From assembly GCA_947626465.1 (NCBI GenBank), contig CANQSI010000002.1:1-42179 (forward strand): a DNA stretch of 42,179 nt, given 5' to 3'. This DNA comes from an uncultured Atopobiaceae bacterium. GTDB taxonomy: Bacteria > Actinomycetota > Coriobacteriia > Coriobacteriales > Atopobiaceae. The notes beneath the pieces are model-generated. The model was not told the origin of the DNA. It made no database searches and saw nothing but the letters and a program-made list of their open reading frames with translations. How positions within the stretch are numbered: the stretch's first letter is position 1; the number at the start of each line of letters is the position of its first letter. Positions 1 through 42,179 of this stretch are shown piece by piece. Position numbers and translations under genes: made by a program.

Positions 1-2219
1 GCGAGCACGGTGGGGGTGATCTTTCGCTCCGTTGCCACCGCCTCGCCGCCGATGGCCACCTTCATGGGGTCGATGAGCCCGAGGAGGCGCTGGTAGTGCT
101 TGCTGTTCACGATGGCGACGTAGTCGGGGTCCGCGAGCGGGTTCTGGCCGAACTGGCGGCAGATCTCGCCTTGGATCTCGTCGATGAGGCGTCCCTCGAT
201 CTCGCGATCGACGAGGATGTAGTCCGGCGCCACGCAGGTTTGCCCGGCGTTCAGGAACTTGCCCCACACGATGCGGCGCGCGGCGAGGGCGATGTTGGCC
301 GTGCGCTCCACGATGCAGGGGCTCTTGCCGCCGAGCTCGAGGATGGCGGGGGTGAGCCTGGGCGCCGCGTGGGCGAGCACCTCCTTGCCCACGGCCTGGC
401 TTCCGGTGAAGAAGATGAGGTCGAATGGCTCGTCGAGGAGCGCCGCGTTTTCCTTGCGGCCGCCGGTGACGCACGCCACGTGCTCGGGCCCGAAGGCCTC
501 GGAGACCATCTTCGCGATGATGGCGCTCGTGGCGGGGGAGTAGGCGCTCGGCTTCACCACGCAGCAGTTTCCTGCGGCGATGGCGTCCACGAGCGGATCC
601 ATCGTGAGGAGGAACGGGTAGTTCCACGGGCTCATGATGAGGGTGACGCCGTAGGGCGAGCGGGTGGTGTAGGAGACGGAGGCCGTTTGGGCAAGCGGCG
701 TCCATGCGAGCTTGTCGGCCACGTTGCCTAGGAGATGGCGCTTTTGGTAGTGGATCTCGGAGAGCACGAGGCCCACTTCGCACATGTAGGTTTCGAACTG
801 GCTCTTCGAGAGGTCGGCCTCGAGTGCCGCGTAGATGTCCTGCTCGTGCTCGATGATCGCGTTTTCGAGCTGGTCGAGCGCGCGCTTGCGGAAGCTGAGC
901 TCGAGCGTGCGGCGCTCGGAGAACCACGCCTTTTGGCGCGCCACTATCTGGGAGATCTCCCCCGCGCGCGCTGACGCGCTTTCGCTGGCGGAGGAAGGAG
1001 CCTCCGGCGCCGCTTGCTTAGGCGCCATGAGCGCGCGAAATACGTGGGAGAGCTCCTTGGCGTCCATCAGGACGGGCACGGGGTAGAGCGGATTCGCCTC
1101 TGCGGCGGCCCATTCCGAGAGCTGGGGGATGTCGGCGCGGCGGATCTCGGGGAAGGTGTCGGGGATGTCGAAGCGCACCTTCATCTCCACGATGGCCGAG
1201 ATGAAGCGCTGCGCGGCAGTCGCGGCGGGCGTGGCGTCGTGTGCGAGGCCCGCAGCCACGGCGAGGTCCTTGAGCTTGCCGTCGATGGCGCTCCCGTACA
1301 CCTCGAGCATGAGGGGCAAGACGACCGCGTTCGCGTAGCCATGGGGGATGTCGTAGGCGCCGCCGAGTGCGTGCGCGACGGCGTGCACGTAGCCCACGTA
1401 CGACACGGTGAAGGCGCATCCTGCGAGGTAGGCCGCCTCAAGCATGGCACGGCGAGCCTCGAGGTCCTCGGGGTGCTCGTAGCTCTTCTCGAGGTTCTGG
1501 AAGATGAGGCGCACCGCCCGCAAGGCGTCTGCGCGCGTCTGCTTCGTCGTGGAGTTGCCGATGTAGGCCTCCACGGCGTGCGTGAGGGCGTCGAGGCCCG
1601 TCGTGGTGGTGAGCGAAGGGGGAAGCGTCTTGGTCATCTCCGGATCGAGCACGGCATAACGCGGGATGAGCGGGAAGTCGTTGATGGCGTACTTGTGGCG
1701 GGTGCGGGCGTCGACGATGACCGCGGCGAGCGTCACCTCGGAGCCGGTGCCCGCCGTCGTGGGGATGGCGATGAGCAGCGGTAAGGGGTGGATGACCTTG
1801 AGGATGCCCGCGAGCTTGGAGAGGGGCGTTCCCGGCCTCGCCACGCGGATGCCCACGCCCTTCGCGCAGTCGATGGAGGAGCCCCCGCCCACGGCCACGA
1901 TCGCGTCGCAGCCCTCGGCCTTGTAGAACTCGTAGGCGGCCTCGACGGTCTCGGTGGTGGGGTTCGCGCGCACGTCGGTGAAGATCGCGCAGCCGATGCC
2001 GGTGGCGTTGATGGCGCTGATGAGCTCCTTGGTGCCCTCGAGCTCGAATACGCCGGGGTCGGTGACGATGAGCGGACGTTTCGCGCCCTCCTTGCGCAGC
2101 ACGTCGGGCACTTGCCCAACCGAATCCAAGACCTCGGGGCGGCGATACGGAAGTGCGGGAATGGCAACGGCCATTCCCGTTTGGAACGTGCGGCAATAGG
2201 CGCTCTCTACGGGATTCAT
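1..2219 (-). CDS. Iron-containing alcohol dehydrogenase (N-terminal) fused to class-3-like aldehyde dehydrogenase (C-terminal); 3' end truncated by window edge
   Basis: Read by hand on the minus strand from ATG at 2219 (MNPVESAYCRTFQTGMAVAIPALPYRRPEVLDSVGQVP...). Fe-ADH motifs GGGSSIDCAKG, PTTAGTGSEVT, GLDALTHAVEAY, AHALGGAYDIPHGYANAVVLP. The frame stays open through linker LMAPKQAAPEAPSSASESASARAGEISQIV into ALDH motifs MSPWNYPFLLTMDPLVDAIAAGNCCVVKPS, LELGGKSPCIV, NAGQTCVAPDYILVD. GGAGG RBS upstream. Absent from the ORF track because it runs off the window. Confidence 0.9.
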   Translation of the reverse strand, partial: MNPVESAYCRTFQTGMAVAIPALPYRRPEVLDSVGQVPDVLRKEGAKRPLIVTDPGVFELEGTKELISAINATGIGCAIFTDVRANPTTETVEAAYEFYKAEGCDAIVAVGGGSSIDCAKGVGIRVARPGTPLSKLAGILKVIHPLPLLIAIPTTAGTGSEVTLAAVIVDARTRHKYAINDFPLIPRYAVLDPEMTKTLPPSLTTTTGLDALTHAVEAYIGNSTTKQTRADALRAVRLIFQNLEKSYEHPEDLEARRAMLEAAYLAGCAFTVSYVGYVHAVAHALGGAYDIPHGYANAVVLPLMLEVYGSAIDGKLKDLAVAAGLAHDATPAATAAQRFISAIVEMKVRFDIPDTFPEIRRADIPQLSEWAAAEANPLYPVPVLMDAKELSHVFRALMAPKQAAPEAPSSASESASARAGEISQIVARQKAWFSERRTLELSFRKRALDQLENAIIEHEQDIYAALEADLSKSQFETYMCEVGLVLSEIHYQKRHLLGNVADKLAWTPLAQTASVSYTTRSPYGVTLIMSPWNYPFLLTMDPLVDAIAAGNCCVVKPSAYSPATSAIIAKMVSEAFGPEHVACVTGGRKENAALLDEPFDLIFFTGSQAVGKEVLAHAAPRLTPAILELGGKSPCIVERTANIALAARRIVWGKFLNAGQTCVAPDYILVDREIEGRLIDEIQGEICRQFGQNPLADPDYVAIVNSKHYQRLLGLIDPMKVAIGGEAVATERKITPTVL

Positions 2220-2280
2220 GCTGCGTGACCTCCAGGGATTGGCTCTGCGGCAATGCGGTTACGTCGGTGGCGCTGAATTA

Positions 2281-2294
2281 GTTGAGAATTCAAC
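2281..2294. promoter_or_regulatory. Inverted repeat GTTGA-GAAT-TCAAC, candidate operator
   Basis: gttgagaattcaac; 5-bp perfect arms, in the adh/sbcD divergent intergenic region. Confidence 0.4.
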
Positions 2295-2332
2295 CTCGGG
2301 CATTCTATATGTTTTGGGAGCGATCAATGGCC

Positions 2333-2352
2333 TAAGTTGCAAACGCAACTTA
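2333..2352. promoter_or_regulatory. Inverted repeat TAAGTTGC-AAAC-GCAACTTA, candidate operator
   Basis: 8-bp perfect arms around a 4-nt spacer in the same divergent intergenic region. Confidence 0.5.
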
Positions 2353-2547
2353 AGAGGAAACGAAAAGGATCACCCGTTTCCGAGCGCCATCTCGAATCCA
2401 CATGGGCCCATGCGCTCCCTCGACGAGGCGCCGACACGCATGGAGGCTTCTCAAAGAGAGGTCGTAATTGTTGTTGGGTTTGTGTGGTTCACTGGACGAA
2501 AGCGACGACGGTGCCCTCGCGCACGCCATGGGATGAAGGAGCGTGAG

Positions 2548-3720
2548 ATGAAGTTCCTACACGTTGGAGACCTCCACCTGGGAAAGATGGTGAACGGCTT
2601 CTCTATGCTCGAGGATCAGCGGGTGACGCTCGAGCGCCTCCTCGACGATGCCGAAGCCGCCTCGGTGGGCGTGCTCGTGCTCTCGGGGGATCTCTACGAC
2701 CGCTCCATGCCCTCGGCGGAAGCCGTCGCGCTTCTCGATTGGTTTCTCACGGAGGCCACGGCGCGCGGCTTTCAGGTGCTCGCCATTCCCGGCAACCACG
2801 ATTCCGCGGAGCGCGTGAGCTATGCCTCGGCACTCCTCGAGCGCCAAGGGGTGCATGTGCCACCGGCGTTCGATGGGAGCCTCGCCTCGGTGGTGCTCGA
2901 GGATGAATTCGGCACGGTCGCCTTCTGGCTCATGCCGTTTCTGCGTCCGAGCAGCGTGCGCCCCTTCTTCGAGGAGAAGGAATTGGGCGCGGACTACACG
3001 GAGGCGCTTCGCTGCGTGCTCGAGGCCGCGCCCATCGACTATTCGCAGCGCAACGTGCTCGTCGCGCACCAGTTCGTGCTTGCGGGAGAGCTCGAACCCA
3101 CGCGAAGCGATTCCGAAGTTGCAATCGGAGGAGTCGATGGCGTGGACGCCGCGCTTTTCGAGGGCTTCGATTACGTGGCCCTCGGGCATCTCCATCGCCC
3201 CCAGAAGGTGGGGCGTGAAACGGTTCGCTATGCCGGTTCGCTCCTCAAATATTCATTCTCCGAGGCGCGTGGGCAGAAGTCTGCGGTGCTCGTGAGCCTG
3301 GGGCCGAAGGGCGAGGATGGCGTTGACTTCTCGCTTCTGCCGCTTCGCCCCCCGCACGATCTCCGCGAGGTGGAAGGCCCCCTCGAGGAGCTTGTCTCCC
3401 GCGAGGCGCTCTCCGAGGCAGATCCCGGGGACTACATCCACGCCATCATCACCGACGACGAGCCCCCCGCTGATGCCCTCGCGCGCCTGCGTGCTGCGTT
3501 CCCTCGGCTCATGGCGATGGACGTGTCCAACGCGAGCACGCGCCACGAAGCCGATCTTTCCCGGATAGAGGCAGACGAGGAGATGGACGACCCCCTCACG
3601 CTCTTCGAACGTTTCTTCGAGGAGCAAAACGCGCGTCCCCTCACCCCCGCACAGCGCGCGGTGCTCGAGGAGGTCTTCGAATCCTGCCTCGTGGCTGGCG
3701 AGGGGAGGGATGCCTCATGA
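2548..3720 (+). CDS. sbcD: Exonuclease SbcD (Mre11-like)
   Basis: MKFLHVGDLHLGK...LSGDLYDR...IPGNHDS...ALGHLHRPQ calcineurin-like phosphoesterase motifs; overlaps sbcC (ATGA). Alternative start at 2533. Confidence 0.95.
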   Translation: MKFLHVGDLHLGKMVNGFSMLEDQRVTLERLLDDAEAASVGVLVLSGDLYDRSMPSAEAVALLDWFLTEATARGFQVLAIPGNHDSAERVSYASALLERQGVHVPPAFDGSLASVVLEDEFGTVAFWLMPFLRPSSVRPFFEEKELGADYTEALRCVLEAAPIDYSQRNVLVAHQFVLAGELEPTRSDSEVAIGGVDGVDAALFEGFDYVALGHLHRPQKVGRETVRYAGSLLKYSFSEARGQKSAVLVSLGPKGEDGVDFSLLPLRPPHDLREVEGPLEELVSREALSEADPGDYIHAIITDDEPPADALARLRAAFPRLMAMDVSNASTRHEADLSRIEADEEMDDPLTLFERFFEEQNARPLTPAQRAVLEEVFESCLVAGEGRDAS

Positions 3721-6542
3721 GGCCCCTCAAGCTCACGATGAGCGCCTTTGGCCCCTACGGATCCACGGTTGAGGTGCCGTTCTACGAGCTCGGCGAGCGT
3801 GGGATCTACCTCATCACCGGCGATACCGGCGCGGGCAAGACCACGATCTTCGATGCCATTTGCTATGCCCTCTTCGGGGAGATGTCCGACAGGGCCCGTC
3901 CCGTATCGGAGATGCGGAGCGACTTCGCCCCGCCCGATCTGCTCACGGAGGTCGAGCTCGAGTTCCGCTACGCGGATGAGTGCTATCGGATTCGCCGCTC
4001 GCCCTCCCAAATGCGTCCCAAGAAGCGAGGGGAGGGCATCACGCCCCACAACGCAGCCGCGTGGCTGCGCCTCCCCAGCGGAAAGGAGATAGAGGGGCCC
4101 GCGTCGGTCGACCGGGAGATCGCCAATATCCTCTCGATGAGCGCGCAGCAGTTCCGCCAGATCGCGATGATCGCGCAGGGGAAGTTCCGAGAGCTCCTCA
4201 TCTCCCCCTCGGACGATCGGCGGCTCATCTTCCGCGAGCTCTTCGGCACGGCGCCCCTCGAGAACGTGCAGCGCGAGCTCAAAAATCGCCAGTCGGCGCT
4301 CTTCAAGGCGGATGCCGAGGCGAAGACCGCCATCGCCTCCACCTTGCAGCTCGCGGAGTTCGCAGGAGAAGGGCGTTGCGAGGCGTTCAACGAGCTCAGG
4401 GAGCATGCCGCGGTGAAGGGCGACGATCTGCTCGCGCTCCTCGATGCGCAAGAAGAGGAGGACAAGGCTGAGGAGAGGGGGCTCGACGCCGAACTCGCCC
4501 GCTTGGCGGGGGAGGCGCGCGAGGTGGACCAAGCGCTCAAGGAAGAGGAGCGCAGAGCGCGCCTCGTCGAAGAGCTCGAAAAGACTGAGACGCAGGTGCG
4601 CGCCTTGGAAGCGGATCTTTCGCGTGCCCAAAGGACGCGCGAGGAGGCGGAGGGATTCGCCCCGGAGATTGCCACGCTCGAGTTGCGGGTGCACGCGCTC
4701 GAAGCGGCGCTCGAGGGCCTCGAAGAGCTTGAGAAGGCGCGCTCTGAGCTCGCCGCGCTCGACGCAAAGTCGCGTGCGCTCGAGGACGCGCTTGGCAAGG
4801 CCCGCCACGGGCTCGAGCGCTTGCTTCGCGCGGACGGCCTGGGAGGGGAAGAGGCGATCGACGCCTCGGGTTTCGATGAACTCCTCGGCATCGCGCGGGC
4901 CCGGGTGCAGGCGCTTCGCGCGCGAAGCACGGAGCTCGAGGATGCGCTCAGCCAGCGGGCCCAAGCCGAGGGCGAGCTCAAGGCCCTCAAGGAGCGGCTC
5001 GAGGGCGTGGACGCGCAGCGCATGGAGCTGCGCACGCTCGAGGGGAGGGTGCGCAAGGCGGAGGCAGTGAGGGCGAAGGCGAATGAGGCGTACGTGGAGG
5101 CGCGAACGCGCGCCGAACGCGCGCTCGGCGCCTCCGCCACGCTCGAGCGACGCTTCCTCGACGAGCAGGCGGGCGTGCTCGCGGAAACGCTCGAGCCCGG
5201 CGAGGCGTGCCCGGTGTGCGGATCGCTCGAGCATCCAGCGCCCGCTTCGCGCTCTGCGGAGTGCCCAAGCGAAGCGGACGTCGAGCTCGCGCGCGCAAAC
5301 GCAGAGCGTGCGCGCGAGGAAGCGTCCTTGGCCTCGAAGCACGCGGGCGAGGCGGCGGTGCTCGCGAAGGGCGCGGGGGATGCGCTTGAAGCGTTCGTGG
5401 AAACGCACGGCAGCAAGGAAGCGCTCTCCCAAAGCGCGGACACGCTCTCCGAGGCCATCGCGCGCACAAGGCGCGAGGTGGAAGGCCTCGCCCGGCAATG
5501 CGAGGAGCGAAGGCGCCTCATGGCGAGCGCGCAGGCGCTCGAGCGCTCCATTGACGAGGCCGATGCGGTGAAGGATGGCATCGACCGGCGGGCGCGCGAG
5601 CTGGAGGCGAAGACGGCGAGCGTCCGTGCGCACGCGCGCACCCTTCAGGAAAACCTCCCCGCAAGGAGCCTCGAAGAGGCACATGCCGAGATGGAGCGTG
5701 CGCGCACGACGATACGAAAGCTCGCCCACGCGCGCGAGGCCGCGCAAAGGGCGCTCGACGATGCCTCGCACGCGCTCATGCAGGCGAGGGCGCAGCAGGG
5801 CTCGCGGCGCCAGGCGCTCGAGGAGATCCCCGAGGCGGATCAAACTGAGCTTGCGGCGAAGAGGGAAGCGCTCGCGAAACGCCAGGGGGAGGTCTCGGAG
5901 GCCCGCGATGTGGTGCACAGCCGACGTGGCAAGGACTCAGGGGTTGCGCGGGAGCTCTCCACGTGGCTCGAAACCTACGGGCGACTTCTCGGCGAGCACG
6001 CGGTGGTGGATGCCCTCGCCAACACGGCCAACGGCAACCTCAGCGGCGTGGCGAAGGTCACCTTCGAGACCTTCGTGCAGCAAACCTACCTCGACCGCGT
6101 GATCGCTGCGGCGAACCGCCGCCTCGAGGTGATTGCGAACGGACGCTACGAGCTCACCCGTCGCCGCGAGGCGAAGAACCTTCGGCAGCAGAGCGGCCTC
6201 GAGCTCGCTGTGCTCGACCATCGCAGCGGCAAGGAACGCGACGTGGCCACGCTCTCGGGAGGGGAATCCTTCGAGGCATCGCTCTCGCTCGCCCTCGGGC
6301 TCTCGGATGTGGCGCAGGCCCATGCGGGGGGCATCCGCCTCGACACGCTCTTCATCGACGAGGGCTTCGGCTCGCTCGATTCCGAGGCGCTGCAGCACGC
6401 GATCCGAATGCTCACGAGCCTCACGCCGGAAGACAAGCTCGTGGGTATCATCAGCCACGTGGACGCCCTCCGGGAATCCATCGACACGCGCATCGTCGTG
6501 AGCTCTGGGCGAGAAGGATCATCGCTTTCTGTCGAGGTGTAG
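3717..6542 (+). CDS. sbcC: Exonuclease SbcC (Rad50-like ATPase)
   Basis: Walker A GDTGAGKTTIFDAI, coiled coils with zinc hook CPVCG, signature LSGGESF, Walker B LFIDEGFGSLD. Confidence 0.95.
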   Translation: MRPLKLTMSAFGPYGSTVEVPFYELGERGIYLITGDTGAGKTTIFDAICYALFGEMSDRARPVSEMRSDFAPPDLLTEVELEFRYADECYRIRRSPSQMRPKKRGEGITPHNAAAWLRLPSGKEIEGPASVDREIANILSMSAQQFRQIAMIAQGKFRELLISPSDDRRLIFRELFGTAPLENVQRELKNRQSALFKADAEAKTAIASTLQLAEFAGEGRCEAFNELREHAAVKGDDLLALLDAQEEEDKAEERGLDAELARLAGEAREVDQALKEEERRARLVEELEKTETQVRALEADLSRAQRTREEAEGFAPEIATLELRVHALEAALEGLEELEKARSELAALDAKSRALEDALGKARHGLERLLRADGLGGEEAIDASGFDELLGIARARVQALRARSTELEDALSQRAQAEGELKALKERLEGVDAQRMELRTLEGRVRKAEAVRAKANEAYVEARTRAERALGASATLERRFLDEQAGVLAETLEPGEACPVCGSLEHPAPASRSAECPSEADVELARANAERAREEASLASKHAGEAAVLAKGAGDALEAFVETHGSKEALSQSADTLSEAIARTRREVEGLARQCEERRRLMASAQALERSIDEADAVKDGIDRRARELEAKTASVRAHARTLQENLPARSLEEAHAEMERARTTIRKLAHAREAAQRALDDASHALMQARAQQGSRRQALEEIPEADQTELAAKREALAKRQGEVSEARDVVHSRRGKDSGVARELSTWLETYGRLLGEHAVVDALANTANGNLSGVAKVTFETFVQQTYLDRVIAAANRRLEVIANGRYELTRRREAKNLRQQSGLELAVLDHRSGKERDVATLSGGESFEASLSLALGLSDVAQAHAGGIRLDTLFIDEGFGSLDSEALQHAIRMLTSLTPEDKLVGIISHVDALRESIDTRIVVSSGREGSSLSVEV

Positions 6543-6544
6543 GC

Positions 6545-7480
6545 ATGGCGCAGCTCGCGCGGGAACACATGGCTCGCTACCGGGAAGTCCAGAGGATTCT
6601 CTGGGCGATCCTCGGGCTGAACGTGCTTGTGGCCGTGGCGAAGTTCGGCTGGGGTACGTTTTCGGGCTCCATGGCCATGGCGAACGATGGCATCGCGAGC
6701 TTCTTAGACGGCTTCTCGAACCTCGTGGGGTTGCTCGGCGTGCGCATCGCGTCCAAGCCGCCTGATGCGTCGCACCCCTATGGGCATGCGAAGTACGAGA
6801 CGTACGCCTCGGCGGTCATCGGCGTCGCGCTCCTCATCGCGGCAGGCGAGATCGCCACCAAGGCCATCTCGACGCTCGTGAGCGGCGAGAGCGCGATCCT
6901 CGTCGACTGGGTGAGCTACCTCATCATGGGGGGCACGCTCGTCATGAACCTCGGCGTTTCCCTCTGGGAGGGGCGCCAGGGCGCGCGTCTCAAGAGCGAG
7001 GTGCTCGAAGCCGATGCGAAGCACACGCGTTCGGACGCGTACGTGTCCATCTCGGTTATCTGCTCGCTCATCTTCGTGCAACTGGGCATCTCCGCGGCCG
7101 ACGCGGTGGTCTCGCTCCTCGTCGCGGTGGCGGTGCTCGGATCGGCGATCTCCATCTTCCGCCAGGCCTCTCGCACCTTGGGCGATGCCTCGCGGCTGAA
7201 CACCTCCGAGGTGGTGCGCCTCGTGGAGACGGTCGAGGGCGTGCGCTCGGTGCATGAGGTGAGAAGCCGCGGGAGCGAGGGCGAGGTGTATGTGGATCTC
7301 CACATCCTGCTCGACCCTAAGATGCCGCTCATCGAAGCCCACGAGAGGGCCACCGAGGTGGAGCAGGTGATCGAGCAGGTGTATCCCGAGGTGGCCGACG
7401 TGGTGGTGCACATGGAGCCGGACGTCGCGGAGGAGCGAAGGAACGCACTCGGGCCGGGTGTGCGTCGTCAAGAAGAGTAA
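6545..7480 (+). CDS. Cation diffusion facilitator family transporter
   Basis: GSMAMANDGIASFLDGFSNLVG, HPYGHAKYETYASAVIG, AKHTRSDAYVS and C-terminal ferredoxin-like domain; starts 2 nt after the sbcC stop. Confidence 0.92.
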   Translation: MAQLAREHMARYREVQRILWAILGLNVLVAVAKFGWGTFSGSMAMANDGIASFLDGFSNLVGLLGVRIASKPPDASHPYGHAKYETYASAVIGVALLIAAGEIATKAISTLVSGESAILVDWVSYLIMGGTLVMNLGVSLWEGRQGARLKSEVLEADAKHTRSDAYVSISVICSLIFVQLGISAADAVVSLLVAVAVLGSAISIFRQASRTLGDASRLNTSEVVRLVETVEGVRSVHEVRSRGSEGEVYVDLHILLDPKMPLIEAHERATEVEQVIEQVYPEVADVVVHMEPDVAEERRNALGPGVRRQEE

Positions 7481-7522
7481 GGTTGGGCCAGCAAGCGAAC
7501 CACGTGCGCGAGGGAGGCGCCG

Positions 7523-8560
7523 ATGAAGGCAGAGGGAGCGTTTTTCCTGGGGGCGGGGTGCGAGCCTGTCTTCGAGGTACGCGAGATGGAATTCGGCGAG
7601 CTCGGGCCCCACGACGTGCTCGTCGAGGTGCGCGCGTGCGGGGTCTGTGGCACCGACGTGCACATCTACCATGGCGAGAAGGGGTCGGCCGACGTAACGC
7701 CTCCCGTGGTGCTCGGCCATGAGTTCTCCGGCCGCGTGCTTCAGGTGGGCTCCGAGGTGGACGTGGTGGCGCCGGGCGACCACGTGACGCTCGATCCCAA
7801 CATCTACTGCGGTCGCTGCCGTCCTTGCCGCATGGGCAAGAAGCAGTGCTGCGAGCACCTCTTCGCGCTCGGCGTGAACGTGAACGGCGGGTTTGCCGAG
7901 GTGGCGCTCTGTCCCGACACCCAGTGCTATCCCGTGTCGAAGGATCTGAGCTTCGAAGCCGCGGCGATGGCCGAGCCCCTCGCCTGCGCCATCCATGGCA
8001 TCGACCGTGCGGAGGTCCGTTCCGGCGAAAACGTCCTCGTGGTGGGTGGCGGTACGCTCGGACAGATGATGTGCCAGCTTGCGCAAGCGGCGGGTGCCGC
8101 CACCGTCATCCTCTCCGAACCGGTGAAGCTGCGCCGCGATGTGGCGCTCGAGCTTGGCGCCGATTACGCAATCGACCCCGTGCATGAGGATCTCCTCGCC
8201 GAGGTGCGCGAGATCTGCGGGTGCGACGGCGCCGACGTGGTCATCGAATGCGTGGGCAACGCGCGTGCCGTGCGCCAGGCCATCGATGCCGCGGGATCGT
8301 GCGGGCGCGTGGTGCTCTTCAGCGTGCCGCAGGTGGATGCCACCGTCGAGCTGCCATTGTTTGACGTGTACGCGAAGGAGCTCTCCATCTTCGGCTCGAG
8401 GATCAACCCCGACACGCACCAGCGCGCGGTGAACCTCCTCGACGCGGGGCTCGTGGACGTCTCGAAGCTCATCACGCATCGCTTTGGCATCGACGAGCTC
8501 GAAGAGGCGATCCTCGCGCAGGAGGGCCCGGAATCCATCAAGGTGGTGGTTACTCCCTAA
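7523..8560 (+). CDS. Zinc-dependent medium-chain dehydrogenase (sorbitol/threonine dehydrogenase-like)
   Basis: ACGVCGTDVHIYHGE, GHEFSGRV, structural-zinc region CGRCRPCRMGKKQCCEH, Rossmann VLVVGGGTLGQM. Confidence 0.9.
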   Translation: MKAEGAFFLGAGCEPVFEVREMEFGELGPHDVLVEVRACGVCGTDVHIYHGEKGSADVTPPVVLGHEFSGRVLQVGSEVDVVAPGDHVTLDPNIYCGRCRPCRMGKKQCCEHLFALGVNVNGGFAEVALCPDTQCYPVSKDLSFEAAAMAEPLACAIHGIDRAEVRSGENVLVVGGGTLGQMMCQLAQAAGAATVILSEPVKLRRDVALELGADYAIDPVHEDLLAEVREICGCDGADVVIECVGNARAVRQAIDAAGSCGRVVLFSVPQVDATVELPLFDVYAKELSIFGSRINPDTHQRAVNLLDAGLVDVSKLITHRFGIDELEEAILAQEGPESIKVVVTP

Positions 8561-8573
8561 CGCGAATCCGTCG

Positions 8574-8616
8574 CGGTGCCGTGCCTCGAGGGGTACATAC
8601 CGAGGAAGTGGCACCG
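8574..8616 (+). promoter_or_regulatory. Nested stem-loop immediately upstream of the second CDF gene
   Basis: CGGTGCC(8574-8580)...GGCACCG(8610-8616) enclosing CCTCG(8584-8588)...CGAGG(8601-8605); ends a few nt before the RBS gggagg of the gene starting at 8633. Confidence 0.45.
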
Positions 8617-8632
8617 ATGAGCGGGAGGCGCA

Positions 8633-9562
8633 GTGGCGAAGACGCAAGAGAGCCGAGCGGCTACGGCCTACGCCGTGGGCGCGGCAAGCCGTGCACGGAC
8701 GCTCACGCGGATCCTCTGGATAGGCTTCGCGCTGAACGTCCTCGTCGCCGTCTTCAAGTTCATCTACGGCACGCTCAGCGGCTCCATGTCGATGACCAAC
8801 GACGGCATCGCGAGCTTCCTCGATGCCGGCTCCACGCTGATCGGCCTCGCGGGCGTGTCCATCGCGAGCCGCCCGCCCTCAAAGAAGCACCCCTATGGCC
8901 ACGCGAAGTACGAGACCTACGCGTCGGTGGCCATCGGCGTCATCCTCATCATCGCCGCGGGCGACATCGCGCGGGAGGCCATCGCCTCGCTCCTCGAGGG
9001 CGGAAGCCACGTGATGGTGGATTGGGCGAGCTATGTGATCATGCTCGCCACCATGGCGCTGAACATCTGGGTTGCCTGGTGGGAGGGCCGCTGGGGTCGC
9101 GCGCTCCACTCCGAATCGCTCACCGCGGACGCAAAGCACACGTGGACTGACGTCTACGTGTCGGTCTCGGTCATCTGCTCGCTCATCTTCGTGCAGCTTG
9201 GCTACCCCGCGGCAGACGCGCTCGTGTCCCTCATCGTCGCCCTCGCGGTGCTCGCGTCGGCCATCTCCATCTTCCTCGAGGCGAACCGTACGCTCGCAGA
9301 CGCTTCCCGCCTTGATGCGGGCGAGGTGGCCGAGGTCGTGGAGGGTGTGGCCGGCGTCGCGGGCGTGGATGAGGTGCGAAGCCGTGGCACCGAGGGCGAG
9401 GTCTACGTCGACCTCCATGTCCTGCTCGACCCCAACATGACGCTACGCGAGGCGAACGAGATCGCCCAGTCGGCAGAAGCGCTCCTCGAGGAGCGGTTCC
9501 CCGAGGTCGCCGACGTGAGCGTGCTGATGAAACCCGCGCAGGAGGGCAGCGAGGGGGATTGA
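8633..9562 (+). CDS. Cation diffusion facilitator family transporter (paralogue of 6545-7480)
   Basis: GSMSMTNDGIASFLDAGSTLIG, HPYGHAKYETYASVAIG, AKHTWTDVYVS; GTG start with gggagg RBS. Confidence 0.92.
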   Translation: MAKTQESRAATAYAVGAASRARTLTRILWIGFALNVLVAVFKFIYGTLSGSMSMTNDGIASFLDAGSTLIGLAGVSIASRPPSKKHPYGHAKYETYASVAIGVILIIAAGDIAREAIASLLEGGSHVMVDWASYVIMLATMALNIWVAWWEGRWGRALHSESLTADAKHTWTDVYVSVSVICSLIFVQLGYPAADALVSLIVALAVLASAISIFLEANRTLADASRLDAGEVAEVVEGVAGVAGVDEVRSRGTEGEVYVDLHVLLDPNMTLREANEIAQSAEALLEERFPEVADVSVLMKPAQEGSEGD

Positions 9563-9576
9563 GGCCGCTAGGCCTC
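9561..9576. terminator. Short palindromic hairpin spanning the stop codons of convergent genes
   Basis: GAGGCC-GCTA-GGCCTC covers both cdf2 TGA (9560-9562) and the minus-strand TAG (9568-9570); no clear T-tract. Confidence 0.3.
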
Positions 9577-11007
9577 CGGAGCCTCCACCAGCATGGTCTC
9601 AGCCTCGAGGCGCTGGAGGCAGAGCGCGAGCATGCCCGTGAAGATTGCCTCGCGAAGATCGTCGAGCTTGATGAGGTCGGGCAGGAACTTCTCCGGGAGG
9701 TGCTCGGCCACTTCGTTTCTGAGGGCATCCATGTCGGGCACGAGATCGCAGGAGAGGTAGAACGCGTCTGGCGCCGCTATGCAGCTCGTGGCCACCACGT
9801 GGGCGGCAGCGGTCTTGAGGGCGGCCTCCGGGCTCCAACGCATGTCGTCTGCATCGATGTCGATGGGCCAGAGCGATTGGATGATGCCGACCTCGCCCGC
9901 AAAGCCCCGGTGGCCCTTGACGAGCTTGCCGTCGAGCACCGTCCCCGCAGCACCCGTCTCGTGGCCCGTTTGCTGCTGGTAGAGCGACACGTTCTCATAG
10001 CGCTTCTGCGATGCGTAACAACCCACCGCCGCGGCATTCGCGTCGTTTTCAACGAAGATGCGCGCGTCGGGGTACTGCTCGAGGATCTCGCTGAAGTCGT
10101 AGGTGGTGTCTGAATCGGGAGGAAACGTCGCGATGAGCCCGTCCACGACGCCCGGTACGACGATCCCCACCGCATCCACCGCCCCGGCGTCGATTCCGGA
10201 GGAGCGCAACGAGATGAGCAAATCGCTCACGTCGCGGAAGTCCACGCGACGCTTGGCCACGCGGCCGGAGGCCTTCACCTCGTTGTCCTCGTAGAGGCGA
10301 TAGCGAATGGTGGTGCGGTTCGTGTGGAGGTTCACGAAGATCACGAGCACGCTTTTGTCGCTCAGGACCTTTCTCACGATGCGCAGGTCGGGAGCATCGG
10401 GCGTAGTGGCATCGAGGGCGTCGAGGAGGAGGCGGATCGTCCCCGCTGCGTCGTAGGCCCCGTAGATCTTGGCGGGGATCTCGAAAACCGGCGTGGAAGG
10501 GAAGGATTCCGCCACCTTCTTGCGCAGGTAGCCCACCTGTGGGGCGAGCATCACCGCAGCGTAGGCGCCATTATCCTCGACCGCTTCCTCGAGGGGCTTC
10601 GCCACGAAGGTGTAGCCGAGCGAAAGCGAGGTGGCGGTGACGCTGAGCTTCTCCGCGAACATCATCGTGGTGAGGCCGGTGGTGCAGCAAAGCAGCACGG
10701 TCTCGGTCCTGCGCGCGCCTTGCTCGAGGAGCACCTCGAGCATCTCATCGAAGAGCTCGTGGGCGCGGGGGAGGTCGTTGAGCTCGAAGTGGAGGTGGAA
10801 GATCGGCTCGGAATCCTCGTGATGTGCACGTTGGATGATGAACTCCACGATGCGCGGCTGCAGGTCATCCACCTTGTAGAACGTCACCTTCGCGTCGGCG
10901 GCATCGGTGGAAAGGTCGATCTCGTCGTCGCCCTTCGCCTCGATGGTGCAGCCGTCGATCACCCGAGAGAGGATCCACGAGCGAAACGCCTCATAGGACT
11001 TCGGCAT
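9568..11007 (-). CDS. PTS EIIB (lactose/cellobiose-type)-ROK domain fusion protein with uncharacterised N-terminal domain
   Basis: Residues ~101-199: TETVLLCCTTGLTTMMFAEKL...YAAVMLAPQVGYLRKKV...TPVFEIPAKIYGAYDAAG matches ChbB-type EIIB layout; residues ~218-479: VGIVVPGVVDGLIATFP, VENDANAAAVG, GKLVKGHRGFAGEVG are ROK-like. Confidence 0.85.
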   Translation of the reverse strand: MPKSYEAFRSWILSRVIDGCTIEAKGDDEIDLSTDAADAKVTFYKVDDLQPRIVEFIIQRAHHEDSEPIFHLHFELNDLPRAHELFDEMLEVLLEQGARRTETVLLCCTTGLTTMMFAEKLSVTATSLSLGYTFVAKPLEEAVEDNGAYAAVMLAPQVGYLRKKVAESFPSTPVFEIPAKIYGAYDAAGTIRLLLDALDATTPDAPDLRIVRKVLSDKSVLVIFVNLHTNRTTIRYRLYEDNEVKASGRVAKRRVDFRDVSDLLISLRSSGIDAGAVDAVGIVVPGVVDGLIATFPPDSDTTYDFSEILEQYPDARIFVENDANAAAVGCYASQKRYENVSLYQQQTGHETGAAGTVLDGKLVKGHRGFAGEVGIIQSLWPIDIDADDMRWSPEAALKTAAAHVVATSCIAAPDAFYLSCDLVPDMDALRNEVAEHLPEKFLPDLIKLDDLREAIFTGMLALCLQRLEAETMLVEAPEA

Positions 11008-11088
11008 GGCACCTCCGGCACCCTCGATCTCGCCAGAATCTTCGATCTGGGCAAAGTGTAGCTGCCACGTGCATCCGCCTATCGAGCG

Positions 11089-12515
11089 TTACGCAAGTTC
11101 AACAACACATCCACTGTGGGGCGCGAGACGCACCCAGAGCTTCCCCTCGCGAAGCGCCGCCTCGCCCGACCCCGCAGCTACGCGTGCGCTCTCGGCGCCT
11201 ACGGGAAGGTCGAGCCAGAGCTCTCGCTCCCCGTCGGCATTCGAGAGCGCCGTGATGCACGCCACATCGCGTCCGGATGCGTTCTCCGGATGCCCCGCGT
11301 CGAGCACGCGCGCGAAGGCGTAGGTTTCCGTTTGGAGGGAGATCTCCTGGTAGCGGCCCCAGGAGAATTCGGGATGCGCGTCCCTGAGCGTGGAGAGCGC
11401 GCGGATGAGGGGGCAGATTTCCGGGTGTGGCACGTCGAGCGTGGCGAGGTCGAGCGCCGGTCGAAGCGGCTCGTCTGCGAGGGCGCCTCGCCCCTTTCGA
11501 CCCTGGATGCCGAACTCGGAGCCGTAGTAGACGCTCGGAATGCCGAGGATCGTGAAGAGGAACACCGTCACGGGCACGAGGTCGCGGGGGTCGGCGAGCT
11601 TCGAGGCGATCCGCTCCACGTCCTGGTTGTCGCAGAAGGTGTAGAGATGCGCGCCCTGGCATGCGCCCCACGGCCCGAAGAGCCGAAGGACGTTATGCCC
11701 CATCTCGAAGTAGTTGTGCGAGTTGTGGGCGCTCCAGATGGCCTTCGAGAGCTCGTAGTTCGTCACGGAATCGAGGTGCGCATCGTTCAACCATCGCTCG
11801 TAGTTGCCCATGATCACCTCGCCCATGAGCCAAAAGTCGCTGCGGAGGCCCTTCATGCGGCCCACGAGCTGGCGCAGGAACTCGAAGTCCATCACGTCTG
11901 CGGAATCGAGGCGGATGCCGTCGATGCCGAAGTCCTCGAGCCAAAACTGCGCGACATCGAGGAGGTAGTCCCTCACCTGCTGGTTCTGGAGGTTCAGCGC
12001 GGGGAGGATGTCCACGCCTCGCCATCCCTCATAGCCAAAGCCGTCGCCCATCTGTCCCGGCCAGTCGAAGTTCACCCCGCGATACCAATCCTTCGCCCAG
12101 GAATCCCAGCGCTTCTCGCGAAGGTCCCGGAAGGCGAAGAAGTCGCGCCCGGTGTGGTTGAAGACGCCGTCCACCACGACTTTGATGCCAAGTTCATGGC
12201 AGTGCGCCACCCACGCGCGGAAGTCGTCGTTCGTGCCGAGGCGGCTGTCGACTACGCGGTAGTCGATCGTGTCGTAGCCGTGCGTCGCGCTCTGGAAGAG
12301 CGGCCCGATGTAGATGGCGGTGAATCCGAGCCCGGCGGCATGCTCGGCCCATTCGCGAAGGCGCTCGAAGGGCGCGGGGGGAAGCGGGATGCCATGCTCC
12401 TCAGCGCCGCGCGCGAGCTGGGCTTCGGCGCTCTCGAAGGAGTTCTCGCGCGGGCATCCGCAGAGCCCGAGCGGATAGATGTGGTAGAACCGCGCGCTCT
12501 CAAACCAAGGGGCCA
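11089..12515 (-). CDS. GH13 alpha-amylase-family glycosidase (cyclomaltodextrinase/neopullulanase-like)
   Basis: MAPWFESARFYHIYPLG..., VVVDGVFNHTGRDF, GIDGIRLDSADVM, FWLMGEVIMGNY, TFCDNQDVERIAS: GH13 conserved regions with Asp, Glu and Asp catalytic positions. Confidence 0.92.
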
Positions 12516-12677
12516 TACACGTCCTCTTTCCCTTGCACGCAACCGATGCATCAATCTGATAATTGTAGGAACTTCCTCGCCGTTGGCGCCGCACTGGCGC
12601 TAGATTGGTGGTTGCGAGCTCGATGGGAGCCCAGAAGCGCACACGTTCGTGGGAACATGGGACAGGGGAGGTACACC

Positions 12678-14852
12678 ATGGCAACGCTTCAGTGGCAATC
12701 GCTCGATCAAGGTGGCTCGTGGACCCAACAGGCACGGGCGAAGGATTTCCTTTCCGGATATATCGCCCTCGAGGAGGATTCTCCGGGAAACGCCTCCGGC
12801 GGCTGGGTGCGGCCGCTGCGCTTCACGCGAGAGCAGATTCGCGCCCTTTCGAGCGTAGCCGCATGGCATCCGGCGCTCTATCGCGCGCAAGCCACCTCCA
12901 CGGCGGGCATGTGCATCGAGGTGAAGACGCGCGCCACGCGCATAGGGCTCGAGGTCGTGCGCGAGGCGGGCTTGGCTCGCGTGGGCGACGAGATGGCCGA
13001 CGTGTCAGAGGACGGGTTCTCCGTCGATGTGAACGAGCGCCACGCGGAGGGAGTGCTCGATGTCCACGGCGAGGGCCTCGTGGTAGTCGACCTCTCCGAC
13101 GAGAAGAAGTCCGCAGAGCGCCTCGTGCGCCTCTGGCTCCCCGCATTTTCCCCATGCCGCGTGCGCAGCCTCTTTGCGAGCGCAGATGTGGCACCGCTTC
13201 CCAAGAGGCGTACCCTCCTCGTTCTCGGAGGGTCGGCCGCCCAAGGGCAAAACGCGCATGATCCCGGCCTCGGTTGGGCGCAGGTCCTTCGTCGCGAGGC
13301 CAATCTCGAGGTGATCAACCAGGGCCTTCTCTCCCAGGTGTTCCAGCCGAGCGCGCTCTCGCCGCTCGCGGGCAACGTCGATCCCGATCTCATCTGGATT
13401 GCCTATGGCGGGGCCTATCGCCATGAGGAGTGCTACGCCGGGGCACTCGAGCGCGATATCCGCGCGGCGCTCGGCGTGGTGCGGCGTCTATGGCGAGATC
13501 GCCCCACGTGGATCCAAACTCCCACGCCGCATGACGAGAACGCGCGTCCCTCTGCGGCGAGGAGCTGCTGGCGTGAGCTCCCCGATATCCTCGCGCGCAT
13601 CTCCGAGCGCTGGCCGCAGTTCGAGCTCGTGGATGGCGACGATCTCCTCGACGCCGATGCCTCGCTCATGGACGATGCCGACCACCCGAACGCCGAGGGC
13701 CACGCTGAGATGGCGAAGCGCATCGGGCGCGTGCTCGCGGGCAAGCCCCCCATAACGGAAAGGGAGCGCGAGGACCGCTCGCTCCCGAGCTTCCTTCGCG
13801 AGCGCGGGCGCGCAGATGCGATGCGCCGCCCGATCGCCTCTCCCGAACTCAAGGATCGCGAGGCTGCGGAGCTCGCCGAGGACGAGGTGCTCGCCGAGCC
13901 GGCCGAGGTGGCGCCCATCGCCGAGCCGGAGCTCGAGGCATCCGAAGGCGAGCTCTCCCTCCTCTCGAGGATGTCCGAGGGAGACGTGGACGAGGCCGCT
14001 GCAAAGGAGGTCGACGTCCCCGAGGGTAAGTCCGCGAGCCTCGAGGCCACGGCCGTGCTCGATGCGCGGGCGCTTCGCAGGGCGCTCAAGGAGGGCGCGC
14101 CCCCGCGTGGCACCTCGCGCGTGCGCGAGGAAGACATCGATGCCGTGCTCTCCCTCTTCGCCGAGGGGCCGCTCGATTCCGTGCCGATGGAGCAGATCGT
14201 ACTCCGCGGCCTCGGAAAGATGAGCTACGCGAGCGAGGGCTTCGCCACGGTTGATCTCCCCGATGGCACGCGCTACTTCTGGGGCACGGACGTGATCGAG
14301 GCGAAGCGGGCGATGGCGCGCCAAACGAGGCCAAGCCTCGCCGTGGTGCTCTCGCCAGAGCTCGAGGGCGTGCTTCGGCGCACCTTCTCGGCCAACGAGG
14401 CGAGCATGCCCTACACGCTCGTGGTCTACGAGGGAACGGAGCCCCTTCCCGTGGAGGCGGAACTCGACGTACGCACCCTCGCGCCCAGCTGGGCGAGCGT
14501 GATCCGCAAGGCCTACAGCTTCCCCGAGGGAGCGAGCGCGGCGGAGATCGCGCACCTCCTCGCAAAGGGGCAGATCCTCGGGGGCTTCGATCTCGACAAC
14601 CAGCTCGTGGGCTTCATCGGCGAGCATCCGGATGGAGCGCTCGGCATGCTCGAGGTCTTCCCTCGGGCGCGCCGGCGCGGCTTTGGTTCGGCGCTTCTCG
14701 CGTCGAAGGCGAACGAGCACCTCGGCAAAGGCTGGACGCCGTTCAGCCAGGTGATGGCCGCCAATGACGCATCGCTCGCCCTGCACAAGGCCGTCGGCTT
14801 CGAGGTCGTGAAGACGCGCCAGTTCTACATCCCCATGGAGGGCGCGCGATGA
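12678..14852 (+). CDS. SGNH/GDSL-like hydrolase domain fused through an acidic linker to a C-terminal GNAT acetyltransferase
   Basis: LLVLGGSAAQGQNAHDPGLGWAQVL (block I), VDPDLIWIAYGGAYR (block III-like), DDADHPNAEGHAEMAKRIG (Asp-His block V); C-terminal GNAT GMLEVFPRARRRGFGSALLASKANEHL...ANDASLALHKAVGFEVVKTRQFYIPM; RBS ggggagg upstream of ATG 12678. Confidence 0.82.
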   Translation: MATLQWQSLDQGGSWTQQARAKDFLSGYIALEEDSPGNASGGWVRPLRFTREQIRALSSVAAWHPALYRAQATSTAGMCIEVKTRATRIGLEVVREAGLARVGDEMADVSEDGFSVDVNERHAEGVLDVHGEGLVVVDLSDEKKSAERLVRLWLPAFSPCRVRSLFASADVAPLPKRRTLLVLGGSAAQGQNAHDPGLGWAQVLRREANLEVINQGLLSQVFQPSALSPLAGNVDPDLIWIAYGGAYRHEECYAGALERDIRAALGVVRRLWRDRPTWIQTPTPHDENARPSAARSCWRELPDILARISERWPQFELVDGDDLLDADASLMDDADHPNAEGHAEMAKRIGRVLAGKPPITEREREDRSLPSFLRERGRADAMRRPIASPELKDREAAELAEDEVLAEPAEVAPIAEPELEASEGELSLLSRMSEGDVDEAAAKEVDVPEGKSASLEATAVLDARALRRALKEGAPPRGTSRVREEDIDAVLSLFAEGPLDSVPMEQIVLRGLGKMSYASEGFATVDLPDGTRYFWGTDVIEAKRAMARQTRPSLAVVLSPELEGVLRRTFSANEASMPYTLVVYEGTEPLPVEAELDVRTLAPSWASVIRKAYSFPEGASAAEIAHLLAKGQILGGFDLDNQLVGFIGEHPDGALGMLEVFPRARRRGFGSALLASKANEHLGKGWTPFSQVMAANDASLALHKAVGFEVVKTRQFYIPMEGAR

Positions 14853-16252
14853 GCGCGGCGGACTTCGGCGCGACGCGCGCCGGCCTCGTGCTCGAGGAGG
14901 AATTCAACGCCACGTGCGCCGCGCTCGCGGGCGACGTCGAGAGCCGAGCTTCGGGTGACGACTATCTCGCCACCACGCACGCGCTCTACCACGGCCAGCC
15001 GCTTTCCTGGGCCTTCACGCCCAAGATCTTCACGCCGAAGGGCGAAGGCTACCTGCGGGAGATCGCGGAGACCATGGGGCGCATCATGGAGAAGGTCACG
15101 CGCGCCTTTCGCGAGCGCGAGGAGGTGCGCGCGGCGTTCGGACTGCCCCGGGAGGTGGAGGAGCTCTGCCTGCTCCCTGTGGGCTATGGCTCGGAGATCC
15201 CGCTCGCGCGCGTGGACATCTTCCTGAACGAGCGCACGGGACAGTTCTGGTTTTGCGAGCTCAACACCGACGGCTCGGCCGGCATGACGAGTGCGGTGGA
15301 GGTGAGCGAGGCAATCGCCCGTTCGGCCACGTGGGAGGCGTTCTCGAAGCGCCACGGCGAGGCGAGGACCTTCGACGTGGTGCGTGCGTGCGCCGAGGCC
15401 ATCCTCGAGACCTATTCGGAGTGGGAGGGGCGCGGCACGCACGGACACCCCGATGAGAAGCCCGTGATCGGCGTGGTGGATTACGGCGAATCCATCTCCG
15501 CAGACGAGGTGGCCCACTTCGTAGAGATCTTCGAGGAGAAGGGCGTCACGTGCCGCTTCTCCGAGATTCGCGAGCTCACGGTCGTGGAGGGGGCGGGCGG
15601 CGCGCAAATCGCCGACGCCTGCGGCACGCTCGACCTCGTGTGGCGGCGCGCCGTGCTCTCGGAAATGCTCGAGAAGCCCTGTTCGGGCTCCGAGGCACTC
15701 ATCCGTGCGCAGAGGGAGCAGCTCGCGTGCGTGGTGGGAGGGTTTCGTACCTGGCCCTGCGCCACGAAGACGGTGTTCTGCGCCCTGCGCAGCCCCGTCC
15801 TTCGCGATCTCCTCACCGGCGCCGAGCGTCGCTTCGTGGAGGAGCACGTGCCCTACACGGAGGTCCTCGGCCCCGAGACGGACCTCTCTCGCTTCGTGGA
15901 GAAGGACGAATGGATCGTAAAGCCGCAGGATGGCTATAACGCGATGGGCGTCGTGGCGGGGCTCGACGAGACGCCGAAGGCCTGGCAGGAGGTGCTCCTG
16001 CGCGCAGCCGAAACCCGCAGCGTGATCCAGCGCTACGCGCCGCAGTTCAAAAGCGCCGTCTACCTCGGAGGCAAGCTTCCGCAGGGCGAGGATCCGCTCA
16101 TCTGCCGCGAGGAATCCATGATGGAGGGGCTCTTCCTCTTCCGCGGCAAGTTCCAAGGCGTGTTCACCCGCTGCGGGCGCGAGGCGACGATCGGCGAATG
16201 GACCGATCGGCTGAACATGGGATGCTTCGTGGTGGGGGAGGAGCACGCGTGA
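14849..16252 (+). CDS. Glutathionylspermidine synthase-like ATP-grasp ligase
   Basis: RVDIFLNERTGQFWFCELNTDGSAGM, WIVKPQDGYNAMGVVAG, SVIQRYAPQFKSAVYLGG; overlaps upstream gene by ATGA. Lacks an amidase domain. Confidence 0.8.
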   Translation: MSAADFGATRAGLVLEEEFNATCAALAGDVESRASGDDYLATTHALYHGQPLSWAFTPKIFTPKGEGYLREIAETMGRIMEKVTRAFREREEVRAAFGLPREVEELCLLPVGYGSEIPLARVDIFLNERTGQFWFCELNTDGSAGMTSAVEVSEAIARSATWEAFSKRHGEARTFDVVRACAEAILETYSEWEGRGTHGHPDEKPVIGVVDYGESISADEVAHFVEIFEEKGVTCRFSEIRELTVVEGAGGAQIADACGTLDLVWRRAVLSEMLEKPCSGSEALIRAQREQLACVVGGFRTWPCATKTVFCALRSPVLRDLLTGAERRFVEEHVPYTEVLGPETDLSRFVEKDEWIVKPQDGYNAMGVVAGLDETPKAWQEVLLRAAETRSVIQRYAPQFKSAVYLGGKLPQGEDPLICREESMMEGLFLFRGKFQGVFTRCGREATIGEWTDRLNMGCFVVGEEHA

Positions 16253-17490
16253 GCGAGCGTGGCGACAGATGGCTCTCCGATGAGGCGGCCGCTGAGGTGG
16301 CGAGCCGCGTGGAGCACCACTTCACGAGCCCCTACGCCGCACGCGACGAGGATGCGCTTCGCCGGGACGCCGTGCGCGATGAGCAGACGATCCTTCGCCC
16401 CGCGTTCCAGCGCGACGTCGAGAAGATCTTGAACGTCCCCGCCTATAACCGCCTTGCCGGCAAGACGCAGGTGTTCTCGTTTTCCTCGAACGACGATGTC
16501 ACGCGTCGCGGGCTCCATGTACAGCTCGTTGCCCGCGTGGCACGCGACATCGGGCGTGCCTTGGGCTTGAACCTCGAGCTCATAGAGGCAATCGGCCTTG
16601 GCCACGACATCGGCCACACGCCCTTCGGCCATGCGGGCGAGCGCTTCTTGAACCAGATCCTCCACGAGCGCTGCGGACGCTACTTCTTCCACAACGTGCA
16701 CTCGGTACGCGTGCTCGATGCCCTCTACCACCGAAACCTCACGCTGCAGACGCTCGACGGCGCGCTTTGCCACAACGGCGAATACGAGCGGCGCCGCTTC
16801 ACGCCCACCGGGCTCACGAGCTTCGCGGCCCTCGACGGGGCGCTGAGCGCGGCCACGCATGAGGGGGATCGCGTGGTGTCCCACCTCGTGCCGATGACGC
16901 TCGAGGGGTGCGTGGTGCGCATCTCCGACATCATCGCCTACGTGGGCAAGGATCGCGCGGATGCCATACGCGCCCATCACGTGGCCGCGGAGGACTTCCA
17001 TCGAGGGCTCGCGGGCGACTACAACGCCTTCGCGCTCGGCTATTTCATCGCGGACATCGTCGAGCACTCCCTCGAGGGCACGGCAAAGGGCGCGGGGGGC
17101 CATGGGTGGATCTCCATGAGCGATGAGGCGTTCCTCGAGCTCGCGCGCGCGAAACGAGAGAACTACGCCACGATCTACCAAACGACCGAGCTTTCCGGCG
17201 AGACGGCGGCGCTCGTCGAGGAACTCTTCCGCTCGGTCTGGGACACGGCGATCGGCTGGCTCGAGGCCGGCGACGAGAGCTCGCCGATCTTTCGCCACCA
17301 CATCATGCAGCTCGAGCGCGAGAGCGGCTACTACGGCCAACGCTACGATTGGGAGAGCGACTTCGACCAAACGTGCGTGGACTACCTCGCGTCTATGAGC
17401 GACAACTACTTCCTCGCGCTTGCGGAGCGCATCGATCCCCAGCTCACGGCGAAGCTGCCGTCGCACCCCTACTTCCACGAAGGGGGCTGA
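16249..17490 (+). CDS. dGTP triphosphohydrolase-like HD-domain protein
   Basis: GTG start overlapping the upstream stop; ...NRLAGKTQVFSFSSNDDVTRRGLHVQLVARVARDIGRALGLN...GLGHDIGHTPFGHAGERFLNQ. Confidence 0.85.
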   Translation: MSERGDRWLSDEAAAEVASRVEHHFTSPYAARDEDALRRDAVRDEQTILRPAFQRDVEKILNVPAYNRLAGKTQVFSFSSNDDVTRRGLHVQLVARVARDIGRALGLNLELIEAIGLGHDIGHTPFGHAGERFLNQILHERCGRYFFHNVHSVRVLDALYHRNLTLQTLDGALCHNGEYERRRFTPTGLTSFAALDGALSAATHEGDRVVSHLVPMTLEGCVVRISDIIAYVGKDRADAIRAHHVAAEDFHRGLAGDYNAFALGYFIADIVEHSLEGTAKGAGGHGWISMSDEAFLELARAKRENYATIYQTTELSGETAALVEELFRSVWDTAIGWLEAGDESSPIFRHHIMQLERESGYYGQRYDWESDFDQTCVDYLASMSDNYFLALAERIDPQLTAKLPSHPYFHEGG

Positions 17491-18398
17491 GCGTCTCGCA
17501 GGTACTCGGCGAGGATGTGGATGGCGTGCGCGTAGCCCTCGAGGCCCTCGCCTGCCACGAGGGCGATGCAGGCCTCGCGCACGTAGGACGTCTGGCGGAA
17601 GTCCTCGCGCTCCATCACCGCCGACATGTGCACCTCCACCGTAGGAAGCCCGACCGCCTTGAGGGCATCGAGGAGCGCGACCGAGGTGTGCGTGTAGGCC
17701 GCGGGGTTGAGCACGATGGCGTCGATGGAGAGGCGCGCCTCTTGGATGGCGTCCACGAGGTCGCCCTCGTGGTTCGACTGATAGCAGCGAACCTCGCCAA
17801 ATCCCTCGGCGATGGCCGTGCGATGGCACAGTTCCACGAGGTCGTCGTAGGTTTGCCTGCCGTAAATTCCCGGTTCTCTCACCCCGAGGAGGTTCATGTT
17901 CGGGCCATTGAGGATAAGGATCGCCGAATCGCTGAGCTCGCCATCGTTGGCCTCGCCCGCGTCGTCCGGCAAGTCCACGGAGTTGAGGAGCTCCTTCAGG
18001 TGCTCGAGATCGTCGCGCGAGAGGATGGTCGGCCCATGGTCGGAGGTGCGCTTCCTTCCCACGAACCCCACCGTACGAGCGCGTTCGCGCCTGGGGCCCT
18101 GCGGTGTGAGCTTCACCACCGCCTTCGAGTTCTTGCGCGCAATGGGCATGTCGAGGCGAAACGAGAGGTCTTCGGCCACATTGTTCACGATCGCCGGGCC
18201 GAACACGACCTCCACGCCCGCGTCGCCGCGGCGACGCACGGAGAGCACGTGGTGGATCGCACGGAATGCCGCGAGGTTGGCGCGCGAGATGTCGTGCAAC
18301 TCGAGGCGTAGGCGCGTCATGCACATGGCGAGGGAGCGAATGTTGGCGACGCCGCCGGCCGCGTCGAGGAGCGCTTGGGAATATGTGGTGGTCTCCAT
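17469..18398 (-). CDS. aroQ: PTS EIIB (glucose-type) domain fused to type II 3-dehydroquinate dehydratase
   Basis: N-terminus YSQALLDAAGGVANIRSLAMCMTRLRLELHDISRANLAAFRAIHHVLSVRRRGDAGVEVVFGPAIVNNVAEDL matches the EIIB-Glc pattern GG..NI..L..C.TRLR, Cys26 codon at 18321-18323 verified. C-terminus ILILNGPNMNLLGVREPGIYGRQTYDDL...YQSNHEGDLVDAIQEA...NPAAYTHTSVALLDAL...VEVHMS...REDFRQTS...GYAHAI is AroQ. Confidence 0.92.
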   Translation of the reverse strand: METTTYSQALLDAAGGVANIRSLAMCMTRLRLELHDISRANLAAFRAIHHVLSVRRRGDAGVEVVFGPAIVNNVAEDLSFRLDMPIARKNSKAVVKLTPQGPRRERARTVGFVGRKRTSDHGPTILSRDDLEHLKELLNSVDLPDDAGEANDGELSDSAILILNGPNMNLLGVREPGIYGRQTYDDLVELCHRTAIAEGFGEVRCYQSNHEGDLVDAIQEARLSIDAIVLNPAAYTHTSVALLDALKAVGLPTVEVHMSAVMEREDFRQTSYVREACIALVAGEGLEGYAHAIHILAEYLRDAQPPSWK

Positions 18399-18420
18399 AT
18401 GAGGCCGCCTGTCTCACGAA

Positions 18421-18446
18421 GCCGTCGCGCCGAGCGCGCTGACGGC
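18421..18446 (-). promoter_or_regulatory. GC-rich hairpin upstream of EIIB-aroQ
   Basis: Minus strand GCCGTC-a-GCGC-gctcg-GCGC-GACGGC: 10-bp stem with one bulge, 22 nt before the ATG at 18398. Confidence 0.4.
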
Positions 18447-18572
18447 GAAGATCATAGTCACGGCTTACCCTCTCATGACTTCGAGGGACGCGGATATTCA
18501 GGTATGTGAGCGGTATTCGGGCCAGCCCAACGGTAGAAACGCCACGATACCTGCACAAATCTGTGTATTGAT

Positions 18573-20024
18573 TTATCGAGGATTGTGGATATGTTGTGGA
18601 GGCTCGTGCGAGAGATCGAGAAGTTCCCTCACGAGAAGGGCGTCGCCCTCGGCGCTCCCCGTGCAGGCGATCTCGAGATCCGCCCAGCTGCGATAGAGCC
18701 CCATGCGCTCCTCGGCGAGGGTCTCGAGGCCCTTTGCCGCGCTCAACGGGCGATCCGCCATCGAGAGCTCCTCGAGGGGGCGATTGAGCATCACCACGTA
18801 GCCATTTTGGCGAAGGAGCGAGAAGTTCTCCTCCTTCACCACGACGCCGCCTCCGCAGGCGACGACAAGACCCTGACCCCGGGAGACATCCTCGAGGATC
18901 TTCGTCTCCTCGCGGCGAAACGCCTCCTCCCCATGCGCTCTGATGAACTCCGCAGCCGAGCACTCGAACGTCACCTCGAAGGTGTCGTCGAGATCCACGA
19001 AGGGTCGCCCGACGAGATGTGCGAGGCGCCTTGCGGCGCCGGTCTTTCCGGCGCCGGGCATGCCGATGAAGTAGATGTCCTGCGTTTCCTTCACGAGGCG
19101 CCCGAGGATGCGCTCGATGAGCGCGGGGTCGAGCGGGCGCCCCTGGAACGCCTCGCTTGACGCGAAGGCTTGCGCGACGAGCATGCCGAGGCCGCCTTCG
19201 CTGGCGATGCCGAGGCGCTCCGCCTCGAGGATAAGTGCGGTGCGAAGCGGGTTGTAGACGATGTCGATCACGCCCTTGAGCTCGGGGAGCTCCTCGAGCG
19301 TGCCCTTTTCAAGGGGGCTCTTCGGGCAATCGGGATACATGCCCACGGGCGTGGTGTTCACGATGAGGAACGCATCTGCATGGCGCTTCGCGAGCGTGCG
19401 GTAGGTCTCCGGCCCGCGCCTCGAGATCACGACCACCATCGCGCCGGCGTCCCCGAGCACCTTGCGCACCGCTTCCTGCGCGCCGCCAGAGCCGAGGATG
19501 AGCGCCACTTTTCCGGCAAGCACCGCCTTCGGATCGGCGCCGAATGTGCGCTCGGTGAAACGCTCGAGCAGCCAGGAGAATCCGAAGACATCGGTGTTAT
19601 CGGCGTAGATGGTGCCGTCGGGGCGCTTTACGAGGGTGTTCACCGCGCCGAGCTCGCGCGCCACCTCGCCCACCTCGTCGGCGAGCTCGAAGGCACGCCG
19701 CTTGTAGGGGATCGTCACGTTGAGCCCGCGCCACGCCCCCTCGCGAAGGAAGGCGGCCACCTCCTGGGGCTCTCGTTCGAAGAGCGCGTAGGGGGTGCTT
19801 CCGAGAAGCGCGTGGATCTTGGGCGAGAAGGAATGGCCGAGCGTGCGTCCGAGGAGGCCGAAGCGCGCTTCGGGAGCCCCGTCGGTTGCCGCTTGTGCGG
19901 CGTCATGCCCAGCGTCAAGTTCTGCGGCAACCTCGTCCGCTACGGGTGCGATGCATTCGTCAGCGGGCGTGAGCCCCGGCGCCCTTTCGAGGGAAAGCAC
20001 CTCCGACTCCTTGCGTGTGGGCAT
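18573..20024 (-). CDS. Bifunctional shikimate dehydrogenase / shikimate kinase
   Basis: AroE: GLLGRTLGHSFSPKIHALL, GLNVTIPYKRRAFELAD, YADNTDVFGF, LGSGGAQEAV; AroK: DIYFIGMPGAGKTGAARRLAHLVGRPFVDLDD, EEAFRREETKIL, VACGGGVV; ATGA overlap with pheA. Confidence 0.93.
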   Translation of the reverse strand: MPTRKESEVLSLERAPGLTPADECIAPVADEVAAELDAGHDAAQAATDGAPEARFGLLGRTLGHSFSPKIHALLGSTPYALFEREPQEVAAFLREGAWRGLNVTIPYKRRAFELADEVGEVARELGAVNTLVKRPDGTIYADNTDVFGFSWLLERFTERTFGADPKAVLAGKVALILGSGGAQEAVRKVLGDAGAMVVVISRRGPETYRTLAKRHADAFLIVNTTPVGMYPDCPKSPLEKGTLEELPELKGVIDIVYNPLRTALILEAERLGIASEGGLGMLVAQAFASSEAFQGRPLDPALIERILGRLVKETQDIYFIGMPGAGKTGAARRLAHLVGRPFVDLDDTFEVTFECSAAEFIRAHGEEAFRREETKILEDVSRGQGLVVACGGGVVVKEENFSLLRQNGYVVMLNRPLEELSMADRPLSAAKGLETLAEERMGLYRSWADLEIACTGSAEGDALLVRELLDLSHEPPQHIHNPR

Positions 20025-21169
20025 CAAAGCACCTCGGAGTAGGAGCCGAGGTAGCGGAACTCCTCGCACACGTCGCCGAGCGAGGAGATCAAGCGCCAGA
20101 ACTCGGGCGCGCTCACCGGGCAATCCATGTCGAAGTAGAACGAATAGTCGAAGTCGCGTTCGGGGAGCGGGCGACTCTCGAGCTTGGAGAGGTTGATGTC
20201 GAAGCTGTAGAAGCGCGCGAGCACCTTGTAGAGCGCACCCGGCTCGTCGGTGGTGACCACCTGCAGCGACGTGCGGTTGGCGCCAGGGTAGATCTCGAGG
20301 TTCTTCGAGATGCAGGCAAAGCGCGTGTAGTTGTTGCCCATATCCTGGACCCCTCGCTTCACGATCGAGAGGTCGTAGAGCGTGGCGCAGGAACGGCTTC
20401 CGAGCGCGGCCACCGTGGGGTCGTCGGATTGAGCCACCATCTTGGCCGCCACGGCCGTGTTCTCCACGATGTGCACCGTGACGTCGGAAAGCGAGGCGAG
20501 GAAGTCCGCGCACTGCTCGATGGCTTGCTGGTGGGAGTAGATGTGGCGAATATCCTCGAGCGCCACGCCGGGCTTCGCGAGGAGGTTGTGATCCACCTTG
20601 AGGCGCACCGTACGGCAGATGTGGAAGTCGTAGGAGGCCATGAGGTCGTAGACCTGGTTCACCGTGCCGGCCGTCGAGTTCTCCAGAGGCAGCACGCCGT
20701 AGGAGCAAAATCCCTGCTCGACGGCCTTGAACACCCCTTCGAACGTGGAGAAGTAGGCGATGGTGGGATGCTTGAAGAAGCGATCGGCCGCCATCTGCGA
20801 ATAGGCGCCCTCCACGCCTTGGCAGGCCACGAACGCCTCCTGCGGGAAGAGGTCGGGCGTGTCGGCGATGGCTGCGTGGATGCGATCCACGAGCTCGCTC
20901 TTCTGTGGCGTGAGGGTGGCCTCGTTCGCACGCGCGACCTCGAAGAGCAGGTTGAAGAGCACGATCGCGTAGTCGCGAAGGTCATCCGGCACCTTCTCCG
21001 CCACGTCGGCGAGCTTCTGGCGTTCGCGTGCACGATCGAGAACCGGCAGGCCATGCGCGCCCTTATAGGCGGCCACCTCGTTGGTGGCGGCCATGCGCTC
21101 CCGGAAGAGGGCGATGATCTGGTCGTCGATGGCGTCGATGCGCTCTCGGATGGTGGCGAGATCTTCCAT
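20024..21169 (-). CDS. pheA: Chorismate mutase / prephenate dehydratase
   Basis: N-terminal AroQ-type mutase (IRERIDAIDDQIIALFRERMAATNEVAAYK); YGVLPLENSTAGTVNQVYDLM; ACT-domain ESRPLPERDFDYSFYFD. Confidence 0.95.
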   Translation of the reverse strand: MEDLATIRERIDAIDDQIIALFRERMAATNEVAAYKGAHGLPVLDRARERQKLADVAEKVPDDLRDYAIVLFNLLFEVARANEATLTPQKSELVDRIHAAIADTPDLFPQEAFVACQGVEGAYSQMAADRFFKHPTIAYFSTFEGVFKAVEQGFCSYGVLPLENSTAGTVNQVYDLMASYDFHICRTVRLKVDHNLLAKPGVALEDIRHIYSHQQAIEQCADFLASLSDVTVHIVENTAVAAKMVAQSDDPTVAALGSRSCATLYDLSIVKRGVQDMGNNYTRFACISKNLEIYPGANRTSLQVVTTDEPGALYKVLARFYSFDINLSKLESRPLPERDFDYSFYFDMDCPVSAPEFWRLISSLGDVCEEFRYLGSYSEVL

Positions 21170-21261
21170 GGATTATCCTTTGGTTGCCTTCGCTCAACAG
21201 GGACTTAAGCATAGTGCAAGCGAAAGCCCCGCTTACCCCATGCTGCGTCTCGGGGCGCCCT

Positions 21262-22392
21262 CTATACGGGCTCGCGCGAGGAGCGCTCGCGGCGCTGGAG
21301 CATGAGATCCATGAGCACCAACGCGCACACCGCCTCGGCCACCGGCACGGCACGCGGCGCGATGCAGGGATCGTGGCGCCCCCGAACCTCGAGCTCGACT
21401 TCCTCCATGGTCTCGAGGTCCACCGAGTGTTGCGGCTTTGAGATCGAGGCCGTGGGCTTCACCGCGAGGCGCACGATGAGGGGAGCGCCGGTGGTGATGC
21501 CTCCGAGGATGCCTCCCGCATCGTTTTTTCCAGGTACGGCCTCGTTTCGCGCGTCGAGCGTGTAGGGATCGTTGTGCTCGGATCCACGCATCCGCGCCGC
21601 TTCGAATCCGGCGCCGAACTCCACGCCCTTCACGGCGGGAATGCCGAAGAGGGCTGCGGCGATCTGGTTTTCCACGCCCATCGCCATGGGCTCGCCGAGT
21701 CCCCCGGGCACGCCCGTGGCCACGACCTCGATGACCCCGCCCACGGAATCGCCTTTCCGGGCTGCGCTTTGAATGGCGTCTTGCATCTCGGTGGCGGCTT
21801 TCTCCGAGAGGGTGGGGAAGTCTCGCGAGGCAAGCGAGGCCATCTGCTCCTCGAGCGCCATTCGCGAGGGGAGGTCGAGCGTGCGCGCTGCGAACGGATC
21901 GTCTTCGATGCCCGCGACTTCCGCGAGGTGTGCGGCCACGCGCACGCCGCGTCCCGCGAGCCATTGCGAGGCGAGCGCCCCTGCGGCGGTGAGGGGGGCG
22001 GTGAGGCGTCCGGAGAACTGCCCGCCGCCAAAGCGATCCCAGTCATCGCCCCAGCGTCGCCATGCCACGAGGTCGGCGTGGCTCGGGCGCGGCACCTTGC
22101 CCATGGCCGAGTAGTCCTGGGGGCGCGTATCGGTGTTTTCGATCATGAGCGCGATCGGCGCGCCGGTGGTCCTTCCCTCGGCGCTGATGCCGCTGAGGAG
22201 GTGCACGCAATCCACCTCGCTTCGCTTCGTGGCCCATGCGCCCTGCCCGGGCGCGCGGCGCGCCATGAAGGCGGCGAGCGCCTGGCCATCCACCTCGAGC
22301 CCCGATGGGAAGTCGTCGATCACGCAGCCGATGACTTTGCTGTGGGACTGTCCGAAGACGCTCACGCGAAGCGCGTGCCCGAAGGTGTTCAT
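21262..22392 (-). CDS. aroC: Chorismate synthase
   Basis: MNTFGHALRVSVFGQSHSKVIGCVIDDFPSGLEVD, PRPSHADLVAWRRWG, RFGGGQFSGRLTAPL. Confidence 0.94.
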   Translation of the reverse strand: MNTFGHALRVSVFGQSHSKVIGCVIDDFPSGLEVDGQALAAFMARRAPGQGAWATKRSEVDCVHLLSGISAEGRTTGAPIALMIENTDTRPQDYSAMGKVPRPSHADLVAWRRWGDDWDRFGGGQFSGRLTAPLTAAGALASQWLAGRGVRVAAHLAEVAGIEDDPFAARTLDLPSRMALEEQMASLASRDFPTLSEKAATEMQDAIQSAARKGDSVGGVIEVVATGVPGGLGEPMAMGVENQIAAALFGIPAVKGVEFGAGFEAARMRGSEHNDPYTLDARNEAVPGKNDAGGILGGITTGAPLIVRLAVKPTASISKPQHSVDLETMEEVELEVRGRHDPCIAPRAVPVAEAVCALVLMDLMLQRRERSSREPV

Positions 22393-22399
22393 GGGGCGC

Positions 22400-23770
22400 T
22401 CATGCCTCCTCTACGCTGCCGCCGAGTGCTCGCAGCTCTTCGAAGAAGGTGGGATAGCTCTTGGAGACGCACTCGGCGCCGAGAATGGTCACCGGACCCT
22501 TCGCACGCAGTGCGCACACGGCGGCCATCATGGCGATGCGATGGTCCTTCGCCGCGTCCACGACGCCGCCTGAAAGCTCGCAGACGCCCTCGATCTCGAG
22601 CTCGTCTCCGAGAAGCGTCGCCTTTCCGCCGAGCGCCGTGAGGGCGTTGCGTACGCTCTCGAGGCGATCGCTTTCTTTAAGGCGCAAACGCCGCGTGCCG
22701 AAGAATCGCGTCTTTCCCTCCGCGAGCGCCGCCACGGCGGCGAGCGGGCACACGAGGTCGGGCATGTCGGAGAGGTCGAACGCCGCGCCCCTCAGGCCCT
22801 TGCCCGTGGCCTGGCATATGCCGCCTTCTCGGCTCACCCGCACCCCCATGAGCGCGAGGGCGCCGAGGATGGCGCGGTCGCCCTGTACGCTCGAGAGGTT
22901 GAGGTTCGACACGCGCACGTCTTCGCCGATGGCGCCCGCAGCGAGCCAGAACGCGGCTTGCGACCAGTCGCCCTCGATTTCGATGTCGCCGGGGCTTACG
23001 AGGCGCTGCCTTCCCTCCACGATGAAGCGGGTCGCGTGCTCGAAGTGCGCGCCGCGAATCGCCTGCGAATCCCCGTGCTCGCCGTCGAGGCGATCCGAGA
23101 GCACGTGCACGCCGAAGCGCTCGAGGGCCTCGGCGGTAAGCCGCACGTAGGGCTTCGATTCGAAGGGATCGAGCACGTGGAGGTCGAGTCCTTCGTCGAG
23201 AAGCGGCGAGGCCAAGAGGAGCCCTGAGATGTATTGCGAGCTCACGCTTCCGTCGATGCTGTAGCGGCCTCCCCTCACAGGTCCCTCGGCGACGAGCGGG
23301 AGTTCCTTCGCGCTCTTGTGCTCGATGGTGGCGCCGTGGCGAAGCAGCTCATCGGTGAGGGGCGCGAGCGGACGCTCGGGAAGGCGTCCCTCGCCGCTGA
23401 AGCGGGCGCGGGCGGGCAAGGCGCACACCACGGGGATGAGGAAACGCAGCGTCGCCCCCGATTCATTGCAGTTGAGCGCCACGTCCGAAAGCGCCACGGG
23501 CCTTCCCGATGGATCGTGGGGAAGCGGCGTCACGCGAAGCCCACGGGTGGAGGTTCCAGACGAATCGCGCCGTTCCATGGGTTGGATGCGCGCGCCGAGG
23601 GCACGCAGGCAGCGCACGGTGGCGGCGATGTCATCCGAGGCGTGTTCGATGGCGAGGAAGGTGGGCGTGTTCGCGATCGCGGAGAGGATGAGGAGGCGCT
23701 GCGCGATGGACTTCGAGGCGGGAGCGCGCACGGTTCCCGAGATCGAGATGGGCCGAATGGTCACATCCAT
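22400..23770 (-). CDS. aroA: 3-phosphoshikimate 1-carboxyvinyltransferase (EPSP synthase)
   Basis: VRAPASKSIAQRLLIL, NCNESGATLRFLIPV, EGDWSQAAFWLAAG, LRLKESDRLESV. Confidence 0.95.
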   Translation of the reverse strand: MDVTIRPISISGTVRAPASKSIAQRLLILSAIANTPTFLAIEHASDDIAATVRCLRALGARIQPMERRDSSGTSTRGLRVTPLPHDPSGRPVALSDVALNCNESGATLRFLIPVVCALPARARFSGEGRLPERPLAPLTDELLRHGATIEHKSAKELPLVAEGPVRGGRYSIDGSVSSQYISGLLLASPLLDEGLDLHVLDPFESKPYVRLTAEALERFGVHVLSDRLDGEHGDSQAIRGAHFEHATRFIVEGRQRLVSPGDIEIEGDWSQAAFWLAAGAIGEDVRVSNLNLSSVQGDRAILGALALMGVRVSREGGICQATGKGLRGAAFDLSDMPDLVCPLAAVAALAEGKTRFFGTRRLRLKESDRLESVRNALTALGGKATLLGDELEIEGVCELSGGVVDAAKDHRIAMMAAVCALRAKGPVTILGAECVSKSYPTFFEELRALGGSVEEA

Positions 23771-23792
23771 GGATGTCTACCTCGTACTTCTC

Positions 23793-24902
23793 TTAGGAAA
23801 CGATACCCGCGCGCACGAGTTCGGCGAATTGGCCGATCTCCATCGGCCTCACTTCCACCTCGCCGAGGAAGCGCACGATCACGGCGTTCACGTTGGAACC
23901 GTGGCGCTTCTTGTCCATGCGGAGGCGCTCGATGATCGCCTCGGCGCCCACCGTGGTGTTCGTGGGGAGGCCGTAGGCGTCGATGCAGCGTGCGATCGCG
24001 CGGGTGACGGGGGCGGGGGTGAGGCCGAGTGCGGTCGCGCCACGGCTAAGGATCGCGAGGCCCGCAGCCACGCAGGCGCCATGGCCAAGGGTGTAGTTGC
24101 TCGCCGCCTCGATGGCGTGGCCGATCGTGTGGCCGAGGTTGAGGGTTTGGCGAATGCCGCTCTCGCGCTCATCGATCACCACGACGTCGCGCTTCACCCG
24201 CACGTTGGCGGCGACGATGGTGGCCATCCGATCGAAGTCGAGCGCGGCGCAGTCCGCGGCACCGAAGAGGGGGGCGGTGAGCGGGTGGTCGGCGATCGCG
24301 TTGAAGAGCGCGGGGCCCGCGAGTACGCCATGCTTGATGATCTCGCCGAAGGCGTCCGTGAGCAGGGCAGGCGAGAGCGTGGCGAGCGTCTCCACGTCCT
24401 CGAGCACGAGGGCGGGCTGCAGGAACGCGCCCGCGAGGTTCTTTCCGCCCTGGAGGTCCACGGCGGTCTTGCCACCCACCGACGAATCCACCATCGCGAG
24501 GAGGCTCGTCGGCACCTGCACGACGGTGATGCCGCGCATGTAGGTGGCTGCGGCGAAGCCCGCGAGGTCGCCGACGACCCCTCCTCCGAGGGCGATCACC
24601 GCGTCATCGCGCGTGAGGCCGGATTGCGCCATCACCTCGAGGCACGTGGCGTAGGTTTGGAGGTTCTTTCGGGCCTCGCCCGCCTCGAAGGCGAAGATGC
24701 TGATGGCGAAGCCCGCGTTTCGCAGCGAATCGGCCACGCGCTCCCCGTAGAGCGGCCACACGTGCGAATCGGTGACGATCAAGAGCGTCGAGCCCTTGAC
24801 GAGCGGACGCACGCGCTCACCGAGCGTATCGAGGATGCCCCGGCCGCAGATGACGTCGTAGGCGCGAGATGAGGTGGGGACTTGGATGATCTCTTCCGAC
24901 AT
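23793..24902 (-). CDS. aroB: 3-dehydroquinate synthase
   Basis: ALGGGVVGDLAGFAAATYMRGI, VQVPTSLLAMVDSSVGGKTAVD, NLGHTIGHAIE; start at 24902 (MSEEIIQVPTSS), possible upstream start. Confidence 0.95.
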   Translation of the reverse strand: MSEEIIQVPTSSRAYDVICGRGILDTLGERVRPLVKGSTLLIVTDSHVWPLYGERVADSLRNAGFAISIFAFEAGEARKNLQTYATCLEVMAQSGLTRDDAVIALGGGVVGDLAGFAAATYMRGITVVQVPTSLLAMVDSSVGGKTAVDLQGGKNLAGAFLQPALVLEDVETLATLSPALLTDAFGEIIKHGVLAGPALFNAIADHPLTAPLFGAADCAALDFDRMATIVAANVRVKRDVVVIDERESGIRQTLNLGHTIGHAIEAASNYTLGHGACVAAGLAILSRGATALGLTPAPVTRAIARCIDAYGLPTNTTVGAEAIIERLRMDKKRHGSNVNAVIVRFLGEVEVRPMEIGQFAELVRAGIVS

Positions 24903-24910
24903 CGCCTCGC

Positions 24911-25804
24911 TCACCTGCCTTCCGCTTCCCGCTTTGCCCGATCTCCCTCGGCGAGGAGCTCCTGCAGGCGATCCCGATCTCCCGCGCGAAGCGCGTCGGC
25001 GTAGGCGCCGAGATGCGCGCGAAGCCCGTCGATCTCTGCGACGAGGTTGTCGGCGTCGTCCATGAAGAGCTCGGCCCACATCGCCGCGTTCAGGCGTGCG
25101 ACGCGCGTGAGGTCGAGGTACGAACCCGCAGAGAAGCCTTTGTGCACGAGCGCGCGCGGGCTCTTCACGTAGGCGTTCGACACCACGTGGGCGAGTTGCG
25201 AGGTGTAGGCGATGATCTCGTCGTGCTCGGTGGGGGAGGCCATGGTGTAGGAGCCGAACCCAAGGGGCTCGAGGAGCTTCGTCAAGCGATCGAGCGTCCA
25301 AAGCCGATCGATCTCGTCCATCTCGGGGTCGGCGCAGACGACCATCGGCGCCTTGCGAAACATCGTGGCGCGCGAATGGGCGAAGCCCGAGTACTGCGTG
25401 CCCGCCATGGGGTGGCATCCCACGAAGGTGAAGCCGTGCGTGCGTGCGAGCGGCCAGAGCTCCGAGCACACCGCGCGCTTCACGCCGGCGGTGTCGATGA
25501 CGATGGTCGAGGGGCTCACGAGCTCCGCGTGCTCCCTCAGCCATTCCACGAGATGCTCGGGATAGGTGGTGAGTACGATGAGCTCGCAGGTGGGGATGAC
25601 CTCATCGGTGAGCTCGCCCGTGGCGGATTCGATGAGGGCGAAGTCGAGGGTGGAGCGAGTGCGGTTCCACACGTATGTCTCCGTGTCGGCGTCATGGAAG
25701 GCCTTCGCGAAGGAGCCGCCCATGAGCCCCAGGCCCACGACGCCCACGCGCCCAGCGACCACCGGCGCTGAAGGAGTGCGCTCCACCTCGGAAAGATCGC
25801 TCAC
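24911..25804 (-). CDS. tyrA: Prephenate dehydrogenase
   Basis: VGVVGLGLMGGSFAKAF, VGCHPMAGTQYSGFAHS, YTSQLAHVVSNAY. Confidence 0.93.
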   Translation of the reverse strand: MSDLSEVERTPSAPVVAGRVGVVGLGLMGGSFAKAFHDADTETYVWNRTRSTLDFALIESATGELTDEVIPTCELIVLTTYPEHLVEWLREHAELVSPSTIVIDTAGVKRAVCSELWPLARTHGFTFVGCHPMAGTQYSGFAHSRATMFRKAPMVVCADPEMDEIDRLWTLDRLTKLLEPLGFGSYTMASPTEHDEIIAYTSQLAHVVSNAYVKSPRALVHKGFSAGSYLDLTRVARLNAAMWAELFMDDADNLVAEIDGLRAHLGAYADALRAGDRDRLQELLAEGDRAKREAEGR

Positions 25805-26820
25805 TCGTCCTCCATCTCAACCGCCTGGCGCACAAGTGCGATCCTGCGCATGGCGTTTTTGAACTGCATCGGCGTGAGCGCCTGGGCGCCATCCGACCAC
25901 GCGCGCGAGGGCTCAGGGTGCACCTCGATCTCGAGGCCATCGGCGCCGGCTGCGGTGGCCGCGAGCGCGGCGGAGACGACGTAGCGCGTATAGCCGGCCG
26001 CGTGGGAGGGATCCCCCACGATCGGCAGGTGGGAGAGCTGGTGGCAGACCGCGATCGCGTTGGTGTCGAAGGTGTTTCTGGTGTGGGTCTCGAAGGTACG
26101 GATGCCTCGCTCGCAGAGGATGACCTTCTCGTTGCCCTCGCTCATCACATACTCGGCCGCCATGAGGAACTCGTCGATCGTGGCGGCGAACCCGCGCTTC
26201 AAGAGCACCGGCACGTCCGTCTTGCCCACCTCCTTCAGGAGGGGGAAGTTCTGCATGTTGCGTGCGCCGATCTGCATCACGTCCACGTCGAAGTCCACGA
26301 AGAGCTGCACGTCGCGCGGATCCATCACCTCGGAGACGATGGGCATCTCAAGCTCGGACTTTGCCTCGGCGAGGATCTTCAGGCCCGCCGCGCCCATGCC
26401 CTGGTTCGCATAGGGGCTGGTGCGCGGCTTGTAGGCGCCGCCGCGAAGCATCGTGGCGCCCGCCGCCTTCACCTCGCGCGCGATCTCCACGAGCTCCTCG
26501 CCCTCCACGGAGCAGGGCCCGGCGATCACCTGGAAGTTCCCACCACCGATCTGGACGCCGAAGCCGCAGTCGATGACGGAGTCCTGGGGGTGGAACTTGC
26601 GATTTGCGAGCTTGAAAGGCTCGGATACGCGCGTGACGCGCTCGATGATGTCCATCGATTCCAAGAGGAAGGGGTCGATGGAGAAGGTGTCGCCCACGAG
26701 GCCGACGACGGTTTCGTTGGTGCCCTCCGAGACGTAGGCCGAGAGGCCCTTCGACTCGATCCACGCAATGAGGTGGTTCAGCTGCTCGGGAGTGGCGCTT
26801 GGTTTAACGATGGCGATCAT
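25801..26820 (-). CDS. aroF: 3-deoxy-7-phosphoheptulonate synthase (DAHP synthase, KDO8P-like type)
   Basis: VIAGPCSVEGEELVEIAREVKAAGATMLRGGAYKPRTSPY, MQIGARNMQNFPLLKEVGKT, VLLKRG, DPSHAAG; N-terminal ferredoxin-like regulatory domain. Confidence 0.95.
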   Translation of the reverse strand: MIAIVKPSATPEQLNHLIAWIESKGLSAYVSEGTNETVVGLVGDTFSIDPFLLESMDIIERVTRVSEPFKLANRKFHPQDSVIDCGFGVQIGGGNFQVIAGPCSVEGEELVEIAREVKAAGATMLRGGAYKPRTSPYANQGMGAAGLKILAEAKSELEMPIVSEVMDPRDVQLFVDFDVDVMQIGARNMQNFPLLKEVGKTDVPVLLKRGFAATIDEFLMAAEYVMSEGNEKVILCERGIRTFETHTRNTFDTNAIAVCHQLSHLPIVGDPSHAAGYTRYVVSAALAATAAGADGLEIEVHPEPSRAWSDGAQALTPMQFKNAMRRIALVRQAVEMEDE

Positions 26821-26916
26821 GCAAGTCCCAATCGGTTTGTGTGCGGTGCCCGCTTCGAGGTTTGCTCGGCTTAGGGTAGGCCTTGGGCTTGCCTCGGGAG
26901 GCCGAGATTGCTGTTC

Positions 26917-26922
26917 TATAAT
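26917..26922 (+). promoter_or_regulatory. Probable -10 element of the tRNA gene
   Basis: TATAAT 17 nt upstream of the tRNA 5' end; no clear -35. Confidence 0.5.
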
Positions 26923-26938
26923 CGCTGCCGTAGCGTAA

Positions 26939-27015
26939 GCCCTCGTAGCTCAGTGGATCAGAGCGCTCGCCTCCGGAGCGAGAGGTCGCGGGTTCGAATC
27001 CCGCCGAGGGTACCA
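26939..27015 (+). tRNA. tRNA-Arg (anticodon CCG), CCA encoded
   Basis: GCCCTCG/CGAGGGT acceptor stem, anticodon arm CTCGC-CTCCGGA-GCGAG, T-arm GCGGGTTCGAATCCCGC, 3' ACCA. Confidence 0.95.
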
Positions 27016-27112
27016 TGGGCTCAGGGCTCGAACAACACTGTTAGCAGCGCTAGCAGCGGGAATCGTGAGCGCAAGGCCCATGGGGCAGAACGATCCGGGC
27101 GGAGAGGCTTCA

Positions 27113-29536
27113 ATGGCTCAAGAAGAGGCGCGCACGCAGGGCACTGCGCCCACGCCGCTCACCGGGCTCACGAGCGAGCAGGTGGCCGAGCGTGTGGCCC
27201 AAGGGCTCGTCAACGTGGACGCCTCGCCTCAAACCAAGACCATCCCAAAGATCGTGGCCGACCACGCCTTCACGCTCTTCAACGCGGTGAACATCCTGCT
27301 CGCGGCCCTCGTGTTCATCACGGGCAACTACCGCAACATGCTCTTCTTGCTCATCGTCTTCGCGAACATGGCCATCGGCATCTTCCAGGAGATTCGCTCG
27401 AAGATGGCGGTCGACCAACTCTCCATCCTCGCGGAACGTCCGGCGAAGGTCGTTCGCGACGGGCATGAGGTGGAGGTGCCACCGCACGAGATCGTGCAGG
27501 GCGACCTCGTCGTGCTTTCCCACGGCGACCAAGTGCCGGCCGACCTTCGCGTGCGCGAGGGCGACGTCTACATGAACGAGTCGCTTCTCACGGGCGAGAG
27601 CAGGCCCGTGGAGAAGCACGTGGGAGACGAGCTCCTCTCCGGCTCATTCGTGGCCTCGGGCGCGGTGAAGGCCGAGGCCACCCGCGTCGGCGCGGCCTCC
27701 TACGCGGCGCGCATCAACGACGAGGCCAAGCAGGCGAAGCCTCTGAACTCGGAGATCATGACCACGTTGAAGATGATCATCCGCTTCGGCACGTGGGTCT
27801 TGGTGCCGGTGGGCGTCGCGCTCTTCGTGCGCTCGTACTTCGCGGGAATTAGCTTCGACGATTCGATCCTCTCCACGGTCGCGGACGTCATCGGCATGAT
27901 CCCCCAGGGGCTCGTGCTCCTCACCTCCACGGTGCTTGCCATCGCCACCATGCGCCTCGCCTTGAACAAGGTGCTCGTGCAGCAGCTCTACTGCATCGAG
28001 ACGCTCGCGCGGGTGGACGTGCTCTGCCTCGACAAGACCGGCACCATCACGGCCGGCGTCATGGAGATCCGCGAGGTGAGGCCGCTTTCCGACGCCACCG
28101 AGGAGGACGTGGTCTCGGCGATGGCCACGGTGGCCAAGGCAAATGAGGCCGACGCGAACGAGACGGCGATGGCCGTGCTCGCCTACGTTGACGAGCACGA
28201 CGTGGAGATCGCGCCGATCGCGCGGGCCATCCCGTTCTCGAGCGAGCGAAAGTACTCGGGCTGCGTCACGAAGGCAGGCGAGGCGCTCGTCTTCGGCGCG
28301 GGGCAGTTCGTGCTGCGCGATCGCTTCGGCGTCTACGAGGAGGAGATCCGCAGCTTCCCGGCCACCTCGCGTGTGCTCGTGGTCTGTCGCTGCGAGGGTT
28401 TTGACAAGGAGAACGCCATCATCGGCGAGCCCGAGGTGCTCGGCATCGTCTCCATCTCCGACCACGTGCGCTCCTCCGCGCCGAAGACCCTCGAGTACTT
28501 CCGCCGTCAGGGTGTGGAGCTGAAGATCATCTCGGGAGACGATCCCGCCACGGTGGCCGCCATCGCCAAGGAGGCCGGCGTCGAAGGCGCGGACAAGTGG
28601 GTGGACGCTTCCACCCTTGCCGACGATGAGGCGCTTGCTGCGGCGGCGCTCTCCTACAAGGTCTTCGGACGCGTGACCCCGCAGCAGAAGAAGGGGCTTC
28701 TCCTCGCCCTCAAGGCGAAGGGCCATACGGTGGCCATGACGGGCGACGGCGTGAACGACGTGCTCGCGCTTCGCGAGGCGGATTGCTCCGTGGCCATGGC
28801 GTCGGGCTCGGACGCGGCGCGCACGGTGGCGGAGATCGTGCTCGTGGACAACGACTTCGCCCACATGCCCGAGGTGGTGGACGAGGGCCGCCGCTCAATC
28901 AACAACCTGCAGCGTTCCGCGTCGCTCTTCCTGGAGAAGACCGTGTTCTCCATGGCGGTGGGCATACTCTGCATCCTCCTGCCGCCCTATCCGATGCTGC
29001 CCATCCAGCTCTCGCTCATCTCGGGAAGCCTGATCGGCATCCCCTCCTTCATCCTCGCGCTCGAGCCGAACCACGATCGCGTGAAGGGCAACTTCCTCGC
29101 CCATGTACTCTCGCGCTCGATGCCCGCCTCGGTGGCGGTGACGATCGGGCTCGCCTGCGTGGTGGTGGCGCGCACCTTCCTCGGACTTTCCACCGAGCAG
29201 GTCTCGACGATCGCCACCTGCGTGACGAGCGTGGTGGGCATCTGGCTCATCTGGCGCATATCCCAGCCGCTGAACCTTCTCAGGGGCGCGCTCCTCGTGG
29301 CCACCATCCTCCAGATCGTGCTCGGCGTGACGCTCTTCGGATGGTTCTTCGAGATGGCGCCCCTCACCTGGCCGATGGTCGGATTCCTGGCCGCGGTGAG
29401 CGTCGTGACCATCATCATCTTCGAGGTGCTCTGGCACCACGCGAAGCGAAACGAATCGCCCGAGGGCATCTACGGGCGCTTTGCCACGAAAGTCGAGGAG
29501 CGTAGCCATGGAAAGGCAAGTCAACGGAGCCTCTAG
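27113..29536 (+). CDS. Cation-translocating P-type ATPase (HAD-IC; CtpE-like)
   Basis: NESLLTGESRPVEK, GMIPQGLVLLTSTVLAIATMRLALNKVLVQQLYCIETLARVDVLCLDKTGTIT, MTGDGVNDVLAL. Confidence 0.92.
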   Translation: MAQEEARTQGTAPTPLTGLTSEQVAERVAQGLVNVDASPQTKTIPKIVADHAFTLFNAVNILLAALVFITGNYRNMLFLLIVFANMAIGIFQEIRSKMAVDQLSILAERPAKVVRDGHEVEVPPHEIVQGDLVVLSHGDQVPADLRVREGDVYMNESLLTGESRPVEKHVGDELLSGSFVASGAVKAEATRVGAASYAARINDEAKQAKPLNSEIMTTLKMIIRFGTWVLVPVGVALFVRSYFAGISFDDSILSTVADVIGMIPQGLVLLTSTVLAIATMRLALNKVLVQQLYCIETLARVDVLCLDKTGTITAGVMEIREVRPLSDATEEDVVSAMATVAKANEADANETAMAVLAYVDEHDVEIAPIARAIPFSSERKYSGCVTKAGEALVFGAGQFVLRDRFGVYEEEIRSFPATSRVLVVCRCEGFDKENAIIGEPEVLGIVSISDHVRSSAPKTLEYFRRQGVELKIISGDDPATVAAIAKEAGVEGADKWVDASTLADDEALAAAALSYKVFGRVTPQQKKGLLLALKAKGHTVAMTGDGVNDVLALREADCSVAMASGSDAARTVAEIVLVDNDFAHMPEVVDEGRRSINNLQRSASLFLEKTVFSMAVGILCILLPPYPMLPIQLSLISGSLIGIPSFILALEPNHDRVKGNFLAHVLSRSMPASVAVTIGLACVVVARTFLGLSTEQVSTIATCVTSVVGIWLIWRISQPLNLLRGALLVATILQIVLGVTLFGWFFEMAPLTWPMVGFLAAVSVVTIIIFEVLWHHAKRNESPEGIYGRFATKVEERSHGKASQRSL

Positions 29537-32237
29537 CAAGCCGGATCGTGCCTTCATCGAGCGCGCCGTGTACGGCGAGGCCTTCGAGGAGGCCGTGTGC
29601 CAAGCTCGAAAGCCAAGGGAGCTCGAGGTAGACGGTCATGTGTATCGCATGATAGACGTGGCGGGGGTGCCGGGGGCGCTGAGGATCCCGCGCGCCTCCG
29701 TGCGCTTCCTGGAAAACGTCATTCGCCGTGCTCCCTCCAACGAGGCGGCGATCGAGGCCGCGCGCCGCGTGGTAGAGGCGGGCCTCGAGGGAAGGGCGGG
29801 CGAGGAGATCGAGTTCTCTCCCTCGCGCGTGCTCTTCCAGGACTTCACGGGCGTGCCGATCTTCGTCGACTTCGCGGCGATGCGCGATGCCATGGTGGCC
29901 GAGGGTGGCGACCCCGAGACGGTGAACCCGAAGATCCCCTGCGTACTCGTGGTGGATCACTCCGTGCAAGCCGACTGCACCGGGGAGGCGGGCGCCGCTG
30001 AGCTGAACCTCGCCATCGAGGCGCGGCGCAACGCCGAGCGCTTCAGCTTCCTCAAGTGGGCTAAGGAGAGCTTCGACAACGTGGAGATCGTGCCGCCCGG
30101 CCAGGGTATTTGCCACCAACTTGGCGTCGAGCGCTTCTGGACGCTCGTGGCAAGAGACGCGCTCTCCGACGAGGGACTCTGGGGCTTCGACACCCTCGTG
30201 GGCTCCGATTCCCACACCACCACCGCTAACGGCCTCGGGGTGATGAGCTGGGGCTTAGGCGGCATCGAATGCGAGGCTGCGGCGCTCGGGCTCTCGCTTC
30301 CCATGCGCGTTCCCGAGGTGGTGGGCCTCACGCTCAAAGGCGAGCTTCCCGAGGGCGTGCAGGCCATGGACCTCGCGCTCACGCTCACGCAGCTCCTTCG
30401 CGAGAAGGGCGTGGTGGGAAAGATCGTCGAGGTGTCGGGGGAGGGCGTGGCCACGCTCAGCGCCACCCAGCGTGCCTGCGTGGCGAACATGACCCCCGAA
30501 TACGGCGCTACGGCGACGCTCTTCCCCGTCGACGAGGAGACGCTCTCCTACCTCGCGTTGACGGGCCGAAGCGAAGAGCAGGTGGCGCTCGCCAGGGAGT
30601 ACTACCGCGCCCAGGGCATCTTCGGTGCCGAGGGCAGGGACGTGCCGCGCACCTACTCGGAGGTCATCGAGTTCGACCTCTCAAGCGTCGAGCCTTGCCT
30701 TGCCGGCCCCTCGCGTCCGCATAACCGCGTGGACATCGCAGGACTGAGGGATCGCGTGCTGAGCGTCGCCGCATCCCACCATCACGGCGACGCGGAGGCG
30801 CGTTTCGAGGTCGATCTTCCCGAGGGCACGTTCGAGCTCGCGCACGGTTCGCTCGCCCTCGCCGCGATCACGAGCTGCACGACCGCGACCGACGCGGCCA
30901 TGGTCGTTTCGGCGGCGTTGCTCGCGAAGAACGCCCGAGCCCATGGGCTCGTCGCCGCCCCGTGGGTGAAGTGCATCCTCGGCCCCGGCTCGAAAGCCAC
31001 TTCTCGTCTCCTCGAGGAGGCGGGCCTTGCGGAGCCGCTCGCCGAGCTCGGGTTCTCGCTTTCCGGCTGGGGATGCCTCGCATGCATCGGCAACTCCGGC
31101 CCCCTCGCAGCCCCCATCCACGAGATCGCAGGCGACGTGGAGCTCACGAGCGTGCTTTCGGGAAACCGCAATTTCGATGGACGCATCTCGCCCGATGTGG
31201 CGCAGAACTACATCTGCGCCCCCTCGCTCGTGGTGGCCTATGCCATCAAGGGCACGATGGTGGCCAACCTCGCGGAGGAGCCCCTCGGCTATGGCGAGGA
31301 CGGCGAGCCGGTGATGCTCGCGGATGTGCTTCCCGACCCCGCCGAAGTGGCGGGGATCCTCGAGGCGCACCTCACGCCCGAGCTCTTCTCAAAGACCTCC
31401 GACCTCGCTTCGGGAGGCGCATCCTGGGATGCGCTCGTGGCGCCCGAGGGAACGACCTACCCCTGGGATCCCTCATCCACCTACATTCGCCGCCCGCCGT
31501 ACTTCGAAGATGCGCGCCCGGCTGAGCGCGTGGGGTGCGCGGGGGCCAGATGCCTCGCACTCCTGGGCGACTTCGTCACCACCGACCACATCTCGCCCGC
31601 AGGGGCAATCGCCCAGGCCTCGCCTGCCGCCCGCTATCTCGAGGAGCGCGGCGTCAAGCCCGAGGACTTCAACACCTATGGCGCGCGGCGCGGAAATCAC
31701 GAGGTGATGGAGCGCGGCACCTTCGCCAATCCACGGCTCCAGAACGCGCTCGCCCGGGGCAAGGCGGGTGGCTTCACGCAAGACCCCGTCACCGGCGAGC
31801 CCACGACCATCTGGGAGGCCTCGGAGAGCGCGCGCGAGGCAGGGGTGGAACTCCTCCTCATCGCGGGCAAGATGTATGGCTCCGGATCCTCGAGGGACTG
31901 GGCCGCCAAGGGACCCGCGCTTCTCGGCGTGCGTTGCGTGGTGGCCGAGAGCTTCGAGCGCATCCACCGCTCGAACCTCGTGGGAATGGGGATCCTCCCC
32001 CTAGAACTCGATGGGGTGGCGCTCTCGGAGCTCAACCTCAGCGGCAAGGAGACGTTCGATGTGGAGCCGGTGGAGGTGGCGCTCGGCAAGCCCGCGCCCA
32101 AGACGACCCTCACCATCGTCTCCGAGGACGGCTCCGAGCGACGCGTGGCGTGTCGCGTGCGCATCGACACACCCACCGAGGCCCTCTACATGGCAAAAGG
32201 CGGTATCCTACCCTACGTGTTGAGCGACATGGCCTAG
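29508..32237 (+). CDS. acnA: Aconitate hydratase-like protein (AcnA type, divergent)
   Basis: LVGSDSHTTTANGLGVMSWGLGGIE, ITSCTTATD, GWGCLACIGNSGPL, SGNRNFDGRI, GDFVTTDHISPAG, YGSGSSRDWAAKG; start overlaps the ATPase end by 29 nt. Confidence 0.87.
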   Translation: MERQVNGASSKPDRAFIERAVYGEAFEEAVCQARKPRELEVDGHVYRMIDVAGVPGALRIPRASVRFLENVIRRAPSNEAAIEAARRVVEAGLEGRAGEEIEFSPSRVLFQDFTGVPIFVDFAAMRDAMVAEGGDPETVNPKIPCVLVVDHSVQADCTGEAGAAELNLAIEARRNAERFSFLKWAKESFDNVEIVPPGQGICHQLGVERFWTLVARDALSDEGLWGFDTLVGSDSHTTTANGLGVMSWGLGGIECEAAALGLSLPMRVPEVVGLTLKGELPEGVQAMDLALTLTQLLREKGVVGKIVEVSGEGVATLSATQRACVANMTPEYGATATLFPVDEETLSYLALTGRSEEQVALAREYYRAQGIFGAEGRDVPRTYSEVIEFDLSSVEPCLAGPSRPHNRVDIAGLRDRVLSVAASHHHGDAEARFEVDLPEGTFELAHGSLALAAITSCTTATDAAMVVSAALLAKNARAHGLVAAPWVKCILGPGSKATSRLLEEAGLAEPLAELGFSLSGWGCLACIGNSGPLAAPIHEIAGDVELTSVLSGNRNFDGRISPDVAQNYICAPSLVVAYAIKGTMVANLAEEPLGYGEDGEPVMLADVLPDPAEVAGILEAHLTPELFSKTSDLASGGASWDALVAPEGTTYPWDPSSTYIRRPPYFEDARPAERVGCAGARCLALLGDFVTTDHISPAGAIAQASPAARYLEERGVKPEDFNTYGARRGNHEVMERGTFANPRLQNALARGKAGGFTQDPVTGEPTTIWEASESAREAGVELLLIAGKMYGSGSSRDWAAKGPALLGVRCVVAESFERIHRSNLVGMGILPLELDGVALSELNLSGKETFDVEPVEVALGKPAPKTTLTIVSEDGSERRVACRVRIDTPTEALYMAKGGILPYVLSDMA

Positions 32238-32252
32238 CGCGCTCGCGCTTTT
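32236..32252 (+). terminator. Weak intrinsic terminator after aconitase
   Basis: AGCGCGCTCGCGCTTTT: short GC stem followed by 4 T. Confidence 0.45.
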
Positions 32253-32336
32253 GGCCTCTCGCGGGATCGAAAACGCACTCCAAACGCCCTTGGCCTTCGC
32301 GCGAGCGAGGGGCCTCGTCCCAAAGGTAGGTTCAGC

Positions 32337-33287
32337 GTGCTCTGCACTCGCTGTGGACAACCGCTTCCCGATGGCGCCACCACGTGCCCTTCGTGCGGTG
32401 CGGATGTGCGCCCCCTCAGCGCCCCCACCGCGGAGGATCTCACGTGGTGTCCCGCCTGCGGGAGCGTCGTGTCGCGCGACATGGCGTCTTGCCCCTATTG
32501 CGGGCTTCCGCTCTTCGGACAGGCAGACCCTCGCGATCCCTCGAGCGCCGAGCCGGTGGATCCCGCCGAGCGTGACACGCGCCTCCTGCCACGCATGCAA
32601 AACGCCATTCCCCTGCCCGAGCCGGACGAGGATGAGGCGAAAGCGCGCCCCCGCATCGCAAGGGGCCTCATCACCGCCGCCATTGCCGCAGTGGTGGTGG
32701 CGGTGGTGGCGGTGCTCGTGCTCGCCCATCCCTGGAACCCCCATCTCTACGACACCCGAGCCGACACTCCCGCGGATACCTCGATGGAGGGCTTCCCGGG
32801 AACGGTGGATAAGCTCACGGGCCAAGACTCGACGGGCGAGGCCACTGAGGAGCTCACCGGCGATGAGGCCACATTCGCCGCGTTCACCTCCGCGCTCGAG
32901 GACGAGGACACGCTCGCCGATGAGCTTGATCAGGAGATGGAGGACCTCGCGGCCGCTCCGAGCGCCACGGAGGGGTCGCGCGGGCTCTGGCGCGAGCAAG
33001 CCCAATCCACCTCGCTTCGCATCTCCAATCTCATCTCGGAGATCCAAGAGGCCGACGTGTCTTCCGGCACCTATGCGAATGCGAAGGACGAGCTCGTGAC
33101 CATGGGCAATTACCTGCGAAATCGCTCGGATGCCATCACCGACGCCTGGGTGGCCGTGATGGGATCGGGAGCCTCCGAGGGCGATATGGAGGCGGCCATC
33201 GACGCCGCTCGCTCCACCGACGCCTCGTTCTCTGCCCTCTATCGCGAAGCGCGCGATGGCTTCGAGCTCGAGGATCCGGAGGCATAG
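32337..33287 (+). CDS. Double zinc-ribbon, single-pass membrane protein of unknown function
   Basis: CTRCGQPLPDGATTCPSCG and CPACGSVVSRDMASCPYCG, then TM segment GLITAAIAAVVVAVVAVLVLAH and acidic extracytoplasmic domain; GTG start. Confidence 0.78.
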   Translation: MLCTRCGQPLPDGATTCPSCGADVRPLSAPTAEDLTWCPACGSVVSRDMASCPYCGLPLFGQADPRDPSSAEPVDPAERDTRLLPRMQNAIPLPEPDEDEAKARPRIARGLITAAIAAVVVAVVAVLVLAHPWNPHLYDTRADTPADTSMEGFPGTVDKLTGQDSTGEATEELTGDEATFAAFTSALEDEDTLADELDQEMEDLAAAPSATEGSRGLWREQAQSTSLRISNLISEIQEADVSSGTYANAKDELVTMGNYLRNRSDAITDAWVAVMGSGASEGDMEAAIDAARSTDASFSALYREARDGFELEDPEA

Positions 33288-33311
33288 GTGCTGCCCACTA
33301 CGTGCGCATAC

Positions 33312-33339
33312 TGTGAAAATGCCGCAAGGCTGGTATGCT
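33312..33339 (+). promoter_or_regulatory. Candidate promoter upstream of the TPR gene
   Basis: TGTGAA-N16-TATGCT with extended -10 TGGTATGCT. Confidence 0.4.
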
Positions 33340-33344
33340 TTCGT

Positions 33345-33402
33345 GCGGCTTTCCCGTGCTCGCACGGGGACGGAATCTCGCTGAGCCGCCGAGAAGCACG
33401 GC
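33345..33402 (+). promoter_or_regulatory. Candidate structured 5' leader with alternative pairings
   Basis: GCGGCT(33345-33350)/AGCCGC(33384-33389) encloses CCCGTG-CTCG-CACGGG(33353-33368); GCACGG recurs at 33396-33401 and could compete for the same CCGTGC strand. Confidence 0.35.
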
Positions 33403-33431
33403 GCCTTGGGGAGCGCTGAAAAGGGGAGATC

Positions 33432-34955
33432 GTGGATTCGCAAGCCTTCGAAGCAGGCCGAAGCGCCTACCAAAACGGTGATTTCGCTACCGCGCAAGCG
33501 TTGCTCGCGAGGGCGAAGGGCCCGGGGGAAGTGAACGGCGCAGCCGACCACCTGCGGGGCAACGCGCTCATGCGCCTTGGGCTCTACAACGACGCCGCCC
33601 AGGCCTACGGCGATGCGCTCGCCGATGAGTCCTACGGCAAGGTGGGCGCGCTTTCCACGAACCGTGGTCGCGCCTATCTCGCGGCGGGGCAGCCCGACGC
33701 GGCGGTGGCATCCCTCACCCAGGCGCTCTCCGACCCCACCTATCCCACCCCCTACAAGGCCCAAGCTGCCCTCGGCGAGGCCTACGAGCGCCTCGGCCAG
33801 CCTCGTGAGGCGGGCGCCGCATGGCGAAACGCCGCCATCGACGAATCGAACCCCAACCCCTCGCTCGCCCTCGCCAAGCTTGGAGGGTGCTTCATGCAGC
33901 TCGGGCGCCCGATGGATGCCGTCGAGGCCTACCGCACGGCGCTCGACTTCTCCGCGCCCCAGGCCGATCAAAACGCCATCCACGCCGAGCTCGGCGAGGC
34001 GTACGTGCAGGCGAACCGCCTCACGGAAGCGGCTGATGCCTTCAGCCAGGCCATGGCCGACGGCACCTACCAGCTCACGCCGAACCAGCAGGCCGCCTAT
34101 GCCGCGGCGGCGAACGCCATGCGCGCGCTCGGCGCGGCGGGCAGGAGCGAGACCGACGCCATGCTCGCGGCGGCGGGCTATGGGCAGCCGGGCACGGGCT
34201 CCCTCGATCCGCTCGATCCGCTCGGCTCCTCGGGCGAATTCATCCCGTCTCCCGAGGACACCGGCTTCTTCGAGGTGTCCGAGCAAGACATCGTGGAGAA
34301 CGCCAAGAAGCAGGCCAAGGTGCAGCGCAAGAACAAGCACACCGGCCTCAAGGTGTTCATCGCCATCCTCGTGATCGTGGGCGTGATTGCCGCATGCGGC
34401 GTGGGGCTCTACATGGCGGGCTACGGATGGCCCATGCAAGAAGACGTGGTAACCGGACTCTTCTCGGCCGAGGACTCGGGGCAGGATCCCTCAACCTACC
34501 TCGCCAGCGGCCTCTCCGACGACCAGATCGCATCCATCGAGGCCATCATCCCCTCCGGCGCCACGGTGCAGATCGACGGCGTGGATCGCACGACGACCAC
34601 CTCCACTGTCACCCTCACCGCCACGCTCGCCGAAGGCGGAACGCAGAACTACATCGTCACGCTCGTGCGCGACGGCCTCGGCTGGAAGGTCTCCGACGTC
34701 CAGCTCTCCTTTGATTCGCTGTTGAGCGGTGGGGACGCTGCAACCACCGATACCACCACCGACACCACCGCCACCGATACGCAGGTCGTGGACACCACGC
34801 AGCAGACGGCGCCCACAGACGACACCACCGATCTCACCGTGGATACGGACGTGGTAGCCGACGAGGGCACCCTCACTCCCGACGACCAAACCGGCACCAA
34901 GACCCCCGGCACCACTGGCGCTGAGGGCGAGGGCGATCAAACGGCCGCACAGTAG
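33432..34955 (+). CDS. TPR-repeat protein with C-terminal TM anchor and Thr/Asp-rich tail
   Basis: Repeated TPR-like helices (AYQNGDFATAQALLARAK, RLGLYNDAAQAYGDAL, AAGQPDAAVASLTQAL, QLGRPMDAVEAYRTAL, QANRLTEAADAFSQAM), TM HTGLKVFIAILVIVGVIAACGVGLYMAG, low-complexity TTDTTTDTTATDT tail; GTG start. Confidence 0.8.
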   Translation: MDSQAFEAGRSAYQNGDFATAQALLARAKGPGEVNGAADHLRGNALMRLGLYNDAAQAYGDALADESYGKVGALSTNRGRAYLAAGQPDAAVASLTQALSDPTYPTPYKAQAALGEAYERLGQPREAGAAWRNAAIDESNPNPSLALAKLGGCFMQLGRPMDAVEAYRTALDFSAPQADQNAIHAELGEAYVQANRLTEAADAFSQAMADGTYQLTPNQQAAYAAAANAMRALGAAGRSETDAMLAAAGYGQPGTGSLDPLDPLGSSGEFIPSPEDTGFFEVSEQDIVENAKKQAKVQRKNKHTGLKVFIAILVIVGVIAACGVGLYMAGYGWPMQEDVVTGLFSAEDSGQDPSTYLASGLSDDQIASIEAIIPSGATVQIDGVDRTTTTSTVTLTATLAEGGTQNYIVTLVRDGLGWKVSDVQLSFDSLLSGGDAATTDTTTDTTATDTQVVDTTQQTAPTDDTTDLTVDTDVVADEGTLTPDDQTGTKTPGTTGAEGEGDQTAAQ

Positions 34956-34980
34956 CGAGCGAAGACGGAGCGGCTTGAGC

Positions 34981-36039
34981 ATGGGCTTCATCGATCAATT
35001 CCTGAGCGATTCCCTCGGAGATAGGGGAGACCTCGCGATCGACCTCGGCACGGCGAACACCCTCGTGGCCGTGCGAGGCGAGGGCATCGTCTTGAACGAG
35101 CCTTCGGTGGTGGCCATCGACCAAAACGAGGAGCGCGTGCTCGCCGTGGGCATCGACGCAAAGCGCATGGTCGGGCGCACGCCCGGCTCCATCACCGCAT
35201 TCCGCCCGCTCAAGGACGGCGTGATCGCCGACTTCGACGTCACCGAGGTGATGCTTCGCTACTTCATCGAGAAGGCACATGGCGACCAGCGTCGTTGGCC
35301 GTGGTCGCCGCGGCCGCGCGTCGTGGTGTGCGTGCCTTCCGGCGTGACGTCCGTGGAGAAGCGTGCGGTGTTCGAAGCCACCATCCAGGCGGGCGCGCGG
35401 CGCGCCTACCTCATCGAAGAACCCATGGCGGCGGCGATCGGCGCGGACCTCCCCATCGAGGAGCCCACAGGCTCCATGGTGGTGGACATCGGCGGCGGCA
35501 CCTCCGAGGTCGCCGTGATCGCGATGGGCGGCATCGTCGTCTCGCAGTCCATCCGCACCGCCGGCGACGAATTCGACGAGACGATCCTCGAGCACGTGAA
35601 GAACGCGCACAACCTCCTCATCGGCGAGCGCACCGCGGAGGACATCAAGATCAAGGTGGGCTCCGCGGCGCCCCAGCGCGAGGAGCTCGACGTGGAGGTG
35701 AACGGCCTCGACGCCACGAGCGGCCTGCCGAAGACGGTGCACATCACGTCGGAGGAAATCCGCCGTTGCCTGAACCAGCCCCTCGACGAGGTGACGAAGG
35801 CCGTGAAGGCGGCGCTCGACCGCACCCCGCCCGACCTCGCTTCCGACCTCATGTACTACGGCATCATGCTCACCGGTGGCGGCGGGCTGCTCCGCGGGCT
35901 CGACACGCGCCTCCGCGAGGAGACGGGCGTGCCGGTGAACGTGAGCCCGACGGCTCTCGAAAACGTCGTGAACGGCTGCCTGCGCGTCCTCGAGGCGAAC
36001 GCGCTCTCCGGCGGGTTCGTGCAGAGCAGCGGCTACTAG
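34981..36039 (+). CDS. mreB: Rod shape-determining protein MreB
   Basis: LAIDLGTANTLVAVRGEGIVLNEPSVVAID, VVDIGGGTSEVAVIAMGG, LTGGGGLLRGLD. Confidence 0.96.
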   Translation: MGFIDQFLSDSLGDRGDLAIDLGTANTLVAVRGEGIVLNEPSVVAIDQNEERVLAVGIDAKRMVGRTPGSITAFRPLKDGVIADFDVTEVMLRYFIEKAHGDQRRWPWSPRPRVVVCVPSGVTSVEKRAVFEATIQAGARRAYLIEEPMAAAIGADLPIEEPTGSMVVDIGGGTSEVAVIAMGGIVVSQSIRTAGDEFDETILEHVKNAHNLLIGERTAEDIKIKVGSAAPQREELDVEVNGLDATSGLPKTVHITSEEIRRCLNQPLDEVTKAVKAALDRTPPDLASDLMYYGIMLTGGGGLLRGLDTRLREETGVPVNVSPTALENVVNGCLRVLEANALSGGFVQSSGY

Positions 36040-36053
36040 TTCCGGGGGCCTTT

Positions 36054-37028
36054 GTGGCTGCGAACTCGTCCCTTTCCGGTTTGGGCAAAAACGACGACGG
36101 AAGGCTTCGCACCTTCATCATCCTCGTCGTGGTGTCGCTCGTACTCTTCACGCTCTCATGCCGCCCCGAGACGAAGGGCGCCTTCGACTTCGTGAAGGGC
36201 ATCTCGCAAACCGCCACCGCACCGGTGCGCTACATCGGCACGCTCGTGACGCTTCCCTTCCAGGGACTGGGCAATGTGGTGGGCAACCTCACGGCGCCCG
36301 AGGCCACCCTCTCAGAGCTCCAGGACCAAAACGAGCAACTCATCGCGGAGAATGCGCTCCTTCGGGAGCAGGCACTCGCGGCCGAGCGGCTCGAAGCGCT
36401 CCTCGAGCTCAAGAACACCCACGAGCTCACCTCCGTGGGCGCGCGGGTGATATCCGGCTCAGTCGATTCCGCAACCTCCTCGATCACCATCGACAAGGGC
36501 AGCATCGACGGCATCGAAGTCGGCATGCCCGTCACCGATTCGCTCGGACTCGTCGGGCAAATCTCCGAGGTGACCCCCACCACCTCCATCGTACGCCTCA
36601 TCACCGACGAGCGATCCGGCGTCTCGGCCATGGTGCAGGAGAGCAGGGCCCAGGGCCAAGCCGAGGGTGCCGCCGATGGAAGCCTCCGCCTGTCGCTCGT
36701 CTCGGGCGACCAGAAGGTGGAGATCGGCGACCTCGTGGTGACGAGCGGGCTCGGCGGGGTCTTCCCCAAGGGCCTTCCGCTCGGGGTGGTGACCTCGGTG
36801 AACCGGGGCGACGGAGACCTCTACCAGACGATCATCATGCGCCCCGTCGCGCTCACCGCGCCCTTCGAAGAGGTGCTCGTGGTGACGGAGCTTTCCGACG
36901 GGCAGCATGCGAGCAAGGAGGATGCGGAGGCCGCCGAGCGCCAAGACATCGACGCCTCGCAGAACATCCAGGGCATCCCCGAGGAGGGCGAAGGCGGCGA
37001 GGGCCAAGAGGATGGTGAATCCTCATGA
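36054..37028 (+). CDS. mreC: Rod shape-determining protein MreC
   Basis: N-terminal TM, coiled coil LQDQNEQLIAENALLREQ, beta domain ARVISGSVDSATSSITIDKGSIDGIEVGMPV; GTG start. Confidence 0.92.
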   Translation: MAANSSLSGLGKNDDGRLRTFIILVVVSLVLFTLSCRPETKGAFDFVKGISQTATAPVRYIGTLVTLPFQGLGNVVGNLTAPEATLSELQDQNEQLIAENALLREQALAAERLEALLELKNTHELTSVGARVISGSVDSATSSITIDKGSIDGIEVGMPVTDSLGLVGQISEVTPTTSIVRLITDERSGVSAMVQESRAQGQAEGAADGSLRLSLVSGDQKVEIGDLVVTSGLGGVFPKGLPLGVVTSVNRGDGDLYQTIIMRPVALTAPFEEVLVVTELSDGQHASKEDAEAAERQDIDASQNIQGIPEEGEGGEGQEDGESS

Positions 37029-37582
37029 TGATCGTCAACGACCAAAACCAGCGCACCCGTCGTCTGGCGATCCTCTGCATCGTCTGCTTCGTGCTGCAGC
37101 TCGCCATCGCGCCCTTCATCGCGATCGGGGCAGGACACGTGAACTTCTGCCTCATCTGCGCGTTCACCGCGGCATTCATGGGCGGTGGCGTCGCACCCAT
37201 CTGGGTGGCGTTTATCTCGGGCATCTTCTTCGACCTCACCTCCACCACGCCGGTGGGGCTCATGGCGCTCCTGCTCGTGCTCGCCGCCTTCCTGCTGAAC
37301 CCGGGGGATCGCGATCGACTCGTCGACGAACCCGTGCGCTGCCTTCGAGATGGCGCGATCATGGTGCTCGGCGTCGAGCTCGTCTACCAGCTCATGCTGC
37401 TCCTCGTGGCGCCGGGTGCGCCATTTATCGACATGGTGTTTTTGCGATGGTTGCCGGCATCGCTCCTTGATTGGCTTTGCCTAGTACCCTTTGTGCTCGT
37501 TCTTTCGCGGACGAAGAGCGATGTGCTCACGCTCGGCGGCGGCGCGAAGAAGAGCTTCCCGGGAAAGCGCTACAAGCTCTAG
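37025..37582 (+). CDS. mreD: Rod shape-determining protein MreD
   Basis: Small polytopic protein overlapping mreC, in conserved order; hydrophobic segments and SGIFFDLTSTTPVGLMALLLVLAAFLL. Confidence 0.85.
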   Translation: MMIVNDQNQRTRRLAILCIVCFVLQLAIAPFIAIGAGHVNFCLICAFTAAFMGGGVAPIWVAFISGIFFDLTSTTPVGLMALLLVLAAFLLNPGDRDRLVDEPVRCLRDGAIMVLGVELVYQLMLLLVAPGAPFIDMVFLRWLPASLLDWLCLVPFVLVLSRTKSDVLTLGGGAKKSFPGKRYKL

Positions 37583-37600
37583 CGCACGCAATCGAGGCCC

Positions 37601-39628
37601 ATGGACCGTTCGCTTCTCATATTCCTCGCCATCGTGGTGATCGCGCTCGTGGCGCTCTTGCTGTGGTTCGTGCTGAACCGCCGCAAGAACCCCATCAAGG
37701 TGGACATCGGTGGCCAGACGCCGCAGGCGAAGGGCGGTGAGGGCGACACCACCGAGAAGGGCTTCAAGCGAAGCCTCCTCGGCCTCGGTATCTTCTCCGG
37801 CACGATCTTCGGCGTGCTCCTCGCGCGCCTCTGGTCCATGCAACTCGTGGGCGCGGAGGAGTTCTCGGAGCAAGCCGAGCTCAACCGCACGCGCACCGTC
37901 ACGAGCCCGGCGCCCAGGGGGCGAATCCTCGACAGGAACGGCCTCGAGCTCGTGACGAACCGTCCCTCGCTCGCCGTCGTGGCCACGCCCGACGTGGTGG
38001 ATGACGAGCAGGAGATGCACCTCCTCGCGAACCTCCTCGGCATGCCCTACATGGCCGTGCGGAGGAACATCCAGGACGCCACCGAGGGCATGCAGAGCAA
38101 CCGCACCGTGGCGGTGGATGTGTCGCGCGCGGCGGTGGCCTACATCGAGGAGCATCCCGATCTCTTCCCCGGCATCACCATCGAGGAGCGCAGCGAGCGC
38201 GCCTACCCCTATGGCACCCTCGCCGCGCACGTGCTCGGCTACACCGGCCCCGTGACGGCGGAGCAGCTGGAATCCGCCACGGATGATCGCGAGAAGATCA
38301 ACTACGAATCCGGCGACGTGGTGGGGCAGGCGGGCGTCGAGTACCAATACGAGGAACTCCTGCAGGGCATACGCGGCGAGCGAACGGTCTACGTGAATGC
38401 CGCGGGCGAGGTGACGGGCGTGGCTTCCGAGGTGGCGCCCATCCAAGGCTCCGACGTGGTGCTCACCATCGACGCGAAGATCCAAAAGGCCGCGGAGGAG
38501 GGGCTCCAGCACGCCATCCAGGTTTCCAATGCCAAGGGGGAGGGCGGCGTGGGCCGTGGCGCGTGCCTCGTGCTCGACGCGACGAATGGCGAGATCCTCG
38601 CGATGGCGAGCGCACCGGACTTCGAGCCCTCGGTCTTCGTGGGCGGCATCGCCACGGCCGACTGGGAACAGCTCAACGACGAGAAGAGCGGCTATCCGCT
38701 GCTCAACCGTTGCGTGTCGGGCACCTACCCCTCCGCCTCCACCATCAAGCCGCTCTCGGCCTTCGCCGCCTTCGATTCCGGCATCTCCACCGTGAACTCC
38801 GTCTACAACTGCCCGGGCTTCTGGACCGGCTTCGGCGAGGCGAGCGGCCAGTATTGCTGGAACCACAACGGCCACGGGGCGATGGACATGCGAAGCGGCA
38901 TCGTCTATTCCTGCGACAGCGTTTTCTACGAGATCGGCAAGGCGATCTTCTACTCCGACACCCCCGAGGCCCTCCAGGCGAAGTATCGCCAATGGAAGCT
39001 CGGCGAGAAGCTCGGCGTGGACCTGCCGAGCGAGGAGGCGGGCCGCATCCCCGATGCGCAGTGGAAATGGGACTACTTCACGGGGTGGACGGACGACGAC
39101 CGCGTGTGGCACGGCGGCGACACCACCAACCTCGTGATCGGGCAGGGCGACCTCCTCGTCACCCCGCTGCAGATGGCGTCCGTCTACCTCGCCATCGCCA
39201 ACGACGGCACGATGTGGACGCCGCACATCCTGAAGGAGGTGCGGAACTCGAACGCCTCCGGCTCCGTGCTCGCCTATGAGCCAACCGGCACGCCCATCGA
39301 GGAATCCAAGGAGTACCTCGCCTTTGCACGCGATGCGATGCAGGGCGTGATCTATGAGGAAGACGACGCCGTGGCCTCGCACTTCACGAACCTGCCGGTG
39401 GCGGTGGCGGGAAAGACCGGCACGGCGGAGCGCCAAGGCTATTCGCAGTCAACCGGCTGGTTCATCGCCTACGCGCCTGCCGACGACCCCAAGTACGTCG
39501 TCTGCGCGGTGATCGAGGAAGGCGGCTTCGGCTCCACGTCCGCCATGTATGCCGTGCGCGATGTGCTCGGCGCAATCTACGACACGCCGGATACCTCCCA
39601 AGCCGTCTCGTCCGTGGGCGCGCGCTAG
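37601..39628 (+). CDS. mrdA: Penicillin-binding protein 2 (transpeptidase)
   Basis: PRGRILDRNGLELVTNRPS, active-site STIK in YPSASTIKPL, YSCDSVFYEIG, VAGKTGTAE. Confidence 0.93.
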   Translation: MDRSLLIFLAIVVIALVALLLWFVLNRRKNPIKVDIGGQTPQAKGGEGDTTEKGFKRSLLGLGIFSGTIFGVLLARLWSMQLVGAEEFSEQAELNRTRTVTSPAPRGRILDRNGLELVTNRPSLAVVATPDVVDDEQEMHLLANLLGMPYMAVRRNIQDATEGMQSNRTVAVDVSRAAVAYIEEHPDLFPGITIEERSERAYPYGTLAAHVLGYTGPVTAEQLESATDDREKINYESGDVVGQAGVEYQYEELLQGIRGERTVYVNAAGEVTGVASEVAPIQGSDVVLTIDAKIQKAAEEGLQHAIQVSNAKGEGGVGRGACLVLDATNGEILAMASAPDFEPSVFVGGIATADWEQLNDEKSGYPLLNRCVSGTYPSASTIKPLSAFAAFDSGISTVNSVYNCPGFWTGFGEASGQYCWNHNGHGAMDMRSGIVYSCDSVFYEIGKAIFYSDTPEALQAKYRQWKLGEKLGVDLPSEEAGRIPDAQWKWDYFTGWTDDDRVWHGGDTTNLVIGQGDLLVTPLQMASVYLAIANDGTMWTPHILKEVRNSNASGSVLAYEPTGTPIEESKEYLAFARDAMQGVIYEEDDAVASHFTNLPVAVAGKTGTAERQGYSQSTGWFIAYAPADDPKYVVCAVIEEGGFGSTSAMYAVRDVLGAIYDTPDTSQAVSSVGAR

Positions 39629-39638
39629 GCTAGGCACC

Positions 39639-40865
39639 ATGGCGACCCACTCGAAGACAGCCCCACGGCCCCGTACGCTCGGCGACCTCGCGCGTCCGCT
39701 CGACAGCGGTGCGAGCCCGCAGGGTCCCAAGACGCGAGCCCTCGCGAGGCCGAAGATCGTGAAGGAGCTCTACCTCCCGGTGCTCATTCCGGCGACGCTC
39801 CTCGTGCTCTTCGGGCTTCTCGTGGTGTGGTCGGCCTCCCTCTCCATCAGCGATGCGTCGCTTCCGCGCCAGCTCGTGGGTGTGGCGCTCGGGCTCGCAG
39901 CGGCCGTCATCATCTGGCGCTACGACTATCGCGACCTCGCGAACTTCACCCACGCGCTCCTCATCGCCGACATCGTGCTCTTCGCGCTACCCCTCATTCC
40001 CGGGCTCGGCTACTCGGCGAAGGGTATGACCGGCTGGATCCAAATCCCCCTCATCGGGCTTCGCATCCAGCCGTCGGAGATCATGAAGCTCGTCACCATC
40101 TACCTCATGGCCGCGCTCGGCGCCTCCTACAACGGGCGCATCAAGAAGTTCGAGGACTACCTCAAGCTCTGCGGCATGCTCGCCATCCCGTTCGTGCTGC
40201 TCGTGACGCAGGACCTCGGCTCGTCGCTCATCGTCCTCGTCGCGGGTGCGGCGATCATCATCTGCTCCGGCGCCAAGGCCGAGTGGGTGATCGCCACGAT
40301 CGTGCTCGTCGCGCTCCTCGTGGGCGTGGTGATCTTCTGCTCCGTGACGGAGGGCCTCCCGAACATCCTCAAGGACTACCAGGTGAAGCGCCTCATCGTC
40401 TTCATCGACCCCTCCGTGGATCCGGCGGGCGACGGCTACAACCTCCAGCAGGCCAAGATCGCCGTGGGAAGCGGTGGCCTCTTCGGCAAGGGCATCGGCA
40501 ACGCCACGCAGGCCGGCCAGGGCTTTCTGCCCGAGGCGCACACCGACTTCGTCTTCGCACTCCTCGCCGAGGAATTCGGCTTCCTCGGAGCCTGCGTGCT
40601 CCTCGCCCTCTTCGCGTGGCTCATCTTCTCCACGATCAAGCTCGCGCAAACCACCGAGGCCCCATTCGCGAAGCTCGTGCTCGTGGGCGTCGTGGCCATG
40701 TGGTCGTTCCAGGTGCTCGAGAACATCGGCATGTGCCTCGGCATCATGCCCATCACCGGCATCCCGCTGCCCTTCATCAGCTACGGCGCCTCGTCCATGG
40801 TGGTGCAACTGGCTTCCGTCGGCATGGTGCAAAGCGTCTATTTTCACCGGCCCAAGGCCGGGTAG
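39639..40865 (+). CDS. rodA: Rod shape-determining SEDS glycosyltransferase RodA
   Basis: GWIQIPLIGLRIQPSEIMKL, QDLGSSLIVL, GGLFGKGIGNATQAGQGFLPEAHTDFVFALLAEEFGFLG, PFISYGASSMVVQL. Confidence 0.94.
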   Translation: MATHSKTAPRPRTLGDLARPLDSGASPQGPKTRALARPKIVKELYLPVLIPATLLVLFGLLVVWSASLSISDASLPRQLVGVALGLAAAVIIWRYDYRDLANFTHALLIADIVLFALPLIPGLGYSAKGMTGWIQIPLIGLRIQPSEIMKLVTIYLMAALGASYNGRIKKFEDYLKLCGMLAIPFVLLVTQDLGSSLIVLVAGAAIIICSGAKAEWVIATIVLVALLVGVVIFCSVTEGLPNILKDYQVKRLIVFIDPSVDPAGDGYNLQQAKIAVGSGGLFGKGIGNATQAGQGFLPEAHTDFVFALLAEEFGFLGACVLLALFAWLIFSTIKLAQTTEAPFAKLVLVGVVAMWSFQVLENIGMCLGIMPITGIPLPFISYGASSMVVQLASVGMVQSVYFHRPKAG

Positions 40866-40945
40866 CCGGGGGCTATATGCGTCCTCGCCCCTCGGTGTGG
40901 CTAAACTAATCTGAAACGATGATTCAGTCTCGGGGGAGGCTTGGT

Positions 40946-42019
40946 ATGGGCATCATGGACTTTCTGAACGCCGCGAACCTCGTGGAGCTCTTCAACACGG
41001 GTCGCAAGGCCGAGGCTGACCGCACGCAGGCGATTCGCGTGGGGGTTTCCATCGACCCCGAGACGCCGCCTGAGATTGCCGCCGTGGTGAAGGAGGCGCT
41101 CGTCCCCGAGACTTCCGAAGCCATGGTATGCGTGAATCGCCTCGAGCCGGGAAGCGCCTTCATGGCGGATCCCTCCTGCGACGTGGCGCTCGTGCTCTGC
41201 GGAGGCTCGACGCAGCTTTGCCACGACGCGGGCGTGGCATGGCTCAAGGCGAATGTGCCCACGCTCATGGTGGGTCGCTCGAGCGTGGAAGTGCCGGGCT
41301 GCACGCTCGGCGGCGCGGTGGCGTCGCGGCTCATGTCGTCAGATCCGGGCGAGCTCATCGACCGCCTCGGGCATTGGATCGTGGTGAGCACGGGCAAGGA
41401 AGTGGCGTTTGCGGCGAACTTCCCCTTCTGCCGCCGCGCCGTGGCTCAGAACCTCATCCACGCGGTGGCGCTCTCGAATGCGGCGGTGGCCACGTTCAAC
41501 TTCGTTCCCGGCATCTTCGACTTCGCGATGGTGACGGCAAACGAGTTCAAGCTCGCGCTCGACATCGCCTCGGTCTACGACCAGCAGGTCTCCTTCGAGC
41601 GCCTTCCCGAGATCATCGCGATCGTGGCGTTCGGCGCCGTCACGCGCACCGTGGCGGGCATTGCGGAGAAGGCAGTGCCCAAGCTCGCATGGCTCGTGCG
41701 CGGGGCGGCGGGCTTCGGCGGAGCGGTGATCACCGGCAATCTCCTCATGGCCCGTTTCGAGGGTTCGAGCGCCATGGAGGGGCCGCTCGGGGCTGTGCTC
41801 GCGCGCGTGAAGGATCTCGGCGACCTTGCTGCGGAGAAGATCGGCCAACTCACGGGCGATGTGATAAAGCTCGGTCCCGATGCGCTCTACTTCCACCCGA
41901 AGGCGGCAAAGGGCGCGGACAGCACGCCCGCAGGAGACGTGGAGGAAGCCACTCCCGCGCCGAACACCTCCTGGATCCACCTCGACAACGCGGGCGGCGT
42001 GTCCATGGAGGGCGCATAG
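40946..42019 (+). CDS. DUF697-like membrane-associated protein of unknown function
   Basis: Hydrophobic segment NLIHAVALSNAAVATFNFVPGIFDFAMVTANEFKLALDIASVYDQ...IAIVAFGAVTRTVAG resembles the YcjF/DUF697 membrane domain; alpha/beta-like N-terminus; RBS gggggagg. Confidence 0.55.
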   Translation: MGIMDFLNAANLVELFNTGRKAEADRTQAIRVGVSIDPETPPEIAAVVKEALVPETSEAMVCVNRLEPGSAFMADPSCDVALVLCGGSTQLCHDAGVAWLKANVPTLMVGRSSVEVPGCTLGGAVASRLMSSDPGELIDRLGHWIVVSTGKEVAFAANFPFCRRAVAQNLIHAVALSNAAVATFNFVPGIFDFAMVTANEFKLALDIASVYDQQVSFERLPEIIAIVAFGAVTRTVAGIAEKAVPKLAWLVRGAAGFGGAVITGNLLMARFEGSSAMEGPLGAVLARVKDLGDLAAEKIGQLTGDVIKLGPDALYFHPKAAKGADSTPAGDVEEATPAPNTSWIHLDNAGGVSMEGA

Positions 42020-42023
42020 GCGT

Positions 42024-42037
42024 GGCGCAGCTGCGCC
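42024..42037. terminator. Perfect 14-bp palindrome downstream of the DUF697-like gene
   Basis: GGCGCAGCTGCGCC just after the stop at 42019; no T-tract. Confidence 0.3.
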
Positions 42038-42069
42038 TGTGGAGGCTTGCCCAAGGCGCCCCATGTGCA

Positions 42070-42098
42070 TTGACGCCCCAGCTCCGGGCCTTTATAGT
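42070..42098 (+). promoter_or_regulatory. Sigma70-type promoter of rplU
   Basis: TTGACG (42070-42075)-N17-TATAGT (42093-42098). Confidence 0.8.
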
Positions 42099-42136
42099 TG
42101 ATCCTTGCGTGAAAACCGATGTCGAAGGAACAGTCC

Positions 42137-42179
42137 ATGTATGCAATCGTAAAGACCGGTGGCAAGCAGTATCGCGTGA
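42137..42179 (+). CDS. rplU: 50S ribosomal protein L21, 5' fragment
   Basis: MYAIVKTGGKQYRV, runs off the window end. Confidence 0.95.
   Translation, partial: MYAIVKTGGKQYRV

Follow-up and report, generated by a model that had tools for sequence, protein, structure and literature searches.

What does a protein do in which an iron-dependent alcohol dehydrogenase (Fe-ADH) precedes an aldehyde dehydrogenase (ALDH), and how did such a protein arise? The locus described here, from an uncultured bacterium of the Atopobiaceae, raises both questions. AdhE also consists of a domain of the ALDH superfamily fused to an Fe-ADH domain and is of comparable length (~870-890 aa), but its ALDH domain is N-terminal and its Fe-ADH domain C-terminal, i.e., in the opposite order. 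Another hallmark of AdhE is its assembly into helical spirosome filaments. AdhE and BdhE are independent ALDH-ADH fusions that are never found in one genome, and gene neighbouring comes before fusion (Konno et al., 2025; PMC12454647). The same study counted 8467 ALDH-ADH proteins in InterPro vs. five ADH-ALDH proteins. These five have the architecture of the protein described here, PF00465 then PF00171, and were counted without being named, studied or pursued further. Beyond this single count, no study of the reversed ADH-ALDH architecture was found in the literature searched. The architecture as such has been counted before; no description of the family, of its recurrence or of its chemistry exists in the searchable literature.

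The fused gene and its genus

The window, i.e., the whole stretch of 42,179 nucleotides that was analysed, is the entire contig C2 of a draft genome of 0.96 Mb that is ~70% complete. Base 1 of the window is the end of the contig and not the end of the gene: a single unbroken frame of 739 aa on the reverse strand (3-2219), starting with ATG, is still open there. The sequence-only reading had sought flanking sequence for the full C-terminus, and this was obtained from a second contig of the same genome, C29, the end of which is identical over 77 bases to the start of the window. Joining C2 and C29 yields a complete fusion protein of 875 aa, the last 136 aa of which come from C29. The features of the gene are as follows.

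3-2219, reverse strand: fused Fe-ADH to class-3 ALDH gene (open reading frame and translation; completed through the 77-nt exact contig overlap)
2229-2233, reverse strand: Shine-Dalgarno-like GGAGG, 9 nt 5′ of the ATG (read from the sequence)
2154-2213, reverse strand: N-terminal helix, aa 3-22, within the YCRxFQ...P.LPYRxP signature (helix pLDDT ~90 in the model of the homologue L029)
1029-2123, reverse strand: Fe-ADH domain, aa 33-397 (PF00465, PF25137; conserved ligands)
960-1025, reverse strand: Ala/Ser-rich linker, aa 399-420, varying in length and sequence (alignment; high dN/dS; pLDDT < 50 at the equivalent site)
3-959, reverse strand: class-3 ALDH domain, aa 421-739, with the C-terminal 136 aa on C29 (PF00171; PDB matches to ALDH3 enzymes)
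621-623, reverse strand: N533, oxyanion Asn of PWNYP (conserved in 86/86)
336-338, reverse strand: E628, general base of LELGGK (conserved in 86/86; Gly in same-genus AdhE by alignment)
234-236, reverse strand: C662, catalytic cysteine of NAGQTC (conserved in 86/86)

On the 739-aa product, Pfam places PF00465 (aa 33-193) and PF25137 (aa 205-397) ahead of PF00171 (aa 413-739), all far above cut-off, which bears out the earlier proposal that Fe-ADH comes first and ALDH second. The frame had also been read as open through the Ala/Ser-rich linker; indeed, positions 960-1060 hold neither a stop nor a frameshift, and the junction is likewise open in separately assembled congeneric genomes. As the gene adjoins the edge of a contig and the draft is 70% complete, one could suspect that faulty assembly or sequencing joined two genes. 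However, such an artefact is practically excluded, as the junction recurs in independent assemblies, both within the genus and in lineages unrelated to it, and the variable linker sits between constrained halves.

The fusion is present in 5/5 other genomes of this Atopobiaceae genus, which bear the public names of uncultured Atopobiaceae MAGs labelled Lapin and are for this reason presumed to originate from the rabbit gut. Four of the five carry it as a whole single frame (872-874 aa, 76-91% identity to the reference protein); in the remaining one (G004) the gene is split across two contigs, one of which holds the ADH-linker junction intact. A survey of 140 genomes from the family gave no carrier of the fusion outside this genus. 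Across the genus, dN/dS ranges from 0.10 to 0.31 in the ADH half, from 0.14 to 0.46 in the ALDH half and from 0.43 to 1.03 in the linker, which is the pattern expected of a working two-domain protein with purifying selection on its halves and a loose linker.

The nuclease genes sbcD and sbcC (window 2548-6542, forward strand) adjoin the fusion gene and are divergent from it; the arrangement is similar at L029, and neither sbcD nor sbcC was seen flanking L032, a more distant member. Elsewhere in the window (21262-26820, reverse strand), a shikimate pathway cluster codes for chorismate synthase, EPSP synthase, a 583-aa protein and DAHP synthase. The 583-aa protein has a dehydroquinate synthase C-terminal half and ~230 extra N-terminal residues without Pfam assignment. 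A search for plasmid carriage gave no plasmid record in which a single place covered 80% of the query.

The two halves and their predicted chemistry

The ADH half belongs to the group III Fe-ADHs, based on PF00465 and PF25137 together with the Asp/His/His/His metal ligands (D210, H214, H279 and H293), all of which are present, as is H283. Its nearest solved structures are 1,3-propanediol oxidoreductase, methanol dehydrogenase and Zymomonas ADH2, and it has fold and metal ligands in common with the group III enzymes (3bfj, 1,3-propanediol oxidoreductase; 8zrl, Bacillus methanol dehydrogenase; 3owo, Z. mobilis ADH2; and FucO). It differs from them as a distinct subfamily that bears an N-terminal YCRxFQ...LPYRxP helix and reaches no NCBIfam cut-off, the lactaldehyde reductase model included. 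An Asp (D54) occupies the position at which the Asp of FucO favours NAD, and suggests that the ADH half is probably NAD(H)-linked. The YCRxFQ...P.LPYRxP signature of the N-terminal helix was also seen in most fused ADH halves and most unfused ADH relatives, and the helix is moderately amphipathic in several relatives.

Whether the ADH half is an enzyme at all deserves consideration, since its best NCBIfam match is ErcA (NF041833) and since one reversed fusion, L163 (1432-3999, genome G796), has an ADH half that is an Fe-ADH by Pfam with zero metal ligands left. There, D is changed to I, the H residues to Q, S and V, and the equivalent of H283 to F, so that a pseudo-ADH half is joined to an intact class-3 ALDH. 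The loss of every ligand in L163 implies that catalysis by the ADH half may not be universal. A mainly structural or regulatory, ErcA-like role is nevertheless unlikely, given that the ErcA model scores 302 bits vs. a curated cut-off of 550 and that the metal ligands are intact in 16/17 fused rows and, one substitution aside, in the 69 unfused rows.

The ALDH half combines PF00171, the catalytic Asn, Glu and Cys, and nearest structures within ALDH3, and is by these features a class-3 ALDH. It had been read from its motifs (SPWNYPFLL, LELGGKSPCIVE and NAGQTCVAPDYILV) as class-3-like rather than AdhE-like; all three were found in the translation, and the closest structures, S. aureus AldH (6k0z), human ALDH3A1 and benzaldehyde dehydrogenase (5ucd), agree with that assignment. 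In the fold search, 6k0z, 3sza (human ALDH3A1), 4qgk (FALDH) and 5ucd (MdlD) were ~39-43% identical to the ALDH half; they have the same fold and catalytic residues, and none is fused to an ADH. The best equivalog model is that of the benzaldehyde dehydrogenase MdlD (NF045701), with 425 bits for the complete homologue vs. a curated cut-off of 550; none of the NCBIfam equivalogs (AdhE, ErcA, MdlD and lactaldehyde reductase models) reaches its cut-off against the fusion. The substrate may be a hydrophobic or aromatic aldehyde. At the cofactor site, the fusion has KPSA whereas 6k0z and 3sza have KPSE, and this Ala may direct the ALDH half to NADP rather than NAD.

The presence of the same two Pfam families as in AdhE brings up the alternative of a functional AdhE with swapped domains, i.e., a CoA-acylating ALDH and an ADH that would convert acetyl-CoA to ethanol. 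The ADH half does match the ADH end of the AdhE model (NF010378), but this end only, and the score of 255 bits is far from the cut-off of 951. The active site also argues against this alternative. Hydrolytic ALDHs use a general-base Glu, which is missing from CoA-acylating ALDHs. Upon alignment of the ALDH half with AdhE of a sister genome, the cysteine matches, whereas the general-base Glu of the fusion, a class-3 enzyme, corresponds to Gly in AdhE, the ALDH of which is CoA-acylating. Since the fusion has kept this Glu, as in hydrolytic ALDHs, a free acid is the expected product. Finally, AdhE, full or partial, is found in 5/5 other genomes of the genus, so that the role of AdhE is already filled. 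A swapped AdhE is thus very unlikely, and membership of the AdhE family is ruled out by domain order, model cut-off and active site.

Probable recurrent joining of a neighbouring gene pair

Confinement of the fusion to a single genus was considered and rejected, as fused forms were found in scattered other lineages. A first scan of species genomes, biased to close and same-frame relatives, gave 80 loci, i.e., 9 fused (5 from the genus of the window), 65 adjacent gene pairs and 6 ALDH genes alone; because the scan favoured such relatives, the ratio of fused forms to pairs is not a prevalence. In wider sampling, based on subsets of genomes of which most were MAGs, the fused form occurred in 3/397 Lachnospiraceae genomes, in 8/396 genomes of one clostridial order and in 2/391 genomes sampled across the class to which the Lachnospiraceae belong, both previously found. 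At the threshold used, the operon was present in 103/397 sampled Lachnospiraceae genomes (about a quarter), mostly detected by its ALDH half. The gene pairs belong mainly to Lachnospiraceae and other Clostridia, with some in Treponema, and are present in further Atopobiaceae genera and elsewhere in the order. The ADH gene lies upstream of the ALDH gene in 65/65 pairs, an order that query and script sought, with a spacing usually well below 150 nt. The reversed domain order needs no special cause, since it copies the ADH-then-ALDH order of the operon.

How often the two genes were joined was assessed on trees. A careful tree was built from 52 rows, 15 of them fused. It requires 7 changes of the fused state, each imposed by well-supported branches; the count is 7 at both the 5th and the 95th percentile of bootstrap trees and 8 on a larger, quick tree, although such counts cannot alone separate fusion from splitting. 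As parsimony is unable to tell gain from loss, a single ancient fusion that was re-split many times would agree with these counts. Such a history is decidedly improbable, however. Fused forms appear as rare tips surrounded by pairs, the linkers of different fused groups (6-33 aa) have no common sequence or length, and every split would require a stop, a ribosome site and a start to arise anew. Furthermore, the junction of L137 (genome G282), where the ALDH half starts, has kept an AGAGGAG that resembles a ribosome site, together with an ATG in frame. This junction resembles the trace left by a stop that has been lost, and a separate ALDH may also be made from the internal start. Because the linkers are unrelated and L137 retains the motif and the ATG, we infer that many fusions are likelier than one fusion and many splits. 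Trees and junctions indicate, as far as sequences can tell, that the halves were joined about seven times independently, from a neighbouring gene pair common in gut bacteria.

BdhE (structure 9ldl), for which a donut-like homotetramer is characteristic, is an ALDH/Fe-ADH fusion independent of AdhE with ALDH first, whereas the window fusion has ADH first. According to Konno et al. (2025; PMC12454647), BdhE never co-occurs with AdhE; the reversed fusion does so in genomes of the same genus. The rule that neighbouring precedes fusion is obeyed by the reversed family, with reversed gene order. The listed structural match to 9ldl covers about one half only (383 columns). Membership of the BdhE family is ruled out by the reversed order and by the co-occurrence with AdhE in the genus.

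At 13 of the examined loci, a gene for a MarR-type regulator lies upstream; the neighbours otherwise vary. Since this regulator alone recurs, the ADH-ALDH pair looks like a self-contained unit rather than a part of a longer pathway, and the gene neighbours of these loci give no hint of the substrate. Upstream of related but distinct ADH-ALDH pairs lies a conserved gene coding for 159-207 aa (L063:128-604, L064:5563-6048 and L066:5281-5901); the products of L063 and L064, both tested, had no Pfam match.

Proposed function and domain contacts

We consider it likely that fused ADH-then-ALDH operon genes gave one protein made of an Fe-dependent, probably NAD(H)-linked ADH and a class-3 ALDH that gives a free acid by hydrolysis and not by CoA transfer. 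The fusion most likely interconverts alcohol, aldehyde and acid without CoA. On the one hand, the ADH half would interconvert alcohol and aldehyde with NAD(H). On the other hand, the ALDH half would convert aldehyde and water to acid with NAD(P). Both halves would handle one aldehyde, and their fusion would fix them in equal amounts and hold the reactive aldehyde close to both sites. The net reaction could be the oxidation of an alcohol; for an anaerobe, it is more plausible that a reactive aldehyde is disposed of as alcohol and acid. The ADH-ALDH pair looks like a self-contained response unit.

A more specific form of this CoA-free interconversion would be a redox-neutral, detoxifying aldehyde dismutase, in which the ALDH half oxidises one aldehyde and the ADH half reduces a second one with the resulting NAD(P)H, giving acid and alcohol. 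Dismutation as detoxification is attractive in an anaerobe: the hosts are anaerobic gut bacteria, both halves seem catalytically intact by their residues, and some unfused operons have a MarR-type regulator upstream. MarR-type regulators often respond to small toxic molecules. The cycle needs a shared cofactor, however, and D54 suggests NAD(H) for the ADH half while the Ala at KPSx may allow NADP for the ALDH half; use of NADP by the latter would weaken internal cofactor recycling. We therefore regard dismutation as a possible but tentative sub-case of the broader CoA-free reading.

The sequence-only reading had also suggested direct channelling between alcohol and acid without CoA. Its CoA-free part is supported, as no CoA-acylating site is apparent in the fusion and the general-base Glu is found in 86/86 sequences, in contrast to the Gly of same-genus AdhE. 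Channelling, on the contrary, gained no backing from structure prediction. In the model, which was made on the 873-aa homologue L029 and not on the window protein, both halves are well folded (mean pLDDT 87.5, pTM 0.62) and the linker is disordered (pLDDT < 50), so that no docked domain arrangement is confidently predicted. None of the best 50 structural matches spans both halves, and the model lends no support to docking or channelling.

The fusion draws attention to an operon, so far unstudied, for which CoA-free handling of reactive aldehydes or alcohols in the gut is probable. AdhE and BdhE have served as two natural repeats for studying the aftermath of ALDH/ADH fusion (Konno et al., 2025; PMC12454647). 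To these would be added about seven further apparent fusions of a single operon, with the domains the other way round and with unfused relatives available for comparison, which makes it testable whether domain order is a copy of gene order and whether docking and channelling have repeatedly evolved in fused domains. A bolder proposal, which we hold to be rather doubtful, is that of a third, reversed kind of ALDH/ADH fusion, born some seven or more times from one operon, the members of which would be self-contained CoA-free aldehyde dismutases with inter-domain contacts evolved on their own. If true, these would be natural replicates for asking how predictable protein architecture is after fusion.

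Every genome of the genus also carries a second class-3-like ALDH (G000:C25:6006-7406, reverse strand, with homologues in G001-G005), which is 44-47% identical to the fused ALDH half; its frames are ~500 aa long, apart from one of 856 aa in G002.

Follow-up and report, generated by a model that had tools for sequence, protein, structure and literature searches.

A conserved EIIB–ROK protein family of Atopobiaceae and its possible role in PTS-coupled sugar sensing

The window, that is, the whole stretch of 42,179 nucleotides analysed here, comes from an uncultured Atopobiaceae bacterium and carries on its reverse strand an open reading frame whose translation equals the 479 aa quoted in a preliminary description of the sequence. 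The frame has a coding-like composition (GC3 0.86, GC2 0.40) and a GGAGG ribosome-binding site just 5′ of its ATG. It is preceded, at a distance of 81 bp, by a GH13 gene, for whose product neopullulanase and cyclomaltodextrinase are the closest structures. The coordinates are summarized in Table 1. Elsewhere in the window, a 768-aa frame at 12546-14852 (+) combines matches to a GDSL-type hydrolase (residues 226-387) and to a GNAT acetyltransferase (676-758), and a 467-aa frame at 14849-16252 (+), which has coding-like composition and no Pfam or NCBIfam match, sits between this gene and a dGTPase-like gene. A stretch of about 3 kb holds two CDF cation-efflux transporters (6566-7480 and 8633-9562, both on the + strand), with an alcohol dehydrogenase-like gene between them.

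Table 1. Features of the EIIB–ROK locus in the window
Feature	Position	Strand	Basis
GH13 enzyme, neopullulanase/cyclomaltodextrinase-like, 475 aa from likely ATG	11089..12516	(-)	upstream, same strand
EIIB–pseudo-ROK gene (ROK part predicted pseudokinase), 479 aa	9568..11007	(-)	translation, composition, RBS, Pfam, dN/dS
N-terminal domain, residues 1-99, alpha-beta5-alpha	10711..11007	(-)	model, fold/sequence searches, conservation
EIIB domain, lactose/cellobiose type, residues 101-199	10411..10707	(-)	Pfam, ChbB matches, model secondary structure
Cys108 codon, phospho-acceptor position	10684..10686	(-)	107/107 conserved; aligns with ChbB phospho-Cys
Degenerate ROK domain, residues 218-470	9598..10356	(-)	Pfam, alignment, Foldseek

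The protein is composed of a novel domain of about 99 aa, an EIIB domain of the lactose/cellobiose (Lac/Cel) type and a ROK domain, and this architecture is conserved. The preliminary description had proposed the same three parts, and the Pfam, PDB profile and fold matches agree on them, with an EIIB match at residues 101-199 and a ROK fold in the structural model. On the window protein, PF02302 covers residues 104-184 with 22.8 bits, slightly below the cut-off of 23.6, while the window gene reaches 25.8 bits, above the cut-off, in the whole-genome search, and other family members also lie above it with up to 44.6 bits. ChbB (PDB 1h9c) is matched by the window protein alone with E=2.9e-6 and by the family profile with E=3.2e-15 over residues 97-199, which bears out the Lac/Cel assignment. 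Cys108, previously put at the phospho-Cys position, indeed aligns with the phospho-Cys of ChbB, and this P-loop Cys is present in all the 107 full-length homologues that were collected, to which the conservation counts given here refer. The adjacent Cys107 varies among them (Cys in 88, Ser in 14, Thr in 4 and Val in 1), and this suggests that the functional residue is Cys108. In addition, P156 and Q157 are invariant (107/107) and D186 is found in 105/107. The EIIB domain is the best conserved part of the protein, with a mean column entropy of 1.48 bits, compared with 1.97 for the N-terminal domain and 1.9 for the ROK domain. Chance similarity was ruled out by the family-level statistics together with the residue invariance.

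The ROK domain, likewise anticipated downstream of the EIIB, is matched by PF00480 with E=1.3e-11. PF00480 and PF02302 thus co-occur on the window protein and are the only Pfam families found there, PRD and HTH/antiterminator domains being absent. For the AlphaFold model (mean pLDDT 81, pTM 0.76), the top Foldseek matches are ROK kinases, for example ManNAc kinase (6jdc, E=1.8e-12, TM 0.68 by target), with further ROK proteins at E~1e-12, and the Mlc–EIICB-Glc complex (3bp8) is also among the fold matches, as are the ROK repressors 1z05 and Mlc among the PDB matches in the family-profile search. The DxGxT ATP-phosphate motif occurs in none of the 47 sequences compared, the window protein having VNLHTNRT in its place, and the zinc motif CxCGxxGC, expected after GE.GH, is found neither in the window protein nor in the homologues aligned with it. 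The window protein keeps the catalytic Asp (D322), which is Asp in 26/107 members overall and Asn in 78/107, and the pocket residues N321 and E372 are present in 101/107 and 92/107, respectively. Since the ATP and zinc motifs are lost while pocket Asn321 and Glu372 are mostly retained, the ROK part appears to be an ATP-independent pseudokinase, which may still bind sugar.

Modelled separately, residues 1-99 fold with a pLDDT of 89. No Pfam family, no PDB fold match with E<0.001 and no meaningful sequence match in the PDB was found for them, in line with the earlier suggestion of an N-terminal domain of some 100 residues without a known family; a faint resemblance to the Pur-alpha fold has E 0.2-0.5. 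The structure prediction and Foldseek search proposed in the preliminary description recovered the ROK fold and left the N-terminal fold unmatched in the PDB. Of the two outcomes named there as refuting, lack of an EIIB fold and lack of a ROK fold, neither was observed. E55, L85, F86 and M89 are invariant or nearly so in the family. A wHTH, as also noted previously, is absent from the window protein, and so is any other HTH, whether judged by Pfam, the full-length model or the separate one; a wHTH concealed in the N-terminal domain was considered and rejected, because the separate model and its fold search gave nothing significant. The domain as a widespread stand-alone module was rejected too: its 28 matches in 12 genomes are all family-like except one 359-aa frame, and no match occurs in the four genomes without the EIIB–ROK family.

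The preliminary description, made without view of any relatives, has to be corrected in two respects: the protein is not an oddity standing alone but one member of a family, and its ROK domain is devoid of the ATP and zinc motifs. The full-length architecture is found in genera g1, g3, g17, g30 and g35 of the same Atopobiaceae family, with several copies to a genome (usually 4-9 matches, including some ordinary EIIB or ROK genes), and the remaining sampled genera gave single-domain matches only. EIIB–ROK is a paralogous multi-copy family that spans five or more genera within a single Atopobiaceae family. One Lachnospiraceae-labelled contig (L059) also carries the architecture; wide occurrence in Lachnospiraceae was rejected, as its genome is the only such case among 299 Lachnospiraceae-side genomes. 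An origin from plasmids or phages was likewise rejected, since the architecture has no match in any plasmid record and, for a fused relative, the best matches in phages span the metallophosphoesterase part alone. In five genomes of the window's genus, orthologues share 95, 93, 88, 73 and 59% identity with the window protein, and dN/dS against orthologues is 0.08-0.17; the gene is under purifying selection. Five of the public records matching the window protein are ‘uncultured Atopobiaceae’ MAGs labelled Lapin. No description of the EIIB and ROK combination was found among the open-access papers searched. This is a previously unnamed family, probably of an already known, PTS-coupled regulatory type, with a predicted function.

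The genomic context was then compared among family members. The pairing with GH13 is kept in 6/6 close orthologues of the window gene. Elsewhere, the neighbours include GH1 proteins whose best-scoring models are 6-phospho-beta-glucosidases, Cof-type HAD phosphatases, HPr, and the 6-phospho-N-acetylmuramidase MupG together with EIIA(Lac/Cel); at three loci, an MFS symporter, a HUMPS enzyme and EIIB–ROK are consecutive. The HAD, GH1, GH13 and MupG clusters account for 38 of 205 adjacent genes, compared with 1 of 300 genes at least four positions away (Fisher p=4e-15, which is optimistic because the members are related and the counts non-independent). Of the 69 members that have a gene close upstream on the same strand, 41 have some other neighbour, and therefore the partner is not uniform. 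Two divergent members in g17 (L206 and L207) have nearby ORFs that by sequence resemble a HAD phosphatase, a regulator of the RpiR type and a divergent GH1 protein, and a ROK-like match lies further downstream (35 bits in L206).

We also found an N-terminal metallophosphoesterase fused in frame in about 20 members (PF00149 4.8e-8 for the isolated domain). In six sampled genomes, EIIA(Lac/Cel) and MupG lie 5′ of this fused form, and in L074 and L126 a similar metallophosphoesterase, recognised by sequence, is encoded by a separate adjacent gene 4-6 bp downstream; this gene comes after MupG. Being fused in some members and adjacent in others, the metallophosphoesterase and EIIB–ROK are suggested to be functionally linked.

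With respect to PTS components, the EIIB had been called an orphan. This is only partly right. The window gene has no adjacent EIIC, but relatives share operons with EIIA(Lac/Cel) or HPr; in L077, for example, GH1 and HPr precede the family gene, and the ORF upstream of GH1 is EIIA-like by sequence. In the window's genus, HPr is found in four genomes and EIIC in 6/6, and both members checked (G012 and G014) have EIIA(Lac/Cel) adjoining EIIB genes. The MupG clusters of genus g35 contain EIIC and EIIA(Lac/Cel), and the one in G122 has an intact separate EIIB (L192). The fused protein's EIIB is therefore additional there, which suits regulation better than transport, and the idea that it is the only EIIB of the MupG PTS was rejected. 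In L184 (at 11122 and 14573), L193 and L194, the separate EIIB of the MupG cluster appears to contain an internal deletion or a frameshift; in view of the intact copy in G122, these truncations are possibly an assembly artefact. It should also be noted that frames with two PF02302 matches each occur in PTS clusters of relatives from the window's genus (G012:C47:1266-3192, G014:C19:1333-3256, G015:C1:90663-92782, G013:C28:9-1872 and G011:C41:8553-9200), and that an HPr match in the window's own genome (G000:C50:1919-2152) lies inside a 462-aa open frame and may represent one domain of a multi-domain PTS protein.

In bacteria, sugar supply is coupled to regulation chiefly through the PTS, and to our knowledge its readouts are separate EIIA/EIIB proteins or PRD regulators. 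Here, we tentatively propose, at somewhat short of even confidence, that the window protein is a soluble, PTS-phosphorylatable sensor of sugar or phospho-sugar, which controls the adjacent sugar hydrolases or phosphatases. When PTS sugars are scarce, a phosphorylated EIIA of the Lac/Cel type would load Cys108 and thereby report the PTS (PEP) status, while the ROK domain, devoid of an ATP site, would act as the receptor for a sugar or phospho-sugar. The combined state would then be passed to the partner from the same operon, acting on the partner itself rather than on its expression. In the window this partner would be the GH13 enzyme, and in relatives a 6-phospho-glycosidase, a Cof-type sugar phosphatase or the fused metallophosphoesterase. 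The novel N-terminal domain could serve as the contact or output module; otherwise, the state could be conveyed by direct contact. Such a sensor role is plausible, and is strengthened by the invariance of Cys108, the ROK domain without an ATP site and the neighbourhood of PTS and sugar-hydrolase genes. There are precedents for both inputs, as EIIB-like domains act as regulatory inputs in PTS regulators such as MtlR (PMC6148471), and Mlc, a ROK protein, is bound by dephosphorylated EIICB-Glc (PMC3901232).

Alternatively, the output could lie at the level of transcription or RNA, with the N-terminal domain binding either nucleic acid or a transcription factor as its partner, while EIIB phosphorylation and sugar binding govern the neighbouring operon in the way known from PRD–EIIB regulators and from ROK repressors. 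The location of family genes in sugar operons is consistent with this, as are the use of EIIB-like domains in this manner by MtlR-type regulators (PMC6148471), the frequency of repressors among ROK proteins (1z05 and Mlc in the profile search being examples) and, in g17, an ORF directly upstream that by sequence has an RpiR-type HTH. The N-terminal domain, with its unassigned fold, could equally bind nucleic acid. However, neither Pfam nor the model reveals an HTH, the resemblance to Pur-alpha is not significant, and the metallophosphoesterase fusion better suits an enzyme partner. We consider regulation at this level unlikely, though worth keeping in mind.

The PTS-dependent dihydroxyacetone kinase offers a parallel for another explanation, a PTS-powered soluble sugar kinase, in which the phosphate of EIIB would be transferred to a sugar in the ROK pocket. 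EIIB and ROK would then form a cytosolic PTS branch, replacing ATP and the sugar kinase as well as the membrane component EIIC. The loss of the ATP site with retention of pocket positions would be expected, the neighbouring GH1, MupG and HUMPS enzymes process phosphorylated sugars, and the three loci with an MFS symporter are also compatible. Nevertheless, the predominance of Asn at the catalytic Asp position, the EIIC within the MupG clusters and the intact EIIB in G122 make such a kinase improbable. It is slightly more improbable still that the protein is a plain transporter EIIB working in trans for EIICs, the ROK and remaining domains being accessory modules. The MupG clusters do provide EIIC and EIIA(Lac/Cel), and their separate EIIB appears truncated in several MAGs, but the truncations have varying junctions and one scaffold gap and may be artefacts, G122 retains its own EIIB, and most members, that of the window included, have no adjacent EIIC. 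Finally, a non-functional fusion relic or a misassembled frame, as the degenerate ROK motifs might suggest, is scarcely credible for an architecture that is identical in 107 collected homologues, with Cys108 invariant and low dN/dS.

If the two-input sensor proposed above is correct, the family would represent a modular means by which single sugar enzymes are jointly controlled by PTS status and a sugar ligand, expanded in gut Atopobiaceae to several copies per genome, with hydrolases and phosphatases as paired or fused partners. It would also allow a study, in a defined system, of what is sensed by a ROK domain that lacks an ATP site, and would recast the relation of Mlc and EIIB as a single testable polypeptide. 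A ROK protein also cooperates with an EIIB domain in the complex of Mlc with EIICB-Glc (PDB 3bp8), but there the two belong to separate proteins and the EIIB is of the Glc type, whereas the window protein joins a Lac/Cel-type EIIB to ROK in one covalent chain. With EIIB proteins of the ChbB/CelA type (PDB 1h9c and 1iib), it shares the fold, the P-loop, the phospho-Cys position and the PQ motif, but is fused, soluble and multidomain, and most family members lack an adjacent EIIC. PRD regulators of the MtlR type also have a PTS-phosphorylatable EIIB-like domain in a non-transporter, as predicted here, while the present EIIB is of the Lac/Cel type and is accompanied by ROK instead of PRD, EIIA and HTH. 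Compared with the ROK family (NagC/Mlc, ManNAc kinase 6jdc and glucokinase), the actin-like fold and the N-[D/N]-A-N and G-E pocket motifs are shared, while the wHTH, the DxGxT motif and the zinc motif are absent and the catalytic Asp is mostly Asn.
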